Shown piece after piece: positions 1-64,000 of a stretch of 64,000 bases of DNA (within the stretch, counting starts at the first letter, position 1; every line of letters begins with the position of its first letter). The position numbers and the translations under genes are program-made. Under the pieces are notes generated by a model, which saw nothing but the letters and a program-made list of their open reading frames with translations, searched no databases and was not told the origin of the DNA. Origin of the DNA: an uncultured Flavobacteriaceae bacterium (lineage in GTDB: Bacteria > Bacteroidota > Bacteroidia > Flavobacteriales > Flavobacteriaceae); the NCBI GenBank assembly GCA_947487895.1, contig CANKYF010000004.1, positions 62,001 through 126,000 of the forward strand, read 5' to 3'.

Positions 1-50
1 GGTGATAAAGCAAAAAGAACTACGCTAAACAGGAAAACGAATGCTCTCAT
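1..50 (-). CDS. N-terminus of a secreted protein, cut by the window edge (possibly a TonB-dependent receptor)
   Basis: The minus strand opens with ATG at position 50 and reads MRAFVFLFSVVLFALS before running off the window. This is a hydrophobic signal-peptide start. It lies downstream of and co-directed with the FecR anti-sigma gene. In Bacteroidota that is the usual place for a SusC-like TonB-dependent receptor, so that identity is inferred from position only. Only 16 codons are visible and no domain can be seen. Confidence 0.5.
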   Translation of the reverse strand, partial: MRAFVFLFSVVLFALS

Positions 51-268
51 AATAATTAATAAAAGATGCTTTCTGTATAGAAAACAGAAACTTTTTAATT
101 TAAAATTCATAAATTTGTTGATTATTAGTTATTTAATAATTGATAAGTAAAAGAGGGTAGAGTTTTATACTTTGAGCAGTTGAACTTTATCCTTCTTTTT
201 TTAATGTCGCTATTTTATTTCTCCATAGGCAATAAAAATATTTAGTTTAGTTATTATTTAGTTATTTA

Positions 269-1441
269 TTATTTTAAAATTATAGTTTTATCCTTTATTT
301 CGTAATTATTAATAGTACTTGATTTCATAATAGCTAAAATCCTTTCAATACTTTGGTTTTTACTTAAATTCCCTTTAAATTTTATCGATTCAAAATCCTT
401 GTTTTCAAATACGATATCTACATCATACCATCTTGAAATTACTTTCATAATATCTTTTAGTTCTTTTCCATCAAAACTAAAAACACCATTTTTCCAAGAA
501 GTTACCTTTTTTGTATCAACTTTTGCTATTGTTATTTTATTATCTTTTAAATCGAAATTTAATTGCTGATTTGGCACCAGATTATATTTATGAATATTAT
601 TATCCATATTTTCAACTGAAACTTTACCTTCAACAAGAGTAGTATAAACATTAGTTTCATCTTTATAGGCTTTAATATTAAACTCTGTTCCTATAACTTC
701 AACTTCTTGAGAATTTGTAGCTACAATAAATTTTGAACCATTATGTTCAGTACTTGGCGATACATCAAAATATGCTTCACCATAGACCAACTGAACTTCA
801 CGAGTTTCTCCTTCATTAAAACTCACTGGGTATTTTAATTGTGTTTCTGAATTTAACCAAACCTGAGTTCCATCGGATAACTTCACAAAATATTCTCCAC
901 CTCGAGGAATGGTTAAATAATTATATACTAACTTTTTAGTTTTGCTTTTTCCTTCTTTATAAACCACGCCTTTTTCATTTACATTGACGTTTTTAGTTTG
1001 AAATGTTTCCCCTTTTTCTAATTTTACTAAAGAACCATCCTCTAATGTTAAGATGGCTTTATTAGAACCTGGTTCAAAAATTGTATTCTCTTGTGTAATT
1101 GGTTCTACTAACTGCTTTTCATCCTTTCTAACATCCCAAAAAACAGCCAATGATACCATAAGTAAAATAGAAGCAGCAGCCGCATATTTATATAAGCGGT
1201 TTTTATATAAGTTTTTTGATGAAGTTGTCTTTTCTATATTAGTCTCAATTAGTTTAAATGAGTTTTTTTTATTAAACTCAATATTTTTGGTTTTTAATTG
1301 ATAATCATCTTTTACTAAACTTTTAAAAATATTGGCATATTCCTTACGCTCAAGAAGTTTGTATAAAGTACCTAACTCTTCTTCAGAAATACGATTTTGA
1401 TTATACTTCTCTATTAGTATAATTAGTTGAGATATTTCCAT
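269..1441 (-). CDS. FecR-family anti-sigma factor
   Basis: A 390-residue inner-membrane anti-sigma factor. An N-terminal cytoplasmic part (about 1-80) would bind the ECF sigma factor. One membrane helix follows at about 84-103 (YKYAAAASILLMVSLAVFW). A periplasmic FecR domain spans roughly 175-275, with the typical TIPRGGEYFVKLSDGTQVWLNS stretch shortened here to its key words PRGGEY and DGTQVWLNS. A C-terminal DUF4974-like region (about 318-388, SFDGKELKDIMKVISRWYDV) resembles the signalling domain that contacts TonB-dependent receptors. The family relays substrate binding at an outer-membrane receptor to sigma-factor release. The cognate sigma gene is divergent rather than upstream and co-directed, which is less common. 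The downstream gene that starts at 50 is the probable receptor. Confidence 0.92.
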   Translation of the reverse strand: MEISQLIILIEKYNQNRISEEELGTLYKLLERKEYANIFKSLVKDDYQLKTKNIEFNKKNSFKLIETNIEKTTSSKNLYKNRLYKYAAAASILLMVSLAVFWDVRKDEKQLVEPITQENTIFEPGSNKAILTLEDGSLVKLEKGETFQTKNVNVNEKGVVYKEGKSKTKKLVYNYLTIPRGGEYFVKLSDGTQVWLNSETQLKYPVSFNEGETREVQLVYGEAYFDVSPSTEHNGSKFIVATNSQEVEVIGTEFNIKAYKDETNVYTTLVEGKVSVENMDNNIHKYNLVPNQQLNFDLKDNKITIAKVDTKKVTSWKNGVFSFDGKELKDIMKVISRWYDVDIVFENKDFESIKFKGNLSKNQSIERILAIMKSSTINNYEIKDKTIILK

Positions 1442-1471
1442 TTTTACACTATGATATATTCTATAGACAAT

Positions 1472-1479
1472 TATCTTTG
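1472..1479 (+). promoter_or_regulatory. Probable Bacteroidota -7 element for the ECF sigma gene
   Basis: TATCTTTG matches the Bacteroidota -7 consensus TAnnTTTG exactly and lies 71 bases before the sigma-factor ATG. I see no clear TTG -33 element at the expected 19-21 base distance, so the match is only half of a promoter. Confidence 0.4.
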
Positions 1480-1550
1480 TAAAAACCGTTACTCAACTTC
1501 CATTTTTTTTTGTTAATTTGTGAACATAGTTTCTGCATTACGGAGTATAA

Positions 1551-2138
1551 ATGATATTGAAAGCTGATTGTGAGGATATAATTAATGACATAAAAAAAGG
1601 CAATAAAAAAGCTTTTAGTCAGGTCTACAATGCATACTCTGATAAATTATGTAAGTATATTTATTCTTTATCTTCAGATTATAAGCAAGCAGAAGATATA
1701 GTTCAAGACACATTATTAGATATTTGGATTAAGAGAGAGAATTTAAATATAAATACTTCTTTAAACAACTATTTATATCGTTCTGTACATAATAAGTTCA
1801 TTAATCAATATAAAAAAAGCATACGTTATAAAACTTTGATTGATGAATTACGCTTGGAAGCGATTGTTGAGTTAGAAGAGCTAACAGAAACTCATAAGGA
1901 AATTCGGCTAACTGCACTTGAAAAAGCCATTGAACAACTACCTGAAAAACGTAGAAAGGTTTTTAAGCTTAGTAAATTGCTCAATTATAAATACAAAGAA
2001 ATAGCAGTTATGTGTAATATCTCCGAAAATACGGTAGAAAGTCAAATGCGAAAGGCTATGATCTTTATAAGAAAACAGATGTCAGATCTTAAATTTATTA
2101 GCATAATCTTTGTCTTGCAAGCCCATATTCTAACATAA
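1551..2138 (+). CDS. ECF-subfamily RNA polymerase sigma factor
   Basis: A 195-residue sigma-70 family protein of the FecI-like type common in Bacteroidota. Region 2 lies near residues 22-90 (YNAYSDKLCKYIYSL, AEDIVQDTLLDIWI). Region 4 is a helix-turn-helix at about 125-175 (LPEKRRKVFKLSKL, YKEIAVMCNISENTVESQM). It should direct transcription of the neighbouring FecR/receptor genes under control of the anti-sigma factor at 269-1441. The two genes are divergent and share a 109-base spacer. The C-terminal tail after the HTH is hydrophobic (ISIIFVLQAHILT), which is slightly unusual but seen in this family. The ATG follows a TATCTTTG -7 element. Confidence 0.93.
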   Translation: MILKADCEDIINDIKKGNKKAFSQVYNAYSDKLCKYIYSLSSDYKQAEDIVQDTLLDIWIKRENLNINTSLNNYLYRSVHNKFINQYKKSIRYKTLIDELRLEAIVELEELTETHKEIRLTALEKAIEQLPEKRRKVFKLSKLLNYKYKEIAVMCNISENTVESQMRKAMIFIRKQMSDLKFISIIFVLQAHILT

Positions 2139-2395
2139 TTCAAGAATACACTAAAAACATAAAAATATTAAATTCTACAGACTCCAATTACACTAATTTA
2201 TTAAATAAAGTACAATTATTATCTATTTAAGAATTGTACTTATTTTATTTATTAAGATGAAAATTAAGGTATACTTGTTAGATTAAAATAATATATTTCC
2301 CCTCAAAAATATAAGGCTAAACCCTAAAGCTAAAAAAAAATTCAGCAGTACTTTTACAAAGCTATTAATTATTATAATTAAGCGAGAATATGCAT

Positions 2396-2433
2396 AAGCT
2401 CTAGACTTTGAGAGGTCTAGAGCTTAATTTTTT
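2396..2433 (+). terminator. Intrinsic terminator downstream of the sigma gene
   Basis: A perfect 11-bp stem (AAGCTCTAGAC paired with GTCTAGAGCTT) with an 8-base loop is followed by AATTTTTTTAT on the plus strand. It lies 258 bases past the sigma stop and just before the convergent response-regulator stop. The U-run favours the plus direction. Confidence 0.8.
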
Positions 2434-2438
2434 TATAG

Positions 2439-3116
2439 CTATATAAAACCTGCTTCTTCTGCTGCTTTCAATAATTCTCTATCACCCTTACCGTCTACCC
2501 TAAACTCTTCTTTCAGCATACGTTTTCTACGTTCAATAGCTGCTATAGACAAATTCAACTTAGCTGGTAATTCTTTCATTCTAGCCCCTCTAGATAGCTC
2601 AAAAAGCATTTTTCTATCTGTTCTATCTAAAACAAAATCATTAGTAGTTTTTTTACGTAAAAATCTTAACACTGTTTTACAGTAATAAGGCGGTTCTTGT
2701 AAAACAATTTCTATGGCCTCTGTTAAAACATCTGGTGTTAAATCGTTTTTAATTAAAAACCCATCAGGATCCATACTTTTTAAAATACTATTAAGCCTAA
2801 CATTTTTGGTGTAAGTAGTAGATACAATAATTTTTGTTTCAGGTAGCTTTTCTCTAATAATCATTCCTAAATCTTCTCCAGAAATGATACTTCCATCTTC
2901 AGAAGGTGGTAAACTTATATCTAAAAATACCAAATCTAAATCATCAGAATTAACCGCCTGCATGATTTTCTCATTAGCTTCATCACAATTATTGGCTGTA
3001 TCTACATTAAAACTATATTCCGTTTTTCGTTTTCCTACATGTCTTATCGCACTTTGATAAGCTTTTACAATTAATGGATGGTCATCAATAATTAATACGT
3101 TAAATCCCTGCGACAT
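2439..3116 (-). CDS. Response regulator with receiver and LuxR/NarL-like HTH output
   Basis: A 225-residue two-component response regulator. The receiver domain has the acidic pair D11-D12 (LIIDDHP), phospho-acceptor D66 (VFLDISLPP), T100 and conserved K123 (GFLIKND). The C-terminal part (about 165-225, RMKELPAKLNLSIAAIERRKRMLK) is a helix-turn-helix of the type paired with HisKA_3 kinases. Its partner is the kinase encoded just upstream at 3385-5427 on the same strand. The 268-base spacer between them shows no gene. It may act at the TACCC boxes before the lipoprotein gene at 5511-5678; this is inference from proximity. Confidence 0.9.
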   Translation of the reverse strand: MSQGFNVLIIDDHPLIVKAYQSAIRHVGKRKTEYSFNVDTANNCDEANEKIMQAVNSDDLDLVFLDISLPPSEDGSIISGEDLGMIIREKLPETKIIVSTTYTKNVRLNSILKSMDPDGFLIKNDLTPDVLTEAIEIVLQEPPYYCKTVLRFLRKKTTNDFVLDRTDRKMLFELSRGARMKELPAKLNLSIAAIERRKRMLKEEFRVDGKGDRELLKAAEEAGFI

Positions 3117-3384
3117 ATTAAAGTATAAATTGAAATGGTTTTTAATTTATTAATTGCAGTAGCTTTCTTTAAAATATAAATCCCTCTATTTTAAAACCAA
3201 TTCTTTTTCATTTGTAAGAATAAGAAAACCTTCTGCTATTAACCTCTAACACTCAAATGTAATAATTTTATAGGTTTACTAAAAGTATTAACAAGATTAT
3301 TCGGCTAAGCACCTATTACTAGGGTTTTAAGTAATTTTTATACTGGTGAATGTCTTTAACTTAGAGGCCTGTTTTTTTAATTTA

Positions 3385-5427
3385 TTAAATAGCCACAGAA
3401 ATAGTTATTGATGTGCCCTCCCCTTCTTTAGAATCTAAATGTAGTGTACCGTAATGTTTTAAAATTCTTGCTTCCATGTTTTTTAAACCAATACCTTTTT
3501 TACCTTGGGTACTGTTAAAACCTTTTCCATCATCTGTAACATTTAAGTGCAATTGTTTTTCAGTTTTACTAAAAACTAAGGTTACATTATTAGCTCCTGC
3601 ATGTTTTACAACGTTTTGTATGGCTTCTTGAACAATTCTATAGAGTGTTACTTTAAGTTTATCATCTATCTCTGCCCAATTAATGTCTTTTTTACTCTTA
3701 TTGGAGTAATTAAAACCATGAACTTTACTCTGATTAGACAAATAATCTTCTATAACAGCTACAAAACTATTATCAGATTTTAAAATATTATTTTTAAGTG
3801 CGTGAGAGATGTCTCTTATTTCTTTTTCTATACCTTGTAATTCATCTAAGTAAGATTTGTATTCTTTTACATCTTCTTGATCTCCAGTTAAAGATAAATA
3901 GCCCATACCAACTCTGGTACCAAATAGTTTGCCTAAAATACCATCATGTAACTCTTCTGAAATTCTATGGCGCTCTTCCTGCCTACCTTCTCTAAGATTA
4001 GTCTGGCGCTTTTGCATTAAATCATAAATTTCTTGATTGGCTCTTTGCTGTTCTTGCTCAAACAATAACTCTTTGTTTTTAGCACGTTGTCTTCTTATAA
4101 AATATAATAAGCCCAATACAATAACCACTATAGCTGCTATGACTGATATTAGTATATTTTGAGTAGTTAAACGTTTGGTTTCTTCTATATACTCATCTGT
4201 TTCATATTCTATTCTGGTAAACTTGTTTCTTATAGAGCGTTCTTGTTTTTGGAGACTATCACTTAAAGTTATATAACTATCTAAATACTTAGTTGCATTT
4301 AGCTTATCTAACTTTGACAACATTTTTAATGATACTAAATGATCTCTATTATTATCAACACTTTCAGCCAATATTTTAGCATCTTTTAAAAATTTAATTG
4401 CCTGTAAAGTATCTTTTCTATCTCTTCTTGAGAGATAAAATTCCGACAAGTGAATCTTGTTTAAGACAATACCTGATACAAAATTAATACTGCCTCTCAT
4501 TTTTAAAGCTTTATTGAGTGTTTTATGAACACCTATTGTATCTCCACTTTTAAATTTATTATAAGCTAAATTATCTAGTAATCTAGCATATGATTTAACA
4601 TTACTATCTTTTAATGTTTCATCTTTTAAAGCTTTTTGAAAATACTCAACAGCTTTTGTATGTTCTCCCATAGACTCATAGAGTCTTCCTATATTATTAA
4701 GACTTGTACGCATATAAGTCTGACCTCCTTCAAACTTATCTAGACAATTTATTGCTTTGTGATGGTATAAAAGAGATTTATCAAACTCTTCTAAAGAGTT
4801 AAAATTATTGCCTATTAAATTATAGCAGAAATAAAGGTAAAACCACGAGTCTTTTCCTGTGTTATTAAATTTCTTAATAGCTTGATATGCTAGTTTTTCG
4901 CTACTTGTAAAATCTTTTACATCCTTTTTAATACAAGCCATGACATATAATACTCGACCAGACATAATATCATGATTAATTTCTTTAAAAACTCTATTAG
5001 CTTTTTGAAAAGAAATATAAGCACTATCAAGGTTTTCTTTCCTATAATAGTAATATGTACCATAAAGATAATAAGAATCGCCTATTCCTAAAGAATCCTT
5101 TAACTTTACCGACAATCTTAATCTCTCTCTATTAATTTTTTTGAATAAAACAGTATCTCTAGAATAAGCTAAGTCTGCTATTTTAGCCAAATAATCGTTT
5201 TTTAAAGTATCTTGTAAATTTTGACTAAATGTATAAGCTTTAAATAAACTTTGTCGTTTGTTCTTTTTACTTAAAGACTTTTGTTTTGACTTATCTAAAT
5301 AAAAGTCAATACTGTCAGCAAACTTATTTACTTGAATTTGTTTGCTTTTTAATGTTTTATGGTCACAGCTAATAGAACAAAAACTAAACTTTATGACTAG
5401 TAGATATAAAATTCTTTTTCTAAACAA
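3385..5427 (-). CDS. TPR-containing sensor histidine kinase (HisKA_3 / HATPase_c)
   Basis: A 680-residue hybrid of sensor and kinase. The N-terminus is hydrophobic and ends in a lipobox-like SISC with Cys21. Residues about 60-390 form tetratricopeptide-like helices (NNIGRLYESMGEHTKAVEYF is a clear unit). One membrane helix lies at about 424-444 (ILISVIAAIVVIVLGLLYF). The dimerisation domain has phospho-acceptor His494 (RHRISEELHDGILGKLFG). The ATPase domain has an N box (EAIQNVVKHAG) and glycine boxes DDGKGF and GIGLKNM. It should phosphorylate the response regulator at 2439-3116. The start appears to be TTG at 5427, because no in-frame ATG follows until well inside the TPR part. A TAGTTTTG -7 element sits about 20 bases upstream, consistent with that start. 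Confidence 0.88.
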   Translation of the reverse strand: MFRKRILYLLVIKFSFCSISCDHKTLKSKQIQVNKFADSIDFYLDKSKQKSLSKKNKRQSLFKAYTFSQNLQDTLKNDYLAKIADLAYSRDTVLFKKINRERLRLSVKLKDSLGIGDSYYLYGTYYYYRKENLDSAYISFQKANRVFKEINHDIMSGRVLYVMACIKKDVKDFTSSEKLAYQAIKKFNNTGKDSWFYLYFCYNLIGNNFNSLEEFDKSLLYHHKAINCLDKFEGGQTYMRTSLNNIGRLYESMGEHTKAVEYFQKALKDETLKDSNVKSYARLLDNLAYNKFKSGDTIGVHKTLNKALKMRGSINFVSGIVLNKIHLSEFYLSRRDRKDTLQAIKFLKDAKILAESVDNNRDHLVSLKMLSKLDKLNATKYLDSYITLSDSLQKQERSIRNKFTRIEYETDEYIEETKRLTTQNILISVIAAIVVIVLGLLYFIRRQRAKNKELLFEQEQQRANQEIYDLMQKRQTNLREGRQEERHRISEELHDGILGKLFGTRVGMGYLSLTGDQEDVKEYKSYLDELQGIEKEIRDISHALKNNILKSDNSFVAVIEDYLSNQSKVHGFNYSNKSKKDINWAEIDDKLKVTLYRIVQEAIQNVVKHAGANNVTLVFSKTEKQLHLNVTDDGKGFNSTQGKKGIGLKNMEARILKHYGTLHLDSKEGEGTSITISVAI

Positions 5428-5447
5428 CGGCTTTTAATTAATTTTTA

Positions 5448-5455
5448 CAAAACTA
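5448..5455 (-). promoter_or_regulatory. Probable -7 element for the histidine-kinase gene
   Basis: The minus strand reads TAGTTTTG, a match to TAnnTTTG, 20 bases before the TTG start of the kinase gene and just downstream of the hairpin at 5462-5485. The -33 element is not clear. Confidence 0.4.
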
Positions 5456-5461
5456 AAAAAA

Positions 5462-5485
5462 AACCCTAAACATATGTTTAGGGTT
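5462..5485 (-). terminator. Intrinsic terminator of the small lipoprotein gene
   Basis: A perfect 24-bp palindrome, AACCCTAAACAT followed by its complement, then a T-run on the minus strand. It lies 26 bases past the stop of the gene at 5511-5678 and separates that gene from the histidine-kinase gene. Confidence 0.8.
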
Positions 5486-5510
5486 AAATAACTTATAATT
5501 AACTGATTTT

Positions 5511-5678
5511 TTATCCTCCAGTTGGCGGTTTAGGCATTTTAGGTTCATCATCTCCACTTGTTGAAAAAATCTCAGTATCATTAGTTAAATTATCATCTTC
5601 GTTTAAATCTTGTTTTGTACAAGACACACTTAAAACAGTTAATAATAGTAGCATAAATAAAGAACGTAATAGTTTCAT
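5511..5678 (-). CDS. Small lipoprotein beside a two-component system
   Basis: A 55-residue protein beginning MKLLRSLFMLLLLTVLSVSC: a signal peptide ending in a lipobox (SVSC, Cys20), then a short acidic, Asn/Asp-rich stretch and a Pro/Lys tail (DDEPKMPKPPTGG). I chose the ATG at 5678 because it places the signal peptide at the N-terminus; an in-frame ATG at 5747 would add 23 residues that do not fit a signal peptide. The product is probably an outer-membrane or periplasmic lipoprotein. I do not recognise a family. It has its own promoter (5812-5842), upstream TACCC boxes and a terminator, so it looks like a regulated single-gene unit, possibly the output of the adjacent two-component pair. 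Confidence 0.65.
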   Translation of the reverse strand: MKLLRSLFMLLLLTVLSVSCTKQDLNEDDNLTNDTEIFSTSGDDEPKMPKPPTGG

Positions 5679-5811
5679 GACATTTCGTTTAAAATTAGAC
5701 ATTGGTTTGGTGAGCCAGATGCTAGCTGTAACTCGAAATGCGCGCATGTTACTGATTCAATTAATCCCTTTTAATACATTGATAATCAGCGAAGAAATTT
5801 CTTTTGTTATT

Positions 5812-5842
5812 CAAATTTACGGTAAGAAAAGAGTACTACAAA
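5812..5842 (-). promoter_or_regulatory. Promoter of the small lipoprotein gene
   Basis: On the minus strand a TTTG (-33, ending at 5839) is followed by 19 bases and TAAATTTG (-7, 5819 to 5812), matching the Bacteroidota promoter form. Transcription would start near 5805 and give a 5' untranslated region of about 125 bases before the ATG at 5678. Confidence 0.55.
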
Positions 5843-5867
5843 GCGTTTGTAAAGGCCTTTAGTATAA

Positions 5868-5894
5868 GGGGTATTATGGGTAGTGAAAGGGGTA
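5868..5894 (-). promoter_or_regulatory. Three TACCC boxes upstream of the lipoprotein promoter
   Basis: The minus strand carries TACCCC, TACCCA and TACCCC, starting at 5894, 5882 and 5873. The two outer boxes share the 10-mer AATACCCCTT, 21 bases apart. They lie about 25-55 bases upstream of the -33 element, the place expected for activator sites. Binding by the adjacent response regulator is an inference. Confidence 0.4.
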
Positions 5895-5896
5895 TT

Positions 5897-6213
5897 TTTA
5901 TGAGGGAAATTTTACTCAACTTGCCTGAGAAGTGCCAAAATCTTTTTTCAAAATTTTATAAATGACACATTTTGGTGATACTTTTTAAAATATCACTTAG
6001 AATTATGACTATAATTAACTCTAAAACCTAAAATTAGAATTTATAATATAGCTTTTATAAATCCTTAAACAGTTTTTAGCACTGCAATAACTAGCTAGTT
6101 ACACAAAATTTGCCGCTAATATAAATACAATAAAAAAATATTATTGAGGGAATTACATTGATTATACTATGGTATATCTATCAGAAAACTACTATTTTAC
6201 CAAGTTTTAAGAA
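5897..6213. other. Intergenic region with no gene seen
   Basis: This 317-base AT-rich stretch lies between the TACCC boxes and the stop of the repeat-protein gene. I find no convincing reading frame, strong hairpin or repeat in it. Confidence 0.5.
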
Positions 6214-8418
6214 TTATTCAATGCATTTTAGCTTATCTAAGAAAAAGGTTTTGTAGGTTATATTAGTGATATCTAAAGTACCTTTAGTTCCTTTAAGTAA
6301 GATAGATTTAATAGGCGACTTTTTTAATTCTACTATATGAGATTGTTTTAATCTGCCTTTAAATAAATACTCGCCACATTCCATATCCCAGTAATGATAA
6401 AAAGTAATAACTCTGTTATTCTCTAGTGTAACCATTACGCTCGATCTATTATTAGATAAATAACTTACACACCCTAAATTCTCATTAGAAGTGAAAAACA
6501 CATCTAATTTATGTCCTTGTTTGTATAACTCTGCTGTGAGATTTTCACTTATATCATAAGGTTCTGTTCTTACTGTTGTAATATTATAGAAAGGATCATG
6601 TTCATTTATCTGATAATGACAAGTATGTCTAAACTTAAGTTCTTCTAAAAGAGCTTCTTTATTTTCATTACTTGAAACCAAAGAATCATCTACTTTACTC
6701 TGTTCATCAATTAATGCTTGTTTAATTCTAGCTTGTTCTTTCTCTAAAGCAATACGCTCACGTTCTGCCTCTTGCTCTTTAATAAGAGAATCTATACGTC
6801 TCTTTTCTTTTAAAGCAGCTTCTTTAATTCTTAATTGCTCTTTCTCAAAAGCAATGCGTTTACGCTCTATTTCTTGTACTTTAGCTATGGAGTCTAATCG
6901 CTGCTGTTGCTTTAAAGCGTCATTACGTTGCTTGACTAATTCCTTCTCTAACTCTATAAGTTTACGCTCTGTTTCTTGAACTTTAGCTATAGAATCTAAT
7001 CGGTGTTGCTCTTTTAAAGCTTCTGCTTGTTGTCTGGCTTGCTCCTTCTCTAAAGCGATACGTTTACGTTCTTCTGCTTCTTCTGCTTTCGCTATAGAAT
7101 CTAATCTGCGTTCCTCTTTTAAAGCTTCTGCTCGTTGTCTATCTTGTTCCTTTTCTAAAGCGATACGTTTACGCTCTACTTCTTCTGCTTTCGCTATAGA
7201 ATCTAGACGACGTTGCTCTTTTAAAGCTTCTACACGTAGTCTATCTTGTTCCTTTTCTAAAGCGATACGTTTGCGTTCTGCTTCTTCAGCTTTCGCTATG
7301 GAATCTAATCTACGTTGTTCTTTTAAAGCTTTTGCTTGTTGTCTAGCTTGCTCCTTTTCTAAAGCAATACGTTTACTCTCTTCCCCTACTTTCACTATAG
7401 AATCTAATCTGCGCTGTTCTTTTAAAGCTTCTGCACGCTGTCTATCTTGCTCCTTCTCTAAAGCGATTCGTTTACGCTCTGCTTCCTCTGCTTTGGATAT
7501 GGAATCTAATCTGCGCTCTTCTTTTAAAGCTTCTGCACGTTGTCTAGCTTGTTCCTTTTCTAAAGCGATACGTTTTTTACGTTCTGCTTCTTCAGCTTTC
7601 GCTATGGAATCTAATCTACGTTGCTCTTTTAAAGCTTCTGCAAGTTGTCTGGCTTGTTCTTTTTCTAATGCAATACGTTTACGCTCTTCCTCTACTTTCG
7701 TTATAGAATCTATTCTACGTTGTTCTTTTAGAGCTTCTGCATGTTGTCTGGCTTGTTCTTTTTCTAATGCAATACGTTTACGCTCTTCCTCAACTTTCAC
7801 TATAGAATCTAATCGACGTTGCTCTTTTAAAGCTTCTGCACGTTGTCTGGCTTGTTCTTTTTCTAATGCAATACGCTTACGCTCTTCCTCAACTTTCACT
7901 ATAGAATCTAATCGACGTTGCTCTTTTAAGGCTTCTGCACGTTGTCGTCTGGCTTGTTCTTTTTCTAAAGCGATACGTTTACGCTCTGCTGCTTCTGCTT
8001 TCGCTATGGAATCTAGACGACGTTTTTCTCTTTCAATTTTTTCTTTATTAACTATTTGATAAATTTTTTGCTTACGAAGTTCTTCTTCTTTTCTTCTCCG
8101 CTCTCTTTCTTTATCTTGGTAATCGTAGTAAAGGTCTTCTAGTTCATCATTAACCTCAAGATCATCAATAGTTACCAAGCCAACCCATTCTTTATATATA
8201 ATCTTATAATTATCATTTCCCAGATAATCTGTAACTATACATTTCTGATTTTCCTTAAACTGAGCAATTGGCTTAATTAACTCATTGATATTTGTATCTA
8301 AACTTTTGTATAAAGTTCCTTCTTGAGAAAAACGCACAGAAATACTCACTTCCTGTCCAAATAAATTTGAACATATGAGTAATGTTAACATACATATGAA
8401 GTATAAATTCTTTACCAT
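6214..8418 (-). CDS. Secreted protein with 13 tandem coiled-coil repeats
   Basis: A 734-residue protein. Residues 1-21 are a signal peptide (LTLLICSNLFGQ). Residues about 23-95 form a compact, possibly SH3-like domain (KCIVTDYLGNDNYKIIYKEW, GLVTIDDLEV). Residues about 101-133 are a charged lead-in helix. Residues 134-574 are 13 head-to-tail units of 33-35 residues with the pattern RLDSIAKAEEAERKRIALEKEQ followed by ARQRAEALKEQR (words RLDSI, RIALEKEQ, AEALKEQR). The C-terminal 145 residues form a separate domain (HTCHYQINEHDPFYN, YHYWDMECGEYLFKGRLKQ). The repeats should form one long, highly charged helix or coiled coil, TolA-like in composition only. I do not recognise the family; a periplasmic spacer or envelope-spanning role is inferred. 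Confidence 0.8.
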   Translation of the reverse strand: MVKNLYFICMLTLLICSNLFGQEVSISVRFSQEGTLYKSLDTNINELIKPIAQFKENQKCIVTDYLGNDNYKIIYKEWVGLVTIDDLEVNDELEDLYYDYQDKERERRRKEEELRKQKIYQIVNKEKIEREKRRLDSIAKAEAAERKRIALEKEQARRQRAEALKEQRRLDSIVKVEEERKRIALEKEQARQRAEALKEQRRLDSIVKVEEERKRIALEKEQARQHAEALKEQRRIDSITKVEEERKRIALEKEQARQLAEALKEQRRLDSIAKAEEAERKKRIALEKEQARQRAEALKEERRLDSISKAEEAERKRIALEKEQDRQRAEALKEQRRLDSIVKVGEESKRIALEKEQARQQAKALKEQRRLDSIAKAEEAERKRIALEKEQDRLRVEALKEQRRLDSIAKAEEVERKRIALEKEQDRQRAEALKEERRLDSIAKAEEAEERKRIALEKEQARQQAEALKEQHRLDSIAKVQETERKLIELEKELVKQRNDALKQQQRLDSIAKVQEIERKRIAFEKEQLRIKEAALKEKRRIDSLIKEQEAERERIALEKEQARIKQALIDEQSKVDDSLVSSNENKEALLEELKFRHTCHYQINEHDPFYNITTVRTEPYDISENLTAELYKQGHKLDVFFTSNENLGCVSYLSNNRSSVMVTLENNRVITFYHYWDMECGEYLFKGRLKQSHIVELKKSPIKSILLKGTKGTLDITNITYKTFFLDKLKCIE
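6697..8019 (-). repeat. 13-unit tandem repeat of 99-105 bp inside the coiled-coil gene
   Basis: Unit lengths by residue are 35, 33, 33, 33, 35, 34, 33, 34, 34, 35, 34, 34 and 34. Units 1-10 (C-terminal end of the first ten, nearest the N-terminus) are nearly identical; units 11-13 are more diverged. The near-identity at DNA level suggests recent unequal recombination or slippage. Confidence 0.85.
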
Positions 8419-8554
8419 AATTTATGAAAAACGCATATACTAAAATATAAACGTTTTATATAAGATTAGTTTATTTAATAGATTGGGCTATAAAAATATA
8501 AATATTTAAAATTTATTACTATTAAAACAGATCAATGACCATTTTTAACATACA

Positions 8555-8584
8555 AAAAAGCCCATACTGTGGTATGAGCTTTTA
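8555..8584 (-). terminator. Terminator of the small membrane-protein gene
   Basis: AAAAGCCCATAC pairs with GTATGAGCTTTT around a TGTG loop with one mismatch, followed by a T-run on the minus strand. It lies 24 bases past the stop at 8608. Confidence 0.7.
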
Positions 8585-8607
8585 TATATCAATAATATCC
8601 AAAGGTT

Positions 8608-8883
8608 TTAAACTACCTTTTGACTCTGTTTTTGTTTCATTTTTTCTAATAACATAAGCTCTCTTTGAATTTCTTCTTTTCTTTCATTGAACTTGCGTAA
8701 TTTTTCGTCTCTTATTTGTTGATTTTTTATGCGCTGCTGCTTTTTAATTTCATTTCTTTCTGCCTGAATTTTAAGTGAGCGCTTTTGCTTCATTTTCTCT
8801 ATTGCCACAGAAAAGTATGAAAAACCATACATGCATAAAAATAATATAGCTATTATCCCCAAAATAATATAACCGTTATCCAT
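8608..8883 (-). CDS. Small membrane-anchored coiled-coil protein
   Basis: A 91-residue protein. Residues about 4-27 are a single membrane helix (YIILGIIAILFLCMYGFSYF). The rest is a basic, Lys/Gln/Glu-rich helix (KQQRIKNQQIRDEKLRKFNE), probably a coiled coil facing the cytoplasm. It lies upstream of, and on the same strand as, the repeat protein at 6214-8418, but the terminator at 8555-8584 separates them. The shared charged-helix character might point to a joint envelope function; that is a guess. No family recognised. Confidence 0.6.
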   Translation of the reverse strand: MDNGYIILGIIAILFLCMYGFSYFSVAIEKMKQKRSLKIQAERNEIKKQQRIKNQQIRDEKLRKFNERKEEIQRELMLLEKMKQKQSQKVV

Positions 8884-9067
8884 AATTTTGTGCTATTAAT
8901 ATTAGTTAATTTAAATACTTATTCTAGTTAAAAATTTAATTGAGAAAAAGCATAATTCACCTAAAATTAAAAAAGTAGCTGTTATTGAAAAAATAAAAAA
9001 GGTGAAGTACTAAAAAAAAAGGTGAAAGTAAAAAGATACTACTCGCACAAATCTATCTTTCTGATTT

Positions 9068-9463
9068 TTAAGGTATTTCCGTTCTTAACTTATTTCCCTT
9101 CCAATTTAAAATACCACCTTCTAAATTGTAAATAGTCTTAAAACCTGCTTTTTGAAATGTTTTTACACTTTTAGCACTTCGCTTACCAGACCTACAATAA
9201 ATATAAACGGGTTTTTCAAGGTCTAATTCCTTAATAGTATTACTAAAAGAAGATGAAAAAAAATTAATATTTTTTGAAGACTTTATATGTTCTTTGTTAA
9301 ACTCTTTTGGTGTTCTTACATCTATTAACTGAACAGTATCTCTTTGAATAATTTCATGTAATTGTTCTGGAGAAATTTGAACAACAGTACCAACTGTAGA
9401 TTCTTTACAACCAAAAAAGGAAACTCCTAAAACAGAACATAATAAAGTTAAAAAGCGTTTCAT
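9068..9463 (-). CDS. Rhodanese-domain lipoprotein
   Basis: A 131-residue protein with a signal peptide and lipobox (SFFGC, Cys19), then one rhodanese domain at about 30-128. The domain has the entry motif LIDVRTPKEF and active-site Cys90 in YIYCRSGKRS, followed by the C-terminal NLEGGILNWKG. Single-domain rhodaneses carry a persulfide on this cysteine. The lipobox suggests an envelope location. It follows a second rhodanese (9474-9788) by only 10 bases on the same strand, so the two are probably co-transcribed: one cytoplasmic, one exported. Confidence 0.88.
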   Translation of the reverse strand: MKRFLTLLCSVLGVSFFGCKESTVGTVVQISPEQLHEIIQRDTVQLIDVRTPKEFNKEHIKSSKNINFFSSSFSNTIKELDLEKPVYIYCRSGKRSAKSVKTFQKAGFKTIYNLEGGILNWKGNKLRTEIP

Positions 9464-9473
9464 AAATTTTATT

Positions 9474-9788
9474 CTAAGCGTCTACAATATCACCAGTCCA
9501 ATCTAGCATTCCTCCTTCAAGGTTATAGGCATTTTCAAACCCTAAATCTTCCATTATGGCACAAGCTTGTCCGCTTCTGTTTCCAGAACGACAGTACACA
9601 TAATAATTTTTGCTTTTATCTAACTCATCAACTTTATCTACAAATCCATCTCCTAGATAAAAATCTATATGAATTGCATTAGGTATTATTCCATCAGCAA
9701 CTTCAGCATCTGTTCTTACATCTAATACAACTGCTTTATCATCATTGGCTAATTGTTCAGCCCATTCTTCTTGTGTTAAATCTTCCAT
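9474..9788 (-). CDS. Cytoplasmic single-domain rhodanese
   Basis: A 104-residue rhodanese with no signal peptide. The motifs are VVLDVRTDAEV near residue 22, active-site Cys66 in YVYCRSGNRSGQA and the C-terminal YNLEGGMLDWTG. The length is normal for a single-domain sulfurtransferase of the GlpE/PspE group. It is upstream of the exported rhodanese and probably co-transcribed with it. The thioredoxin-fold genes upstream are separated by a terminator at 9849-9877. Confidence 0.9.
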   Translation of the reverse strand: MEDLTQEEWAEQLANDDKAVVLDVRTDAEVADGIIPNAIHIDFYLGDGFVDKVDELDKSKNYYVYCRSGNRSGQACAIMEDLGFENAYNLEGGMLDWTGDIVDA

Positions 9789-9848
9789 TTAAATAAATAT
9801 GAATTAATTATTGTACAAAATTAGTACTTCTATAGTTATAGACGAAAA

Positions 9849-9877
9849 AAAATCTGAAGCATTGCACTTCAGATTTT
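9849..9877 (-). terminator. Terminator of the thioredoxin-fold gene pair
   Basis: A perfect 11-bp stem (AAAATCTGAAG with CTTCAGATTTT) and a 7-base loop, followed by a run of eight T on the minus strand, 25 bases past the stop at 9902. Confidence 0.85.
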
Positions 9878-9901
9878 AATAGATCTTATTTTTTAAAAAT
9901 T

Positions 9902-10525
9902 TTATTTTTTAATAGAACACCCAATTGCTTTGGTTTCTTTTGGGCTAAATTCTTCACCTTCAATAAGTGCATCTACAGCATTTTCAACATATTTTTGTGT
10001 AACTGAAGAGGCATCTTTGTAATTATCATCAATAGCTCCAATATAGCTCACAATAAAACCAGATTCAGATTTGTCTAAAACATAAACATGAGGTGTTTTT
10101 GTAGCTCCAAATTTAGGATATACGTCTTGCTTAGCATCAATTAAATAAGGAAACGTAAATCCTTTTTCTTCTGCTCTTTGTTTCATAGCTTCTAAGTTAT
10201 CTCCAGGTTTAACAGCAACATTATTGGGCATTATAGCAAGAACAGGGTATTTTTTTGGAGTATACTTTTTATCTAATGCAATAATTCTATCTTCGTACAT
10301 AACTGCGTAAGGGCACGTGTTACAAGTAAAGGTTACAATGATACCTAATTCGTCTTTGTAGTCAGACAGCGATACCTTTTTTCCATCAATGTTAGTGAGC
10401 GTAAAGTCCTCTACTATATCACCAATTTTATAACCATCATTCTCAACATTTGTAGTAGGAACAGTAAAAGCTGCTACAACAATTATTACTAGAGCAACTG
10501 CAATTAATTTAACTGTTTTGTTCAT
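9902..10525 (-). CDS. Exported thioredoxin-fold (redoxin / AhpC-TSA-like) protein
   Basis: A 207-residue protein with an N-terminal hydrophobic segment (LIAVALVIIVVAAF, about 6-20), then a redoxin domain. The active site is CNTC (Cys68, Cys71) in TFTCNTCPYA, which places it with the thioredoxin-like proteins that carry a TCNTCP motif rather than with WCGPC thioredoxins. Conserved cis-Pro lies in TKTPHVYVLD. A third Cys is near the C-terminus (AIGCSIKK). It probably handles disulfides or peroxides in the envelope. It is 7 bases downstream of the TlpA-like gene and ends at a strong terminator. Confidence 0.85.
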   Translation of the reverse strand: MNKTVKLIAVALVIIVVAAFTVPTTNVENDGYKIGDIVEDFTLTNIDGKKVSLSDYKDELGIIVTFTCNTCPYAVMYEDRIIALDKKYTPKKYPVLAIMPNNVAVKPGDNLEAMKQRAEEKGFTFPYLIDAKQDVYPKFGATKTPHVYVLDKSESGFIVSYIGAIDDNYKDASSVTQKYVENAVDALIEGEEFSPKETKAIGCSIKK

Positions 10526-10532
10526 TTTAATA

Positions 10533-11078
10533 TTAATTTAAAAAATTCTTAAGTTCTTTTTCTAACTCATTATACGTAAATGATTGCTCGTAAAAAATAC
10601 GATTCTCATTATTATATATTATAGTTGCCGGAATAGATCCAGACCAATCTTTACTTATTTGTGGAATCCAACTATTAGAATCTACATCATCTAAAACTAC
10701 AACTTTAGATTTTAACTCTCTTTTTTTAATAAAAGGTTTCAATTTTGACTCAAATTGATGAGGAAAATCTAAACTTACTAATAAAACTTCTACTTTATTT
10801 GTTTTATAATTAGAATACAATTCTTCAAAAGCTGGTAATTCTTTTACGCAAGGTGCACACCAAGTAGCCCAAAAGTTAACAACATAAACCTTATCATCTT
10901 TCTTATTCAAAAGAGGCTTTAATCCGTCAAAATCATAAATTTCTAATTCTATCCCATTTTCTTTAACCACTTGTTCCTTATCTAAATTCTGAGTAGTTAA
11001 AACAGTCGAAGGCTCCTCTTTAGAGTTTTTACAACTAGCTATTAATAAAATTGCAACAAATAATAGTTTTAGCTTCAT
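10533..11078 (-). CDS. TlpA-like thiol-disulfide lipoprotein
   Basis: A 181-residue lipoprotein starting MKLKLLFVAILLIASCKNS (lipobox Cys16). I chose the ATG at 11078 because it places the signal peptide at the N-terminus; an ATG at 11096 would add six residues. The thioredoxin domain carries FWATWCAPCVKE with Cys74 and Cys77, then a cis-Pro in GSIPATIIY. TlpA/ResA-like proteins reduce or exchange disulfides in the envelope, often for cytochrome or surface protein maturation. It forms a two-gene unit with the redoxin gene downstream. It starts back-to-back with the trp leader region. Confidence 0.88.
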   Translation of the reverse strand: MKLKLLFVAILLIASCKNSKEEPSTVLTTQNLDKEQVVKENGIELEIYDFDGLKPLLNKKDDKVYVVNFWATWCAPCVKELPAFEELYSNYKTNKVEVLLVSLDFPHQFESKLKPFIKKRELKSKVVVLDDVDSNSWIPQISKDWSGSIPATIIYNNENRIFYEQSFTYNELEKELKNFLN

Positions 11079-11154
11079 AAGTGTAAAAATAAGCATAAGT
11101 TCTTTGAACTAAATGCAGTTTAACATTCTTTTCGACAAAAAAAACTTTAAACTA

Positions 11155-11185
11155 TTGTTTAATTATTTTTTCATTTTTATATTTG
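11155..11185 (+). promoter_or_regulatory. Promoter of the trp operon
   Basis: TTG (11155-11157), a 20-base spacer and TATATTTG (11178-11185) match the Bacteroidota -33/-7 promoter exactly. Transcription should begin about 5-8 bases later, leaving a short untranslated stretch before the leader peptide ATG at 11206. Confidence 0.8.
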
Positions 11186-11205
11186 ACTCATTAATAAAAA
11201 GATAA

Positions 11206-11268
11206 ATGAATACAAATTTAAATACTACTTGGTGGTGGCGCTTCAGAAACTTAACATTCGTGAAGTAA
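11206..11268 (+). CDS. trpL: trp operon leader peptide
   Basis: A 20-codon frame, ATG at 11206 to TAA at 11266-11268. Its residues run MNTNLNTTWWW RFRNLTFVK, with three consecutive TGG codons at 11230-11238. Consecutive Trp codons are the hallmark of a leader peptide that senses charged tRNA-Trp by ribosome stalling. It starts about 20 bases after a good promoter, is followed by alternative hairpins and a terminator, and precedes trpE. The GIY-YIG unit now lies between the terminator and trpE. I am confident in this call from sequence alone. Confidence 0.92.
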   Translation: MNTNLNTTWWWRFRNLTFVK

Positions 11269-11329
11269 AAACCTAGTATATTTAAATCTAAAATATCATA
11301 GAGGCTTGTCATTCACGACAGGCTTTTTT
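11241..11329 (+). promoter_or_regulatory. Transcription attenuator of the trp operon
   Basis: Three alternative pairings are visible. Segment 1 (CTTCA, 11241-11245) can pair with segment 2 (TGAAG, 11261-11265). Segment 2 (TCGTGAA, 11258-11264) can instead pair with segment 3 (TTCACGA, 11312-11318). Segment 3 belongs to the terminator hairpin (11302-11324, stem about 9 bp with two G-U pairs), which is followed by seven T. A ribosome stalled on the Trp codons at 11230-11238 would cover segment 1, free segment 2 to pair with 3, and let transcription proceed. With ample Trp the terminator forms. Confidence 0.85.
11302..11329 (+). terminator. Attenuator terminator hairpin
   Basis: AGGCTTGTC and GACAGGCTT pair around the loop ATTCAC and run into TTTTTTT. 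This is the regulated terminator of the trp leader. Confidence 0.82.
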
Positions 11330-11343
11330 TATTGAACATTTTA

Positions 11344-11706
11344 GTCATTTCCGCGAAGGCGGAAATATTTATGAATGAAGAAAGCACATATTATATTTAC
11401 ATCATGTCTAACAAAAAGGATGGGATGATTTATATTGGCTTTTCAGGAAATTTAAAACTAAGGTTAATTCAACATAAAAACAGATACAGTAAAGGGTATG
11501 TTAACAGACATCATTTAACAATGCTGGTTTATTATGAAAAATTTGGGAAACCTAATGAAGCTATAAAAAGAGAAAAACAAATAAAAAAATGGAATAGGCA
11601 ATGGAAAATAAACTTGATTAATGATTTTAACCCAAATTGGGATGACCTAAGCTATTTTTTTAATATTTAACACAAGTACTAAAATTTCCGCCTTCGCGGA
11701 AATGAC
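11344..11706. mobile_element. GIY-YIG unit 1: nuclease gene between perfect inverted palindromes
   Basis: The 363-base unit is bounded by exact 23-bp inverted repeats (11344-11366 and 11684-11706). Each repeat is GTC followed by a hairpin: ATTTCCGC, loop GAAG, GCGGAAAT. The GIY-YIG gene at 11371-11670 fills the interior. No transposase and no clear target-site duplication are visible. The unit lies between the trp attenuator and trpE. A related unit sits at 17833-18178. Mobility is inferred from the repeated structure and the insertion into two spacers of one operon. Confidence 0.6.
11371..11670 (+). CDS. Small GIY-YIG endonuclease-domain protein
   Basis: A 99-residue single-domain GIY-YIG protein. 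The two signature strands are YYIYIMSNKKDG and MIYIGFSG, followed by the helix with LKLRLIQHK (catalytic Arg region) and the later KREKQIKKWNRQWK with the family Glu. The C-terminal NPNWDDL word is shared with the copy at 17867-18151. I chose the ATG at 11371 because the upstream in-frame codons fall inside the palindrome. Proteins of this small group are often annotated as excinuclease C-like, but they lack every other UvrC domain. Palindromes flank the gene on both sides, so it may act on these hairpins; that is inference. Confidence 0.88.
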   Translation: MNEESTYYIYIMSNKKDGMIYIGFSGNLKLRLIQHKNRYSKGYVNRHHLTMLVYYEKFGKPNEAIKREKQIKKWNRQWKINLINDFNPNWDDLSYFFNI

Positions 11707-11721
11707 AAAGAAGAATGATTC

Positions 11722-13128
11722 ATGAAAAAATTCAACCTTTTTACACATTATAAAAAAATCTTAACAGATACTATTACACCTGTTACGGTTTATTATAAAA
11801 TCAGGGATAAATATCCTAATAGCATATTATTAGAAAGTGGTGATTATCACAGAAACCACAAAAACTTCTCTTATATATGCTTTAACCCTATTGCTTCAAT
11901 TAAGATTGAAAATGAAGTTATTTCTCAAACATTTCCTGATGGAAGTGCAACAGAGCAAAACATCACTAAAGATGTAAGTGTTGTAGATGAAATTTACAAA
12001 TTCACAAAACGATTTGATGTATCTTCTGAAGAAAACTTCAAGTTTATTAATAACGGAATTTTTGGTTATACCGCTTATGATGCAGTGCGCTATTTTGAAG
12101 ATATAAACATTAGTAAAAAAGACAACTCTGTTGAAATACCTGATGTTTACTATGCGGTTTATCAAAACATTATAGCTATTAATCATTTTAAAAATGAAGC
12201 TTATATTTTTGCGCATTGTTATGAAGGTGTAGAAAACAATATTGATGCCATTGATAAATTAATAAATATTCAAAATTTCGCATCATATAACTTCACCCCA
12301 AAGGGAGATATCGTTTCTAATCTAACAGATGAAGAGTTTTTGCAACATGTAGATTACGCAAAAAAACATTGTGCAAGAGGTGATGTATTTCAATTGGTTT
12401 TATCAAGAAATTTTTCTCAAGAGTTTACAGGTGATGATTTTAATGTTTACAGGGCTTTAAGAAGCATAAACCCATCTCCTTATCTATTTTATTTTGATTA
12501 TGGAGATTTTAAAATATTTGGTAGTTCACCAGAAGCGCAACTAATTGTTACTGATGGTTTAGCAGAAATTCATCCTATAGCTGGTACTTTTAAAAGAACT
12601 GGGGATGATGAAAAAGATGCAGTGTTAGCTGATGAATTAGTAAAAGATGACAAAGAAAATGCAGAACATGTAATGCTTGTAGACTTAGCCAGAAATGATT
12701 TGAGTAGACATGGTAGTAATGTAAAAGTGGAAACCTATAGAGAAGTTCAGTTTTTCTCTCATGTTATTCACCTAGTTAGTAAAGTTACAGGGCAAAAACA
12801 TAATACTACTTCTACAATGCAAGTAGTAGCAGATACGTTTCCTGCAGGTACTTTAAGTGGTGCACCAAAACACAGAGCCATGCAACTTATTGAGCAATAC
12901 GAAAAAACTAGTAGAGGTTTTTATGGTGGAGCTATTGGTTTTATGGATTTTGATGGCAATTTTAATCATGCTATTATGATTAGAACTTTTTTAAGTAAAG
13001 ATTATAAATTGAACTGGCAAGCGGGAGCAGGATTAGTATCAAAGTCAAATCCTGAAAGTGAAAGACAAGAAGTATTCAACAAATTAGGTGCATTAAACAA
13101 AGCTATTTTATTAGCAGAAGATATCTAA
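11722..13128 (+). CDS. trpE: Anthranilate synthase component I
   Basis: A 468-residue TrpE, the chorismate-converting subunit that makes anthranilate with TrpG. The feedback-inhibition motif LLES is at 36-39 (SILLESGDYHRN). The chorismate-binding domain spans about 205-465 and contains SPEAQLIV, HPIAGTFKRTG, ENAEHVMLVDLARNDL and FPAGTLSGAPKHRAM. It is the first structural gene of the operon, but the GIY-YIG unit separates it from its attenuator. The palindrome ends 16 bases before the ATG, so the translation-initiation region includes the unit's right end. Confidence 0.96.
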   Translation: MKKFNLFTHYKKILTDTITPVTVYYKIRDKYPNSILLESGDYHRNHKNFSYICFNPIASIKIENEVISQTFPDGSATEQNITKDVSVVDEIYKFTKRFDVSSEENFKFINNGIFGYTAYDAVRYFEDINISKKDNSVEIPDVYYAVYQNIIAINHFKNEAYIFAHCYEGVENNIDAIDKLINIQNFASYNFTPKGDIVSNLTDEEFLQHVDYAKKHCARGDVFQLVLSRNFSQEFTGDDFNVYRALRSINPSPYLFYFDYGDFKIFGSSPEAQLIVTDGLAEIHPIAGTFKRTGDDEKDAVLADELVKDDKENAEHVMLVDLARNDLSRHGSNVKVETYREVQFFSHVIHLVSKVTGQKHNTTSTMQVVADTFPAGTLSGAPKHRAMQLIEQYEKTSRGFYGGAIGFMDFDGNFNHAIMIRTFLSKDYKLNWQAGAGLVSKSNPESERQEVFNKLGALNKAILLAEDI

Positions 13129-13130
13129 CG

Positions 13131-13207
13131 AGTTTAGAGTTTAGAGTTTAGAGTTTAGAGTTTAGAGTTTAGAGTTTAGAGTTTAGAGTTTAGAGTTTAG
13201 AGTTTAG
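13131..13207 (+). repeat. 11 tandem copies of the heptamer AGTTTAG
   Basis: Eleven perfect 7-bp units fill the first half of the 153-base trpE-trpG spacer, starting 3 bases after the trpE stop. Perfect repeats of this kind can change length by slippage. Confidence 0.95.
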
Positions 13208-13281
13208 AAAGTTGAAAAAAATATTTTAAAGAAAATATAATTAAAAAAGTTTCTCCCCTCTGGGGAGATTAAGAGGGGCTT

Positions 13282-13848
13282 ATGAAAAAAATATTAGTCA
13301 TAGATAACTACGATAGTTTTACTTATAATTTAGTTCATTATTTAGAAGATTTAAATTGTGATGTCACAGTTTATAGAAATGATAAATTAAAACTTGAAGA
13401 TGTTGAACCATTTGATAAAATTGTATTGTCTCCTGGTCCAGGTATTCCAGATGAAGCTGGTTTATTAAAAGCTATTATTGAAAAATATGCCCCAACAAAA
13501 AGTATTTTGGGAGTATGCTTAGGACAACAAGCTATAGGTGAAGTTTTTGGAGGAACTCTGGTTAATTTAGACGAAGTATACCATGGTGTAGCCACCAACG
13601 TAAACATTAGTGTAGATGATGAACCAATCTTTAGCGGTTTAGAAAAAAATATTGAAGTTGGACGTTACCATTCTTGGGTTGTTAATGCTAATTTACCTGA
13701 AAGTTTGGAAGCAACTTCTTTTGATGAAAACGGACAAGTTATGTCTTTAAGACATAAAGAATATGACGTAAAAGGCGTACAATATCATCCAGAGTCAGTT
13801 TTAACACCAGACGGAAAAAAGATTTTAGAAAATTGGGTGAATTGTTAG
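13282..13848 (+). CDS. trpG: Anthranilate synthase component II (glutamine amidotransferase)
   Basis: A 188-residue class I glutamine amidotransferase that supplies ammonia to TrpE. The motifs are IDNYDSFTYNL, the oxyanion segment LSPGPGIPDEAG, nucleophile Cys79 in GVCLGQQAIGE, and the His169/Glu171 pair in VQYHPESVL. The length is normal for a free-standing TrpG. It lies 153 bases after trpE, separated by a heptamer array, and is followed by a 285-base palindromic spacer before trpD. Confidence 0.96.
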   Translation: MKKILVIDNYDSFTYNLVHYLEDLNCDVTVYRNDKLKLEDVEPFDKIVLSPGPGIPDEAGLLKAIIEKYAPTKSILGVCLGQQAIGEVFGGTLVNLDEVYHGVATNVNISVDDEPIFSGLEKNIEVGRYHSWVVNANLPESLEATSFDENGQVMSLRHKEYDVKGVQYHPESVLTPDGKKILENWVNC

Positions 13849-13858
13849 TTGTTAGTTG
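13842..13858 (+). repeat. Short heptamer run overlapping the trpG stop
   Basis: TTGTTAGTTGTTAGTTG contains two and a half copies of TTGTTAG and includes the trpG stop codon. It is the third heptamer-type repeat in trp spacers. Confidence 0.6.
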
Positions 13859-13896
13859 AAAAAGTATAATAGAATTAAAAATTAATTTAGCAGGAT

Positions 13897-14119
13897 GTCA
13901 AGTCCTAATTTCCGATGCAATCGGAATAATCAATCTGCAGAAATAATGAGAGAAGGAATGTAGATACAAAGCGAAGCTTTAAGCACGAAATTCCGAGAGC
14001 GAATGTTCCGAAGGAATTTCCTCAGATTGATATGATTTTTTGGTTCGTTTTGTATCAAGACAAAATGAACAGAATAGAAAAAAAACAAATTTATAGATTC
14101 CTGATTTTGCAGGAATGAC
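13897..14119. repeat. Gene-less palindromic composite in the trpG-trpD spacer
   Basis: Four nested or adjacent inverted repeats are visible. TTCCGAT/ATCGGAA is at 13910-13926. ATCAATCTG is at 13929-13937, with its complement at 14023-14031, about 85 bases later. GTTCGTTTTGT/ACAAAATGAAC is at 14043-14070 with one G-T pair. ATTCCTG/CAGGAAT is at 14097-14116, followed by GAC. The last has the same layout as the ends of the GIY-YIG units (hairpin then GAC). It may be a non-autonomous relative or decayed copy. I see no coding frame in the spacer. Confidence 0.55.
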
Positions 14120-14133
14120 AAAAAGTGTAGTTA

Positions 14134-15126
14134 ATGAAAGATATACTTAACAGATTAATAAATCACGAGACTATTTCTTCAGAAGAAGCAAAACAAGTTA
14201 TTGTAAACATTTCCAATGACATGTATAACCCAAGTCAAATTGCTTGTTTCCTTTCTGTTTATATGATGCGTAGCATTACTATAGAAGAATTACAAGGCTT
14301 TAGAAATGCACTTTTAGAGCTTTGTGTTAAGATAAACCTTGATGATTTTAATGCTATAGATATAGTAGGTACTGGTGGTGATGGTAAAAACACCTTTAAT
14401 ATATCTACCCTATCGTCTTTCATTACAGCGGGAGCAGGAGTAAACGTTTCTAAGCATGGTAATTATGGAGTATCATCAACATCTGGTTCTTCTAACGTTA
14501 TGGAAAATCTTGGTGTGAAATTTTCTAATGATGAAGATTTTTTAAAACGTTGTCTTGATAAAGCAGGCATATGCATATTACATGCTCCATTATTTCATCC
14601 TGCCATGAAAAATGTAGCTCCTATTCGTCGTGAATTAGGTGTAAAAACCTTTTTTAACATGTTAGGACCAATGGTAAATCCGTCATTTCCAAAAAATCAA
14701 GTGTTAGGTGTTTTTAATTTAGAAGTCTTGCGTTTATATAGCTTTTTATACCAAAACACCGATAAAAACTATAGTATTGTTTATGCTTTAGATGGGTATG
14801 ATGAAATCTCATTAACTGGTAACGCTAAAATCATTTCTAATCATTCTGAAAAGTTATTTTCACCAGAAGATTTAGGACTTTCTAAAATTAATCAAGAGGC
14901 CATTTATGGAGGCGATACTGTTGAAGATGCAGCTAAAATATTTGTCGATATTATTAGAGGAAACGGCACAGAGGCTCAAAATAATGTGGTCTGTGCCAAC
15001 GCAGGCTTAGCAATTGCAACATCAAAACAAATATCTCATAAAGAAGGATTTGAATTAGCCCAAGAATCTTTATTCTCTGGTAAAGCAAAACTAAGTTTAG
15101 ACACTTTAATTGAATTGAGTAGATAA
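14134..15126 (+). CDS. trpD: Anthranilate phosphoribosyltransferase
   Basis: A 330-residue TrpD, which joins anthranilate to PRPP. The glycine-rich PRPP loop GTGGDGKNTFNIST is near residues 80-93, and KHGNYGVSSTSGSSNVMENLG follows in shorter words KHGNYG and SGSSNVMENLG. The family core words HPAMKNVAPIRRELGVKTFFN and LGPMVNP appear next (HPAMK, RRELGVKTFFN, GPMVNP). It is free-standing, not fused to trpG. It sits between the palindromic spacer and the GACTGAA repeat. Confidence 0.96.
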   Translation: MKDILNRLINHETISSEEAKQVIVNISNDMYNPSQIACFLSVYMMRSITIEELQGFRNALLELCVKINLDDFNAIDIVGTGGDGKNTFNISTLSSFITAGAGVNVSKHGNYGVSSTSGSSNVMENLGVKFSNDEDFLKRCLDKAGICILHAPLFHPAMKNVAPIRRELGVKTFFNMLGPMVNPSFPKNQVLGVFNLEVLRLYSFLYQNTDKNYSIVYALDGYDEISLTGNAKIISNHSEKLFSPEDLGLSKINQEAIYGGDTVEDAAKIFVDIIRGNGTEAQNNVVCANAGLAIATSKQISHKEGFELAQESLFSGKAKLSLDTLIELSR

Positions 15127-15172
15127 ATAGTATTCAGTAAACAGTTACAGTTGGCAGTAATCAAATCAAGCT

Positions 15173-15207
15173 GACTGAAGACTGAAGACTGAAGACTGAA
15201 GACTGAA
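15173..15207 (+). repeat. Five tandem copies of the heptamer GACTGAA
   Basis: Five perfect 7-bp units end 3 bases before the trpC ATG. They occupy the position where a ribosome-binding region would be, so copy number could affect trpC translation; that is inference. Confidence 0.95.
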
Positions 15208-15210
15208 AAA

Positions 15211-15996
15211 ATGAATATACTAGATAAAATAGTAATAGATAAACGCAAAGAAGTAGGCCTAAGAAAAAGCTTAATCCCAACCTCTCAATTAGAGCAATCT
15301 GTTTTATTTGAAAGAGAAACGGTGTCTTTAGCTGAAAGATTAATAAACAGCACATCAGGAATCATTGCTGAACACAAAAGACGTTCTCCTTCAAAATCGA
15401 TGATTAATAGCAATTTAAATGTTCAAGATGTAGCTATTGGCTATGAAAACGCTGGTGTTTGCGGTATGTCTGTCCTTACAGATGGAAAATATTTTGGAGG
15501 CTCTTTAGACGATTTATTAACAGCCAGATCTAGTTGTAATTTACCATTATTGAGAAAAGAATTCATCATAGACGAATATCAAATTCTAGAAGCCAAAGCC
15601 TATGGTGCCGATGTAATTTTACTAATCGCAGCCATTTTAACAAGAAACGAAATCAAACAATTTTCTGAATTTGCAAAAAACTTAAATTTAGACGTACTGC
15701 TAGAAGTACATAATGAAGAAGAATTACATAAATCTGTTATGCCAAGCTTAGATATGCTAGGTGTAAATAATAGAAATTTAAAAACCTTTGAAGTTAGTTT
15801 AGAAACTAGCAAATCTTTAAGCAACATTATACCTAATGATTTTGTAAAAGTATCAGAAAGCGGTATAAGTAATGTAAATGCTATTAAAGAATTACAGCCA
15901 TTTGGGTATAAAGGGTTTTTAATTGGTGAAAACTTTATGAAAACAGATAACCCAGGAGCAAACGCTACTGAATTTATAAAAGAAATAGAAGCATGA
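15211..15996 (+). CDS. trpC: Indole-3-glycerol phosphate synthase
   Basis: A 261-residue TIM-barrel enzyme that closes the indole ring from CdRP. The motifs are [15 protein letters not shown] (catalytic Lys region), [23 protein letters not shown] and [12 protein letters not shown]. The length is normal for a free-standing TrpC. The ATG directly follows the heptamer array. Its TGA overlaps the ATG of the next gene (ATGA at 15993-15996), so translation is probably coupled. Confidence 0.96.
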
Positions 15997-17819
15997 AATT
16001 AAAAGTATGCGGAATGAAATATCAAGATAATATGGAACAAGTTGCAGCATTGCAACCTGATTATCTTGGTTTTATATTTTACGAAAAGTCTCCAAGACAT
16101 TTTGATACTAAAATACCTGAACTACCTGATACCATAAAGAAAACAGGCGTTTTTGTAAATGAAGACCTTAATACAGTTATAGAAAATATTAACAAGTTTA
16201 ACCTACAAGCAGTTCAATTACATGGAGAAGAATCTCCATTTTATTGCAATATGTTAGGCACAACAAAACTTTTAGAAACTCCGGTTGAAATTATAAAAGT
16301 GTTTTCTGTAAAAGATGGCTTTAACTTTGAAGTTCTAAAAGAATACGAAAGCGTTTGTGATTATTATTTATTTGATACCAAAGGTAAGTTACCAGGAGGT
16401 AATGGTTACACATTTGATTGGAGTCTATTAAACAATTATCCATCAACTAAACCTTTCTTTTTAAGTGGAGGTATTGGTTTAGATCAAGTAACAGACATTA
16501 AAAAATTTAAAGAGAGTAACGCCTCAAAATATTGTTATGCGCTAGATGTTAATAGCAAGTTTGAAATAGCTCCTGGCTTAAAAAACGTTGCTATCTTAAG
16601 AGAATTTCAAAATAAATTGGGCAATAATACCATGGAAGAAAATTACAATGTAGACGAAAAGGGTTATTATGGTGAATTTGGTGGCGCATTTATACCAGAA
16701 ATGCTATATCCAAACGTAGAAGAATTACGTCAAAATTATTTGAAAGTAATGGCCGAACCAGACTTTCAAAAGGAATTTGATCAATTATTAAAGGACTATG
16801 TTGGCAGACCATCACCTTTGTATTTCGCTAAACGTCTTTCAGAAAAGTATAATACTAAAATATATTTAAAACGTGAGGACTTAAACCACACAGGCGCTCA
16901 TAAAATCAATAATACCATTGGTCAAATCTTGATGGCAAAGCGCCTTGGTAAAAAGAGAATTATTGCAGAAACTGGTGCTGGTCAACACGGTGTTGCTACG
17001 GCTACTGTATGTGCCTTAATGGGATTAGAGTGTATTGTTTATATGGGTGAAATAGATATTGCACGTCAAGCACCAAATGTGGCCAGAATGAAAATGTTAG
17101 GTGCCAAAGTAGTACCAGCATTATCAGGAAGTCGTACCTTAAAAGATGCTACCAACGAGGCTATTAGAGATTGGATTAATAATCCTGTAAACACACATTA
17201 CATTATAGGTTCTGCTATTGGACCGCACCCATATCCAGATATGGTAACTAGGTTTCAATCAGTCATTTCAGAAGAAATTAAATGGCAACTCAAAGAGCAT
17301 GAAGGTAGAGAAAACCCAGATTATGTAGCCGCTTGTATAGGTGGTGGTAGTAATGCTGCAGGAACCTACTATCATTATCTTCATGAAAAAGATGTAAAAA
17401 TCATAGCTGTAGAAGCTGCTGGTTTAGGAGTAGATTCTGGAGAAAGTGCAGCAACCTCTGTACTAGGAAAAGAAGGTATTATTCACGGGTGTAAAACCTT
17501 ATTAATGCAAACTAACGACGGACAGATAACTGAGCCCTACTCTATTTCGGCAGGTTTAGATTATCCTGGTGTTGGTCCAATGCATGCGCATTTAGCAAAG
17601 ACAGAACGTGCAGAATTCTTATCTATTACTGATGATGAAGCTATGAAAGCTGGACTAGAATTATGTGAGTTAGAAGGTATCATTCCTGCTATTGAAAGTT
17701 CACATGCTTTAGCCATTTTTAAACAAAAACAGTTTAAACCAGATGATGTTGTGGTGATGAGCCTCTCTGGTCGAGGTGATAAAGATTTACAGAATTATAT
17801 TGATTATTTTAAGATATAG
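15993..17819 (+). CDS. trpF-trpB: TrpF-TrpB fusion: phosphoribosylanthranilate isomerase and tryptophan synthase beta chain
   Basis: A single 608-codon frame. Residues 1 to about 208 are TrpF: catalytic Cys6 in KVCGMK, VGVFVNE-like TGVFVNE, and Asp128 in [14 protein letters not shown]. Residues 214-608 are a full-length Trp[19 protein letters not shown] lysine Lys304 in [13 protein letters not shown], the phosphate loop GGGSNA and SGRGDKDL near the end. No stop separates them; the junction is only about five residues (KLGNNTMEE). An in-frame ATG at 16632 (Met214) is exactly where a separate TrpB would start, so free TrpB might also be made by internal initiation. TrpB pairs with TrpA encoded downstream. 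Confidence 0.9.
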
Positions 17820-17832
17820 GTTTTATATATTT

Positions 17833-18178
17833 TTCATTTCCGCGAAAGCGGAAATCTCAAAAAGTTATGGATATTCATTATGTATACATACTAACAAATA
17901 AAAATCATACGGTTTTATACATAGGAAGAACAAAACAATTAAAAGAGCGATTAAAACAACATCAAAACAATAGTTCAGCAACTTTTACAGGGAAATATAA
18001 CGTCACCAAACTTGTTTATTTTGAAACAACTAAATACGTAAACAACTCAATAAAAAGAGAACGACAAATAAAAAAGTGGAATAGGGAATGGAAAATCAGT
18101 TTAATCAATAGTTTAAACCCCGATTGGAAAGACCTTTCTGAATACATTTAAAAAGATTCCCTCTTTCGAGGGAATGAA
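17833..18178. mobile_element. GIY-YIG unit 2: nuclease gene between structurally matched palindromes
   Basis: The left hairpin is ATTTCCGC, loop GAAA, GCGGAAAT (17836-17855). The right hairpin is ATTCCCTC, loop TTTC, GAGGGAAT (18156-18175). In inverted orientation the two ends differ at two stem positions, and both differences are compensated on the other arm, so base pairing is preserved. The unit lies between trpB and trpA and contains the GIY-YIG gene at 17867-18151. It is a diverged relative of the unit at 11344-11706. Confidence 0.6.
17867..18151 (+). CDS. Small GIY-YIG endonuclease-domain protein
   Basis: A 94-residue single-domain GIY-YIG protein, MDIHYVYILTNKNHTVLYIG at the start with both signature strands, then LKERLKQHQN and the conserved SIKRERQIKKWNREWK. 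The ending NPDWKDLSEYI parallels the copy at 11371-11670. The two proteins share the same plan but differ throughout, so they are not a recent duplication of one copy. The gene interrupts the trp operon between trpB and trpA, in the operon's direction. It starts just inside the left palindrome. Confidence 0.88.
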   Translation: MDIHYVYILTNKNHTVLYIGRTKQLKERLKQHQNNSSATFTGKYNVTKLVYFETTKYVNNSIKRERQIKKWNREWKISLINSLNPDWKDLSEYI

Positions 18179-18195
18179 AAAATAATTCATTTGCA

Positions 18196-18963
18196 ATGAA
18201 CAGAATTAATCAAAAATTACAAGAAAACAAAAAACTACTTTCAATATATTTCACAGCAGGTTATCCAAATATAGATGACACCGTTAAAATTATTCAAGAT
18301 TTAGAAAAAAACGGTGTTGACCTAATAGAAATTGGCTTACCATTTAGTGACCCTTTAGCAGATGGACCAACTATTCAAGATAGTTCTACTAAAGCACTAA
18401 AAAACGGCATGACTACCGAAGTGCTTTTTAATCAATTAAAAGACATTAGGAAATCGGTTAATATACCATTGATTATCATGGGATATTTTAACCCTATGTT
18501 TCAATATGGTGTAGAAGCTTTTTGTAAAAAGTGCCAAGAGATAGGTATAGACGGTCTAATCATTCCAGATTTACCAGTTGATGTGTTTCATGAAGAATAT
18601 CAAGCTATTTTTGAAAAATACGGTTTAATTAATGTGTTTTTAATTACACCACAAACCAGTGATGAACGCATTCGTTTTATAGATTCAATATCTAACGGGT
18701 TTATTTATATGGTAAGTAGTGCCAGTACCACAGGGGCAAAATCTGGATTTGGTGACGAGCAAACACACTATTTTGAGCGTATTAATAACTTAAACCTTAA
18801 AAACCCACAAATAGTTGGTTTTGGTATTAGTAATAATGAGACTTTTACAGCTGCTACAAAATATGCTAAAGGTGCCATTATAGGTAGTGCATTTGTAAAG
18901 CATGTAACTAATGAAGGTATTGGTACTATAGATGGTTTTGTAAATAATATTTTAAATGGTTAA
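18196..18963 (+). CDS. trpA: Tryptophan synthase alpha chain
   Basis: A 255-residue TIM-barrel enzyme that cleaves indole-3-glycerol phosphate to indole, which passes to TrpB. The catalytic Glu and Asp lie in LIEIGLPFSDPLADGPTIQ. Other family words are MGYFNPMFQYG, GLIIPDLP, LITPQTSDERI, VSSASTTGAKSG and VGFGISNNE. The length is normal. The GIY-YIG unit separates it from trpB, and its last codons overlap the next gene by 8 bases. Confidence 0.96.
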   Translation: MNRINQKLQENKKLLSIYFTAGYPNIDDTVKIIQDLEKNGVDLIEIGLPFSDPLADGPTIQDSSTKALKNGMTTEVLFNQLKDIRKSVNIPLIIMGYFNPMFQYGVEAFCKKCQEIGIDGLIIPDLPVDVFHEEYQAIFEKYGLINVFLITPQTSDERIRFIDSISNGFIYMVSSASTTGAKSGFGDEQTHYFERINNLNLKNPQIVGFGISNNETFTAATKYAKGAIIGSAFVKHVTNEGIGTIDGFVNNILNG

Positions 18964-19399
18964 GAAGGAGAGAACAGGCTTTTTTAAATGGTATCTAACT
19001 TCTCTAGTTGATAATTATGCTAACTTTTCTGGTAGGGCAAGACGTCAAGAATTTTGGGTGTTCTTCTTATTTCAAATAGGTATATTTTTTTTACTAATAT
19101 TCTTATCTGCATTTCTTGAAGACTATATAGGTTTTGATTATCATACAATACCCTTTTTACTCTATTTATTGGCAACATTAATTCCTTGGTTAGCCGTTAA
19201 TATTAGACGCTTACATGATTCAGGTAAAAGCGGAGGTTATATATTTGTAAATTTAATTCCACTAATTGGAAGAATTTGGTATATAGTTTTAATGGCAACT
19301 GCTGGTAATATTGGCTCTAATCAATATGGTCCAGACCCTAAAAAGCCATTGATTATTGATGAAATTGATGATATTGGAAAACCTTTATTAGACCAATAA
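18956..19399 (+). CDS. DUF805 family membrane protein
   Basis: A 147-residue membrane protein. The family opening WYLTSLVDNYANFSGRARRQEFW is visible in its words YANFSGRARRQEFW. Hydrophobic segments lie at about 38-60 and 68-90, and RRLHDSGKSGGY is the second DUF805 signature. A third hydrophobic part (LIPLIGRIWYIVLMAT) follows. The function of the family is not established. The start overlaps trpA by 8 bases and the stop overlaps trmL by one base, so it is translated as part of the trp transcript. No link to tryptophan metabolism is known to me. Confidence 0.88.
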   Translation: MVKKERTGFFKWYLTSLVDNYANFSGRARRQEFWVFFLFQIGIFFLLIFLSAFLEDYIGFDYHTIPFLLYLLATLIPWLAVNIRRLHDSGKSGGYIFVNLIPLIGRIWYIVLMATAGNIGSNQYGPDPKKPLIIDEIDDIGKPLLDQ

Positions 19400-19854
19400 T
19401 GCCTTTAAACATTGTCTTAATAGAACCCGAAATACCTAACAATACTGGTAATATTGGTAGGTTAGCTTTGGCTTCAGGCTCTAAATTACATTTAGTAAAA
19501 CCTTTTGGTTTTGAAATAGATGATGCTAAATTAAAACGTGCCGGGTTAGATTATTGGCCACATTTAGAAGTTATTTACTATGAAAACATAAATGATTTCT
19601 TTAGAGTAAATTCTAATGAAGACATGGCATTCCTTTCTAGTCATGGTACTAAGCAACATTGGGATATTCCATTTAAAGATAATCTGTTTTTAGTGTTTGG
19701 AAAAGAATCTGTTGGTTTACCAAAACACATTACCGAGACTTATAAAAATCAGCTCTTCAAAATACCACTTTACAGCAATAAAGTTAGAAGTCTTAATTTA
19801 GCTAATGCGGTTAGTATTACTATTTATGAAGGTTTAAGACAACTAAGATTTTAG
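19399..19854 (+). CDS. trmL: tRNA (cytidine(34)-2'-O)-methyltransferase, SPOUT family
   Basis: A 151-residue SPOUT methyltransferase. The start IVLIEPEIPNNTGNIGRLA and the knot region LVFGKESVGLP and RSLNLANAVSITIYE are characteristic of TrmL, which methylates the wobble ribose of certain leucine tRNAs. The length is typical. It begins within the DUF805 stop codon (TAATG) and is the last gene of the trp-led unit. Its end overlaps the convergent epimerase gene by 12 bases. Confidence 0.92.
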   Translation: MPLNIVLIEPEIPNNTGNIGRLALASGSKLHLVKPFGFEIDDAKLKRAGLDYWPHLEVIYYENINDFFRVNSNEDMAFLSSHGTKQHWDIPFKDNLFLVFGKESVGLPKHITETYKNQLFKIPLYSNKVRSLNLANAVSITIYEGLRQLRF

Positions 19855-20751
19855 TAAATCTATTAATGCAGGCTTTAAATGATGATACTTAAAGTAAAAG
19901 CCTTTATTTTCAATTTTCTTAGAACTCACTCGCTGGCTTGCAAATAAAATTTCATGCATATCACCTAAGACCAATTTCATAAAGAACTTTGGAATATTTG
20001 GTAATAACAAAGGTCTTTTTAAAACTTTAGCGATAGTCTTGGTTAACTCTCTATTAGTGACTGGATTTGGTGATACTCCATTATATATTCCATTGAAGTT
20101 ATTTTCGAGTATATACATAAACATATTAGCCAAATCTTCAATATGAATCCAAGATTGCCACTGTTTACCATTACCAAAAGCAGCCCCTACTCCAAACTTG
20201 ATAGGTTTTGTCATTTGAGGTAAAGCACCTCCCTTTTCAGATAAAACTAATCCTATTCGAATCTTAGAAATCTGAATATTAAACTTTGAAAAGTCATCAA
20301 TAGATTGTTCCCAAACTTTAACAACATCCCCTAAAAAAGAATTATCGGTCTCTTTAAAAGTTTCATCGTAATAATTGGTTAACGAATCTGGGTATATACC
20401 AACACCACTTGCCGAAATAACTTGTTTAATAGTATGAGATTCTCCTTTTAAAGCATTAATAATAAGCTGAGCGCCTTTAGTTCTACTAGAAATAATATCT
20501 TTTTTGTATTCGGGTGTCCATCGTTTTGAAACTGTTGCCCCTGCTAAGTGAATAATTACATCAACATTTTTAAAACAATTAGTATCAATTTCATTTTTAG
20601 ATAAATTCCAATAAAAGCCATTGTAAGTATCATTACTTTCTATCTTCTCCTTATTTGTGGTTAAGTAGTTTACAACAATACCTTTTTCATGACAACATCT
20701 AACTATTTGTTGACCTATTAAACCTGTTGCACCTGTAATTAATACCCTCAT
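19843..20751 (-). CDS. TIGR01777-family NAD(P)-binding epimerase-like protein
   Basis: A 302-residue Rossmann-fold protein of the extended SDR group. The nucleotide-binding start is VLITGATGLIGQQIV. DVIIHLAGATVSKRWTPEYK and ISASGVGIYPD are typical of the TIGR01777 (YfcH-like) group, and the C-terminal DUF1731-like part includes RPLLLPNIPKFFMKLVLGDM. The reaction is not established for the family. It is convergent with trmL and overlaps it by 12 bases. Confidence 0.9.
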   Translation of the reverse strand: MRVLITGATGLIGQQIVRCCHEKGIVVNYLTTNKEKIESNDTYNGFYWNLSKNEIDTNCFKNVDVIIHLAGATVSKRWTPEYKKDIISSRTKGAQLIINALKGESHTIKQVISASGVGIYPDSLTNYYDETFKETDNSFLGDVVKVWEQSIDDFSKFNIQISKIRIGLVLSEKGGALPQMTKPIKFGVGAAFGNGKQWQSWIHIEDLANMFMYILENNFNGIYNGVSPNPVTNRELTKTIAKVLKRPLLLPNIPKFFMKLVLGDMHEILFASQRVSSKKIENKGFYFKYHHLKPALIDLLKS

Positions 20752-20872
20752 ATAATAAAATTACAAAAGGTATTTACCTTTTAAAACAATTTAAGTTAGG
20801 TTTAACAGTTGTAGTGGTTGATGAGTGGTAAATGACCGATGAATAAATAATAAGCACTATAATCAAATGGGA

Positions 20873-21577
20873 TTATATGTTTGCTGAATGCTTCGTTCCT
20901 CTCAGCATTTCTCTCTTACCAGGTGGTCCAGGAAGTTTTTCAACAGTAAAACCTACAGATTGCATAGCTCTACGTACACTTCCTTTTGCAGAGTAAGTGA
21001 CCAAAACTCCTTTCTCTTTTAAAGCATTATGCATTTTTTGAAAAATACTTTCTGTCCATAATTCTGGCTGAACTCTCGCACCAAAAGCATCGAAATAAAT
21101 AAGATCAAACATATTTTCATCTTCAATCTCATTAAAAAACTTTTTTTGCTTTGTTAAACTAAAGTATCTTGAAATTTTATGTTTCTTTTCCCATTTAACT
21201 TCATGTAATTTATGGAATGTTGAGATTTCTGTTTTTAATTCTGAAGTATAATTTAATTGAGTTATTTCTTTAGAAGAAATGGGATATCCTTCCACTCCTA
21301 TATAATTAATGTTTGTTTGAAGTTTTTCAGCTTCTAATAAAGTGATAATAGCATTTAACCCTGTACCAAAGCCTATTTCTAAGATTGATAACTCTAAATC
21401 AACACTTCGACTCTGCTCAGTGAACTGCTCTGAATGACATAAATGATGTAAACCATGTTTAATGAATACATGATAGGCTTCTTGTATAGCACCATGTTTT
21501 GAATGGTATTGTTCATTCCATTCTGGTATGTGAATGGTTGAAGAACCATCTGCAGTTATAATTATTTCTCGCTTCAA
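20873..21577 (-). CDS. mnmD: MnmD-type tRNA 5-aminomethyl-2-thiouridine methyltransferase
   Basis: A 234-residue protein matching the methyltransferase half of MnmC. The SAM-binding motif is ILEIGFGTGLNAI, followed by IYFDAFGARVQPELWTES and the ending KLPGPPGKREMLRG. It should methylate the wobble-uridine side chain in certain tRNAs. The start is TTG at 21577 (MKREIIITADGSSTIHIPEW); this N-terminus fits the family and no nearby ATG does. Between KHGLHHL and LSILEIG lies an insertion, CHSEQFTEQSRSV, encoded by a palindromic repeat (21403-21438). The gene begins 2 bases after the DUF4920 stop. Confidence 0.88.
   Translation of the reverse strand: MKREIIITADGSSTIHIPEWNEQYHSKHGAIQEAYHVFIKHGLHHLCHSEQFTEQSRSVDLELSILEIGFGTGLNAIITLLEAEKLQTNINYIGVEGYPISSKEITQLNYTSELKTEISTFHKLHEVKWEKKHKISRYFSLTKQKKFFNEIEDENMFDLIYFDAFGARVQPELWTESIFQKMHNALKEKGVLVTYSAKGSVRRAMQSVGFTVEKLPGPPGKREMLRGTKHSANI
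21403..21438 (-). repeat. Interspersed palindromic repeat inside mnmD
   Basis: On the minus strand the 36-bp repeat begins GTCATTCAGAGCAG and ends GAGTCGAAGTG. It is in frame and adds about 12-13 residues just before the SAM-binding motif. The copy in icmF (36397-36432) matches it at 28 of 36 positions by my alignment. Confidence 0.8.
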
Positions 21578-21579
21578 AA

Positions 21580-22074
21580 TTATTGAGCTATTAAAACACC
21601 ATCAGCTTCAAAAGAAAATGTTCTTTTGGGTTCTGTAATAGTAGCAATTTTTTCAACAGATTCACCTGCATCTTTAGCGTAATGTTTTAATTCTTCAACA
21701 GAAACTTCATTTACAAATGCTTTTCCGTTCACAATAACTTGTTTACCTGCTATATCTTTTGGAACAAAAAAACCATAATCTTTAAACTTTACCATAGCTT
21801 CTTTTCCCTCTCCTAAATCTAACTTCATCCAACACCCTTTTGCTTGACATACTTCATTTACTATGGCCTTCATTTTAGAATTGATACTATCACCCTCATT
21901 CATATCTTTATAATGATTTAGCATGGAAGAAGCTACTATAGCATCATTAGAAATAATTTCTTTCCCAAAGGCAACATACTCAACTTTAATAGGCTTTTCA
22001 ACTTTTTCTTCAACCTTCTTTTTGCAAGAATTTAACATAAAAACCACGAAAACGGTAACAATAAATAATCTCAT
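21580..22074 (-). CDS. DUF4920 lipoprotein
   Basis: A 164-residue lipoprotein: signal peptide MRLFIVTVFVVFMLNSC with lipobox Cys17, a Lys/Glu linker, then a DUF4920 domain at about 35-160. CQAKGCWMKLDLGEGKEAMV and FKDYGFFVPKDIAGKQVIVNG are the family words (CQAKGCWMKL and YGFFVP). The fold is thought to be a small beta barrel of unknown function. It lies directly upstream of mnmD with a 2-base gap and is probably co-transcribed. Confidence 0.88.
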   Translation of the reverse strand: MRLFIVTVFVVFMLNSCKKKVEEKVEKPIKVEYVAFGKEIISNDAIVASSMLNHYKDMNEGDSINSKMKAIVNEVCQAKGCWMKLDLGEGKEAMVKFKDYGFFVPKDIAGKQVIVNGKAFVNEVSVEELKHYAKDAGESVEKIATITEPKRTFSFEADGVLIAQ

Positions 22075-22138
22075 AATAAGAAAATTTCAATTTTAAATGA
22101 TTTATGTAAAGATACCTCTTTTTTAAAAACCTTTTATT

Positions 22139-22146
22139 TAACTTTG
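22139..22146 (+). promoter_or_regulatory. Probable -7 element for ilvE
   Basis: TAACTTTG fits TAnnTTTG and lies 20 bases before the ilvE ATG. No clear -33 TTG was found, so support is partial. Confidence 0.4.
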
Positions 22147-22166
22147 TCTGGAAAAACTATAGGCTT

Positions 22167-23231
22167 ATGAGCGCAATAATCAACGACATTGAGGTTATAA
22201 AAACAAAGTCTTCTAAAATTAATGAAGTAGACTTTAATGATTTGAAGTTTGGAAGTGTGTTTTCAGACCATATGCTGGTATGTGACTATAAAGATGGCAA
22301 ATGGCAGACTCCAAAAATTACGCCTTATCAACCAATCACATTAGACCCTTCTGCAAAGATTTTCCATTACGGACAATCGGTCTTTGAAGGAATGAAAGCA
22401 TATAAAGATGCTGAAAAAAATGTCTGGTTATTTCGTCCTTTAGATAATTGTAAACGTTTAAATATTTCATCAAAGCGTTTAGCAATTCCTGAACTTCCTG
22501 AAGATTATTTTATGGAAGGTTTAAAAGCTTTGTTAGAACTTGATAAAGATTGGATTCCTACTAACGAAGGAAGCTCATTATATATTCGCCCGTTTATTTT
22601 TGCTTCTGGTGAAGGTTTTCATGCTTCTCCAGCAGATGAGTATAAGTTTATTATTTGTACTGCGCCTTCTGGATCTTATTTTTCAGGTGAAGTAAAAGTA
22701 CTTATTGAAGAAACCTATTCTAGGTCTGCTAACGGTGGTGTTGGTTTTGCTAAAGCTGGTGGCAATTATGCAGGGCAGTTTTACCCAACACAATTAGCAA
22801 AGGCCAAAGGATATCAGCAAGTTGTTTGGACAGATGATAATACGCATGAGTATATAGAAGAAGCTGGTGCTATGAACATCTTTGTTAGAATAAATGATAC
22901 TCTAATTACAGGACCAACAAGTGATAGAATTCTTGATGGTATTACTCGTAAAAGTATTATTGAATTAGCAGAATCTGAAGGTATCAATGTTGAAGTTAGA
23001 AAACTGAGAGTTGATGAGGTTGTTGAAGCTGCTAAAAACGGAACATTAAAAGAAATGTTTGGTGCCGGAACCGCTGCAGTGGTATCTCCTATTGCTGGAT
23101 TTGGTTATAAGGGTACAGATTACGATTTACCTAAATTAGATAAAACTTATGCTAATTTCTTAAAGAAGCGTATTACCGATATTCAAACTAATAAAACGGA
23201 AGATCCATTTGGATGGCGTTTTAAAGTTTAA
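22167..23231 (+). CDS. ilvE: Branched-chain amino acid aminotransferase
   Basis: A 354-residue fold-type IV PLP enzyme of the larger BCAT2-like group. FHYGQSVFEGMKAY is the N-terminal signature. LYIRPFIFASG and FAKAGGNYAGQF include the PLP-lysine region, and EEAGAMNIFVR and GPTSDRILDGITRKS follow. It transaminates Leu, Ile and Val with 2-oxoglutarate. It stands as a single-gene unit with its own promoter element and a strong terminator at 23284-23309. Confidence 0.95.
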   Translation: MSAIINDIEVIKTKSSKINEVDFNDLKFGSVFSDHMLVCDYKDGKWQTPKITPYQPITLDPSAKIFHYGQSVFEGMKAYKDAEKNVWLFRPLDNCKRLNISSKRLAIPELPEDYFMEGLKALLELDKDWIPTNEGSSLYIRPFIFASGEGFHASPADEYKFIICTAPSGSYFSGEVKVLIEETYSRSANGGVGFAKAGGNYAGQFYPTQLAKAKGYQQVVWTDDNTHEYIEEAGAMNIFVRINDTLITGPTSDRILDGITRKSIIELAESEGINVEVRKLRVDEVVEAAKNGTLKEMFGAGTAAVVSPIAGFGYKGTDYDLPKLDKTYANFLKKRITDIQTNKTEDPFGWRFKV

Positions 23232-23283
23232 AAGCTTATCCCATTCTCTTTAGAAATGGATACTCAAAAAATTACATTATATA

Positions 23284-23311
23284 AAAAGGTAGCAAATTGC
23301 TACCTTTTTTG
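23284..23311 (+). terminator. Terminator of ilvE
   Basis: AAAAAGGTAGCAA pairs with TTGCTACCTTTTT and runs into further T. It lies about 50 bases past the ilvE stop. The symmetry allows function in both directions. Confidence 0.85.
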
Positions 23312-23320
23312 TCATTCAGA

Positions 23321-23383
23321 GCGAAGTGAAGAATTTTCAATAAGATTAAAGATTCTTCAGTCGTACCTCCTTCTGAATGACAA
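23321..23383. repeat. Interspersed GTCATTCAGA palindrome between ilvE and the MazG-like gene
   Basis: The outer arms GTCATTCAGA and TTCTGAATGAC pair at the ends, with an inner AAGAAT/ATTCTT pair. It shares the GTCATTC end with the copies in mnmD and icmF. It lies 2 bases before the stop codon of the convergent gene. Confidence 0.7.
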
Positions 23384-23385
23384 TT

Positions 23386-23772
23386 TTATTTGTTTAAAAT
23401 AGTTTCTATATTTGGTTTAAAATAATTTGGTCCTTTAAGTACCTTACCATCTTCTCTATAAATAGGCTCTCCATCTTCTCCAAGTTTACTCATATTACTA
23501 CGTTGTATTTCCTCAAACACCTCTTCTATTTTATATTGTAAACCATGTTCAATAATAGTGCCGCATAGTATATAAAGCATATCTCCTAAGGCATCTGCAA
23601 CTTCTACTAAATCATTATTAGTAGCTGCTTCTAAATATTCCTCATTTTCCTCTCGCATTAATTTATAGCGTAACATATTTTTATCACTCCCTAAGTCTGC
23701 TTTTGGAGTTTCTCTGTGACCAATTTTGAATGCTGTATGAAATGCTTTAACAGCATCTATTTTGTCTTTCAT
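23386..23772 (-). CDS. MazG-like / PRA-PH superfamily nucleotide pyrophosphohydrolase
   Basis: A 128-residue all-alpha NTP pyrophosphohydrolase. The metal-binding pattern is REENEEYLEA followed by DLVEVADALGDMLYILCG, the EExxE and ExxD arrangement of the family. It probably hydrolyses a nucleotide triphosphate or similar to the monophosphate and pyrophosphate; the substrate cannot be read from sequence. The C-terminal SNMSKLGEDGEPIYREDGKVLKG resembles the Cof-like/dCTP group (words SNMSK and REDGKVLKGPNY). It is convergent with ilvE. Confidence 0.85.
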   Translation of the reverse strand: MKDKIDAVKAFHTAFKIGHRETPKADLGSDKNMLRYKLMREENEEYLEAATNNDLVEVADALGDMLYILCGTIIEHGLQYKIEEVFEEIQRSNMSKLGEDGEPIYREDGKVLKGPNYFKPNIETILNK

Positions 23773-23822
23773 ATATATTTTGTATTTAATCTAATTTGTT
23801 TATTTTGCATAAAAGTAATTAT

Positions 23823-24008
23823 ATGTTTAGTAACGGTCAAATTACATTTGGAGTTTTATTTTTTATAGTGTTTGCTATTATTATTGGTTTCATGTATCGC
23901 AAAGATTTAAAGATCCATAAACGCTTTTATGCAGGTAGCGTTTGGATTCTTATAGCGTTTATTGCTTTTATACTTCTTATTTCTGCTATTAAGTTTCTTT
24001 TTAGGTAA
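23823..24008 (+). CDS. Small two-helix membrane protein
   Basis: A 61-residue protein with two membrane helices: ITFGVLFFIVFAIIIGFMY (about 6-24) and VWILIAFIAFILLISAI (about 40-57), separated by a basic loop RKDLKIHKRF. I chose the ATG at 23823 (MFSNGQ); an upstream ATG would add nine residues. It is divergent from the MazG-like gene with a short shared promoter region. Small proteins of this form are common in the class, but I cannot name a function. Confidence 0.7.
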   Translation: MFSNGQITFGVLFFIVFAIIIGFMYRKDLKIHKRFYAGSVWILIAFIAFILLISAIKFLFR

Positions 24009-24237
24009 GTAGTTCTTTTTATCATTTACTCGCCTAATAACGTTTTTAGATTTAACTCATATTTATATTATTTTATTATTAAACGATCTACACTCTTAAG
24101 TTTAAAAGTTCTTAACAAACTAAATAAATCTATTAAATACTCATAAAATAAATAGTCGGCAAAATGCTTATAAAATCTTTTAAATAAAAAATAAATTCTT
24201 ACATTAGCCTCTTAATTAATTCTTAAATTCTACTAAA

Positions 24238-25314
24238 ATGAAAATTTTTAAAAACCTATTTTTAGCTTGCTTAGCTATAACTTTATGCTTTTATTCTTGT
24301 AGTTCAGATGATTCTGGTAATGATGGAGGGAACAACGAATTGGCAGATCAACAAAATGCTACTGAAGAACAAGCAATATCCATTGCAAATATTGAAAGTG
24401 GGATTATAATAGAAGGCGCTACAAAAAATGATGGTACACCACCAGCTCCTAATGGAGATCTTAATTTTAGTGTAGATAATACTACAGTAAGTGGTGCACA
24501 AAATATTGGTCTTAACTTAAAGTTCTCTTCAACAGAATCAGATATAGCTGGTGCTTACTTATTGTTTAACTCTAATGGTGAAACCGCCAATCAATATTAT
24601 GATATTCCATCTGCTAGTTTAAATAAAAGCAGTAGCATTAAATCATCTAAAAAAAGAAGTGTCTTTAAATCAAATAAATCACTTACAGATGATGAATATG
24701 AAATCGACATTGATTTTGACGATACTTTTCCTGCTGGAAAATTTTGTGCAGAACTTTGCATTTATGACTCTGAACAAAATGTTAGTCAAATTATAACCGT
24801 ATGTATTGAAGTAGAAGCTTGGGGAGGTAATGCGTCAATTGTTGGCGATTGGATTTTAGAAAGTGATAATACTACTGATATTGAAGAAATTGGTTGTAAT
24901 AACGAACAATCTGTTTCAGTTGATTATAATGATGAAATAATAAAAGATGATGTACTATTCAAAGTAGCAGCCAATGGAGATTATACACTAGATATATACA
25001 GTGAATATAAAAATCTAGATTATAGTGCTACTGTAGAGACTTGTGCTGCTGTTTATGAAGATGAAGTAGAAAAAGAAGAAAGCTTATCAACGGGAAAATG
25101 GGCCTATAATGAAACTAATAAATCACTTACTCTTGTTGAGTTTAAATATGAAGATTTTATAAATCCTGAATATAGTGAAGATATTCCTGAAGGAGAATTA
25201 TTATTTGATAGCGAAACCGAAAATGTAACAGTAGAAGTTGTCAATAATAAATTAGTATTAACTTTTTCTTACCAAGATGAAGAAAACGAGGTAATCAGTT
25301 TTAAAAGAAAGTAA
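24238..25314 (+). CDS. Lipoprotein with a C-terminal lipocalin-like domain
   Basis: A 358-residue lipoprotein. The signal peptide ends in a lipobox (CFYSC, about Cys21) followed by the Asp/Gly-rich SSDDSGNDGGNN typical of surface-exposed Bacteroidota lipoproteins. Residues about 75-190 look beta-rich (NIGLNLKFSSTESDIAGAYL). Residues about 200-355 (VGDWILESDN, TGKWAYNETNKSLTL) resemble lipocalin-like domains, which begin with a GxW motif. The family is not named with certainty. A strong terminator follows at 25372-25402. Confidence 0.7.
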   Translation: MKIFKNLFLACLAITLCFYSCSSDDSGNDGGNNELADQQNATEEQAISIANIESGIIIEGATKNDGTPPAPNGDLNFSVDNTTVSGAQNIGLNLKFSSTESDIAGAYLLFNSNGETANQYYDIPSASLNKSSSIKSSKKRSVFKSNKSLTDDEYEIDIDFDDTFPAGKFCAELCIYDSEQNVSQIITVCIEVEAWGGNASIVGDWILESDNTTDIEEIGCNNEQSVSVDYNDEIIKDDVLFKVAANGDYTLDIYSEYKNLDYSATVETCAAVYEDEVEKEESLSTGKWAYNETNKSLTLVEFKYEDFINPEYSEDIPEGELLFDSETENVTVEVVNNKLVLTFSYQDEENEVISFKRK

Positions 25315-25371
25315 AAAAATTTTATACAATTTACTTTACTTAAAATTATTTAATAAAATAGCTAATTATGG

Positions 25372-25402
25372 AAAAACCCTAGAAATTCTAGGGTTTTTTT
25401 TT
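25372..25402 (+). terminator. Terminator of the lipocalin-like lipoprotein gene
   Basis: A perfect 13-bp stem (AAAAACCCTAGAA with TTCTAGGGTTTTT) around a single base, followed by more T; in practice the central AAATT forms the loop. Confidence 0.85.
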
Positions 25403-25555
25403 GTGCTATAAATAGTGACTCTTTTAATTTTGTTGTTTCTAATTAAAGTAATAAGCTAGGTAAAAACTATTTATAACTGTTATATAAATATAAAGTATAT
25501 TTCACGCAACCATTTTATGATTTGTGTATCTTATTAACAGCTATCAAACTTAAAC

Positions 25556-25779
25556 ATGAAAACACTTTTAATTATCTCTGTTCTATTAGCCATTAATTTA
25601 ATTTTGTTGGTTTTTAGTGTAAACAAAAAAACAGACCCTTGATTTTAGTTTAATGTACTGTTTCTTATTAACGGCTATTGTGCCAATAAACTCCTCTGTA
25701 TCTAATTAATTTATTTACAGTATATACCACTAGCGCTATAATTTGCGCCTTAATTCTTTTATTATACTTAGCAAAATAA
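25556..25779 (+). pseudogene. Probable decayed small membrane-protein gene
   Basis: An ATG at 25556 opens MKTLLIISVLLAINLILLVF, then stops at TGA 25640-25642 after 28 codons. In the next frame the sequence continues with hydrophobic, protein-like text (MYCFLLTAIVPINSS), then TAA, then YTTSAIICALILLLYLAK to 25779. This looks like a two- or three-helix membrane protein broken by a frameshift and a stop. It could also be a genuine 28-residue membrane peptide. No family recognised. Confidence 0.35.
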
Positions 25780-25819
25780 AAACTATCTTTGGGTAACTAA
25801 TCTCTCAACACACCTAAAG

Positions 25820-26842
25820 ATGAAAGTTTTAAAGTATATTTTGTTCCTTCTATTAATTGCCATTATTGGTTCTGCAATTTATGTAGCTGTACAGCCAAAT
25901 GAATATGAGTTTTCTAGAAGTAGAGATATAAAAGCACCTACTTCTTTAGTTTTTAACCAAGTAAATGATTTCAAAAACTGGCCAAGTTTTTCTCCTTGGA
26001 TTGAACAAGAACCTAATGCTGAATTAACGTATGGTGATAAAACTGCTGGTGTAGATGGTAATTACGGTTGGAATGGTGAAATTTTAGGAGAAGGCAATAT
26101 GAAAACCTTAGCCTCTGAAGCTAACAAATCTATTACTCAAAAAATTCAATTTATAAAACCTTTTGAATCTGAAGCTGATATTAATTGGACTTTTGAAAAT
26201 GAAGGTGAGGTTACAAAAGCGACTTGGGGAATGAAAGGTAAATTAGATTTCATGACCAAATTTATCCTCACATTTACAGGATCTATTGAAGATGAAACTG
26301 GACCAGATTTTGAACGCGGTTTATTCAAACTAGATAGTATTGTCACTGACAGTATGAAAAAATTTTCTGTAAATATAGATGGCGAAACTGAATACGGTGG
26401 TGGGTTTTATATGTACAAAACTACATCTGTTACTGGAACAAACATTAGTCAAATAATGGCAAAGCAATATGGTGAAATTATGGGTTATATGGCAAAAAAT
26501 AGTATTGTAGCCAATGGGATGCCATTTACAATTTATAATGAGATGAACCCCGAAACAGGCAATATTATAATGAGTAATGCCATTCCCGTTATGAACAAAA
26601 TTAGAGTTGAAAGAGATAGTGAAGTACTTTGTGGTTTTATACCAAAAACTAAAGTATTAAAAACTACTTTAAAAGGTAATTATACCAATCTACCAAAAGC
26701 TTGGGAAGCAGCGTTTAAACACATAGCCGAAAACGGACTGGAACAATCTTCTCTTAAGCCTTTTGAAATTTATACTAATGACCCTGAGGACTTTCCTAAT
26801 CCTGCAGATTGGGTTACTGAAATTTATATTCCTTTAAAGTAG
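25820..26842 (+). CDS. SRPBCC domain plus GyrI-like effector-binding protein
   Basis: A 340-residue protein. After a membrane helix (ILFLLLIAIIGSAIYVAV, about 5-22), an SRPBCC (START-like) domain spans about 30-165, with VFNQVNDFKNWPSFSPW and DINWTFENEGEVTKATWGM. A GyrI-like/AraC effector-binding domain covers about 185-338 (GFIPKTKVLKTTLKGNYTNL, AFKHIAENGLE, EIYTNDP). Both folds bind small hydrophobic ligands. The combination is common in Bacteroidota but I know of no proven function. It is membrane-anchored, so probably not a transcription factor. Confidence 0.85.
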   Translation: MKVLKYILFLLLIAIIGSAIYVAVQPNEYEFSRSRDIKAPTSLVFNQVNDFKNWPSFSPWIEQEPNAELTYGDKTAGVDGNYGWNGEILGEGNMKTLASEANKSITQKIQFIKPFESEADINWTFENEGEVTKATWGMKGKLDFMTKFILTFTGSIEDETGPDFERGLFKLDSIVTDSMKKFSVNIDGETEYGGGFYMYKTTSVTGTNISQIMAKQYGEIMGYMAKNSIVANGMPFTIYNEMNPETGNIIMSNAIPVMNKIRVERDSEVLCGFIPKTKVLKTTLKGNYTNLPKAWEAAFKHIAENGLEQSSLKPFEIYTNDPEDFPNPADWVTEIYIPLK

Positions 26843-26895
26843 TTAAATAATCTCTGTCACCCTGAACTCGTTTCAGCATCTCATAAAAAATATAA

Positions 26896-27261
26896 ATGAA
26901 ACAACTTTTATTGGTTTTTATTGGTGGAGGTTTTGGTAGTGTTTTGCGTTACTTAATTGGCAAATATTTAAACAGTACTCAAACTGGTATTCCTTATGGA
27001 ACTTTTATTGCTAATATTTTAGGTAGTTTACTGATAGGCATCATATTAGGTTTAGCTGCTAAAAATAATACATTAAGCCAAAACCAAACGTTATTACTAG
27101 CTACTGGTTTCTGTGGAGGTTTTACCACCTTCTCTACGTTTGCGTATGAAAATCATGTGTTTTTAAAAGCTGGTGATTTTACAACTTTTGCCATTTATAC
27201 AATAGCTAGTTTTGTAATTGGTTTTTTAGCAGTGTTTTTGGGAATGTTTTTGGTGAAGTAA
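26896..27261 (+). CDS. crcB: Fluoride channel CrcB/Fluc
   Basis: A 121-residue four-helix membrane protein. GGGFGSVLRYLIGKYL opens it, and GFCGGFTTFSTFAYE contains the conserved sodium- and fluoride-binding region. Fluc channels are dual-topology dimers exporting fluoride. The length is typical for a single-gene homodimeric form. A fragment of an interspersed repeat (GTCACCCTGAACTCGTTTCAG, shortened to GTCACCCTGAACTCG) lies just upstream at about 26857-26882. No fluoride riboswitch is apparent. Confidence 0.94.
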   Translation: MKQLLLVFIGGGFGSVLRYLIGKYLNSTQTGIPYGTFIANILGSLLIGIILGLAAKNNTLSQNQTLLLATGFCGGFTTFSTFAYENHVFLKAGDFTTFAIYTIASFVIGFLAVFLGMFLVK

Positions 27262-27357
27262 ATTCTTGACTTTATAAGATTTTTCATCTACTTTCGTTTT
27301 AATAATTGATAAAGTTCATTGAAACGGAATTTTATCTATGCATTACCCGCAATTAAA

Positions 27358-27789
27358 ATGAGAACGAAAAAAGCAAAAAGATATGACGAGCATATTGATA
27401 GAGAGATTGAAAAATCTGTAGCTCGTTTCTCTGAGCGCCTAATGTCAAACTCAAAATGGGTTCGTTTGATAGATAAACTTGTGGATGGCTCAGATAAAAT
27501 CGAAAAAATCGAATTCAAGAAAGTCCAAAGTAAAGGGGTAGGTGAATTATATCTCACAGAGGACACCACTTATGGATTTGATTATTGGCAAAACGGCTTC
27601 GAAGGGCACAATTCACTTGGAGGTTGGTTGATTTTCAAAGAAATAGAATTCCTACTTTTTCCAAAGACAGTTAAAGCAGAACCCTTAAAGGAACAAAATC
27701 TATCAATGATTTCTAAATTAATAGAAAGTGTGGGGTTATTTGATCTTGAAATAACAGATGACTATACCAAACTGATATGTTATAAATAA
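27358..27789 (+). CDS. DUF6678-like protein of unknown function
   Basis: A 143-residue soluble protein. I chose the ATG at 27358 (MRTKKAKRYDEHID); an upstream TTG would give a longer form without support. LMSNSKWVRLIDKLVDG and WLIFKEIEFLLFPKTVKAEP resemble the DUF6678 family as I remember it (NxxKW near the start, a KEIEWL-like core). The function is unknown. It is followed after only 7 bases by the EF-Tu-like gene, so the two probably form one unit. That unit ends at a long palindromic element. Confidence 0.5.
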   Translation: MRTKKAKRYDEHIDREIEKSVARFSERLMSNSKWVRLIDKLVDGSDKIEKIEFKKVQSKGVGELYLTEDTTYGFDYWQNGFEGHNSLGGWLIFKEIEFLLFPKTVKAEPLKEQNLSMISKLIESVGLFDLEITDDYTKLICYK

Positions 27790-27796
27790 AATTGGG

Positions 27797-28189
27797 GTGC
27801 ACGAATCATACGAAAACAGACTAGGCCATAAGGCAGATTTTCGAGTCAGGTATAAATTCAGAAGTCCTGAAAATGGAGGGAGGATATCTGGTGAGCCATT
27901 TCAAGGAATACGTTCAGACTTCTCAATTGAAGGTGAGGGAGATAAAATGTATATGATATGGCCTGAATTTGAAGATGAATCTGGCAATGTTCTTCTTGAT
28001 AACGATATGCAAGTACCAAATTCTGGAACGGCTCGAATGTGGATTATTAATAATGAAATGAGACCATATCATTACAACAAAATAAAAATTGGAATGAAGG
28101 GCTATTTCAGAGAAGGTGCTACACATTCAGCAGATTGTGTGGTGATAGAAATTTTAGATTTGAAGATGAACCCGATTAAGAATAAATAA
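27797..28189 (+). CDS. Stand-alone EF-Tu domain-3-like beta-barrel protein
   Basis: A 130-residue protein. KADFRVRYKFRSPENGGRIS, PFQGIRSDFSIEG and KIGMKGYFREGATHSADCVV follow the pattern of the C-terminal barrel of elongation factor Tu and the small orphan proteins that resemble it (gRtxP, GYRPqF, FREG motifs). There is no GTPase domain. The start is GTG at 27797, since no ATG precedes the conserved part. It lies 7 bases after the DUF6678-like gene. Proteins like this are often found as accessory singletons; the function is unknown. Confidence 0.5.
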   Translation: MHESYENRLGHKADFRVRYKFRSPENGGRISGEPFQGIRSDFSIEGEGDKMYMIWPEFEDESGNVLLDNDMQVPNSGTARMWIINNEMRPYHYNKIKIGMKGYFREGATHSADCVVIEILDLKMNPIKNK

Positions 28190-28192
28190 TAA

Positions 28193-28287
28193 GTGGGTAA
28201 CACTGTATATAGCAAATAGGACGTTCGGTGGTTTAAAAAAGTTTAGTGCTATTTACCAACACCGCCTAATACTAAACGTTACCCAAC
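28193..28287. repeat. Cassette-boundary palindrome 1
   Basis: A 95-base element begins GTGGGTAACACTGTATATAG and ends GTTACCCAAC, so its tips are inverted repeats. The left part repeats at 28910 onward. It lies between the EF-Tu-like gene and the beta-barrel gene. Confidence 0.6.
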
Positions 28288-28307
28288 ATTTGAAAAACAA
28301 CTTACAC

Positions 28308-28901
28308 ATGAGAAAAACCTTTTTAATTTTTGTTACTTTATTACTTATTAATAACGTTTCGGCTCAAACGGAAGCCAAAATTGGATTAAAAATTGGAGTT
28401 CATTATTCTGGATTTACAGACGGAGGAGAAATAGTTTTAGCCGATAGTTTTGATTTTCACGCTGGATTAATTTCGGAAATACTTCTTTCTGACAAATTTG
28501 CTCTTCAACCTGAATTATTGTTTAGCCAAAAAAAAGGACAAGATGGAACTAAAATTGGAGACCAAAGGAAATTTTATTTTGTTTCAGAACGGAATTACAT
28601 AGACTTGCCTTTTAATTTAAAATATCTTTTCTCAGATAAATTTCATGTCGAAATTGGACCTCAATTTTCGTTTCTTCTTTCAGACAAAAACACTATTACA
28701 CCAAGTTCATCTGACTCATATCCAGATTCAGAATTAATAATAAACGGATTCGATTTTTCTGCTAATCTAGGTATCAACTTTAATCCAACGGAAAAGATAA
28801 TTCTTCAATTAAGATTAAATCATGGGTTTTCAAAAGTAGTAGAAACTTTTGATTCAAAAAACTCTATGATTTCATTAAGTTTAGGATATTTTATATTTTA
28901 A
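28308..28901 (+). CDS. PorT-like outer-membrane beta-barrel protein
   Basis: A 197-residue protein with a signal peptide (RKTFLIFVTLLLINNVSAQ) and an eight-stranded-barrel style sequence: AKIGLKIGVHYSGF, HAGLISEILLSDKFALQPEL, YIDLPFNLKYLFSDKFHVEI, GINFNPTEKIILQLRLNHGF and a terminal aromatic residue (LGYFIF). I chose the ATG at 28308. It is an outer-membrane protein of unknown role. It is bracketed by inverted copies of GTTACCCAAC at 28278-28287 and 28910-28919, so it looks like a self-contained cassette. Confidence 0.82.
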   Translation: MRKTFLIFVTLLLINNVSAQTEAKIGLKIGVHYSGFTDGGEIVLADSFDFHAGLISEILLSDKFALQPELLFSQKKGQDGTKIGDQRKFYFVSERNYIDLPFNLKYLFSDKFHVEIGPQFSFLLSDKNTITPSSSDSYPDSELIINGFDFSANLGINFNPTEKIILQLRLNHGFSKVVETFDSKNSMISLSLGYFIF

Positions 28902-28909
28902 ACAAAAAC

Positions 28910-29034
28910 GTTGGGTAACATTGTATATAAAAAATTGCTATTTGTGCTTAACCAATGTGAGTTACTTTGTTTGCTAGCTTCTGATTTTCCTTCGGAAAAT
29001 CTTCGCACACAAACACGCAACATTTTATATACGA
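28910..29034. repeat. Cassette-boundary palindrome 2
   Basis: The element opens with GTTGGGTAAC and TTGTATATAAAAAATTGC. The latter has an inverted partner, GCAACATTTTATATACGA, at about 29017-29034. At its centre is a perfect hairpin, GATTTTCC, TTC, GGAAAATC (28983-29001). The left end matches palindrome 1. Confidence 0.65.
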
Positions 29035-29057
29035 AACCTTTAAACGAACAATATAAA

Positions 29058-29663
29058 TCAATGCTTATCAAAAGCTTTCACCCCTGCTTCTACCCTAACT
29101 CTTAAATAATTCTGTCTGGGTACAACAGGACAAGAATACTTATCATTATAAGCACAATAAGGGTTGTATGCTTCATTAAAATTAATAGTCATAATATTTC
29201 TCTCAGGTATTCTAGCATCAATATAACGCCCTCCTCCATAGGTTTCAATACCATTAGTTTCATCTAAAAAAGGTAAGAATAGATAATCTTCATAGCCTTC
29301 GTCATTAATTAATTCCAGGTTTTGGTATATATCTAGCTTTAATTCTTTTCCTTTTAAAGTAAAAGATAATTCACCATACTTTACATATTCTGGTAGCCTA
29401 CTGGTAGTTGTTTTCATTTTAAAAGAAGCTTCGTTTGGTGTTCTTTTAAAATTTGCGGTTACTACATAAGAAGAATCAACCTTAAAAAAATCTAGTCCCG
29501 TAAAATGTTTTCGATCTTTATCTTTTAAAGGTGATTCTGTAACATCTTTAAATTTAGAATTTTGAGTTCTTTGGTATTCAGTTTCACCTTTAATTGGCTG
29601 TTTCCCTTGTCCGCAAGCAACAAAAATTATAAGTCCAAAACATACAGCTAAAATATGTCTCAT
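29058..29663 (-). CDS. DUF1684 lipoprotein
   Basis: A 201-residue lipoprotein (MRHILAVCFGLIIFVAC, lipobox Cys17) with a DUF1684 domain. The signature words are GGGRYIDARIPERN and NFNEAYNPYCAYNDKYSCPVVPRQN (FNEAYNPYCAY and SCPVVP). The conserved His/Cys-rich segment suggests ligand or metal binding, but the function is not established. It overlaps the upstream gene at one base and is probably co-transcribed with it. Confidence 0.9.
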   Translation of the reverse strand: MRHILAVCFGLIIFVACGQGKQPIKGETEYQRTQNSKFKDVTESPLKDKDRKHFTGLDFFKVDSSYVVTANFKRTPNEASFKMKTTTSRLPEYVKYGELSFTLKGKELKLDIYQNLELINDEGYEDYLFLPFLDETNGIETYGGGRYIDARIPERNIMTINFNEAYNPYCAYNDKYSCPVVPRQNYLRVRVEAGVKAFDKH

Positions 29664-30190
29664 TAGTTATTAGGATTAAATGATGGTGATAAATTAGTAT
29701 TATAATTCTGCATTAAATCTGATGAAAATGTATTAAAAGTAGTTTCATCTGCTAAAGACTTTATTTTTTCAGGATCAAAATTACCTTGCAGATAATATGC
29801 ATATGTTTCGGTTTCAGTACTATTAAAAACGATGGCATCTGTTACTACTATCCCTAATTCTTTTACAGAGATAATTCTAGTTTGTTCAATGTCATTTTTT
29901 CTAAAAACATCTAAATAACCGCTATTGGTCACCGCATTCATTTCATTAATTAAACTCTGTCTTTTTAAAGCATCTACGTTAGAAAATTTAATGTATTTAA
30001 AATCTGAAATATTACCAATAGCATGCTTAACACCTGGAGAAATATTACCTAAAACAGCCTTCATAAAATTAGGTACTTGAAAAGAGGTTGTACCTAAATC
30101 TGCCTTATGATTATTGTAAAAACTTTGAAAACTACTTCCGCAAGACATCAGTAACAAACTGAGTACTATTAATAAAAATAATCGCTTCAT
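29663..30190 (-). CDS. DUF4252-like lipoprotein
   Basis: A 175-residue lipoprotein: MKRLFLLIVLSLLLMSC with lipobox Cys17, then a region with VPNFMKAVLGNI, ISDFKYIKFSNVDALKRQSL and ELGIVVTDAIVFNSTE that follows the layout of DUF4252 proteins common in Bacteroidota. The function is unknown. Its stop overlaps the start of the DUF1684 gene. Its promoter region is the 387-base gap shared with the MFS transporter. Confidence 0.7.
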   Translation of the reverse strand: MKRLFLLIVLSLLLMSCGSSFQSFYNNHKADLGTTSFQVPNFMKAVLGNISPGVKHAIGNISDFKYIKFSNVDALKRQSLINEMNAVTNSGYLDVFRKNDIEQTRIISVKELGIVVTDAIVFNSTETETYAYYLQGNFDPEKIKSLADETTFNTFSSDLMQNYNTNLSPSFNPNN

Positions 30191-30577
30191 ATTAAAAAAT
30201 TATAATATCAAAAGTACAACTTAAGAATATTTTATTTAGTTTTGAAGCATCAAATAATTAGAACATGAGACATTACGTCGCAATTTGTAGAAAGCAATGG
30301 ATGATTTCCTTAACCAAAAAGGAGATAGGTCGGGCTTGTTATATATTGTGATGATATTAATATAAAATATTGCAATGTTAAAAAGTCCGACTTCACAGTC
30401 GGACTTTTTATTTTTAGTTGAGACTCAACTGTTTAATTAAATCAATTTATGTATGACTTAGAATTTTAGAAAAACATAAAACCAAAACAAATAAAACCAT
30501 CCTATAACTGCAGAAAAAGGTTGTTTTTAAAAATCAAGGTGGCATGTGATTACTGAAAATCAGTAAAAAAAGAAAAA
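30191..30577. other. Divergent intergenic region with an unassigned terminator
   Basis: This 387-base gap separates the divergent DUF4252 and MFS genes. It contains a strong hairpin terminator at 30380-30409 with no gene before it on the plus strand. A 28-codon frame begins at ATG 30264 (MRHYVAICRKQW...). It has no feature of a leader peptide and no family resemblance. A short untranslated RNA or a decayed gene could end at this hairpin. Confidence 0.4.
30380..30409 (+). terminator. Orphan intrinsic terminator
   Basis: A perfect 12-bp stem (AAAAAGTCCGAC with GTCGGACTTTTT) and a 6-base loop, then ATTTTTAG on the plus strand. No annotated gene precedes it on that strand, so a short transcript probably ends here. 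Confidence 0.8.
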
Positions 30578-31825
30578 ATGAAAACACTAATTAACAATTA
30601 CGTAAACACTTTTAAAGGACTTTCTAGAGAAGTATGGTGGTTAGCGCTTATTACTTTAATTAATAGAGCTGGCACCATGGTCATTCCGTTTTTATCCTTA
30701 TACCTCACCAAGAGTTTAAATTTCTCGATTAGCGATGTCGCATGGATAATGAGTGCGTTTGGGTTAGGTTCAGTAATAGGCTCATGGCTTGGTGGTAAAT
30801 TAACCGACCAAATTGGCTATTACAAGGTAATGACGTATAGTTTACTAAGCACAGGTGTTTTGTTTATTGTACTGCAATTTTTAAACACTTTTGTATTCTT
30901 TTGTATTGGAATATTTCTAGTAATGTTAGTTGCAGATATGTTTAGACCTGCAATGTTTGTGGCATTAAGCGCTTATAGTAAGCCTAAAAATAAAACACGT
31001 TCTGTGACCCTAATTCGTTTGGCAATTAACCTTGGGTTTTCGGCTGGACCTGCTATTGGCGGAATCATTATAACTACACTAGGATATGGTGGTTTATTTT
31101 GGGTAGATGGCGTTACTTGTATTGCAGCTACTTTAGTATTAATTAATGTATTAAACCCAAAAACAACCAAACAATTGGATGATATTAAGGTTGAAAATCC
31201 AAAATCGGCATACGGAGATAAAGCTTTTTTAATTTTTTTAACTGCTATGTTATTTTTTGGAATTGTATTTCTTCAATACTTTTCAACTATGCCTATTTAC
31301 TATAAAGATGCCCATTTTTTAACTGAATTTGAAATAGGTATTCTTTTAGGAATGAACGGTTTTCTAATTTTTGTATTTGAAATGCCATTAATAAAATGGT
31401 TAGAAAATACAAAGTTTACTAAAACAAGTTTAATGTTATTTGGTGCTGTTTTAACTGGGTTAAGTTTTTTGATACTTAACCTAACAAATTGGATTGGTGT
31501 AATTGTTATTGGTATGCTATTAATGACTTTTGGAGAAATGATAGCGTTTCCGTTTTCAAATGCATTTGCAATGGATAGAGCCAAAAAAGGAAACCAAGGA
31601 GAATATATGGCATTATATTCTATATCGTTTTCAATAGCTCATATTTTTGGACATAATATGGGGTTACAGCTTATAGATAATGTAGGTTTTGATACTACAT
31701 GGTTTATAGTCACTGGGCTTGCAGCACTTTGTGTTTTCTTATTGTTTACACTAAAGCAATATTTAAAATATAAGAAAAACAAGCAACTTGTTTTATTAGA
31801 GGAAGAAGATATATTATGGATTTAA
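30578..31825 (+). CDS. Major facilitator superfamily transporter
   Basis: A 415-residue protein with about 12 membrane helices. The MFS signature between helices 2 and 3 is GSVIGSWLGGKLTDQIGYYKV, seen as GSWLGGKLTDQIG. The central loop (PKTTKQLDDIKVENPKSAYGDK) separates the two halves. It resembles drug/proton antiporters, but the substrate cannot be inferred. It overlaps the downstream VOC-family gene by 10 bases. Confidence 0.92.
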   Translation: MKTLINNYVNTFKGLSREVWWLALITLINRAGTMVIPFLSLYLTKSLNFSISDVAWIMSAFGLGSVIGSWLGGKLTDQIGYYKVMTYSLLSTGVLFIVLQFLNTFVFFCIGIFLVMLVADMFRPAMFVALSAYSKPKNKTRSVTLIRLAINLGFSAGPAIGGIIITTLGYGGLFWVDGVTCIAATLVLINVLNPKTTKQLDDIKVENPKSAYGDKAFLIFLTAMLFFGIVFLQYFSTMPIYYKDAHFLTEFEIGILLGMNGFLIFVFEMPLIKWLENTKFTKTSLMLFGAVLTGLSFLILNLTNWIGVIVIGMLLMTFGEMIAFPFSNAFAMDRAKKGNQGEYMALYSISFSIAHIFGHNMGLQLIDNVGFDTTWFIVTGLAALCVFLLFTLKQYLKYKKNKQLVLLEEEDILWI

Positions 31826-32193
31826 ATCAAATAACTATACCATCTTTAGATGTTATAAAAGCAACAGAATTTTATAAAACCTTGGGTTTGCATCTTATTG
31901 TAGATGCAAAACCAAATTATGTAAGATTTGAATGCCCTGACGGAAATAGTACATTTTCAATCCATAAAGTTGATGAATTACCAAAAAGTGAAGGCATCTC
32001 CATTTATTTTGAAGATGATAATTTGGATGAGCTCGTTGAAGGTTTACAAAAAAAAGGACTTGAATTTAGTCAATTACCTGAAGATAAACCATGGCTATGG
32101 CGAGAAGCTCATTTATATGATTTAGATGGAAATAAGATTATTTTGTTCCATGGAGGAAAGAATAGAAAAAATCCGCCTTGGCGTATTAATTAA
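31816..32193 (+). CDS. Glyoxalase / VOC superfamily protein
   Basis: A 125-residue single VOC domain: LNQITIPSLDVIKATEFYKTLG opens the first beta-alpha-beta module, and WREAHLYDLDGNKIILFHGG closes the second. His and Glu positions compatible with a metal site are present (HLYDLDGN). It may be a lyase, dioxygenase or resistance protein. Overlap with the MFS gene suggests co-translation and perhaps a joint detoxification role. Confidence 0.87.
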   Translation: MDLNQITIPSLDVIKATEFYKTLGLHLIVDAKPNYVRFECPDGNSTFSIHKVDELPKSEGISIYFEDDNLDELVEGLQKKGLEFSQLPEDKPWLWREAHLYDLDGNKIILFHGGKNRKNPPWRIN

Positions 32194-32271
32194 ATATTTT
32201 GGTCAGTTTAATGAGTCGTAAATCTGAAAATTTGTTGCGTAAAAAAAATAAGAAATAGTATCTAGTTATAA

Positions 32272-32316
32272 CTTCTCGATACGATTTTGATATAATCAAA
32301 ATCACTCGAAGTGACG
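32272..32316. repeat. Interspersed palindrome CTTCTCGAT...CGAAGTGACG
   Basis: Inner arms GATTTTG and CAAAATC and outer TTCTCGA/TCGAAG-like arms form a hairpin in the 155-base gap before the next gene. The right end, CGAAGTGACG, shares the CGAAGTG word with the repeat in mnmD. Confidence 0.5.
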
Positions 32317-32348
32317 AAATTTTAAATTAGTTAAAAACAAAATTACTT

Positions 32349-32852
32349 ATGATGAATGAATGGAAGAAACTACCAATATTCAAGAAAGCTATGGACATTC
32401 AAGAATTGGTAGATCATATCATAAAAGCTGTAGAACAAACAGATATTGATTTTGAAAAAGACATTCAAGCTGAAATGATAAAGAGTAATCTTAGTTTTTT
32501 AAGAGAAAATGCCATGATTATTCCTGCAAAAATTGCAGGAGCTGCTGATGAAGATATGCTCTATGATATTAGAATGGAAAATGCAGCTATTATTAGAAAA
32601 TCTGCAAGAGAATTAATTACTGATGCCAGAGGTATTCAAATGCATGGTTTTAAAGATATAGAGTATTTAGATTTACTGAGAAAAGAAGTAGATGAATTTA
32701 GAGTGTTATTTGCTGAATGGGTAAAAACTTTTAATTGTTGGAATTACATTATTGATAGGTGGGGGCTTTTTAATCCGCCAGGAATAAATTATGATGATAT
32801 TGATCCTGATGATGATATTCCATTAAATCTAGATGAAGATATTGACTTTTAA
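32349..32852 (+). CDS. Helical protein resembling four-helix-bundle (S23-type) proteins
   Basis: A 167-residue protein. The opening KKLPIFKKAMDIQELVDHII and the later ENAMIIPAKIAGA recall the four-helix-bundle proteins first seen in 23S rRNA intervening sequences (xVxxKAMxLxxxI, then IPxNIAEG). The C-terminus is very acidic (DDIDPDDDIPLNLDEDIDF). No enzyme motif is visible. The protein at 33421-33816 opens in the same way (LPVYKKAQEIFAL), and the two flank the Lrp-type regulator gene, so they are probably distant paralogues. Confidence 0.6.
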   Translation: MMNEWKKLPIFKKAMDIQELVDHIIKAVEQTDIDFEKDIQAEMIKSNLSFLRENAMIIPAKIAGAADEDMLYDIRMENAAIIRKSARELITDARGIQMHGFKDIEYLDLLRKEVDEFRVLFAEWVKTFNCWNYIIDRWGLFNPPGINYDDIDPDDDIPLNLDEDIDF

Positions 32853-32853
32853 G

Positions 32854-33297
32854 CTACTTTAAAGGTTTTAGCTCATTTTGTTTTACCACATCAGATAAAA
32901 CAATTTGAGTTTTACTTTCTCCATAAATTATGAGCTGATCTATAAAAGTTTCTAAGTGCTTTTGATTTTTTAGAACTACTTCCATTACTATGTTTTCATC
33001 ACCAGTAATTCTGTAGCAATTTACTACTTCATCAAAAGTTTTTACTTTTTCTAAAAAGGGTTTTAATTTCCCCATAAATGCACGTAAAGTAATAATAGCT
33101 TTTAATTGATAACCAATTTCAAAAGGAGATACAGCAGTTTTATAACCTTCAATAACACCAAGATCTTCCATTTTTTTAATGCGCTCAGAAACTGCAGGAG
33201 AACTTATCCCCACCTGCCTTCCAATTTCGGCATTAGAAAGTCTAGCATTTCGCTGTAAACATCTAAGAATCTTCTTATTAAGCTCGTCAATTTTCAT
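32854..33297 (-). CDS. Lrp/AsnC-family transcriptional regulator
   Basis: A 147-residue regulator. The N-terminal helix-turn-helix is NKKILRCLQRNARLSNAEIG and QVGISSPAVSERIKKMEDLG. The C-terminal RAM (amino-acid binding) domain spans about 65-140 (YRITGDENIVMEVVLKN). The family senses amino acids and controls their metabolism. It is convergent with the helical protein gene upstream (1-base gap) and divergent from the related gene downstream, so it may control the latter. Confidence 0.94.
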   Translation of the reverse strand: MKIDELNKKILRCLQRNARLSNAEIGRQVGISSPAVSERIKKMEDLGVIEGYKTAVSPFEIGYQLKAIITLRAFMGKLKPFLEKVKTFDEVVNCYRITGDENIVMEVVLKNQKHLETFIDQLIIYGESKTQIVLSDVVKQNELKPLK

Positions 33298-33420
33298 TTA
33301 AAGATATTAAACCTTAAAAACATACATTTTAAAGCAAAAATACAAAATTACTTTAAATATTAAAGTTGAAAATAAACTGTAGTGAGTAATTTTGAATAAA
33401 TTGTAGTGAAAAAGAGAAGC

Positions 33421-33816
33421 ATGTTACACAATACCCCATCAAACCTATCGGAATTACCGGTTTATAAGAAAGCCCAAGAAATTTTTGCGCTTTCTCAAAG
33501 TATTTCCACTTACTTAAAAGAAGACTTAGCGCCTCTAAATGAAGAAGGTAAAGAAAACTCTAATATATATTTCTCGGGTGATATTGTACAACAATCAGTT
33601 TCTTTAGCTCCTGAAATTGCTAATGTAGAATTAGAGCGCAACTCAGAAAGAAAATACAAACACCTTGCTTCTTTAAGACAATTAACTAATTTACTTTACA
33701 GAAACTCTTATCGCTTAGAAAAATCTAGTAGTAATGGTAAAGACTTTTTACCTATTCTAAGAAACGAATTAAGAAAATTTAAGAAGCTACAACGTAATTG
33801 GATGTTGACTTTGTAG
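33421..33816 (+). CDS. Helical protein related to the one at 32349-32852
   Basis: A 131-residue protein. I chose the ATG at 33421 (MLHNTPSNLSELPVYKKAQE); a GTG 15 bases upstream is also possible. The start LPVYKKAQEIFALSQSI parallels LPIFKKAMDIQELVDHI in the neighbouring gene. IVQQSVSLAPEIANVEL is at the place where four-helix-bundle proteins carry AxSIPxNIAE. The ending is basic (LRKFKKLQRNWMLTL), the opposite of its acidic relative. Function unknown; it is divergent from the Lrp regulator. Confidence 0.6.
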   Translation: MLHNTPSNLSELPVYKKAQEIFALSQSISTYLKEDLAPLNEEGKENSNIYFSGDIVQQSVSLAPEIANVELERNSERKYKHLASLRQLTNLLYRNSYRLEKSSSNGKDFLPILRNELRKFKKLQRNWMLTL

Positions 33817-33835
33817 TCGAAAATTATTCCCTATT

Positions 33836-34327
33836 CTAGTTTTCTTTTAAAACAAATATACCTTCAAAGTTTTTATTTTCATCACCATAGAAAGTAACAT
33901 TTAGATTTATTCTCCATCTATTAGCTGAAATTTTTTCTCCCAATATGGTTCCTTTAGGTTCTACATTCTTTTCTGGGGAATCGGAAAAATAACAAAAACA
34001 TGATTTGGTAAAAATTACATTGGTATTAACCAATTCTTCGCCAGTTAACTCAAAATTGTCTATATCTGAATTGATTTCAAAATAAATATAATCGGAATAA
34101 CCTCCATCATAAGCTCTCGCATCTTCATCAAAATGATATTGATAATTGAAAACTATTTTATTCCCTTCTGAAATACTCGCTTGTTTCATATAAGAATCTG
34201 GAAATTGCTCAATATTCAATTCGCTATTTTCAAAATAATTATATTCATATCGTTCATTATCATTTTCTAAAATATCACAAGAACAAACTGACAAAACAAA
34301 GATTAAAGCAAGAACAATTTTTCTCAT
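33836..34327 (-). CDS. Lipoprotein of unknown function
   Basis: A 163-residue lipoprotein. MRKIVLALIFVLSVCSC carries a lipobox (Cys17), followed by an Asn/Glu/Tyr-rich beta-type sequence (NKIVFNYQYHFDEDARAY, DYIYFEINSDIDNFELTG) and an internal CFC pair. I do not recognise a domain. It is probably an outer-membrane or surface lipoprotein and appears to be a single-gene unit. Confidence 0.65.
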   Translation of the reverse strand: MRKIVLALIFVLSVCSCDILENDNERYEYNYFENSELNIEQFPDSYMKQASISEGNKIVFNYQYHFDEDARAYDGGYSDYIYFEINSDIDNFELTGEELVNTNVIFTKSCFCYFSDSPEKNVEPKGTILGEKISANRWRINLNVTFYGDENKNFEGIFVLKEN

Positions 34328-34446
34328 ATTTAAGGTTTCCTAATAGATACCATTAGTACTACAAGGTTGCGTTAAAATTTGAAAAGATAAAACATTTCAG
34401 ATTGTACATTTTTTCTTTATTTCATTTGAAAAAACTGGCGATCTGC

Positions 34447-37400
34447 TTACATATTTCGTCTATACTGCCCTCCTACTTCAAACAATGCTTTCGTTATTTG
34501 ACCAAGTGAACATACTTTACAAACCTCCATTAATTCATTGAAAACATTTTCATTATTTACTGCTGCATTCTGGAGTTGTTTTAATAAACTCTCAGTATCA
34601 TTAGCTTTATGTAAGTTTTCTAATGTTGTAATTTGAAATTGTTTTTCTTCTTCGGTGGCCCTAATAACTTCAGCTGGTAACACTGTTGGAGATCCTTTAC
34701 TACTTAAAAACGTATTTACCCCTATTATTGGAAATTTACCATTATGTTTCAATGTTTCGTAATACAAACTTTCTTCTTGAATTTTACTACGTTGATACAT
34801 CGTTTCCATAGCACCTAAAACGCCGCCACGTTCTGTAATTTTATCAAATTCTAATAACACCGCTTCCTCAACCAAATCTGTTAATTCTTCAATTATAAAA
34901 GCGCCTTGTGTTGGGTTTTCATTTTTTGCCAACCCTAACTCTTTATTAATGATTAACTGAATAGCCATTGCCCTTCTAACCGATTCTTCCGTTGGAGTTG
35001 TAATAGCTTCATCATAAGCATTAGTGTGTAGTGAGTTACAATTATCATAAATTGCATATAAAGCTTGTAATGTGGTTCTAATATCATTAAAATCAATCTC
35101 CTGAGCATGTAAACTTCTACCTGATGTTTGAATATGGTATTTAAGCATTTGAGCTCGTTCATTTGCTCCATATTTATATTTCATGGCTTTAGCCCAAATA
35201 CGTCTTGCTACTCTACCAATAACGGCATATTCAGGGTCTAATCCGTTTGAGAAAAAGAAAGACAAATTAGGCCCAAATTTATTGATGTTCATTCCTCTGC
35301 TTAAATAGTATTCAACATAGGTGAATCCGTTAGAAAGTGTTAATGCTAATTGTGTAATAGGGTTTGCACCAGCTTCGGCTATATGATATCCAGAAATTGA
35401 CACCGAATAGAAATTACGAACATTATTCTTAATAAAATAGTCTTGTACGTCTCCCATTAATCTCAACGCAAATTCAGTAGAAAAAATACAGGTATTTTGT
35501 GCCTGATCTTCCTTTAAAATATCTGCTTGTACAGTTCCTCTAACTTGAGAAATAGTTTTTTGTTTTATAGTTTCATAAACTTCAGCAGGTAGTACTTTAT
35601 CTCCTGTAGTACCCAATAACATTAATCCTAAGCCATCATTTCCTTCAGGTAACTTACCATTGTATACTGGCCTTTCTTTCCCTTTATAAATCTTGGCTAT
35701 TTTAGTTTCAACTTCATCTTCAAGATTATGTTCTTTTATATAAATTTCACATTGCTGATCAATCGCTGTGTTGATAAAAAACCCTAATAGCATAGGCGCT
35801 GGTCCGTTAATAGTCATACTCACAGACGTCTTAACATCGGCTAAATTAAAACCAGAATACAATTTCTTTGCATCATCTAAGCAACAAATACTAACACCTG
35901 CATTTCCAATTTTCCCATAAATATCTGGTCTATAATCTGGATCATTACCATACAACGTTACACTATCAAAGGCCGTAGAAAGTCGCTTTGCATCCATACC
36001 ACTACTCACATAGTGAAATCTTCTATTGGTACGCTCTGGACCTCCTTCTCCTGCAAACATTCTTGCAGGATCTTCTCCTTCTCTCTTAAATGGGTATAAG
36101 CCTGCCGTATAAGGAAACTCTCCAGGAACATTTTCTTCTAAAGACCAACGTAATACATCTCCCCAAGCTTTATATTTAGGTAAGGCTACCTTTGGGATTT
36201 GAAGATGTGATAAGGATTCTGTATGTGTTTCCACTTTAAGTTCTTTCCCTCTTACCTTAAAAGTATAAATAGGTTCTTTATATTTTTGAACTTTAGATTC
36301 CCAATTCATAATAAGCTCCCAACTACTAGCTTTAAGGTTCATTTTAAGACGATCAAATTCTTTAAAAAGTAGCTCTAAAAATATCTTTTTTTCTTTGCCA
36401 TTCTGAACAGTATGCTGAGCGGAGTCGAAGTATTGTTTCAAAATCTCTTCTTGATTAAGACCTGTCTTTATCAAATAAGATATCTCATCTTTACTAGAAA
36501 TAACAGATAGGATTGTTTGATAAATACCGTAGAGTTTTTGTGCTATTTCAACTTGCTCATTAGCTGTCTTATCATAGTTTCTATTAGTATCGGCAATTTC
36601 TGAAAGGTATCTAGTTCTTGACGGAGGAATGATAAAAATCTTTTCACTTAAATTATAAGACAATTGAAAAGACGACTTTAAATCTGCCTCTGTTTTTTCA
36701 ACTAAAATATCAATAACAGCTTTGTACAACCTATTCATTCCTGGGTCATTAAATTGAGAAGCTATAGTACCGTAAACTGGTAATTCATCTTCTTCTTGAT
36801 CCCATAAATTATGGTTACGTACATATTGTTTTTTCACGTCACGTAGCGCATCTAATGCACCTCGTTTATCAAACTTATTAACGGCCACAATATCTGCAAA
36901 ATCAAGCATATCTATCTTTTCCAATTGTGTAGCTGCACCAAACTCTGGTGTCATAACATACATTGGCACATCACAATGCTCTACAATTTCAGAACCAGAT
37001 TGTCCAATTCCTGATGTTTCTAAAATAATTAAATCGAAATTTGAAGCTTTTAGTACCTGAATAGCTTCGTCAATATGTTTTGATAAGGATAGGTTAGACT
37101 GACGTGTTGCTAAACTTCTCATATAAACCCTTGAATCATTTATAGAGTTCATTCGAATTCTATCCCCTAATAAAGCACCACCTGTTTTTCGTTTTGAAGG
37201 GTCTACAGAAATAATACCAATAGTTTTTTCTGGAAAATCGATTAAAAATCGTCTCACTAATTCATCTACTAATGATGACTTGCCCGCACCTCCAGTTCCT
37301 GTTATTCCTAATACTGGTGTTTTTGAATTTTTACTTTTAATTTCATTCAAAGCTTTTTCAGACACTTCAGGAAAATTTTCTATTGAAGATATTAGTCTCG

Positions 37401-37899
37401 CTACAGCGCCATAATTCTGTCCTTTTATCAATTCAACTTCATTTGTAAGCTTATCGCCTATTGGAAAATCTGATGTTTCTACCAAATCGTTAATCATACC
37501 TTGTAGGCCCATTTCTCTACCATCATCAGGCGAGTAGATTCTTGAAATGCCGTAATCCATTAAATCCTTTATTTCACTTGGTAAGATTACACCACCTCCA
37601 CCTCCAAAAATTTTAATGTGGCTTGCTCCTCTTTCCTTAAGTAAATCATACATATATTTGAAATACTCATTATGTCCACCTTGATAAGAGGTCATACAAA
37701 TGGCATTTACATCCTCTTGTATAGCTGTATTAACTACTTCTTCAACACTTCTATCATGCCCTAAATGAATAACTTCTACGCCTGTAGCTTGAATAATTCT
37801 CCTCATTATATTTATTGAAGCATCATGACCATCAAACAATGAAGCAGCAGTAACTATTCTAATATTATGGGTTGGCTTATATGGATTATTTTGATTCAT
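34447..37899 (-). CDS. icmF: Fused acyl-CoA mutase IcmF (B12 domain, G-protein chaperone, mutase)
   Basis: A protein of about 1150 residues in the IcmF order. The cobalamin domain is at about 10-140, with the B12-ligating His25 in [15 protein letters not shown] and FGGGGGV. The MeaB/ArgK-like GTPase has Walker [10 protein letters not shown] at about 201-209, [18 protein letters not shown] and NKFDKRG. The mutase barrel has [11 protein letters not shown]-like [29 protein letters not shown] and [11 protein letters not shown]-like [11 protein letters not shown]. It interconverts isobutyryl- and butyryl-CoA or related acyl-CoAs using adenosylcobalamin. The start at 37899 fits relatives; an ATG at 37926 would add nine residues. 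A repeat (36397-36432) adds [13 protein letters not shown] in the linker between GTPase and mutase. Confidence 0.93.
36397..36432 (+). repeat. Interspersed palindromic repeat inside icmF
   Basis: The plus strand reads GCCATTCTGAACAG to GAGTCGAAGTA, matching the mnmD copy at 28 of 36 positions. It is read in the opposite orientation to the mnmD copy, is in frame and encodes [12 protein letters not shown]. Confidence 0.75.
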
Positions 37900-38045
37900 T
37901 TTCAAAAAAACATCTATTTTATACATGCAATTTACGAAATATTCAAAAAAAATTAAAAATTATAAAATATTTTCAAAAAACATTATTGTATTAGTTCAAG
38001 TTATTTTTTGCGTTAATTTTACCTGCGGAAAATATTTAAAGCGCT

Positions 38046-38900
38046 ATGAATAAGATTACTATTTTAATTCACTGTAACGATAAACCTAATATTATTGCAT
38101 CTGTCACTAATTTTATTGCACAACAAAACGGAAATATTGTTTATATAGACCAACATGTAGATAGAGAGCAAAATATTTTCTTTATGCGTTTAGAAAGTGA
38201 ATTTTCTTCAGATTCTTTTTCTACCGCTGCTTTTAAAGGAGCCTTTAAAGGGGTTTTAGCTGATAAATACGACATGAAATGGCGCATTTATTCTTCCGAA
38301 GTGAAGCCAAAAATGGCACTATTCATTTCTAAATACGATCATTGTTTATATGACTTATTAGGACGCTTTAACTCTGGAGAACTTAATTTAGAAATTCCTT
38401 TTATTATTAGTAATCATAACGACTTAAAACCTATTGCTGATAATTTTAATATTCCTTTTCATCATATACCAGTAACTAAAGAGACTAAAGCCGAAGCTGA
38501 GAATGAACAGTTAAAGCTACTAGAAGAGCATGGTATAAATTTTATTGTGTTAGCAAGATACATGCAAATTGTATCCCCTAAACTTATTGATAAATACACC
38601 AATAAAATTATTAACATTCATCATTCATTTTTACCAGCTTTTGTTGGTGCAAAACCTTACCATTCTGCATATAAAAGGGGCGTAAAGATTATTGGAGCTA
38701 CAAGCCATTATGTTACTGAAGAGCTGGATGCAGGACCAATTATTGAACAGGATGTAGCAAGAGTAACTCATGCGCATTCTATTCCAGATTTAATTGCTAA
38801 AGGCCGTGATTTAGAAAAAATTGTATTAGCCAATGCCGTTAAATTACATGCAGATAGAAAAGTGATGGTTTATAACAATAAAACTGTTATATTCTCTTAA
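38046..38900 (+). CDS. purU: Formyltetrahydrofolate deformylase
   Basis: A 284-residue protein. The N-terminal ACT domain (about 1-80, ITILIHCNDKPNIIASVTNF) is followed by the formyltransferase fold: KMALFISKYDHCLYDLLGRF, LARYMQIVSPKLI, the catalytic INIHHSFLPAFVGAKPYHSAY, and GATSHYVTEELDAGPIIEQD (key words IHHSFLPAF and THYV-like SHYVTEELDAGPII). It releases formate from 10-formyl-THF, supplying formate for purine synthesis and balancing one-carbon pools. Single-gene unit, divergent from icmF. Confidence 0.95.
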   Translation: MNKITILIHCNDKPNIIASVTNFIAQQNGNIVYIDQHVDREQNIFFMRLESEFSSDSFSTAAFKGAFKGVLADKYDMKWRIYSSEVKPKMALFISKYDHCLYDLLGRFNSGELNLEIPFIISNHNDLKPIADNFNIPFHHIPVTKETKAEAENEQLKLLEEHGINFIVLARYMQIVSPKLIDKYTNKIINIHHSFLPAFVGAKPYHSAYKRGVKIIGATSHYVTEELDAGPIIEQDVARVTHAHSIPDLIAKGRDLEKIVLANAVKLHADRKVMVYNNKTVIFS

Positions 38901-39018
38901 TCAAACAATTACAAAACACAGTAACTTCTCTCTGTTTTCTTAAAATTAATGTGACTTATAAATATTCTCAGTGTCCTAAAGACAGAATAATTATAACCAT
39001 TAACTAAAATTTAATTTT

Positions 39019-40119
39019 ATGAAAACAAATTTTTTACTTAGTCTTATCTGTGTTTTAGGTTTTAGCCTTGTCTCTCAAGCACAAAGCTTACCTAACAACC
39101 CAGAGCCTGGGAAATGTTATGTAAAGTGTATTACAAAAGACGAATTTAGTACTGTTGAAGAAACTATTGAAGTATACCCAGCATACTCTAAATTACAAGT
39201 TGTTCCTGCAACTTACAAAACAGTTGAAGAAAGAGTATTAGTAAAAGAAGCTAGCAAGAAATTAGTATATGTTCCTGCAGTTTATGAAACTGTTGAAGTT
39301 CCTTATGTAAAAAGAGAAGGAAGAACAGACATTAGTATAAGTCCAGCTTCTTTTGGTAAAGACTCAAGAAGTTTTGAAACGTATCCAAAAACTTCAGGAT
39401 GGGAATACAAAGAAACAGTTTGTAGTTCTCCAAACAAAGAAGATTGTGTTGTGGCATGTTTTGTAGAATACCCAGCTCAATTTAGTGATGTTAGTTATAC
39501 TACTTTAGCTAAAGATGCTACTACTAGTAACATTCCTGTAAATAAAGTGGATGCTACTTACAAAAAGCGTGTGGTAAAAACTCCTGCTAGAATGGATGAA
39601 ATCACTATCCCTGCTGAATATACTACTATCAAAAGACAAGTAGTAGATACTCCAGCTTCTACTAGAAAAGTTACTGTTCCTTCAAAAACTAAAACTGTAA
39701 CTAGAACAATTTTATCTAAAAAAGGTGGAATTACTACTTGGGAAGAAGTTGATTGTGGATTATTAGATGCTAACGTATTACCAATTTTTTATGAGTTAGG
39801 AAGTGCTAGAATTACACCTGCTTCTAAAAAAGTTATTGATAATACATTATTACCATTATTAAACAACAAGCCTGTTAGCATTGAGTTAATGTCTCATACA
39901 GACTCTAGAGGTAATGATGATTTCAACATGTCTTTATCTCAACAAAGAGCTAATTCTGTTGTTAATTATTTAGTTTCTAAAGGTATTTCTAGAAACAGAT
40001 TAATTGCTAAAGGATACGGTGAAAGTCGTTTGGTAAACAGATGTTCAAATGGTGTTGAGTGTTCTGAAGGTGAGCACAAGAAAAACAGACGTACAGAATT
40101 TAGAGTTATTAGTAACTAA
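39019..40119 (+). CDS. OmpA-family outer-membrane protein
   Basis: A 366-residue protein with a signal peptide (NFLLSLICVLGFSLVSQAQS). Residues about 30-240 contain repeated valine-threonine-rich segments (VPATYKTVEERVLVKEASKK, VPAVYETVEVPYVKREG, IPAEYTTIKRQVVDTPAS), each with a VPA-Y-T-V core. The C-terminal OmpA domain (about 255-364) binds peptidoglycan: ELMSHTDSRGNDDFNMSLSQ, RANSVVNYLVSKGI and GYGESRLVNRC, with the Asp and Arg of the diaminopimelate site. Proline-tyrosine-valine repeats of this kind occur in other Bacteroidota OmpA proteins. A terminator follows. Confidence 0.9.
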   Translation: MKTNFLLSLICVLGFSLVSQAQSLPNNPEPGKCYVKCITKDEFSTVEETIEVYPAYSKLQVVPATYKTVEERVLVKEASKKLVYVPAVYETVEVPYVKREGRTDISISPASFGKDSRSFETYPKTSGWEYKETVCSSPNKEDCVVACFVEYPAQFSDVSYTTLAKDATTSNIPVNKVDATYKKRVVKTPARMDEITIPAEYTTIKRQVVDTPASTRKVTVPSKTKTVTRTILSKKGGITTWEEVDCGLLDANVLPIFYELGSARITPASKKVIDNTLLPLLNNKPVSIELMSHTDSRGNDDFNMSLSQQRANSVVNYLVSKGISRNRLIAKGYGESRLVNRCSNGVECSEGEHKKNRRTEFRVISN

Positions 40120-40142
40120 TAAAGTTCCTAAAAATAAAAAAT

Positions 40143-40171
40143 AAAAGCGCCTTTCTTAAGGTGCTTTTTTT
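40143..40171. terminator. Terminator between the OmpA and thioredoxin/TIGR03435 genes
   Basis: AAAAGCGCCTT pairs with AAGGTGCTTTT (one G-U pair) around TCTT and continues into T on the plus strand. It overlaps the last codons of the convergent gene and should serve OmpA. Confidence 0.75.
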
Positions 40172-41277
40172 GTTATAATATAATTTGTGAATTCTGTTTT
40201 GTCTTTTTGTAGTTTGATTCCATAATTATCATAAAGACTAGATACCATTAAATCATAATATTTATAATGAATATCCCAATCATGAAGCTTTTCAGTGTCA
40301 ATTAAACCTACAACAATTACTGGTTTTTCTAATACTTTACCCAAAGTATAAGCCATATCGTTAACTGATACATTATCTGCTTTGATATCTGCATCTCCAA
40401 TTAAGTACCTTGTTGGATTATCTTCCCAATCAATTTGAAATGTATCCCATAAGTTAGCTGATTTCATATTTAAAGCATACACATCACCTAAAATCTTTTT
40501 TGTTTTTGTTTTTAGCTTTAAACGCTTAACAATAATTTCTGGTAAGTTTCTATAACTTCTAGAGTTCTTTTTTGCATAAAATTTATAATACTTATTATAT
40601 GTGTCAGGTATTTCTATTTGGTTTACATTAACTTTCCAACCATAAGCTAATATTTCACCTAAACGCCCTTTTAGTTCAACAAATTCTCCGTCTTCATTTA
40701 TTTGTAAACCTTCATTTAAAACTTCAAAAAGCTCTACAAATTCAAAGTCTTTTTTTGGTGAATAAACTTCTTCAACAGGCGTTTCAAAACTTAAAACTTT
40801 AAAAAAGTCTTCAAAATTTGCTCTAGTTTGATAACGTTTTAAATACTTTTTAACATCATATGCTTTTAAATCAGCAGGGTGCCCTTCCCATATTTTTGCA
40901 CCATTTGCATTCAATAAAACGCCATAAGGTAAACTATGAATATTATATTTCTTAAAGGTTTCTCCTTCGTTATCTATAGCTGCCGTTAGTTGTAATTTAT
41001 GCTTCTTTAAAAAATTCTTTACTATAGTGCTATTTTCTTGGGAGAGTGATACTATATGTAAATCATTAGGGTATTGCTGCTGTAATACAGTTAAATATTT
41101 TGATGCATTAATACATGGCCCGCACCAAGTTGCCCAAAAATCTATAAAATATAATGAAACATCATTTTCACTAGCAACACTAGATTTTTGTATACGTTCA
41201 GAAATTTGTATTTGTGCTTTACCTGTAATGCAAAATAAAAAAACAGTACATAATATGAGAGGTCTTACGTATTTCAT
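40156..41277 (-). CDS. Exported thioredoxin-like protein with a TIGR03435-type C-terminal region
   Basis: A 373-residue protein with a signal peptide (RPLILCTVFLFCITGKAQ). A TlpA-like thioredoxin domain (about 25-150) carries WATWCGPCINASKYL with the CGPC active site and a cis-Pro (HSLPYGVLL). The C-terminal half (about 225-370) resembles the TIGR03435 family: DVYALNMKSANLWDTFQIDW, DMAYTLGKVLEKPVIVVGL and YDLMVSSLYDNYGIKLQ. That family is found with thioredoxin domains in related bacteria, but its role is unknown. It is probably envelope-located. Confidence 0.8.
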   Translation of the reverse strand: MKYVRPLILCTVFLFCITGKAQIQISERIQKSSVASENDVSLYFIDFWATWCGPCINASKYLTVLQQQYPNDLHIVSLSQENSTIVKNFLKKHKLQLTAAIDNEGETFKKYNIHSLPYGVLLNANGAKIWEGHPADLKAYDVKKYLKRYQTRANFEDFFKVLSFETPVEEVYSPKKDFEFVELFEVLNEGLQINEDGEFVELKGRLGEILAYGWKVNVNQIEIPDTYNKYYKFYAKKNSRSYRNLPEIIVKRLKLKTKTKKILGDVYALNMKSANLWDTFQIDWEDNPTRYLIGDADIKADNVSVNDMAYTLGKVLEKPVIVVGLIDTEKLHDWDIHYKYYDLMVSSLYDNYGIKLQKDKTEFTNYIITKKAP

Positions 41278-41446
41278 GAATTAATTATTTAATACAATTA
41301 TAACAAATATCATGCTAAAAAATATTCTAAATAAAAAATTTAAACATAATTGTGACCATTTATTTTTTTTTGTGTCTTAATAATAGGAAATAAGAACAAA
41401 CCTAAATAAATAGGGGTTATTTTTTGAAGTAATGCAAATTCTCCTT

Positions 41447-41476
41447 AAGACGTCATTCTCTCAGACGTCTTTTTTA
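41447..41476 (+). terminator. Orphan intrinsic terminator before the DUF4197 gene
   Basis: AAGACGTC pairs with GACGTCTT around a 9-base loop and runs into TTTTTATTTT. It lies 42 bases before the DUF4197 ATG, so it would end a short transcript of the preceding 240-base gap or act as a leader terminator. Confidence 0.7.
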
Positions 41477-41517
41477 TTTTTAATAACATATAAATCCATA
41501 TATTTAAATAAAAAATC

Positions 41518-42225
41518 ATGATTAAAAAATTCATTGCCCTACTTTTAGTTTTTAGTATTACTTCTTGTGCAGAATTACAACAAGTAGTTAACCAATTACC
41601 ACAAGGAGGAGGCGGTATTGGTAATGCCGATATTGCTGCTGGCCTAAGACAAGCTCTTGATTTTGGAATAGATAAGCAAGTAACCAAACTTACACAAGAA
41701 AATGGGTTTTATAAAAATGAACTAGTTAAAATACTCTTACCTGAGGAATTACAAAAAGTTGATAAAACTCTAAGAGATATTGGTTTAAATAAACTTGCTG
41801 ATGAAGGTTTAAAAGTTCTAAATAGAGCTGCCGAAGATGCTGTAAAAGAAGCAACACCCATTTTTGTTGATGCAGTAAAAGGAATTACGTTCGCTGATGC
41901 CAAAAATATATTATTAGGTAATGATGACTCAGCTACCAACTATTTAACTAGCAGAACAGAAACCGTATTATATGGTAAATTTAATCCTGTTATAAAAAAA
42001 TCTTTTGATAAAGTTGGAGCAGATGCTATTTGGGAAAATTTAATAACCAAATACAATAATTTACCATTTACTAAAAGTGTGAATACAGACTTAACAGATT
42101 ACGTTACAACTGAGGCTTTAAAAGGTGTTTACACTATGATTGCTGTAGAGGAAAAAGAAATAAGGACTAAACTCTCTTCTAGAACTACAGACTTACTTAA
42201 AAAAGTATTTGCGTTGCAAGATTAA
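41518..42225 (+). CDS. DUF4197 protein
   Basis: A 235-residue exported protein. The signal peptide has a lipobox-like SITSC (Cys17). The rest follows DUF4197: IAAGLRQALDFGIDKQV, ILLPEELQKVDKTLRDIGL, AVKGITFADAKNILLGND and ATNYLTSRTETVLYGKFNPV. The function of the family is not known. It is a monocistronic gene as far as I can see, preceded by an orphan terminator. Confidence 0.92.
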   Translation: MIKKFIALLLVFSITSCAELQQVVNQLPQGGGGIGNADIAAGLRQALDFGIDKQVTKLTQENGFYKNELVKILLPEELQKVDKTLRDIGLNKLADEGLKVLNRAAEDAVKEATPIFVDAVKGITFADAKNILLGNDDSATNYLTSRTETVLYGKFNPVIKKSFDKVGADAIWENLITKYNNLPFTKSVNTDLTDYVTTEALKGVYTMIAVEEKEIRTKLSSRTTDLLKKVFALQD

Positions 42226-42260
42226 AAGTTATCAAAAAAAACAAAGCCGAATAAACAACT

Positions 42261-42764
42261 TTATTTGGCTTTTTTATATAAGCCATCAAAAGCTACTGAA
42301 ATATCTTTATCATTAGTAATAACTTCCCAATATTGGCGTACAGTACCATCGTTATTTTTGGTCCATGTAACTCTATGCTTTATTTTTTCTCCTTTCTCAT
42401 TAATTTCTTCATCTGTATACAATATCATTTGATTTTCAACCTTATTGCCTTTTAAATGTAAAACACCTCCTTGATTATCTACCCATATCTGTTCCCATTT
42501 ATCTGTTTTAGCATTATAAAAACTATTACTAGTTCCTGTATACTTACCTGTAGCACTTTTCCAGTTCTCTTTAATAACACAGTTATTTTGAATTTCTGTA
42601 ATTTCATTATAACCTGCAATGGTTTCATTTTTATTAAAAACTTCCCAATTACCTAACCAAAAATCAAAAGCATTATAGTCTGCCGTACAACATTTACAAT
42701 TACTATTTTGTGCCTGAGTTAATAATGGCAACGTAAAAATTAAAACAACTGTTAAGTATCTCAT
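42261..42764 (-). CDS. Secreted DUF1579-like protein
   Basis: A 167-residue protein with a signal peptide (RYLTVVLIFTLPLLTQAQ), then a Cys-rich start (NCKCCTADY) and FDFWLGNWEVFNKNETIAGY, the opening of DUF1579-like barrels. Later words are NNCVIKENWKS, NSFYNAKTDKWEQIWVDN and TWTKNNDGTVRQYWE. The fold is a lipocalin-like barrel of unknown ligand. Single gene, convergent with DUF4197. Confidence 0.8.
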   Translation of the reverse strand: MRYLTVVLIFTLPLLTQAQNSNCKCCTADYNAFDFWLGNWEVFNKNETIAGYNEITEIQNNCVIKENWKSATGKYTGTSNSFYNAKTDKWEQIWVDNQGGVLHLKGNKVENQMILYTDEEINEKGEKIKHRVTWTKNNDGTVRQYWEVITNDKDISVAFDGLYKKAK

Positions 42765-42898
42765 AATCTGAAAGTTTGATTAGTATTTTAAATTTAAAGA
42801 AAATCAATAACTCCTAATATTCCATTAACAAAACATTAAAGATAAATTTTAAAAAATCATTAAAAATTATTATCTTACATGTAGCTAATACACTCAAA

Positions 42899-43096
42899 AT
42901 GAGAAAAGCAGATTTAATAAAAAGCCGTTATGAAGCTCTCAACAAGCGTTATAAAGAACTTGTTGAGCAAGCCTATAATTTAAGGCAAACAGATTCTGCT
43001 TTAAGTGATTTTTCTGAATTCAATGCTATTAAGCTTTTAGATGAAATCAATAAATTGAAATACCTCTCTAGAGAGATCACCGCACCTACCTCTTAA
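42899..43096 (+). CDS. Small helical protein, possibly Lacal_2735-like
   Basis: A 65-residue, mostly helical protein: LIKSRYEALNKRYKELVEQA, YNLRQTDSALSDFSEFNAIK and LLDEINKLKY. The KRYKELVEQAYNLxxTD pattern recalls a small flavobacterial family (Lacal_2735), but I am not certain. No function known. It has its own promoter region and no close partner. Confidence 0.6.
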   Translation: MRKADLIKSRYEALNKRYKELVEQAYNLRQTDSALSDFSEFNAIKLLDEINKLKYLSREITAPTS

Positions 43097-43174
43097 ATTT
43101 TAGTAATTCTTTAACTATTTACTTACATCTAAATTACGTGTAATGTCGTAATTTATAAAAGAAAAAAGAACGTT

Positions 43175-43321
43175 ATGAATAATCATTTTTGTAGAGTAGG
43201 GAAAATAAAACCCAATTTAGCCAAGGTTATAAACCTAAAAGAAATTGAAGAAACCATTGCTAATTTTGTTGATGATATGAGCAAGGTTGAATTTTCTAAA
43301 GATTTAAACGGAGCTGTTTAA
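43175..43321 (+). CDS. Possible 48-residue protein
   Basis: An ATG at 43175 opens a 48-codon frame ending TAA at 43319-43321 (MNNHFCRVGKIKPNLAKVIN, then LKEIEETIANFVDDMSKVEF). The composition looks protein-like and amphipathic. It overlaps the end of the convergent gene by 26 bases. No family recognised; it may be chance. Confidence 0.35.
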   Translation: MNNHFCRVGKIKPNLAKVINLKEIEETIANFVDDMSKVEFSKDLNGAV

Positions 43322-44081
43322 AATATTTAAACGCCTTTGTTAATCTAGAGCCGTACCAAGAAAACATTTCCCCATCTACCAATACTAATTTTGCATTGGG
43401 GTAAAATGTTTTTAGCTCTTTTTTATGCCCTTCTTTAAACGGATAAGGCTCACTTGATAATAATACTATATCAATTCCCTCATTTATTTTTAATTCTATC
43501 TCTGGGTATCTAGTATCTTTTTTATAATAGTTTTCAAAATGATTTAATGCAAGTAGATAATTAATAAAAGTATTGTTTGCTGCAACCATCCATGGTTTTT
43601 TCCAAATGAAATAAGCTACTCTTAATTTCGGTTTATCTAAAATGAAACCTTTAAAATTTTCATATTCTGATTTGATCCTATTTATTAAACTACTAACGCT
43701 TTCTTCAACATTAAACATAATACCGTATTGCTCAATAAGTTGATAAGAATCGGCTAAAGTGAATATATCCGATACGTGTACAGGACAAATAGTTTCACAT
43801 AATTCTACTATTTCTTTTGTATTTTCTTCTTTATTACAAAGAATAATATCTGGATTAAGCACTTTTATCTTTTCAAGATGTACTTGTTTTGTACCACCTA
43901 CAATAGTCTTTTTAGATTTAATATGAAGCGGGTGCACACAAAATTTAGTAACCCCAACAATAGAAGCTTCTAAACCCAAATCGCATAATAATTCGGTTTG
44001 ACTAGGAACTAAAGAAATTATTCTTTTAGGTACTTGATTTAAAGATATAGTTCTGTCTAATTGGTCATTAAATTGCGTCAT
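43296..44081 (-). CDS. Helical-backbone metal receptor (BtuF-like) without a signal peptide
   Basis: A 261-residue protein of the periplasmic metal-siderophore/cobalamin receptor fold: RIISLVPSQTELLCDLGLEA, GVTKFCVHPLHI, GGTKQVHLEKIKVLNPDIIL, and ETICPVHVSDIFTLADSY. No signal peptide is visible (MTQFNDQLDRT), so the protein is either cytoplasmic or needs a different start. No transporter genes are adjacent. The start codon lies within an interspersed GTCATTGCGA repeat. Cobalamin as ligand is a guess; two B12-linked proteins (IcmF, RNR domain) are nearby. Confidence 0.8.
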   Translation of the reverse strand: MTQFNDQLDRTISLNQVPKRIISLVPSQTELLCDLGLEASIVGVTKFCVHPLHIKSKKTIVGGTKQVHLEKIKVLNPDIILCNKEENTKEIVELCETICPVHVSDIFTLADSYQLIEQYGIMFNVEESVSSLINRIKSEYENFKGFILDKPKLRVAYFIWKKPWMVAANNTFINYLLALNHFENYYKKDTRYPEIELKINEGIDIVLLSSEPYPFKEGHKKELKTFYPNAKLVLVDGEMFSWYGSRLTKAFKYFKQLRLNL

Positions 44082-44123
44082 TGCGAAGAAAATTTATAAT
44101 TTTCTGTGGCAATCTCATCATTT
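44075..44123. repeat. Interspersed palindrome at the 5' end of the metal-receptor gene
   Basis: GTCATTGCGAAG and GAAAATT pair with AATTTTC and GCAATCTC across a short loop. The repeat contains the start codon of the convergent-reading gene. Confidence 0.55.
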
Positions 44124-44170
44124 AAAGAAAGAGATTCCATATTTCGGCTAAGCTCAATATAAACTTGTTA

Positions 44171-44998
44171 TCACTCCTCAGAATGACGTTTCAACTCAGT
44201 GCTCATATGCTGTTGAAGTTCTTCAGCCTTTTTAGCCGCTGCTTGGGCAAAATCGTTTTCTTTGGAAGCATAAATAATACCTCTGGAAGAATTTATCAAT
44301 AACCCAACATTGTCATTCATACCATATTTACAAACCTCTTGTAAATTACCCCCTTGTGCTCCAACACCTGGTACTAATAAAAAGCTATTTGGTATAATTT
44401 GTCTAATATCTGCTAAATACTCTGCTTTCGTAGCCCCAACTACATACATAAGGTTTTCAGAATTTGCCCAGGTTTTAGAAGTTTCTAATACTTGTTTATA
44501 AACCTCTTTACCATCAATAGTTTTTGTTTGAAAATCAAAAGCACCTTTGTTTGATGTTAAAGCCAACAAAATAGTGTGCTTATTTTCAAATGCTAAAAAA
44601 GGTTCTACCGAATCTTTACCCATATAAGGAGCCACAGTAACAGAATCAAACGCTAAATCTTCAAAAAACGCCTTGGCATACATGGTACTGGTATTGCCTA
44701 TATCACCACGTTTAGCATCTGCTATGGTAAAAATCTCAGGATGTTTTTCGTTTAAATATATAATCGTTTTTTCTAAAGCTTTCCAACCTTTTAAACCGTA
44801 AGCTTCATAAAAAGCTGTATTGGGCTTGTATGCTACACATAAGTGATGCGTTGCATCTATGATTGCCTTATTAAAGGCAAAAATAGGATCTTCTTCTTTT
44901 AAAAGGTGTTCTGGAATTTTATTTAAATCTACATCCAATCCAATACATAGAAAGGATTGTTTTCTTTTGATTTCTGATATGAGTTGATTTGTAGTCAC
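44171..44998 (-). CDS. pyrF: Orotidine 5'-phosphate decarboxylase
   Basis: A 275-residue OMP decarboxylase of the larger bacterial type. [19 protein letters not shown], the catalytic [26 protein letters not shown] and [11 protein letters not shown] are present. The start is probably GTG at 44998, which gives [16 protein letters not shown], the usual beginning; an ATG at 45061 adds 21 residues encoded by repeat-like DNA. The C-terminal tail [12 protein letters not shown] is also encoded by a repeat, so both ends of the gene border repeats. It forms UMP. Confidence 0.93.
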
Positions 44999-45038
44999 TT
45001 GAATTAGTTTATTAAACTTGAAATAGATCCCCACTTTC

Positions 45039-45105
45039 ACTTCAATTCCGCACTTCAACAAGCTCAGTGTGACACTCAGTGATCACGCAGGAATGACAGA
45101 AACTA
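45039..45105. repeat. Interspersed repeat between prfA and pyrF
   Basis: The stretch includes CACTTCAACAAGCTCAGTGTGAC and CACGCAGGAATGACAG (given here in key words CAAGCTCAGTG and GCAGGAATGAC), which resemble the GTCATTC...TCGAAGTG family and the hairpin-GAC unit ends. It lies between the prfA stop and the pyrF GTG. Confidence 0.5.
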
Positions 45106-46179
45106 TATAGTCTGATCACTAGCCTTTAACTTTTCAGTATTTTCAGCTAACATTAATTCATCAATTATTTTTTGAATATCGCCGTTTACAATATTTTGTA
45201 AATCATAAAGTGTTAAACCAATTCTATGATCTGTGACACGCCCTTGCGGATAGTTATAGGTTCTAATTTTAGCACTTCTATCTCCTGAAGACACCATACT
45301 ACCACGTTTAGCAGCATCTTCTTCTTGCTTTTTAGCCAATTCTAAATCATATAAACGTGAACGCAATACTTTAAAAGCTTTCTCTTTATTCTTATGTTGT
45401 GATTTTTGATCTTGACATTGCGCTACCAAACCTGTTGGAATATGCGTTAAGCGCACCGCAGAATAGGTGGTATTTACAGATTGCCCTCCAGGACCAGACG
45501 AACAGAAAAAATCTATACGTACATCTTTAGGATTAATTTCTACATCAAATTCCTCTGCTTCAGGAAACACCATACAAGTTGCCGCACTGGTATGTACACG
45601 CCCCTGAGTTTCTGTTTGTGGCACACGTTGTACGCGATGTACACCAGCTTCAAACTTTAAAGTTCCATAAACATCTTCACCAGATACTTCAAATTGAATT
45701 TCTTTAAATCCACCATTGGTACCTTCACTAAAATCCACAGTACTTACATTCCACCCTCTACCTTCGCAGTATTTTGTATACATTCTGAATAAATCTCCAG
45801 CAAAAATACTAGCTTCGTCACCACCTGTTCCTGCACGTAGTTCAACTACTGCATTTTTAGAATCTTCAGGATCTTTAGGAATTAATAATACTCTTATTTC
45901 TTCCTCTAATTTTGGAATTCCTTCTTTGGCTTCATCCAACTGCATTTTAGCCATTTCAACCATTTCGGCATCACTTCCGTCTGCTATAATTTCTTCGGCT
46001 TCAGCCAAATTATTAGTAAATTCAATGTAAGCTTCTCGCTTATCCATTAAAATTCTAAGATCTTTATATTCTCTATTAAGTGCTACATAGCGCTTTTGAT
46101 CTGAAATAATATCTGGCTGAATGATTAAATCACTCACTTCATCAAAACGTTGCTTTACTATTTGTAGTTTCTCTAACAT
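45103..46179 (-). CDS. prfA: Peptide chain release factor 1
   Basis: A 358-residue RF1. The peptidyl-hydrolysis motif GGQ is in [20 protein letters not shown]. The family start [20 protein letters not shown] and [20 protein letters not shown] are present. Near the C-terminus [20 protein letters not shown] marks class I release factors. I chose the ATG at 46179; one at 46188 adds three residues. It reads UAA and UAG. It is upstream of pyrF with the repeat between them. Confidence 0.96.
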
Positions 46180-46298
46180 CTGCCTCATTTAATTGGAGAT
46201 CAAAAATACGATAATTTATGAATTTTGGGTAAGCTCTCTTTAACGGATTATAAGTATTTGCAGAATATTTTTTCGCAAATCACGTTTCTTATACATCT

Positions 46299-46586
46299 AT
46301 GCAACAACTTTTCTCAATATTTGTGTTTTATAGACCATTTATTCTATGGTCTCTTTCTATTAATGCTGTATTGTCATTTTTTAAACTTGAAATATTCATC
46401 ATTGCTATTATAAAACTATTTTTAGTTGGTTTTTTATGGTATTTCTTAAATGAAACTACTGCCAGACGAAAGCTAATGCTTTATAAAAATTTAGGTATTT
46501 CAACCTTTAAACTCTTTTCTTTACTTTATTTTATAGATTTTGCTTTAAGTTTACCATTCCTTATAGTTCTAAGAGAATTTGTATGA
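46299..46586 (+). CDS. Tiny membrane protein, probable partner of the ABC ATPase
   Basis: A 95-residue protein with about three hydrophobic segments (PFILWSLSINAVLSF, IFIIAIIKLFLVGFLWYFL and LFSLLYFIDFALSLPFLIVL) and a basic loop (TTARRKLMLYKNLG) between the second and third. Its stop overlaps the ATG of the ABC ATPase (ATGA), so the two are translationally coupled. It is far smaller than any standard ABC permease. I infer that it anchors or completes the ATPase as a minimal membrane subunit. Confidence 0.7.
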   Translation: MQQLFSIFVFYRPFILWSLSINAVLSFFKLEIFIIAIIKLFLVGFLWYFLNETTARRKLMLYKNLGISTFKLFSLLYFIDFALSLPFLIVLREFV

Positions 46587-47242
46587 TTTTAGAAACTGAT
46601 AGTATTGAGCTTTATTTTAACAATAAAGCTATTTTAAACGGTATTTATTTAAAAGCTGAAACAGGTAAAATAACAGGTCTTTTAGGGAGAAATGGTTCTG
46701 GAAAAAGCTGTATTCTAAAAATTATTTTTGGAGATTTAAAACCTAAATACAAATTTATTAGAATAGATAACAACCCCATTTTAAAACCTCTTTACCTAAC
46801 CAAATTAGTAAGCTACTTACCTCAATATCATTTTATTCCTAAAACGCTTAAAGTAAAAACTGTTTTCAAGCTTTTTAAAGTTGATTGGAACAAATTTATT
46901 AATGAGTTTAGTGATTTTTCAATTTACAAAAACACAAAATTTGGGTTATTATCTGGTGGCGAACGCAGAATTATTGAAATATATGTAATTCTAAAAAAAC
47001 GGGGTAAGATAGTTTTACTAGATGAACCTTTTAATGGTGTTGCTCCTCTACATATTGAAAAAATTCAATCTTTAATTAAAAGTGAGAAAACTAAAAAAGT
47101 AATACTATTAACAGACCACAGATATTCTGAAGTTATAGACATATGCGATACTTTATACTTGGTAAATAATGGTTGCTCCAAATTGATTAATAATTTAACC
47201 GAACTTGAAGACTATAATTATTTAAATATAGGAACGCTTTAA
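46583..47242 (+). CDS. ABC transporter ATP-binding protein
   Basis: A 219-residue ATPase. Walker A is GRNGSGKSC (about 36-44), the Q-loop is in YLPQYHFIP, the signature is LSGGERRI, Walker B is KIVLLDEPFNGV, and the switch His is in LLTDHRYSEV. It resembles the ATPases of the LptB/branched-chain type in size. Its only membrane partner in sight is the 95-residue protein whose gene overlaps it. The transported or released substrate is unknown. Confidence 0.92.
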   Translation: MILETDSIELYFNNKAILNGIYLKAETGKITGLLGRNGSGKSCILKIIFGDLKPKYKFIRIDNNPILKPLYLTKLVSYLPQYHFIPKTLKVKTVFKLFKVDWNKFINEFSDFSIYKNTKFGLLSGGERRIIEIYVILKKRGKIVLLDEPFNGVAPLHIEKIQSLIKSEKTKKVILLTDHRYSEVIDICDTLYLVNNGCSKLINNLTELEDYNYLNIGTL

Positions 47243-47266
47243 TAAAACTGTTTAGCTACAAAAGTG

Positions 47267-47764
47267 CTATTCAGTTTTTGAAAAAACACCTTCACTAGCA
47301 TAACGTTTTAAGGCTCTACCTACACCATTTTTCCATGTATTAATAGACTCTGTATCTAATTGTAAACTATTAATTAAATCTACTACTTTGTCTATAGGCA
47401 TTCCGTAACGTAAAGTACCCGAAATTAGCTTTGCATAATTCCAGAATTCTGGGTTAAACTTATGAGATAAACCTTCAATAGTCGTTTTATAACCTCTGGT
47501 ATTTTTGTATTGAAAATCATAACGAGAGTTACCATCTTCATCTTTATTTTTTATTATTAAACCAGCGTTTACCCAACGTGGTACTAAAATACCATCTTCA
47601 TCATCTGTTAAACCAGTAAATATTTCATAAGGTTTGCCATCTATTAAACCAATAAATGCTATCCATTTTTCCTTACTATTTTGAAAACGTACTACATCAG
47701 CTTCTAAAACTTGTGGACGCTTAACAGGGAAAGTGGTTAATGTTTTGGTTAATTCTTCTTTCAT
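47267..47764 (-). CDS. Stand-alone C-terminal domain of B12-dependent ribonucleotide reductase
   Basis: A 165-residue protein. FPVKRPQVLEADVVRFQNSK, WIAFIGLIDGKPYEIFTG, GLSHKFNPEFWNYAKLISGT and LRYGMPIDKVVDLINSLQLD, then INTWKNGVGRALKRY, correspond to the C-terminal region of adenosylcobalamin-dependent class II ribonucleotide reductases (as recalled). The catalytic barrel is absent here. It may be an accessory or regulatory remnant domain kept as a separate protein. It is convergent with the ABC ATPase gene and stands alone. Confidence 0.75.
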   Translation of the reverse strand: MKEELTKTLTTFPVKRPQVLEADVVRFQNSKEKWIAFIGLIDGKPYEIFTGLTDDEDGILVPRWVNAGLIIKNKDEDGNSRYDFQYKNTRGYKTTIEGLSHKFNPEFWNYAKLISGTLRYGMPIDKVVDLINSLQLDTESINTWKNGVGRALKRYASEGVFSKTE

Positions 47765-47851
47765 TTAGTTAAGTTTTCAAAAAAATTGAATGCGAATATA
47801 CTTAAACTTAGGTTTTTTAATTTTCCGTACATCGAGAATAGTTGTAAAAAA

Positions 47852-48811
47852 TTAAAAATCTACCGCAAAGCCAACACCAAGAAACTGTTTCCATTGTATT
47901 TTTGCGCCTTCTTCATCAAACTCTCCATCTACATCAGTTTCGTTTTTTATTTTTACATCATCATCATAACGAATATGAGAACCAAAGCTAGCTCTCACAA
48001 AATTATTTACTTTAAAGTTGAAGTCTAGCCTCCAATCTAAATCTACATTACCAAAATTATTTACATAATCTGTATATAGACTTACTTTGTGTTGCATACT
48101 TATATTTTCGGCCACTTTAGTTTCATAACTATTGGTCATTAAAATGCCTAGCTCTTTTCTTAATCGTTTTCCAGGAACAAGAATATTACCTTCATCATCT
48201 AAAACTGCTCCATCTACTCCAAATGCACCAGCATTGGCTAAATCTTCATCTAAAACAAATGTAGCTTTAAGCGTTAATGGGGAGAAATAAGCTGCTAATT
48301 TATCTACTTGTTTTCCATATTCCATTCCGCCTCCAAAAAACAAATATCCTGGAGCCATAAATCTCGAAATAGGATTGTCTTTGTCAGGATACTTATAACC
48401 ATTAGCAAACTGAGATCTAAAATTTAGCTTAGCTGAATAGTACCAATTGGAGCTTACACTAGGTTTGTACCCCATATCTGAGTTAATTTCTAACAAATCG
48501 TCTGTTTTTCTAAGTTCTCTAGACTCTTGCTTATTAACCCCATATCTCATTATTATATTATTTCTCCAAGTAAAGTATTTATCCTTATAATTTTTTGAAG
48601 ATTGTAAACCTAAAAGACCCGAAATTGAATTTGCTCCACCTGCATTCCAGTTTACAAAGGCTACTTCGCTTAAATCTATGGTAGCTTTGTTTTTTGAAAT
48701 CCATTGCGGACCATCATACTTCTTAGGTTTTTCCTTTAAGTAAAGAGAGTCTGGTTGCGCGTTTAAATTAAAAGATACGAGGGTTACTAGGATTAATAAA
48801 AAATATCGCAT
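47852..48811 (-). CDS. DUF3078 outer-membrane protein
   Basis: A 319-residue protein with a signal peptide (YFLLILVTLVSFNLNAQ). The family words are KNKATIDLSEVAFVNWNAGG, SISGLLGLQSSKNYKDKYFT and SNWYYSAKLNFRSQFANGYK. Alternating hydrophobic beta-type strands and the terminal FLGVGFAVDF (C-terminal Phe) suggest a beta barrel. The function is unknown. It sits between purM and the RNR-domain gene on the same strand, but the spacers suggest separate transcripts. Confidence 0.9.
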   Translation of the reverse strand: MRYFLLILVTLVSFNLNAQPDSLYLKEKPKKYDGPQWISKNKATIDLSEVAFVNWNAGGANSISGLLGLQSSKNYKDKYFTWRNNIIMRYGVNKQESRELRKTDDLLEINSDMGYKPSVSSNWYYSAKLNFRSQFANGYKYPDKDNPISRFMAPGYLFFGGGMEYGKQVDKLAAYFSPLTLKATFVLDEDLANAGAFGVDGAVLDDEGNILVPGKRLRKELGILMTNSYETKVAENISMQHKVSLYTDYVNNFGNVDLDWRLDFNFKVNNFVRASFGSHIRYDDDVKIKNETDVDGEFDEEGAKIQWKQFLGVGFAVDF

Positions 48812-48886
48812 TGTGGTTTTAGGTTAGGTTATTTTTAAGTTGAAAACTCATCAATAATCATTCCATTTTAGTTAAAAATGAAAATT

Positions 48887-50065
48887 CTAATAACTAAACT
48901 CTCCAAACTCACTTTTTATTGTAAGTTTCTTTTCTTTAGATGCTTCTACTCTACCAATAATTTGAGCATCAACGTTGAATGATTTTGATATTTCTATAAT
49001 GTCTTCAGCAATTTCAGGATTCACGTAAAGCTCCATTCTATGTCCGCAATTAAATACTTGGTACATTTCTTTCCAATCTGTTTTAGATTGTTCTTGTATT
49101 AATTTGAACAATGGTGGTATTGGAAATAAATTATCTTTCACCACATGATTTTCATCTATAAAATGAAGAATCTTAGTTTGCGCACCACCAGAACAGTGCA
49201 CCATTCCATGAATATTTTCACTATTATATTTTGATAAAATCTGTTTTATAATTGGTGCATAGGTTCTTGTTGGTGATAGCACTAACTTACCAGCATCTAT
49301 AGGTGAATCTTCAACAGCATCTGTTAATTTTACACCACCAGAATAGACTAAATCTTCTGGCACCGACGCATCAAAGCTCTCAGGAAATTTTTCAGCTAAA
49401 TATTTATTAAATACATCATGGCGTGCAGAGGTTAACCCGTTACTTCCCATACCACCGTTGTATTCCTTTTCATAAGTAGCTTGTCCAAAAGATGCTAAAC
49501 CAACTATAACATCGCCAGGTTTAATATTAGCGTTATCTATAACATCACTACGTTTCATCCTAGCCGTTACTGTAGAGTCTACAATAATAGTTCTTACTAA
49601 ATCTCCAACATCAGCAGTTTCACCACCAGTTGAGTGAATGGTTACTCCATGTTTTTTTAAATCTTCAAGTAATTCTTCGGTTCCATTAATAATAGCAGAA
49701 AGAACTTCACCTGGAATTAAGTTTTTATTCCTTCCAATAGTTGAAGACAGCATGATATTATCAGTCGCTCCTACGCATAATAAATCATCAATATTCATGA
49801 TTAGCGCATCTTGAGCAATACCTTTCCAAACCGATACATCACCTGTTTCTTTCCAATACATATAGGCTAAAGATGACTTTGTTCCTGCTCCATCTGCATG
49901 CATGATTAAGCAATAATCTTCATCATTGGTTAAATAATCTGGTACAATTTTACAGAATGCTTTTGGAAATAGACCTTTATCTATATTCTTAATAGCATTG
50001 TGAACATCTTCTTTTGATGCAGATACACCACGTTGTGCATAACGTTTAGAAACTTCTTGACTCAT
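48887..50065 (-). CDS. purM: Phosphoribosylformylglycinamidine cyclo-ligase (AIR synthase), Bacteroidota type
   Basis: A 392-residue PurM-fold enzyme. SKRYAQRGVSASKEDVHNAI opens it; LIMHADGAGTKSSLAYMYW, the ATP-site NIDDLLCVGATDN, STGGETADVGDLV and YSGGVKLTDAVEDSP follow. It is longer than the E. coli enzyme (about 345 residues), as is usual in this phylum. It closes the imidazole ring in purine synthesis. Single-gene unit with an ATG at 50065. Confidence 0.93.
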   Translation of the reverse strand: MSQEVSKRYAQRGVSASKEDVHNAIKNIDKGLFPKAFCKIVPDYLTNDEDYCLIMHADGAGTKSSLAYMYWKETGDVSVWKGIAQDALIMNIDDLLCVGATDNIMLSSTIGRNKNLIPGEVLSAIINGTEELLEDLKKHGVTIHSTGGETADVGDLVRTIIVDSTVTARMKRSDVIDNANIKPGDVIVGLASFGQATYEKEYNGGMGSNGLTSARHDVFNKYLAEKFPESFDASVPEDLVYSGGVKLTDAVEDSPIDAGKLVLSPTRTYAPIIKQILSKYNSENIHGMVHCSGGAQTKILHFIDENHVVKDNLFPIPPLFKLIQEQSKTDWKEMYQVFNCGHRMELYVNPEIAEDIIEISKSFNVDAQIIGRVEASKEKKLTIKSEFGEFSY

Positions 50066-50248
50066 AATAGTATAATTGCTGCAAAGGTAATTGTTTAAAG
50101 TAAAATTATAAACGTTTTTTAAGGCTGTTTTACTAACAGGTTTTGAACGGGTTTAAACAACTAACCTTTAGTTGTATTTTGAATTCAAAAAAAAAATCAG
50201 CTATATTCGTTTGAGACTTAACTTAATTCTTTTAAAGAAAACTGATAC

Positions 50249-51391
50249 ATGGAAAAACGAAATAAACGAATGAAAATAGGTCAAGGCAGAATTAGTGCTG
50301 CACTTTCTATATTTCTTGGTACATTATCTCTACTAGGTATATTATGTTTTAAATTTCCTGAACAGCTTACAACACCGGAATTTCGTGAAATATACACTAT
50401 TAGTATGGTTGAAAACCTTATGCTGGGTGGTATTATTTTAACTTTTGTTTTTGCCTTAGTAAGCCTTTTACTAAACAAAAGCAAAAAACTTGCAGTAGTA
50501 GGCATTTGTTTAGGTGTAGCTGCAATAATTCTAGGTGGTTTTACTATTGAAGGAAGAGCCGTTGAAAAAGTGAACTGGAGCATAGGTTTAGATTGGCTTA
50601 TTCTGGATTTACTTGTAATGGTATTAATATTTATACCTATAGAACTTGCTTTTCCTAAACATAAATTACAAACTAAATTTCATGAAGAATGGAGAACAGA
50701 CCTTATTTATTTTGGAATAAGCCATCTTGCCATTCAATTGTTTGGAGTTATTACTAAAAAACCAGCTGTAGCATTTTTTGGTTGGATGAATTTGGACGAA
50801 ATTCATCATTGGATTTCCAATCTACCCTTTATAATTGAGTTATTTCTAGCTTTATTTATAACAGATTTATTCCAGTACTGGGCTCATAGATTTTTCCACT
50901 CACACCATTATTTATGGAGATTTCATTCTATACATCATTCAACACAAAATATGGATTGGCTTGCTGGCTCCAGAACACATTTTATAGATATATTTTTTAC
51001 GCGAAGTATTACATATATTCCTCTTTATATATTAGGTTTTTCTAGTCTTACTTTTAATGTTTATATACTTTTTATTGCAGTTCATGCCGTTTTAATACAT
51101 GCTAATACCAGAATAAATTTTGGTTTTTTAAGATATATAATTACCACTCCCCAATACCATCATTGGCACCATTGTGAAGAACCTGAGCATTATGGGAATA
51201 ACTTTGCTGTTGTATTTCCATTTATAGATAAGATTTTTGGAACGTATTATCTTCCAAAAAATAAATGGCCCAAAGGCACTGGTTTAATAGATGCTTCTTT
51301 TCCTAAAGGGTTTGTCAAACAATTAATTTTTCCGTTTACTAAAAACCCTTTTAAGAACGACCTATTACCAGAAGAGAAAAGCAAACGATAA
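50249..51391 (+). CDS. Sterol desaturase / fatty acid hydroxylase family protein
   Basis: A 380-residue membrane protein. Four to six hydrophobic segments precede the di-iron histidine boxes: HRFFHSHHYLWRFHSIHHS (HxxxH and HxxHH), and later TTPQYHHWHHCEEPEHYGNN (HxxHH). The family hydroxylates or desaturates lipids and sterol-like compounds; the substrate is not known here. Residues 1-100 form an unusual extra membrane part. Single gene, divergent from purM. Confidence 0.9.
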   Translation: MEKRNKRMKIGQGRISAALSIFLGTLSLLGILCFKFPEQLTTPEFREIYTISMVENLMLGGIILTFVFALVSLLLNKSKKLAVVGICLGVAAIILGGFTIEGRAVEKVNWSIGLDWLILDLLVMVLIFIPIELAFPKHKLQTKFHEEWRTDLIYFGISHLAIQLFGVITKKPAVAFFGWMNLDEIHHWISNLPFIIELFLALFITDLFQYWAHRFFHSHHYLWRFHSIHHSTQNMDWLAGSRTHFIDIFFTRSITYIPLYILGFSSLTFNVYILFIAVHAVLIHANTRINFGFLRYIITTPQYHHWHHCEEPEHYGNNFAVVFPFIDKIFGTYYLPKNKWPKGTGLIDASFPKGFVKQLIFPFTKNPFKNDLLPEEKSKR

Positions 51392-51515
51392 TACATCGCT
51401 TATATTTGACTGAAAAGTTTATCCAAATATTGGCTTGATCATATTGCAGTTATACGCCTAAACCTTATTACCCAAAAAAGTTTAAGCTAACTAAATCTTT
51501 GTCATATACTTATAA

Positions 51516-53702
51516 TTACCTCGTAAACAACAACTCTCTATACTTTGTCAATGGCCAAAGCTCATCATCTACCATTAACTCTAGCTTATCACAATGGTTT
51601 CGTATATCATCAAACAAAGGCTTAACACTATTACAATAAGCTGTTGCTTTCTTCTCCAAATCTTCAATAGTATTTGCTTTTTTACGAGCGTCTATCATTT
51701 TGGTAACATTAGCATTTATACCTTCAATATGAGTAGAAATACTTTCTATTAAACCAATTTGTTCTTTAGCTATTTTTCTAAAGTCTTTATCAAAAATCTC
51801 TTTTAAACCTTTAACATTCTCCACCAAAACATTTTGGTATTTTACAGCCGTTGGCACTATATGGTTTCTTGCAATATCCCCTAAAACTCTACCTTCAATT
51901 TGAATGTGCATAATGTATGCCTCCATCTCTACTTCATAGCGTGCTTCAGCTTCAATTTTACTCATCACATTCATTTCCTCAAATAATGCTATAGTTGATT
52001 TTGAAACTCTAGCTTTTAAGGCTTCAGGCGTTGTTTTATTATTACTTAAGCCTCTCTTCTTAGCTTCTTTTTCCCATGCTTCACCATAGCCATTACCTTC
52101 AAATAAAATAGGTCTGCAAGATTTTATATATTCTCTCAATACATTAAACACAGCTTCGTCTTTTTTCAAGCCTTTGCCATCGATAAGCTTATCAACTTCA
52201 ACTTTAAAATCTTTTAATTGTTTAGCCACAATAGTGTTTAAAACCGTCATTGGGTTACTACAATTAGCAGTAGAACCCACAGCCCTAAACTCAAATTTAT
52301 TTCCTGTGAAAGCAAAAGGTGATGTTCTGTTTCTATCTGTATTATCTAATAACACATCTGGAATTTTACCAACTACATTAAGCTTCAACTCCGTTTTTTC
52401 TTGTGGCGATAATTTCCCTTTAGTGACACCTTCTAATTCATGCAACACCTTAGTTAATTGTTCTCCTATAAAGATAGACATAATTGCGGGTGGCGCTTCA
52501 TTGTCCCCTAATCTATGATCGTTTCCTGCTGATGCAATAGATGCTCTTAATAATTCTTCATGCGTATGTACCGCTTTTATGGTGTTGATGAAAAAAGTTA
52601 AAAACTGTAGATTACTCATTGGTGTTTTTCCTGGCGATAATAAATTAACACCGCTATCTGTAGATAAAGACCAATTATTATGTTTACCCGAACCATTCAT
52701 ACCTGCAAATGGTTTTTCATGAAGCAATACTTTGAAGTTATGACGAGATGCCACACGTCCCATAATGTCCATAAATAACGCATTATGATCTACAGCTAAA
52801 TTAGCTTCTTCATAAATGGGCGCTAATTCAAATTGGTTAGGAGCTACTTCATTATGACGTGTTTTAACAGGGATACCTAAAAGCATACATTCGTTTTCTA
52901 AATCTCTCATAAAATTGAAAGCTCTAGTAGGAATGGCTCCAAAATAATGGTCATCTAATTGTTGCCCTTTTGCTGAAGAATGCCCCAGCAATGTCCTTCC
53001 TGTTAAAATAATATCTGGCCTACTGGCAGCCAGCATTTTATCAACCAAAAAATACTCTTGTTCCCAGCCTAAAGACGAATGTACTTTTTTTACATTCTTA
53101 TCAAAATATTTACACACATCTGTTGCTGCATCATCAACTGCATGAAGCGCTCTTAATAAAGGCGTTTTATAATCTAAAGCTTCACCAGTATAGGCAACAA
53201 AAATAGTTGGAATACAAAGTGCTGTACCGTAAATAAAGGCAGGTGATGTGGGGTCCCAAGCTGTGTATCCACGTGCTTCAAATGTATTTCTAATACCTCC
53301 ACTAGGAAAACTAGAGGCATCTGGTTCTTGTTGTACTAACTGTCTGCCTTCAAATTTTTCTATGGCAAATCCCTCGCTAACAGTTTCAAAAAAAGCATCA
53401 TGTTTTTCTGCTGTAGCTCCTGTTAACGGTTGAAACCAATGTGTATAATGAGTCACTCCTTTTGAAAGTGCCCAGTCTTTCATAGAAACTGCTACCTGAT
53501 CTGCAATAGTTCTACTTATTTTTGTACCGTGTTCTATAGCATTCTTTACCCCCATAAATGCATCTTTACTTAAATATTGACGCATTGTGGCCTCATTAAA
53601 TACATTTTCACCAAAAATTTCGGAACGCTTTTTAGTCTCTTCAATCTTAATTGGCTTGTGAGCAAATGTCTCTTTTATAGCATGAAACCGTAATGTAGGC
53701 AT
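51516..53702 (-). CDS. glnN: Glutamine synthetase type III
   Basis: A 728-residue GSIII of the Bacteroidota type. SLGWEQEYFLVDKMLAASRP, GAIPTRAFNFMRDLENECML and MNGSGKHNNWSLSTDSGVNL are catalytic-domain words (key parts EQEYF and NGSGKHNNWS). RNRTSPFAFTGNKFEFRAVG carries the phosphate/glutamate-binding Arg. GSIII enzymes are hexamers in double rings, distinct from GSI and GSII. It is divergent from the GSII gene at 53951, with a promoter at 53733-53763. Confidence 0.95.
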   Translation of the reverse strand: MPTLRFHAIKETFAHKPIKIEETKKRSEIFGENVFNEATMRQYLSKDAFMGVKNAIEHGTKISRTIADQVAVSMKDWALSKGVTHYTHWFQPLTGATAEKHDAFFETVSEGFAIEKFEGRQLVQQEPDASSFPSGGIRNTFEARGYTAWDPTSPAFIYGTALCIPTIFVAYTGEALDYKTPLLRALHAVDDAATDVCKYFDKNVKKVHSSLGWEQEYFLVDKMLAASRPDIILTGRTLLGHSSAKGQQLDDHYFGAIPTRAFNFMRDLENECMLLGIPVKTRHNEVAPNQFELAPIYEEANLAVDHNALFMDIMGRVASRHNFKVLLHEKPFAGMNGSGKHNNWSLSTDSGVNLLSPGKTPMSNLQFLTFFINTIKAVHTHEELLRASIASAGNDHRLGDNEAPPAIMSIFIGEQLTKVLHELEGVTKGKLSPQEKTELKLNVVGKIPDVLLDNTDRNRTSPFAFTGNKFEFRAVGSTANCSNPMTVLNTIVAKQLKDFKVEVDKLIDGKGLKKDEAVFNVLREYIKSCRPILFEGNGYGEAWEKEAKKRGLSNNKTTPEALKARVSKSTIALFEEMNVMSKIEAEARYEVEMEAYIMHIQIEGRVLGDIARNHIVPTAVKYQNVLVENVKGLKEIFDKDFRKIAKEQIGLIESISTHIEGINANVTKMIDARKKANTIEDLEKKATAYCNSVKPLFDDIRNHCDKLELMVDDELWPLTKYRELLFTR

Positions 53703-53732
53703 AGACTTATTAAATTGATTTATTAATATTTA

Positions 53733-53762
53733 CAAAACTAATTATAGTGTTCAATTTACAAA
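53733..53762 (-). promoter_or_regulatory. Promoter of the GSIII gene
   Basis: On the minus strand TTTG (ending at 53759) is followed by 18 bases and TAGTTTTG (53740 to 53733), fitting the Bacteroidota form. It is 31 bases before the ATG at 53702. Confidence 0.6.
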
Positions 53763-53906
53763 AGTTCTATTTAACAATTTTTCAACAATATGATAAAAAA
53801 ATTTACTTTTTTTAATATATACCCTAAAAAAATGGGGGATAAATAAAAATAACATAGCTGTTACCTAAAAACACCCTGTAAAATTTAAAGTATTTACATA
53901 AAAATA

Positions 53907-53914
53907 TATATTTG
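53907..53914 (+). promoter_or_regulatory. Probable -7 element for the GSII gene
   Basis: TATATTTG fits TAnnTTTG and lies 37 bases before the glnA ATG. A clear TTG -33 is not seen. Confidence 0.5.
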
Positions 53915-53950
53915 TGCAGATAAAAAAGATTTCATAAATAAATATTCATT

Positions 53951-54964
53951 ATGGCAAAAATTAAATTAGAGTATATCTGGTTAGATGGTTATAAGCCAAC
54001 TGCTAACTTGAGAAGTAAGACAAAAGTTGAGGAACATGAAAATTTCCAAGGAACTTTAGATGAAATTGGAATGTGGTCATTTGATGGATCATCTACTCAA
54101 CAAGCAGAGGGAGGGTCTTCTGACTGTTTATTAAAACCAGTTGCTATTTATCCAGATCCTGCAAGAAGAAATGGTTATTTAGTAATGACTGAAGTATTAA
54201 ATGCTGATGGATCAGCTCACGAATCAAATGGTAGAGCTACAATTGATGATGACGATAATGATTTCTGGTTTGGTTTTGAGCAAGAATATTTTTTATGGGA
54301 TCCAGAAACTAACTTACCATTAGGTTTCCCAAGAGATCAAACGCCTCAAGGACAATTTTACTGTTCTGTTGGTGGAAAAAATGCTTTCGGAAGAGAGATT
54401 GTTGAAAAACATGCTGATCAATGTATTGATGCTGGATTAAACTTTGAAGGTATTAACGCTGAGGTTGCTGCTGGACAATGGGAATTCCAATTATTCGCTA
54501 AAGGAGCTAAATTAGCTGGTGATGAAATCTGGATTGCTAGATACTTATTAGAAAGAATTACTGAAGATTATGGTTTAGCTATCAACTGGCATCCAAAACC
54601 ATTAGGAGCTACAGATTGGAATGGTTCTGGTATGCACGCAAACTTCTCTAACACTACTTTAAGAACTTGTGGTTCTAAAGAAACTTACGAAACTATTTGT
54701 GAGGCTTTCAGACCAGTTGTTAAAGAACATATTGAAGTTTATGGTGCTGATAACGATCAACGTTTAACAGGAGAGCACGAAACTCAATCTATCAATGAGT
54801 TCTCTTTTGGTATATCTGATAGAGGTGCTTCAATTCGTATTCCAATTATTACTGTTGAGAAAGGCTGGAAAGGTTGGTTAGAAGATAGAAGACCAGCTTC
54901 TAACGGAGACCCATACAAAATTGCAGGAAGAATTATTAAAACTGTTAAATCTGCTAAAGTATAA
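53951..54964 (+). CDS. glnA: Glutamine synthetase type II
   Basis: A 337-residue GSII, the eukaryote-like type. IKLEYIWLDGYKPTANLRSK, MWSFDGSSTQQAEGGSSDC, FGFEQEYFLWDPETN, INAEVAAGQWEFQLF and NWHPKPLGATDWNGSGMHANF give the metal, ammonium and ATP sites. It adds ammonia to glutamate. Flavobacteria often carry both GSII and GSIII; here they are divergent neighbours and share a 248-base control region. A strong terminator follows at 54995-55026. Confidence 0.95.
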   Translation: MAKIKLEYIWLDGYKPTANLRSKTKVEEHENFQGTLDEIGMWSFDGSSTQQAEGGSSDCLLKPVAIYPDPARRNGYLVMTEVLNADGSAHESNGRATIDDDDNDFWFGFEQEYFLWDPETNLPLGFPRDQTPQGQFYCSVGGKNAFGREIVEKHADQCIDAGLNFEGINAEVAAGQWEFQLFAKGAKLAGDEIWIARYLLERITEDYGLAINWHPKPLGATDWNGSGMHANFSNTTLRTCGSKETYETICEAFRPVVKEHIEVYGADNDQRLTGEHETQSINEFSFGISDRGASIRIPIITVEKGWKGWLEDRRPASNGDPYKIAGRIIKTVKSAKV

Positions 54965-54994
54965 TTTTAGCATATATTATATTTTGTTCATAAT

Positions 54995-55026
54995 AAAAAA
55001 GCGCTTTCAAATGAAAGCGCTTTTTT
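54995..55026 (+). terminator. Terminator of the GSII gene
   Basis: AAAAAAGCGCTTTC pairs with GAAAGCGCTTTTTT around AAAT, 31 bases past the stop. Confidence 0.85.
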
Positions 55027-55208
55027 ATGCTTATATCTTTATCTTTTTGGGTATTATATCCTAATAGAGTAAGTCGAGGTTTAAATTACCACTTTTAAAT
55101 TTTTACCATTCCGCATATACAAGAATCTATAAACTAAAAGAGTTCCAAAAATACTTCAATCTTAAATACTAGATTTATAATCTTAAAAAATCTAAAACCA
55201 GTATTCTA

Positions 55209-56153
55209 TTACCCTCTGGTAAAAATAAAGAACATCAAAACACCATAAGCAGCGACTAGAAACATCCCCTTCATTCTGCTTATTTGAAGTTGTTTAGGTA
55301 ATAATATTAAAGGAATAAGTACTGCTGAAAAGCCTAGCATCCAAAAAATATCATTATTCAGAATAGTCGGTTCAGTTACAGGTATTTGTTTTACTATTGA
55401 TGTTACCCCTAATACTGATGCTATATTAAATATATTTGAGCCTATTAAATTTCCTAAAGAAATAGCTTTTTCTTGTTTGGCCGCAGCAATTACCGATGCT
55501 GCTAATTCTGGTACACTTGTACCTATAGCTATTAATGACAAGCCAATAACACCTTTACTTACTCCAACAGCTAGAGCAATTTCCTCTGCTCCTTTTACAA
55601 GCCACTCACTACCAAAGTAAAGTGCAGCAGCACCAATTAATAACCAAATAACTATCTTAAAATTTGACACAACAGACAATGTATCATCTACACCTTCAAT
55701 TTTAGTATCTTTTTTTGCTTTTTTAATTAAAAAAAATAAAAATAGAAGAAGCCCTAAAAATAAAATACCCCCTTCTAAAGATGTCAATACACTATCATTC
55801 TTTAAAAAGAAATATAAAGCCATTGAAAAAATCATCATTACTGGCCAATTAAGTTTATAAAACGACTTATCTACCGCAATTGGCCCTACTAATGCTGTAA
55901 CTCCTAATACCAAACCTATATTGGCAATATTAGATCCTACTACATTATTAATAGCAATAGCTGGAGACCCTGATAAAGCTGCATTAAGGCTTACTAAAAG
56001 TTCTGGAGCAGAGGTAGCAAAAGATACGACTGTCATACCAATAACCATTTTTGATATATTGAATTTAAATGATAGTGCTACCGAAGATCTTACTAAAAAC
56101 TCTCCACCTACTACTAACAATATAAAACCAAGGATGACCCAAAGTATACTCAT
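55209..56153 (-). CDS. Calcium/sodium antiporter of the YrbG family
   Basis: A 314-residue membrane exchanger with two inverted five-helix halves. The alpha-1 repeat is ATSAPELLVSLNAALSG with GSNIANIGLVLG; the alpha-2 repeat is GTSVPELAASVIAAAKQ with GSNIFNIASVLG. These acidic and Asn residues bind calcium and sodium. The cytoplasmic loop is short (KKAKKDTKIEGVDDT), as in prokaryotic members. Single gene, convergent with nothing close. Confidence 0.94.
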   Translation of the reverse strand: MSILWVILGFILLVVGGEFLVRSSVALSFKFNISKMVIGMTVVSFATSAPELLVSLNAALSGSPAIAINNVVGSNIANIGLVLGVTALVGPIAVDKSFYKLNWPVMMIFSMALYFFLKNDSVLTSLEGGILFLGLLLFLFFLIKKAKKDTKIEGVDDTLSVVSNFKIVIWLLIGAAALYFGSEWLVKGAEEIALAVGVSKGVIGLSLIAIGTSVPELAASVIAAAKQEKAISLGNLIGSNIFNIASVLGVTSIVKQIPVTEPTILNNDIFWMLGFSAVLIPLILLPKQLQISRMKGMFLVAAYGVLMFFIFTRG

Positions 56154-56266
56154 GAAAATTGTTTTTCGCGAAGATAAATTAAAGTTTAGAAGTTAGAAGT
56201 GCAATAACAAAAGTTTTTCTAAAAGCTTATATATACCTTGACTCCACTCCCCTAAAACGGCATTTT

Positions 56267-56320
56267 TAGTTAAATAACTATTAAATTAGTTGTATAACTA
56301 TAAAAATAGTTATAAGTTTG
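56267..56320 (+). promoter_or_regulatory. BlaI-type operator and promoter with 20-bp phased boxes
   Basis: Two 14-bp dyads, TAGTTAAATAACTA (56267-56280) and TAGTTGTATAACTA (56287-56300), and a half box TAGTTATAAG (56307-56316) are spaced exactly 20 bp apart. They overlap the -33 TTG (56290-56292) and -7 TAAGTTTG (56313-56320), which are 20 bases apart. Binding of the BlaI-like repressor would block this promoter. Autoregulation is inferred. Confidence 0.6.
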
Positions 56321-56413
56321 ATTCACGTTAAAGATTGAAGATATATAAATATAAAATCGAGAAACAGTTTGATAAAAATTTAAGCATTTATAACACATAA
56401 ACAATTTATTGAT

Positions 56414-56773
56414 ATGGAAAAACTAACAAATAAGGAAGAAGAAATCATGCATATTTTATGGAAGCTTGAAAAAGCCTTTGTTAAAGATGTACTTAATGAA
56501 ATAAAAGAAGACAAACCACATTATAATACTCTTTCTACCATTATTAGACACCTAGTAGATAAAGGTTATGTTGGTTATACTGCATATGGTAAAACACACC
56601 AATATCACCCAATTATCACCAAGGAAGCTTATAGAAAAGGTTTTATGAATACGGCCATTAGCAATTATTTTAATGACTCTTATAAAAATGTTGTCTCCTT
56701 TTTTGCTAAGGAAGAAAAAATAAGTATTGAAGAGTTAAAAGAAATTATTGAGTTAATTGAAAAGAATAACTAA
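56414..56773 (+). CDS. BlaI/MecI/CopY-type repressor
   Basis: A 119-residue winged-helix repressor. LTNKEEEIMHILWKLEKAFV, VLNEIKEDKPHYNTLSTIIR and HLVDKGYVGYTAYGKTHQYH are family-typical; the KxxP-YNTL segment binds DNA. The C-terminal half forms the dimer. The family is inactivated when a paired membrane protease cuts it. The M56 protein gene starts two bases after this stop. Phased operators lie 94-147 bases upstream. Confidence 0.92.
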   Translation: MEKLTNKEEEIMHILWKLEKAFVKDVLNEIKEDKPHYNTLSTIIRHLVDKGYVGYTAYGKTHQYHPIITKEAYRKGFMNTAISNYFNDSYKNVVSFFAKEEKISIEELKEIIELIEKNN

Positions 56774-56775
56774 TT

Positions 56776-58500
56776 ATGGAATATTTACTTAAAGCCAGTG
56801 CGATAATTATTATTTTTTATCTCAGCTACAAATTATTTTTACAGCGTATTACTTTTTTTGAATCTAACAGAGCATTTTTGCTTATTGGCTTACTGTCAGC
56901 TTTTCTTATTCCTCTTATTGTTATTCCTGTAATTGTTGAAGCGCCATCTATATTGAAAAACACTGTAATTGTTGATAATGTAAATAATATAGAACCAGCT
57001 AAAAGTTCTTTAGGCTTTACAGACATTATTTCCTATATCTATATTATTGGATTTATAGTTTTCATGGTGCGGTTTATTTTTCAATTAGCGTCTCTTTTTG
57101 CCATTATATTAAAAACCAAAAGCGTTAGAACCAACAGATATAAAATCATAGAAATAGATAGTAAATATTCCCCTTTTTCTTTTTTTAACTGGATAGTATA
57201 CAATCCAAAATTATTTAATAAAACCGAATTGCGCCAAATTTTAGACCATGAAAAAGCACATGCAAATCAGTATCATTCTATTGATGTATTAATAGCTCAA
57301 ATAACTTGTATTGTTCTCTGGCTTAACCCTTTTGTGTGGTTATACTTTAAAGACTTAAAGCAAAACCTAGAATTTATTGCAGATAAAAAAGCGCAACTTA
57401 ATTGTAACGATAAAAAAAACTATCAATACACTTTATTAAAAACAATAATGCCAAAACAGCAAATAACATTAACAAATAATTTTTACAATTCTTTAATCAA
57501 AAAACGAATCATTATGTTACACAAATCAAAATCAAAGAAGACAAGTTCTATTAAGTATGCTATTATAATACCTTTATTAGCACTTTTTTTAATGAGTTTT
57601 AATACTAAAGAGGTATATATTATTACAGAAACAACTCCTGAGCAAACGTTAATTGATTTTTATCAAAACGATACACATAAAAAAAATATTGAAAAGTTTA
57701 CAATTCATAAAGATTTTAGTGATAGTGATTTTAATATTTTATCTGAACAATTAGAAAATAAAGGGCTTTCAATTAAGTTTACAGGTATTAAGCGAAATAG
57801 CGCTAATGAAATCATAAGTATTAAGATAGAACTTTCATCTAAAAACTCTAGTGTAAAACATGTCACAAATTCTAGTGAAATCATTAAGCCTATAATAATT
57901 ACCGTTGAAAGTACTGGTGAAAATCAAATGATTTCTATAGGTAATACTTCTAATTATAAAGACGATCACGATGATATAAAACACAAAATACATGTTAAAA
58001 ATGATCACGAAATTGAGGTTATCGGTTATGGGGAAAGTGAACCAGAATTTAGAGAAGGAAAAAATATAATAAGTGGAGATTCAATTGTTTTTACTAAAGC
58101 AAAAACAATTTATAAAATTTTAAACGATAATGAGACTCCTTTATATTTTATTGATGGAAAAGAAGTTACATCCAAAGAGATTAATAATTTGGATCATGAC
58201 ATAATTGAATCAATTGATGTTTCAAAAGGAGAAAACGCTATTAATAAATATGGTGATAAAGGTGAAAATGGTGTTGTTATCATAACAACAAAAAATCAAA
58301 AAACCTCTTCAATATCAATAAGACCAAGTAATAACCTCTTATTTATAGTTGATGGTAAAGAAGTAAACAAAAGTATCTTTGAAAGCATTTCTCCTAAAGA
58401 AATTAACAATATAGAGGTTTTAAAAAGAGAAAAGGCCATTAATAAATATGGAAAAAAAGGTGAAAATGGTGTAATTATAATTACCACTAAACAAGAATAA
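56776..58500 (+). CDS. M56 (BlaR1-like) metalloprotease with two TonB-plug-like repeats
   Basis: A 574-residue membrane protein. Three or four helices lie in residues 1-115. The protease signature is LDHEKAHANQYHSI (HExxH) with the third ligand in NLEFIADKKAQ. Another helix (IIPLLALFLMSF) follows at about 262-275. The C-terminal part faces the periplasm and ends in two repeats: PLYFIDGKEVTSKEIN...NKYGDKGENGVVIITTK, and LLFIVDGKEVNKSIF...NKYGKKGENGVIIITTK. Each resembles the N-terminal plug motif of SusC-type receptors. It should cleave the adjacent BlaI-like repressor on sensing a signal. Confidence 0.88.
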   Translation: MEYLLKASAIIIIFYLSYKLFLQRITFFESNRAFLLIGLLSAFLIPLIVIPVIVEAPSILKNTVIVDNVNNIEPAKSSLGFTDIISYIYIIGFIVFMVRFIFQLASLFAIILKTKSVRTNRYKIIEIDSKYSPFSFFNWIVYNPKLFNKTELRQILDHEKAHANQYHSIDVLIAQITCIVLWLNPFVWLYFKDLKQNLEFIADKKAQLNCNDKKNYQYTLLKTIMPKQQITLTNNFYNSLIKKRIIMLHKSKSKKTSSIKYAIIIPLLALFLMSFNTKEVYIITETTPEQTLIDFYQNDTHKKNIEKFTIHKDFSDSDFNILSEQLENKGLSIKFTGIKRNSANEIISIKIELSSKNSSVKHVTNSSEIIKPIIITVESTGENQMISIGNTSNYKDDHDDIKHKIHVKNDHEIEVIGYGESEPEFREGKNIISGDSIVFTKAKTIYKILNDNETPLYFIDGKEVTSKEINNLDHDIIESIDVSKGENAINKYGDKGENGVVIITTKNQKTSSISIRPSNNLLFIVDGKEVNKSIFESISPKEINNIEVLKREKAINKYGKKGENGVIIITTKQE

Positions 58501-58522
58501 CAAGCATAAAATCATATGTTTT

Positions 58523-58552
58523 AAAGCACTCTTCTAAGAGTGCTTTTTTTTT
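58523..58552 (+). terminator. Terminator of the BlaI/M56 operon
   Basis: GCACTCTT pairs with AAGAGTGC and is followed by nine T, 23 bases past the M56 stop. Confidence 0.85.
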
Positions 58553-59001
58553 ACAAAAAACTTTTTAAAAAAGATAAAACTTACAAAAAAGACAGTTTAA
58601 AAGACAAAATGCCCCTAGGTTTTAAAAAACTACACTCAAAACCCTCTACAATTGTTTCTATTTAAAATAAAAAGACACACTTAACACATAAAATAATAAC
58701 TTAAATGAAGCAAGTCACTTATTTAACAAAACCAAAACAATTTATTTACTTACAATTTAGTATTCAAATTCATCGATTTTTTAAAAAACGTTTGGAAAGC
58801 ATATTTGTAAATACATATCTTAAAAAAACATTGATATAATTAAATTTTTACTAACCCTAAAACCTTAAAAAATATATGATGACACTTGCCAAATTTGTAG
58901 TTGATTTAGTTATTGTAATTATTTCATCAATCTAAATCAAAAAAATGTAAAGCTTAGTCTAGAATAAGTTTTACTATTTTTACTAAAACAACTAACTAAA
59001 A
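58553..59001. other. Intergenic region, no gene seen
   Basis: A 449-base AT-rich stretch. Only very short frames are present (about 26 codons from 58704 and 19 codons from 58876), with no supporting signal. It should contain the promoter for the small gene at 59002. Confidence 0.45.
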
Positions 59002-59154
59002 ATGCAAAAGCAAGTATTTAAGTTTTTAGCCAGAGTAAATAAAATAATCTTACCTAATTATACAAAACAGCAATTAGATATTACTAAAGCTAGCAAATTA
59101 CAATTGGCCATTATTGGCTGGAAATGGTTTGTTACCAAAAACGCTTTAGATTAA
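59002..59154 (+). CDS. Conserved 50-residue protein
   Basis: An ATG at 59002 opens a 50-residue protein: MQKQVFKFLARVNKIILPNY, then TKQQLDITKASKLQLAIIGW and KWFVTKNALD. I recall similar short proteins in many flavobacteria (K-x-LARINK, LxKAxKxQxAIIGWRyyVTxxALD), sometimes labelled SsrA-binding protein; that label is not supported by any domain here. Its last three bases overlap the end of the convergent mocA gene. Function unknown. Confidence 0.7.
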   Translation: MQKQVFKFLARVNKIILPNYTKQQLDITKASKLQLAIIGWKWFVTKNALD

Positions 59155-59741
59155 GTGTTTAAAAGCGTATTATAATCTGAAGGTGAATCTATATCAAATA
59201 ATGTTTTTTCAATGTTAGAGACTACTGAAATTACTTTAAAGTTACTGTCATTTAAAATGTCTTTCGCTCCTTTATCTCCCTTTAATTTCACCAAGCTTTC
59301 AAAGGTAGCTTTTGGAAAAATAGCAGGCACTCCATTTTTATTTCCATAAGAACTTGCCACTATAGAATTAGCATTCTCATAAGTTTCTATTAACTCATTT
59401 ATAAAATTAGTATCTACAAAAGGCTGATCTGCCAAAAGAATTAATATAGCATCAATGTTTTGCTTTAACTCTTTTATATGTTCTACACCAGTTACTATAC
59501 TAGAGCTAAGGCCTTCATTCCACTTTTGGTTTTTTAAAAATGCAACTTTATTGGGTTTAATCTTACTTTGAATATATTCTGAATTAGCCCCTAAAACACA
59601 AAATGCATTACCAACTTTAGAAGAATTAACCTGATTTATAACATGTTCTAATAATGTAATCCCTTTATAAGGCAATAATTGTTTTACTTCTCCCATTCTG
59701 GAAGCACTACCAGCTGCTAATATTAGTACTGATATATTCAT
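59151..59741 (-). CDS. mocA: MocA-type molybdopterin cytidylyltransferase / nucleotidyltransferase
   Basis: A 196-residue Rossmann-like nucleotidyltransferase. The NTP loop is LILAAGSASRMGEVKQLLPY, and ILLADQPFVDTNFI and IVASSYGNKNGVPAIFPKAT are family words. It transfers a nucleotide to molybdopterin to form the dinucleotide cofactor of xanthine-dehydrogenase-type enzymes. It overlaps xdhC by four bases (ATGA). No molybdenum hydroxylase subunits are visible within the window. Confidence 0.88.
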   Translation of the reverse strand: MNISVLILAAGSASRMGEVKQLLPYKGITLLEHVINQVNSSKVGNAFCVLGANSEYIQSKIKPNKVAFLKNQKWNEGLSSSIVTGVEHIKELKQNIDAILILLADQPFVDTNFINELIETYENANSIVASSYGNKNGVPAIFPKATFESLVKLKGDKGAKDILNDSNFKVISVVSNIEKTLFDIDSPSDYNTLLNT

Positions 59742-60769
59742 TTATTCTCAGAGTGTAATTTCCCATTAAGTGTTTTTAATGAAAATGGTTCTCTATTTCT
59801 AGTGACTGCTAATATTTCAGAGAGAATTGAAAGTGCAATCTCTTCGGGAGTAATAGCTCCAATATTTAATCCAGCAGGACTATGAATACTTTCTAATAAA
59901 CTTTCATCTAAATCTTCAATGTATTCAAACAATTCGTTTTGAAGTTGTTGCCTACGTTTAACAGAGCCTAATATTCCTATGTATGATAGTTTACAATCTT
60001 TCAATTTTAGTAGATACCTTAGGTCTTGCGCGTAATTATGTGTCATTAATACCACAGAACATTCAGAATCTATTTTATCTGTACTAAAAGCTTCGGGAGT
60101 ACTTGCAATAACACTTTTAGCTCCTGGAAAATCTTTTAACTCTTTTGGGTCACTCATAGAAGACACTACATCTACTTCCCACCCCAACAAAGCTGCCATT
60201 TTACATAACTTTACAGCATCATGTTCTCCTCCAATTATTAATAATTTAAAACAAGGTGGAAGTGTTTGTTTAAAGACTTTTATTTCAGCATTCAATTCAT
60301 TTGGCGTAAATGTGCTGTTAAAAGTAAAAGAATCACCTCTTTCAAACTTTACTAAAGATCCATAATTACCTGAGCAATCATCTTCCTTTTTAAAAAACGA
60401 TTGTATTTCAAATGTGCTTCTATTTTTAATATTCTCAAAAAACACACCTCTGAAATCATCTGAAATAAAAAATGGTTCAATTAAAATATAAAGTGAGCCT
60501 TCACAACCTAACCTATATCTCCCATCATAAACCATAACTTTAGCTTCACCTGTATTAAAAACAGATTGAGCTCTTCTAAATACTTCTTTTTCTACACAAC
60601 CACCACTTACTGCTCCTGTCATACTACCATCTTCAGTTAATAGCATTCTAACCCCTGGTTTTCTATAAGAAGAACCTTCTAAATCTACCACAGTGGCTAA
60701 AACACTCTTTTTACCAGCTTTTTGATTTAAGATAGCTACTTGAATAATATGTTGTAACTCGTGCGTCAT
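59738..60769 (-). CDS. xdhC: XdhC/CoxI-family protein
   Basis: A 343-residue protein with the N-terminal XdhC_CoxI domain (about 10-80, LATVVDLEGSSYRKPGVRML and GAVSGGCVEKEVFRRA; Cys in GGCVE) and the C-terminal Rossmann-like XdhC_C domain (about 155-330, KLLIIGGEHDAVKLCKMAAL, VVLMTHNYAQDLRYLLKL, IGILGSVKRR, HSPAGLNIGA). XdhC binds and delivers the molybdenum cofactor and aids its sulfuration. It is translationally coupled to mocA. It is separated from the glycoside hydrolase gene by a hairpin. Confidence 0.9.
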   Translation of the reverse strand: MTHELQHIIQVAILNQKAGKKSVLATVVDLEGSSYRKPGVRMLLTEDGSMTGAVSGGCVEKEVFRRAQSVFNTGEAKVMVYDGRYRLGCEGSLYILIEPFFISDDFRGVFFENIKNRSTFEIQSFFKKEDDCSGNYGSLVKFERGDSFTFNSTFTPNELNAEIKVFKQTLPPCFKLLIIGGEHDAVKLCKMAALLGWEVDVVSSMSDPKELKDFPGAKSVIASTPEAFSTDKIDSECSVVLMTHNYAQDLRYLLKLKDCKLSYIGILGSVKRRQQLQNELFEYIEDLDESLLESIHSPAGLNIGAITPEEIALSILSEILAVTRNREPFSLKTLNGKLHSENK

Positions 60770-60821
60770 AAAAAAAGGTTTAGAACTTAAAAATACACAA
60801 TTATTTAAGCTCTAAACCTTA
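60770..60821 (-). terminator. Terminator of the family 2 glycoside hydrolase gene
   Basis: A long imperfect stem pairs AAGGTTTAGAGCTTAAAT with the opposite arm around 60775-60790. On the minus strand it ends in seven T. It lies just before the xdhC start and 36 bases past the hydrolase stop. Confidence 0.6.
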
Positions 60822-60856
60822 TTATAGTTTTTTTAACCCTTTTTAAGGGTTATTAT

Positions 60857-63400
60857 TTACTCCATTTTAAGAGTTACAACCTTATTCTCATAACCTTCTG
60901 CTTTAACAGTTACATTAACTGTTCCTGCTTTTTTAGTAGACTGTAAAATCATTAAACATCTACCTTTAGCAGTAGTTAAACTATTAGATTGGAAATCTTG
61001 TACATTAGTCGCTGCTCCATTATCTACACCTAATAATTTAGCATCTCCTTCAACTTCAAACTCCACTTTAGCTTCTTTAGTTTGTACTGGTATTCCATCT
61101 TTATCTACAAGTTGTACTACAAAATGTGCTACATCATAAGCATCAGCAACTAAAGTTGTTTTATCAACATCTACTTCAATACCTACGGGCTCTGAAGCTG
61201 TTTTTAATTCTGCTACCACTTCTTGACCATCAAAACCTGCTCTTGCTGTTAATGTTCCTGCTTCAAAAGGCACTGCCCAACGGAATAATCGATCTGGACA
61301 TTCAGACATACTTCTTCTTCCTAAAGAGCGTCCATTTAATAATAGTTCTACAATTGTATGATTAGAACATACTTCTACAACTACCGTTTCCCCTTCTTTG
61401 TAATTCCAGTGCATATTTGAACCTCTCCAGTTAAAAGGATCACTATCTTCTGGTAGCTGTTGCCCTGATATTTTACTAGCATCAAATCCAGATTGTGCTA
61501 CAGGTAAAGTTCCAATAGAAATATGAGGTTCATTTACCCAAATACTTTTAAAGTAATTCCACCCTTGGTATTTAAATCCTGCTAAATCAAGAAGATCTCC
61601 CCAACCACTTTTTCCTGGCCAATCTCCATCTCTTTCACCTAAATAATCTATACCAGTCCACATGAAAATACTAAACACGCCTGGGTTTTCTAGAACATGT
61701 TTCCAATCATCCCAAGTTCCCGGGTTTTCATTAATGGTTATGTGTCTATCTGGCCAGTTTTTATTAGCCCAAGCAATGTCTGTATTTCTGTAACTAAACC
61801 CAGAAATATCTACAGCATCTGCATAACCACTTACCATACTTGTTTGAGGTACCACCATATTGGTTGTAATAACTCTTGTAGGATCTAATTCTCTAGTCCA
61901 TTTAGCTAATTTCTGAGCAGTCTCTGTTAAAATATACTCTCCTTTTTCGGCTTTATCGTAATTAGCTTTAATTTCTTCTGCAGTTAAAATAGGCTCGCTT
62001 CCCCAATAAGAACCTGAATTTTGAGGATCGTTTGGATCTTTCCAGTAACCTGTATTAAACCTATAATGAAGATAAGCCCACTCGATTTCATTACCTATAC
62101 TCCATTGAAAAACAGATGGATGATTTCTATCGCGTAACATAGTACGTGTTAAATCACTTTTAGCCCATTCTTGAAAATGCTCTACATAACCACGAGTTAT
62201 ATAATCTGAATGACGATCATGGAAGTTTTTACGTTTATCTTTAGCATAATCCCACTCATCAAAAAACTCATTTTGAACTAAAATTCCCATTTCATCACAT
62301 AAATCTAAAAACTCTTGAGAATATGGATTATGCGCTGTTCTAATGGCATTTACACCACATGCTTTTAATTTTTCAAATCTTCTTCTCCATACGCCTTTTG
62401 GAACTGCTGCACCAACTAAACCAGCAGCATGGTGAATACAAACTCCTTTAACATCTGTATTTACTTCGTTTAAATAAAAACCAGAATCTTTATCAAAACG
62501 TAAACTCCTAACACCAAATGGTGTAACATATTCATCTATAACTTTTCCTTCTTTAGAGATAGTAGTAATAGCTTTATACATATTTGGGTTTTCAGTATCC
62601 CAAAGTTTTGGATTTGCAAATGAAAAGTCTTGTTTAAAAACGTCTTTATTGTTTGCCGTAATTGTTAATTGATCTTCTTTTAAAGCAACTTGTTTTCCTT
62701 CTCCATCAACTATTTTTGTAGATAACGTAAAATCACTTTTTGCAGTTAATTGATTTTCTACAGTAGTTTCTAAATGCACTGAAGCTTCTTCTTTAGTAGC
62801 TACAGGTGTACTAATAAAAGTTCCCCAAATAGGAACGTGTAATTTATCTAAAGTGACTAACTTAACATTTCTGTAGATACCACTTCCTGTATACCAGCGC
62901 CCGTCAGCATATCTTGAATGATCTACATGTACTGTAAGGATGTTTTCTCCTGTTTCATTTAAGAAAGGGTTTAAATCAAAATACACTGGAGAATACCCAT
63001 AAGGGTTTATACCCAATTTTTTCCCATTTAACCAAAATGTAGCATTGTTATACACGCCATCAAAAAGTATGTAAATACTCTTTTCTTTTAAATCTGCTGG
63101 TGTTTCAAAATGTTTTTGATATATACCAACGCCTCCTGGTAAATATCCGGTACATCCTTCTAGACTTTCATCAAAAGACATTTCAACACTCCAATCGTGA
63201 GGTAATCTAACATCTCTCCAATCATCATCCTTTAATGGTACATTGGTTGGAAGAATTGTATCTTTTTGCAACTTAAATTTCCAATCGAAATTAAAGTCTG
63301 TTTCCCTATCTATAGATAGTTTAGTTGTAGTTGTTTTTTCTCCTCCACAAGAAAATAAACAAATAAAAAGTAGTAAAGTTGTAAAAATGCTCTTGTTCAT
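60857..63400 (-). CDS. Family 2 glycoside hydrolase (beta-galactosidase-like lipoprotein)
   Basis: An 847-residue lipoprotein (MNKSIFTTLLLFICLFSCGG, lipobox Cys18). The order of domains is: sugar-binding jelly roll (about 35-190), immunoglobulin-like domain (about 195-300), TIM barrel (about 300-600) with the acid/base Glu in WSIGNEIEW, then a DUF4982-like domain (MHWNYKEGETVVVEVCSNHT) and a C-terminal bacterial Ig-like domain (TLVADAYDVAHFVVQLVDKD). This matches exo-acting GH2 beta-galactosidases of Bacteroidota. The start at 63400 fits the signal peptide; an ATG at 63424 would add eight residues. Polysaccharide use is expected, but no SusCD pair is in sight. Confidence 0.9.
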   Translation of the reverse strand: MNKSIFTTLLLFICLFSCGGEKTTTTKLSIDRETDFNFDWKFKLQKDTILPTNVPLKDDDWRDVRLPHDWSVEMSFDESLEGCTGYLPGGVGIYQKHFETPADLKEKSIYILFDGVYNNATFWLNGKKLGINPYGYSPVYFDLNPFLNETGENILTVHVDHSRYADGRWYTGSGIYRNVKLVTLDKLHVPIWGTFISTPVATKEEASVHLETTVENQLTAKSDFTLSTKIVDGEGKQVALKEDQLTITANNKDVFKQDFSFANPKLWDTENPNMYKAITTISKEGKVIDEYVTPFGVRSLRFDKDSGFYLNEVNTDVKGVCIHHAAGLVGAAVPKGVWRRRFEKLKACGVNAIRTAHNPYSQEFLDLCDEMGILVQNEFFDEWDYAKDKRKNFHDRHSDYITRGYVEHFQEWAKSDLTRTMLRDRNHPSVFQWSIGNEIEWAYLHYRFNTGYWKDPNDPQNSGSYWGSEPILTAEEIKANYDKAEKGEYILTETAQKLAKWTRELDPTRVITTNMVVPQTSMVSGYADAVDISGFSYRNTDIAWANKNWPDRHITINENPGTWDDWKHVLENPGVFSIFMWTGIDYLGERDGDWPGKSGWGDLLDLAGFKYQGWNYFKSIWVNEPHISIGTLPVAQSGFDASKISGQQLPEDSDPFNWRGSNMHWNYKEGETVVVEVCSNHTIVELLLNGRSLGRRSMSECPDRLFRWAVPFEAGTLTARAGFDGQEVVAELKTASEPVGIEVDVDKTTLVADAYDVAHFVVQLVDKDGIPVQTKEAKVEFEVEGDAKLLGVDNGAATNVQDFQSNSLTTAKGRCLMILQSTKKAGTVNVTVKAEGYENKVVTLKME

Positions 63401-63424
63401 TCTAATAATTAATTTAAAACGCAA

Positions 63425-63438
63425 TTTAGTTAACTAAA
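63425..63438. promoter_or_regulatory. Perfect 14-bp palindrome upstream of the glycoside hydrolase
   Basis: TTTAGTTAACTAAA lies 25-38 bases before the ATG at 63400. A minus-strand TATTTTTG (63472 to 63465) could be the -7 element, which would place the palindrome within the leader. It may be a repressor site; the evidence is symmetry alone. Confidence 0.3.
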
Positions 63439-63472
63439 CTCGTTCTATTGTTATCAAAGTTTCACAAAAATA

Positions 63473-64000
63473 CATTGTAAAGTTTTAGTATAGTACTTTT
63501 TTATAGGGTTTAAAACCTAAAAAAACTCGTAAATAATACGCTCCCAAACAAATGGAACACTTTAACTATCTCTATCTCCGAGAAAAATATTTTTGCCTAT
63601 TCTAATATAAATTAAAATAATTGAGTTGATTTACCTCTTATTTTATTCCATATATCAAAATTCAATCTATATATATAACCTCCAGATACAAACTTATTTT
63701 AAAACAATTTTATTTAATCTAAATAACAGGTTTTGATTTAAAATAATACTAAAACTTAAGAATATATTTTTTAGTCTAATGCGAACCATATATCTTTTTT
63801 CAAGTAGTAATTTCTTAGCTGTTTTTTAGAGTAGTCGCTACTAACAATTATCTAGCTAACATCTTCCCGTAATATATAGTCTTTTTTACAAAACAAATCA
63901 TCACAGAAACTTTTAAACCAAGAACAAATACAACGCAACAACATAACTATCAACAACTTAACCCACAAACCAATATTAACGCAAATTTAACATTAAAAAC
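63473..64000. other. Intergenic tail of the window, no gene seen
   Basis: About 528 AT-rich bases upstream of the hydrolase gene. I find no convincing reading frame or RNA gene. It probably holds the hydrolase promoter. Confidence 0.45.

Follow-up and report, generated by a model that had tools for sequence, protein, structure and literature searches.

Small GIY-YIG nuclease genes between inverted REP hairpins, candidate mobile elements of the CGTC-REP class

In the window (the whole 64-kb stretch of DNA analysed here, which belongs to contig C4 of a genome of 4.39 Mb), a gene for a small GIY-YIG nuclease is located between the trp leader and trpE and is enclosed by exact 23-nt inverted hairpins. 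A GIY-YIG gene between hairpin repeats is a general pattern over many phyla. We consider it probable that the arrangement REP / GIY-YIG / REP, with the tags outside, is an autonomous member of the CGTC-REP class in which the nuclease acts as the mobilising enzyme. Small GIY-YIG enzymes are likely to be the partner hitherto missing for the spread of a large class of palindromic repeats in bacteria; cleavage, transposition and mobility are what we infer from sequence.

CGTC-tagged REPs were described as a superfamily by Di Nocera, De Gregorio and Rocco (2013), who found them in five phyla; the superfamily includes Neisseria dRS3 and Rickettsia RPE-4 and RPE-6 and, according to the excerpted text of that paper, is apparently without a dedicated transposase (PMC3733652). 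The same excerpts define its members by an unpaired CGTC, TGTC or CCTC tag at one end, a stem of 8–9 bp whose first two pairs are AT, a loop of 4–5 nt and a 3-nt tail, mostly CCA; the repeats are multicopy, and pairs with the tags outside predominate (PMC3733652). Among the matches listed in the open-licence PMC literature, to which preprints do not belong, no paper joined GIY-YIG nucleases with REPs and none joined GIY-YIG with dRS3; the nearest pairing of terms was one Moraxella pangenome paper, in which the two words stood in separate places.

Results

The unit upstream of trpE

The left REP of unit 1 (11344–11366, plus strand) consists of GTC followed by ATTTCCGC-GAAG-GCGGAAAT, and the right REP (11684–11706, minus strand) is its exact reverse complement; both are copies of GTCATTTCCGCGAAGGCGGAAAT, with the tag (GTC on the left, GAC on the right) facing outward. 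The first-pass annotation had described exact 23-bp inverted repeats around a small GIY-YIG gene, each a short hairpin with a GAAG/CTTC tetraloop followed by GAC, and both sequence and folding confirm this. As single-stranded DNA, the repeats form an 8-bp stem and a 4-nt loop with GTC/GAC left unpaired, at folding energies of −8.1 and −7.7 kcal/mol, and none of 200 shuffled sequences was equally stable. The 20-nt hairpin pattern ATTTCCGCNNNNGCGGAAAT, searched with up to 3 mismatches, was detected at 3 sites in the 64-kb window against 0.14 expected, a count reached by 0 of 100 shuffles; the third site is part of a second unit in the trpB–trpA gap. The base before GTC is A at the left repeat and T at the right one. 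The intact ORF between the repeats (11371–11670, plus strand, starting with ATG) encodes 99 aa, matches the Pfam GIY-YIG domain (PF01541, E = 2.1e-15) and contains the catalytic residues of that fold, Y10, Y21, G23, R31, H35 and E68.

The neighbouring trp leader (window 11206–11335) comprises a 20-codon ORF with WWW and then a terminator-like hairpin; this ORF and hairpin were present upstream of trpE in all 20 loci inspected, our own included. Elsewhere in the operon, tandem GAGTTTA repeats lie between trpE and trpG (window 13130–13208), and a non-coding repeat of ~190 bp in the trpG–trpD gap (window 13890–14125) resembles, by eye, one in the trpB–trpA gap of the relative G002 (L072), perhaps representing another dispersed repeat family among trp gaps.

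A second unit and the occupancy of the trp sites

The first-pass annotation also reported a second such unit in the same operon. This unit exists between trpB and trpA, where it encodes a 94-aa GIY-YIG nuclease (17867–18151, plus strand), but it is imperfect and more diverged than unit 1: in its left hairpin (17833–17855, plus strand) TTC replaces the GTC tag, and its right hairpin (18155–18178, minus strand) has a different stem, ATTCCCTC/GAGGGAAT, and a TTC tag on the minus strand.

Neither trp unit is fixed at its site. The unit 1 protein was found in 2 of 30 trpE loci, our own and one other (G001, 72% identity), and the unit 2 protein in 5 of 30 trpA loci (our own included, one truncated, two of the loci from one genome), so that orthologous trp operons without the units, a comparison with which the earlier annotation had proposed, do occur. 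Among the 21 trpA loci inspected, the trpB–trpA gap was bare in 4 (L077, L081, L086 and L088) and contained a gene-less pair of different REPs in 2 (L076 and L078).

Hairpins beside homologous genes

Loci were taken from GTDB contigs by protein alone, with six seed proteins from loci whose flanks had already been inspected (five of these had clear REPs), and the best 80 of 563 are referred to as the named loci. The strict rule demanded an outward GTC-tagged hairpin with a stem of at least 7 within 250 bp of the gene. Enough flanking sequence was available for 76 homologues of the best 80 of 563, and hairpins were detected on both sides of 44, on one side of 29 and on neither side of 3. At random positions in the same loci the corresponding numbers were 1, 80 and 773 (n = 854), and at other ORFs 0, 10 and 93 (n = 103). 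When eleven alternative 3-nt tags were substituted, CTG gave 7 two-sided cases of 76, CAG 1 and the other nine tags 0.

A Bacteroidota set, made up of the best locus from each of 30 genomes, gave 9 two-sided, 6 one-sided and 15 negative loci under the strict rule. Many of the 15 negative loci were noticed to carry GTCAT repeats with long loops, after which the rule was widened to longer loops and 300 bp. The widened rule yielded 16 two-sided, 12 one-sided and 0 negative loci of 28 (our own locus was dropped and one lay at an edge), compared with 6, 11 and 174 of 191 control positions and 1, 9 and 130 of 140 shuffled flanks. Applied to the 76 homologues (best 80 of 563), it gave 47 two-sided, 26 one-sided and 3 negative loci, against 5, 90 and 785 of 880 positions and 0, 17 and 363 of 380 shuffled flanks. 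The uvrC genes of the same 30 Bacteroidota genomes were flanked on both sides in 0 and on one side in 3 of the 29 tested (one at an edge).

Thirteen loci from a plasmid collection, drawn from 32 tblastn records (33 with a second query), were read by eye. In 8 of the 13 the gene was clearly bracketed by REPs (Azospirillum, Sinorhizobium meliloti, Rhizobium CIAT894, Neorhizobium, Sphingobium, Novosphingobium, Aeromonas and Neisseria), with the Azospirillum unit lying between sufB and sufC and the Neisseria unit inside a REP cluster; bracketing was less regular in 3 of the 13 (Planktothrix, Spirosoma and Sinorhizobium K101). It was unclear in the other 2 of the 13. Photobacterium was rejected as a bracketed locus, having a REP downstream only. 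In the R. tumorigenes plasmids, REP pairs were near the nuclease but not directly around it, and the length difference between these plasmids was no clean insertion.

Most homologues tested in both sets carry hairpins, and the association between nuclease and REPs is well supported, as firm as sequence allows. The pairing seen at first pass is real; its occurrence in many phyla and the membership of the hairpins in the CGTC-REP superfamily had been missed.

Comparison with CGTC REPs

The window hairpins fit the CGTC-REP superfamily as defined in the excerpts cited above. Both repeats of unit 1 carry GTC, while unit 2 has TTC, and the ATTTCCGC/GCGGAAAT stem with its GAAG loop agrees with the definition. 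For the named loci (best 80 of 563), the base preceding GTC in the 126 best REPs was C in 108, T in 16, A in 1 and G in 1. Of 117 REPs in the named loci (best 80 of 563), the stem was 8 or 9 in 108 and the loop 4 or 5 in 107, and an AT stem start (101) and a CCA tail (96) were common, neither of which the search had demanded; several Bacteroidota REP types have longer loops than the definition gives. The window copies end in ATT and TTT instead of CCA, which does not exclude membership because the excerpted definition says “most” (PMC3733652). The hairpin pattern (up to 2 mismatches) was present at 21 sites in our own genome, with 0 in the control. Adjacent REP pairs not around a nuclease in the 80 named loci (best 80 of 563) were HH (tags outside) in 71 cases, TT in 46 and HT in 25, HH pairs thus being the commonest. 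The repeats described here resemble CGTC REPs in tag, in 8–9 bp stems usually starting with AT, in 4–5 nt loops, in the CCA tails of the named loci and in HH pairs. They differ in that a GIY-YIG gene lies between them, whereas the excerpted paper reports no transposase, and the pairing with GIY-YIG genes also occurs in genera which that paper names, namely Azospirillum, Sinorhizobium, Neisseria and Novosphingobium (PMC3733652).

Match between REP type and nuclease

For 85 two-sided loci from the named, Bacteroidota, own and plasmid sets, identified with a slightly looser tag rule, the left and right REPs had identical first 8 stem bases in 39, compared with a mean of 10.7 and a maximum of 20 in 2000 shuffles. 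On a FastTree tree of the nucleases, REP type changed 26 times among the 99 loci, where shuffling gave a mean of 48 and a minimum of 44, or 45 times when 25 unclassified loci were included (shuffled mean 69, minimum 64). Both the left-right match and the agreement with the tree may partly reflect common descent, as related hosts share both.

The nuclease was patchily distributed, with matches in 136 of 247 Bacteroidota genomes and up to 10 matches per genome. One REP pattern was found in 43 of the 247 (0 in the reversed control), and a nuclease was detected at E 1e-12 in 41 of these 43 and in 95 of the 204 genomes without the pattern. The first-pass annotation had suggested counting solo hairpins per genome against the presence of the nuclease; this pattern occurs almost only in nuclease-bearing genomes. 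The search covered a single REP type, and other types may be present in many of the genomes that have the nuclease and lack this one. Within families the association was modest (19 observed against 14.4 expected, P = 0.004, nine informative families; the counts were made by hand and family f31 was left out). Two REP-bearing genomes lacked a nuclease at the threshold, G136, with 12 REP sites and no Y1 transposase match either, and G236.

Within our own genome, 12 GIY-YIG matches were detected, two of them in long proteins (UvrC and one exonuclease-like), neither of whose genes passed the formal flank test under the widened rule. The ten shorter genes were mostly surrounded, by eye, by inverted repeats that differed between genes, and 4 of the 10 passed the formal test (3 on both sides, 1 on one side). 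Variant repeats were visible by eye only at L001, L002, L007 and L012, and L004 and L009 adjoin tRNA genes. The reading frame of L001 continues into the downstream gene, and L005 and L012 contain stops. A generic scan for GTC-tagged hairpins over 400 kb of this genome gave 69 matches against 105 in the reversed control and was unusable there.

Insertion sites and copies

Sites with and without a unit were also found outside the trp operon. Between sufB and sufC the unit is present in Azospirillum lipoferum and absent from ramasamyi, oryzae and B510, the last of which carries another short insert. At the Sphingobium site, TomMM15, TomMM7A and TomTYG46 have the unit, which TomTYG72 and TomTYG74, two of four shorter ones, do not. 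The single fused hairpin at the empty site of TomTYG74 was considered as an excision scar and is read instead as a deletion between 8-bp repeats of the two REPs. Insertion was clear at the Azospirillum, Sphingobium and S. meliloti sites, but the ends were eroded and exact ends could not be taken from them. Beside a full unit, S. meliloti carries an internally deleted copy consisting of a REP, the last part of the gene and a REP. In genome G131, two genes 6.4 kb apart have identical coding sequences and are 99% alike over 420 bp; the right-hand likeness stops three bases past the GAC of the REP, and the left-hand likeness runs into a REP cluster. This near-identical pair could also be explained by recombination between REPs. 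Three GIY-YIG units in tandem, ~420 bp apart and 92–96% alike over the matched stretches, were observed in L286 (1037–2138, G123:C86) and are a local amplification of one unit.

REPs of such types also occur gene-less elsewhere in the genomes. A common one in our own genome, the F3 repeat, was present at 30 sites when up to 3 mismatches were allowed, with 0 in the control. Two of these sites flank the broken gene L012 (C4:217212–217379, two stops); these REPs seem to have outlived the nuclease. All 18 F3 copies starting with GTC were preceded by T, which makes up 0.34 of a 400-kb sample. At 6 of the 30 F3 sites the flanks, when joined, pair for at least 6 bases, as in GTCATTCCTGCGT-F3-AAGGCAGGAATCC and GTCATGCTGAACT-F3-TTGTTTCAGCATC, where F3 denotes the 24-nt match, against 99 of 5000 random positions and 16 of 462 mismatched flank pairs (made with 22 of the 30 sites). 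Some F3 copies, in this one REP family of one genome, interrupt the loop of a second REP, and no target duplication is visible there; the 3′ boundary of the insert is ambiguous by a single base.

Discussion

We postulate that each nuclease binds the hairpin or cruciform formed by its cognate REP and cuts next to GTC, which would mobilise both its own gene and gene-less REPs. Insertion would follow a pyrimidine in DNA that is exposed as a single strand or a loop, and the moving DNA could be single-stranded or be copied into the break by host repair. In its fullest form, that stand-alone GIY-YIG nucleases of ~95 residues are the long-sought mobilisers of CGTC REPs and make up a new class of very small mobile elements, each recognising the folded hairpin of its own REP and inserting REP-bounded DNA behind a pyrimidine of exposed DNA, by preference in a hairpin loop, with no target duplication, the proposal deserves about as much belief as doubt. 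Several observations weigh against the nuclease as mobiliser: among the 76 homologues (best 80 of 563), 29 were flanked on one side only and 3 had no REP, only 4 of the 10 shorter genes of our own genome passed the formal test, 2 of 43 REP-bearing genomes had no nuclease at the threshold, the within-family association was modest (P = 0.004), a full transposase would be expected to be larger than ~95 aa, and no partner gene was noticed.

The nuclease could instead be a housekeeping enzyme, an Slx1- or UPF0213-like structure-specific nuclease that trims or resolves REP cruciforms and stays beside its substrate while REPs spread by other means. The structure model of the unit 1 nuclease (mean pLDDT 90.5) was nearest, at modest scores, to solved structures of UPF0213 proteins and of Slx1, which structure titles present as a nuclease processing branched DNA, and the nearest proteins by sequence were UPF0213 and UvrC; likeness to Slx1 would fit a hairpin or cruciform substrate, and unit 2 occupies the same site across genera of the family. 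The many matches per genome, the patchy distribution, the orthologous sites without a unit, the broken copies (L005 and L012) and the near-identical copies with different right flanks are, however, the profile of a mobile gene, and a cleaner would not need its own gene to be bracketed by its own REP type, which makes this role improbable. Still less probable is that RAYT or IS200-type transposases move the REPs and that the nuclease gene rides as a bystander in REP-rich intergenic DNA. Of the 43 REP-bearing genomes, 20 were tested for a Y1 transposase match and 18 of these had one, and a lack of RAYT-like genes is therefore no argument; what speaks against Y1 genes is their want of flanking REPs. 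Of the best Y1 gene from each of 12 REP-bearing genomes, none was flanked on both sides and 2 on one side, and Di Nocera et al. (2013), in the excerpted text, likewise report Y1 genes not bracketed by CGTC REPs (PMC3733652). Moreover, G235 has 14 REP sites and the nuclease with no Y1 match, the two REPs of a unit agree with each other and with the nuclease tree, and other ORFs in the same loci are unbracketed.

An unlikely but more serious alternative is a homing logic, in which the nuclease cuts REP-like hairpins elsewhere and the gene and its REPs are copied in by recombinational repair with no transposase activity; it overlaps the mobiliser reading, in which the copying step is left open. 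GIY-YIG is a classic homing-endonuclease fold, and some REPs sit in the loops of other REPs. The fold and catalytic residues are shared with free-standing GIY-YIG homing endonucleases and with UPF0213, UvrC and Slx1: the window proteins match PF01541, and Y, Y, G, R, H and E are invariant in 35 sequences. Unlike those proteins, the subfamily is bounded by REPs, Pfam recognises the catalytic domain alone in the window nucleases, with no accessory domain, and a comparison of the window protein with 50,697 phage records gave no match at E 1e-5, which also ruled against a phage homing gene. The unit 1 gene is, furthermore, flanked by whole REPs on both sides and not by the halves of one target. 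A defence role was rejected, no PADLOC match being found for 3 proteins, and none of 8 proteins scored above the cut-off of an NCBIfam model. Transcribed intergenic hairpins can serve as terminators or mRNA-stability elements; that those around this small gene are ordinary elements of this sort is hardly credible, given that the GTC tag, the two-sided outward symmetry and the copies inside other REPs are not features of terminators.

Among the known systems closest to the unit, REPtrons (REP plus RAYT/TnpA_REP) likewise have small tagged palindromes in inverted pairs around a dedicated small nuclease gene, matching left and right repeats, and gene-less copies and pairs elsewhere. REPtrons have an HUH/Y1 enzyme and a GTAG tag, whereas the units described here have a GIY-YIG enzyme (the window proteins match PF01541, not PF01797), a GTC tag and up to 10 nuclease matches per genome. 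The unit thus works like a REPtron, with inverted flanks of its own REP type, yet is not a REPtron by membership, since the defining enzyme and tag are absent. The analogy drawn at first pass, a REP/RAYT-like pairing with a GIY-YIG nuclease replacing the tyrosine transposase, gains support from the flank, trp-site and genome-level tests. IS200/IS605 elements insert after fixed bases without target duplication, which together with their hairpin ends is a further likeness; they use TnpA, whereas here the enzyme is a GIY-YIG nuclease, for which single-strand transposition would be one possibility.

If the proposal is true in its fullest form, the role of RAYTs and of the IS200/IS605 enzyme was invented independently with an unrelated protein. 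A dedicated nuclease beside CGTC REPs, dRS3 among them, would explain their spread, make mobility directly testable and add to RAYTs a second, unrelated means of REP mobilisation. Its presence also points to a function for the genes whose annotation reads simply “GIY-YIG nuclease family protein”; should hairpin specificity be confirmed, compact structure-specific nucleases could become tools.

A second small GIY-YIG subfamily (L275–L284; C1:146235–146474 and C18:40058–40282 in our own genome) was found in 5 of 59 genomes searched, our own included. This sister subfamily may represent a tRNA-directed counterpart of the REP-bounded element, with tRNA D-arms possibly serving as the hairpin. Of its 10 matches 8 loci were scanned, each of which had a tRNA gene (Met, Arg, Leu or Asp) within ~310 bp, mostly less than 75, and partial copies of 5′ tRNA halves with a GC-rich hairpin in the D-loop were visible there by eye.
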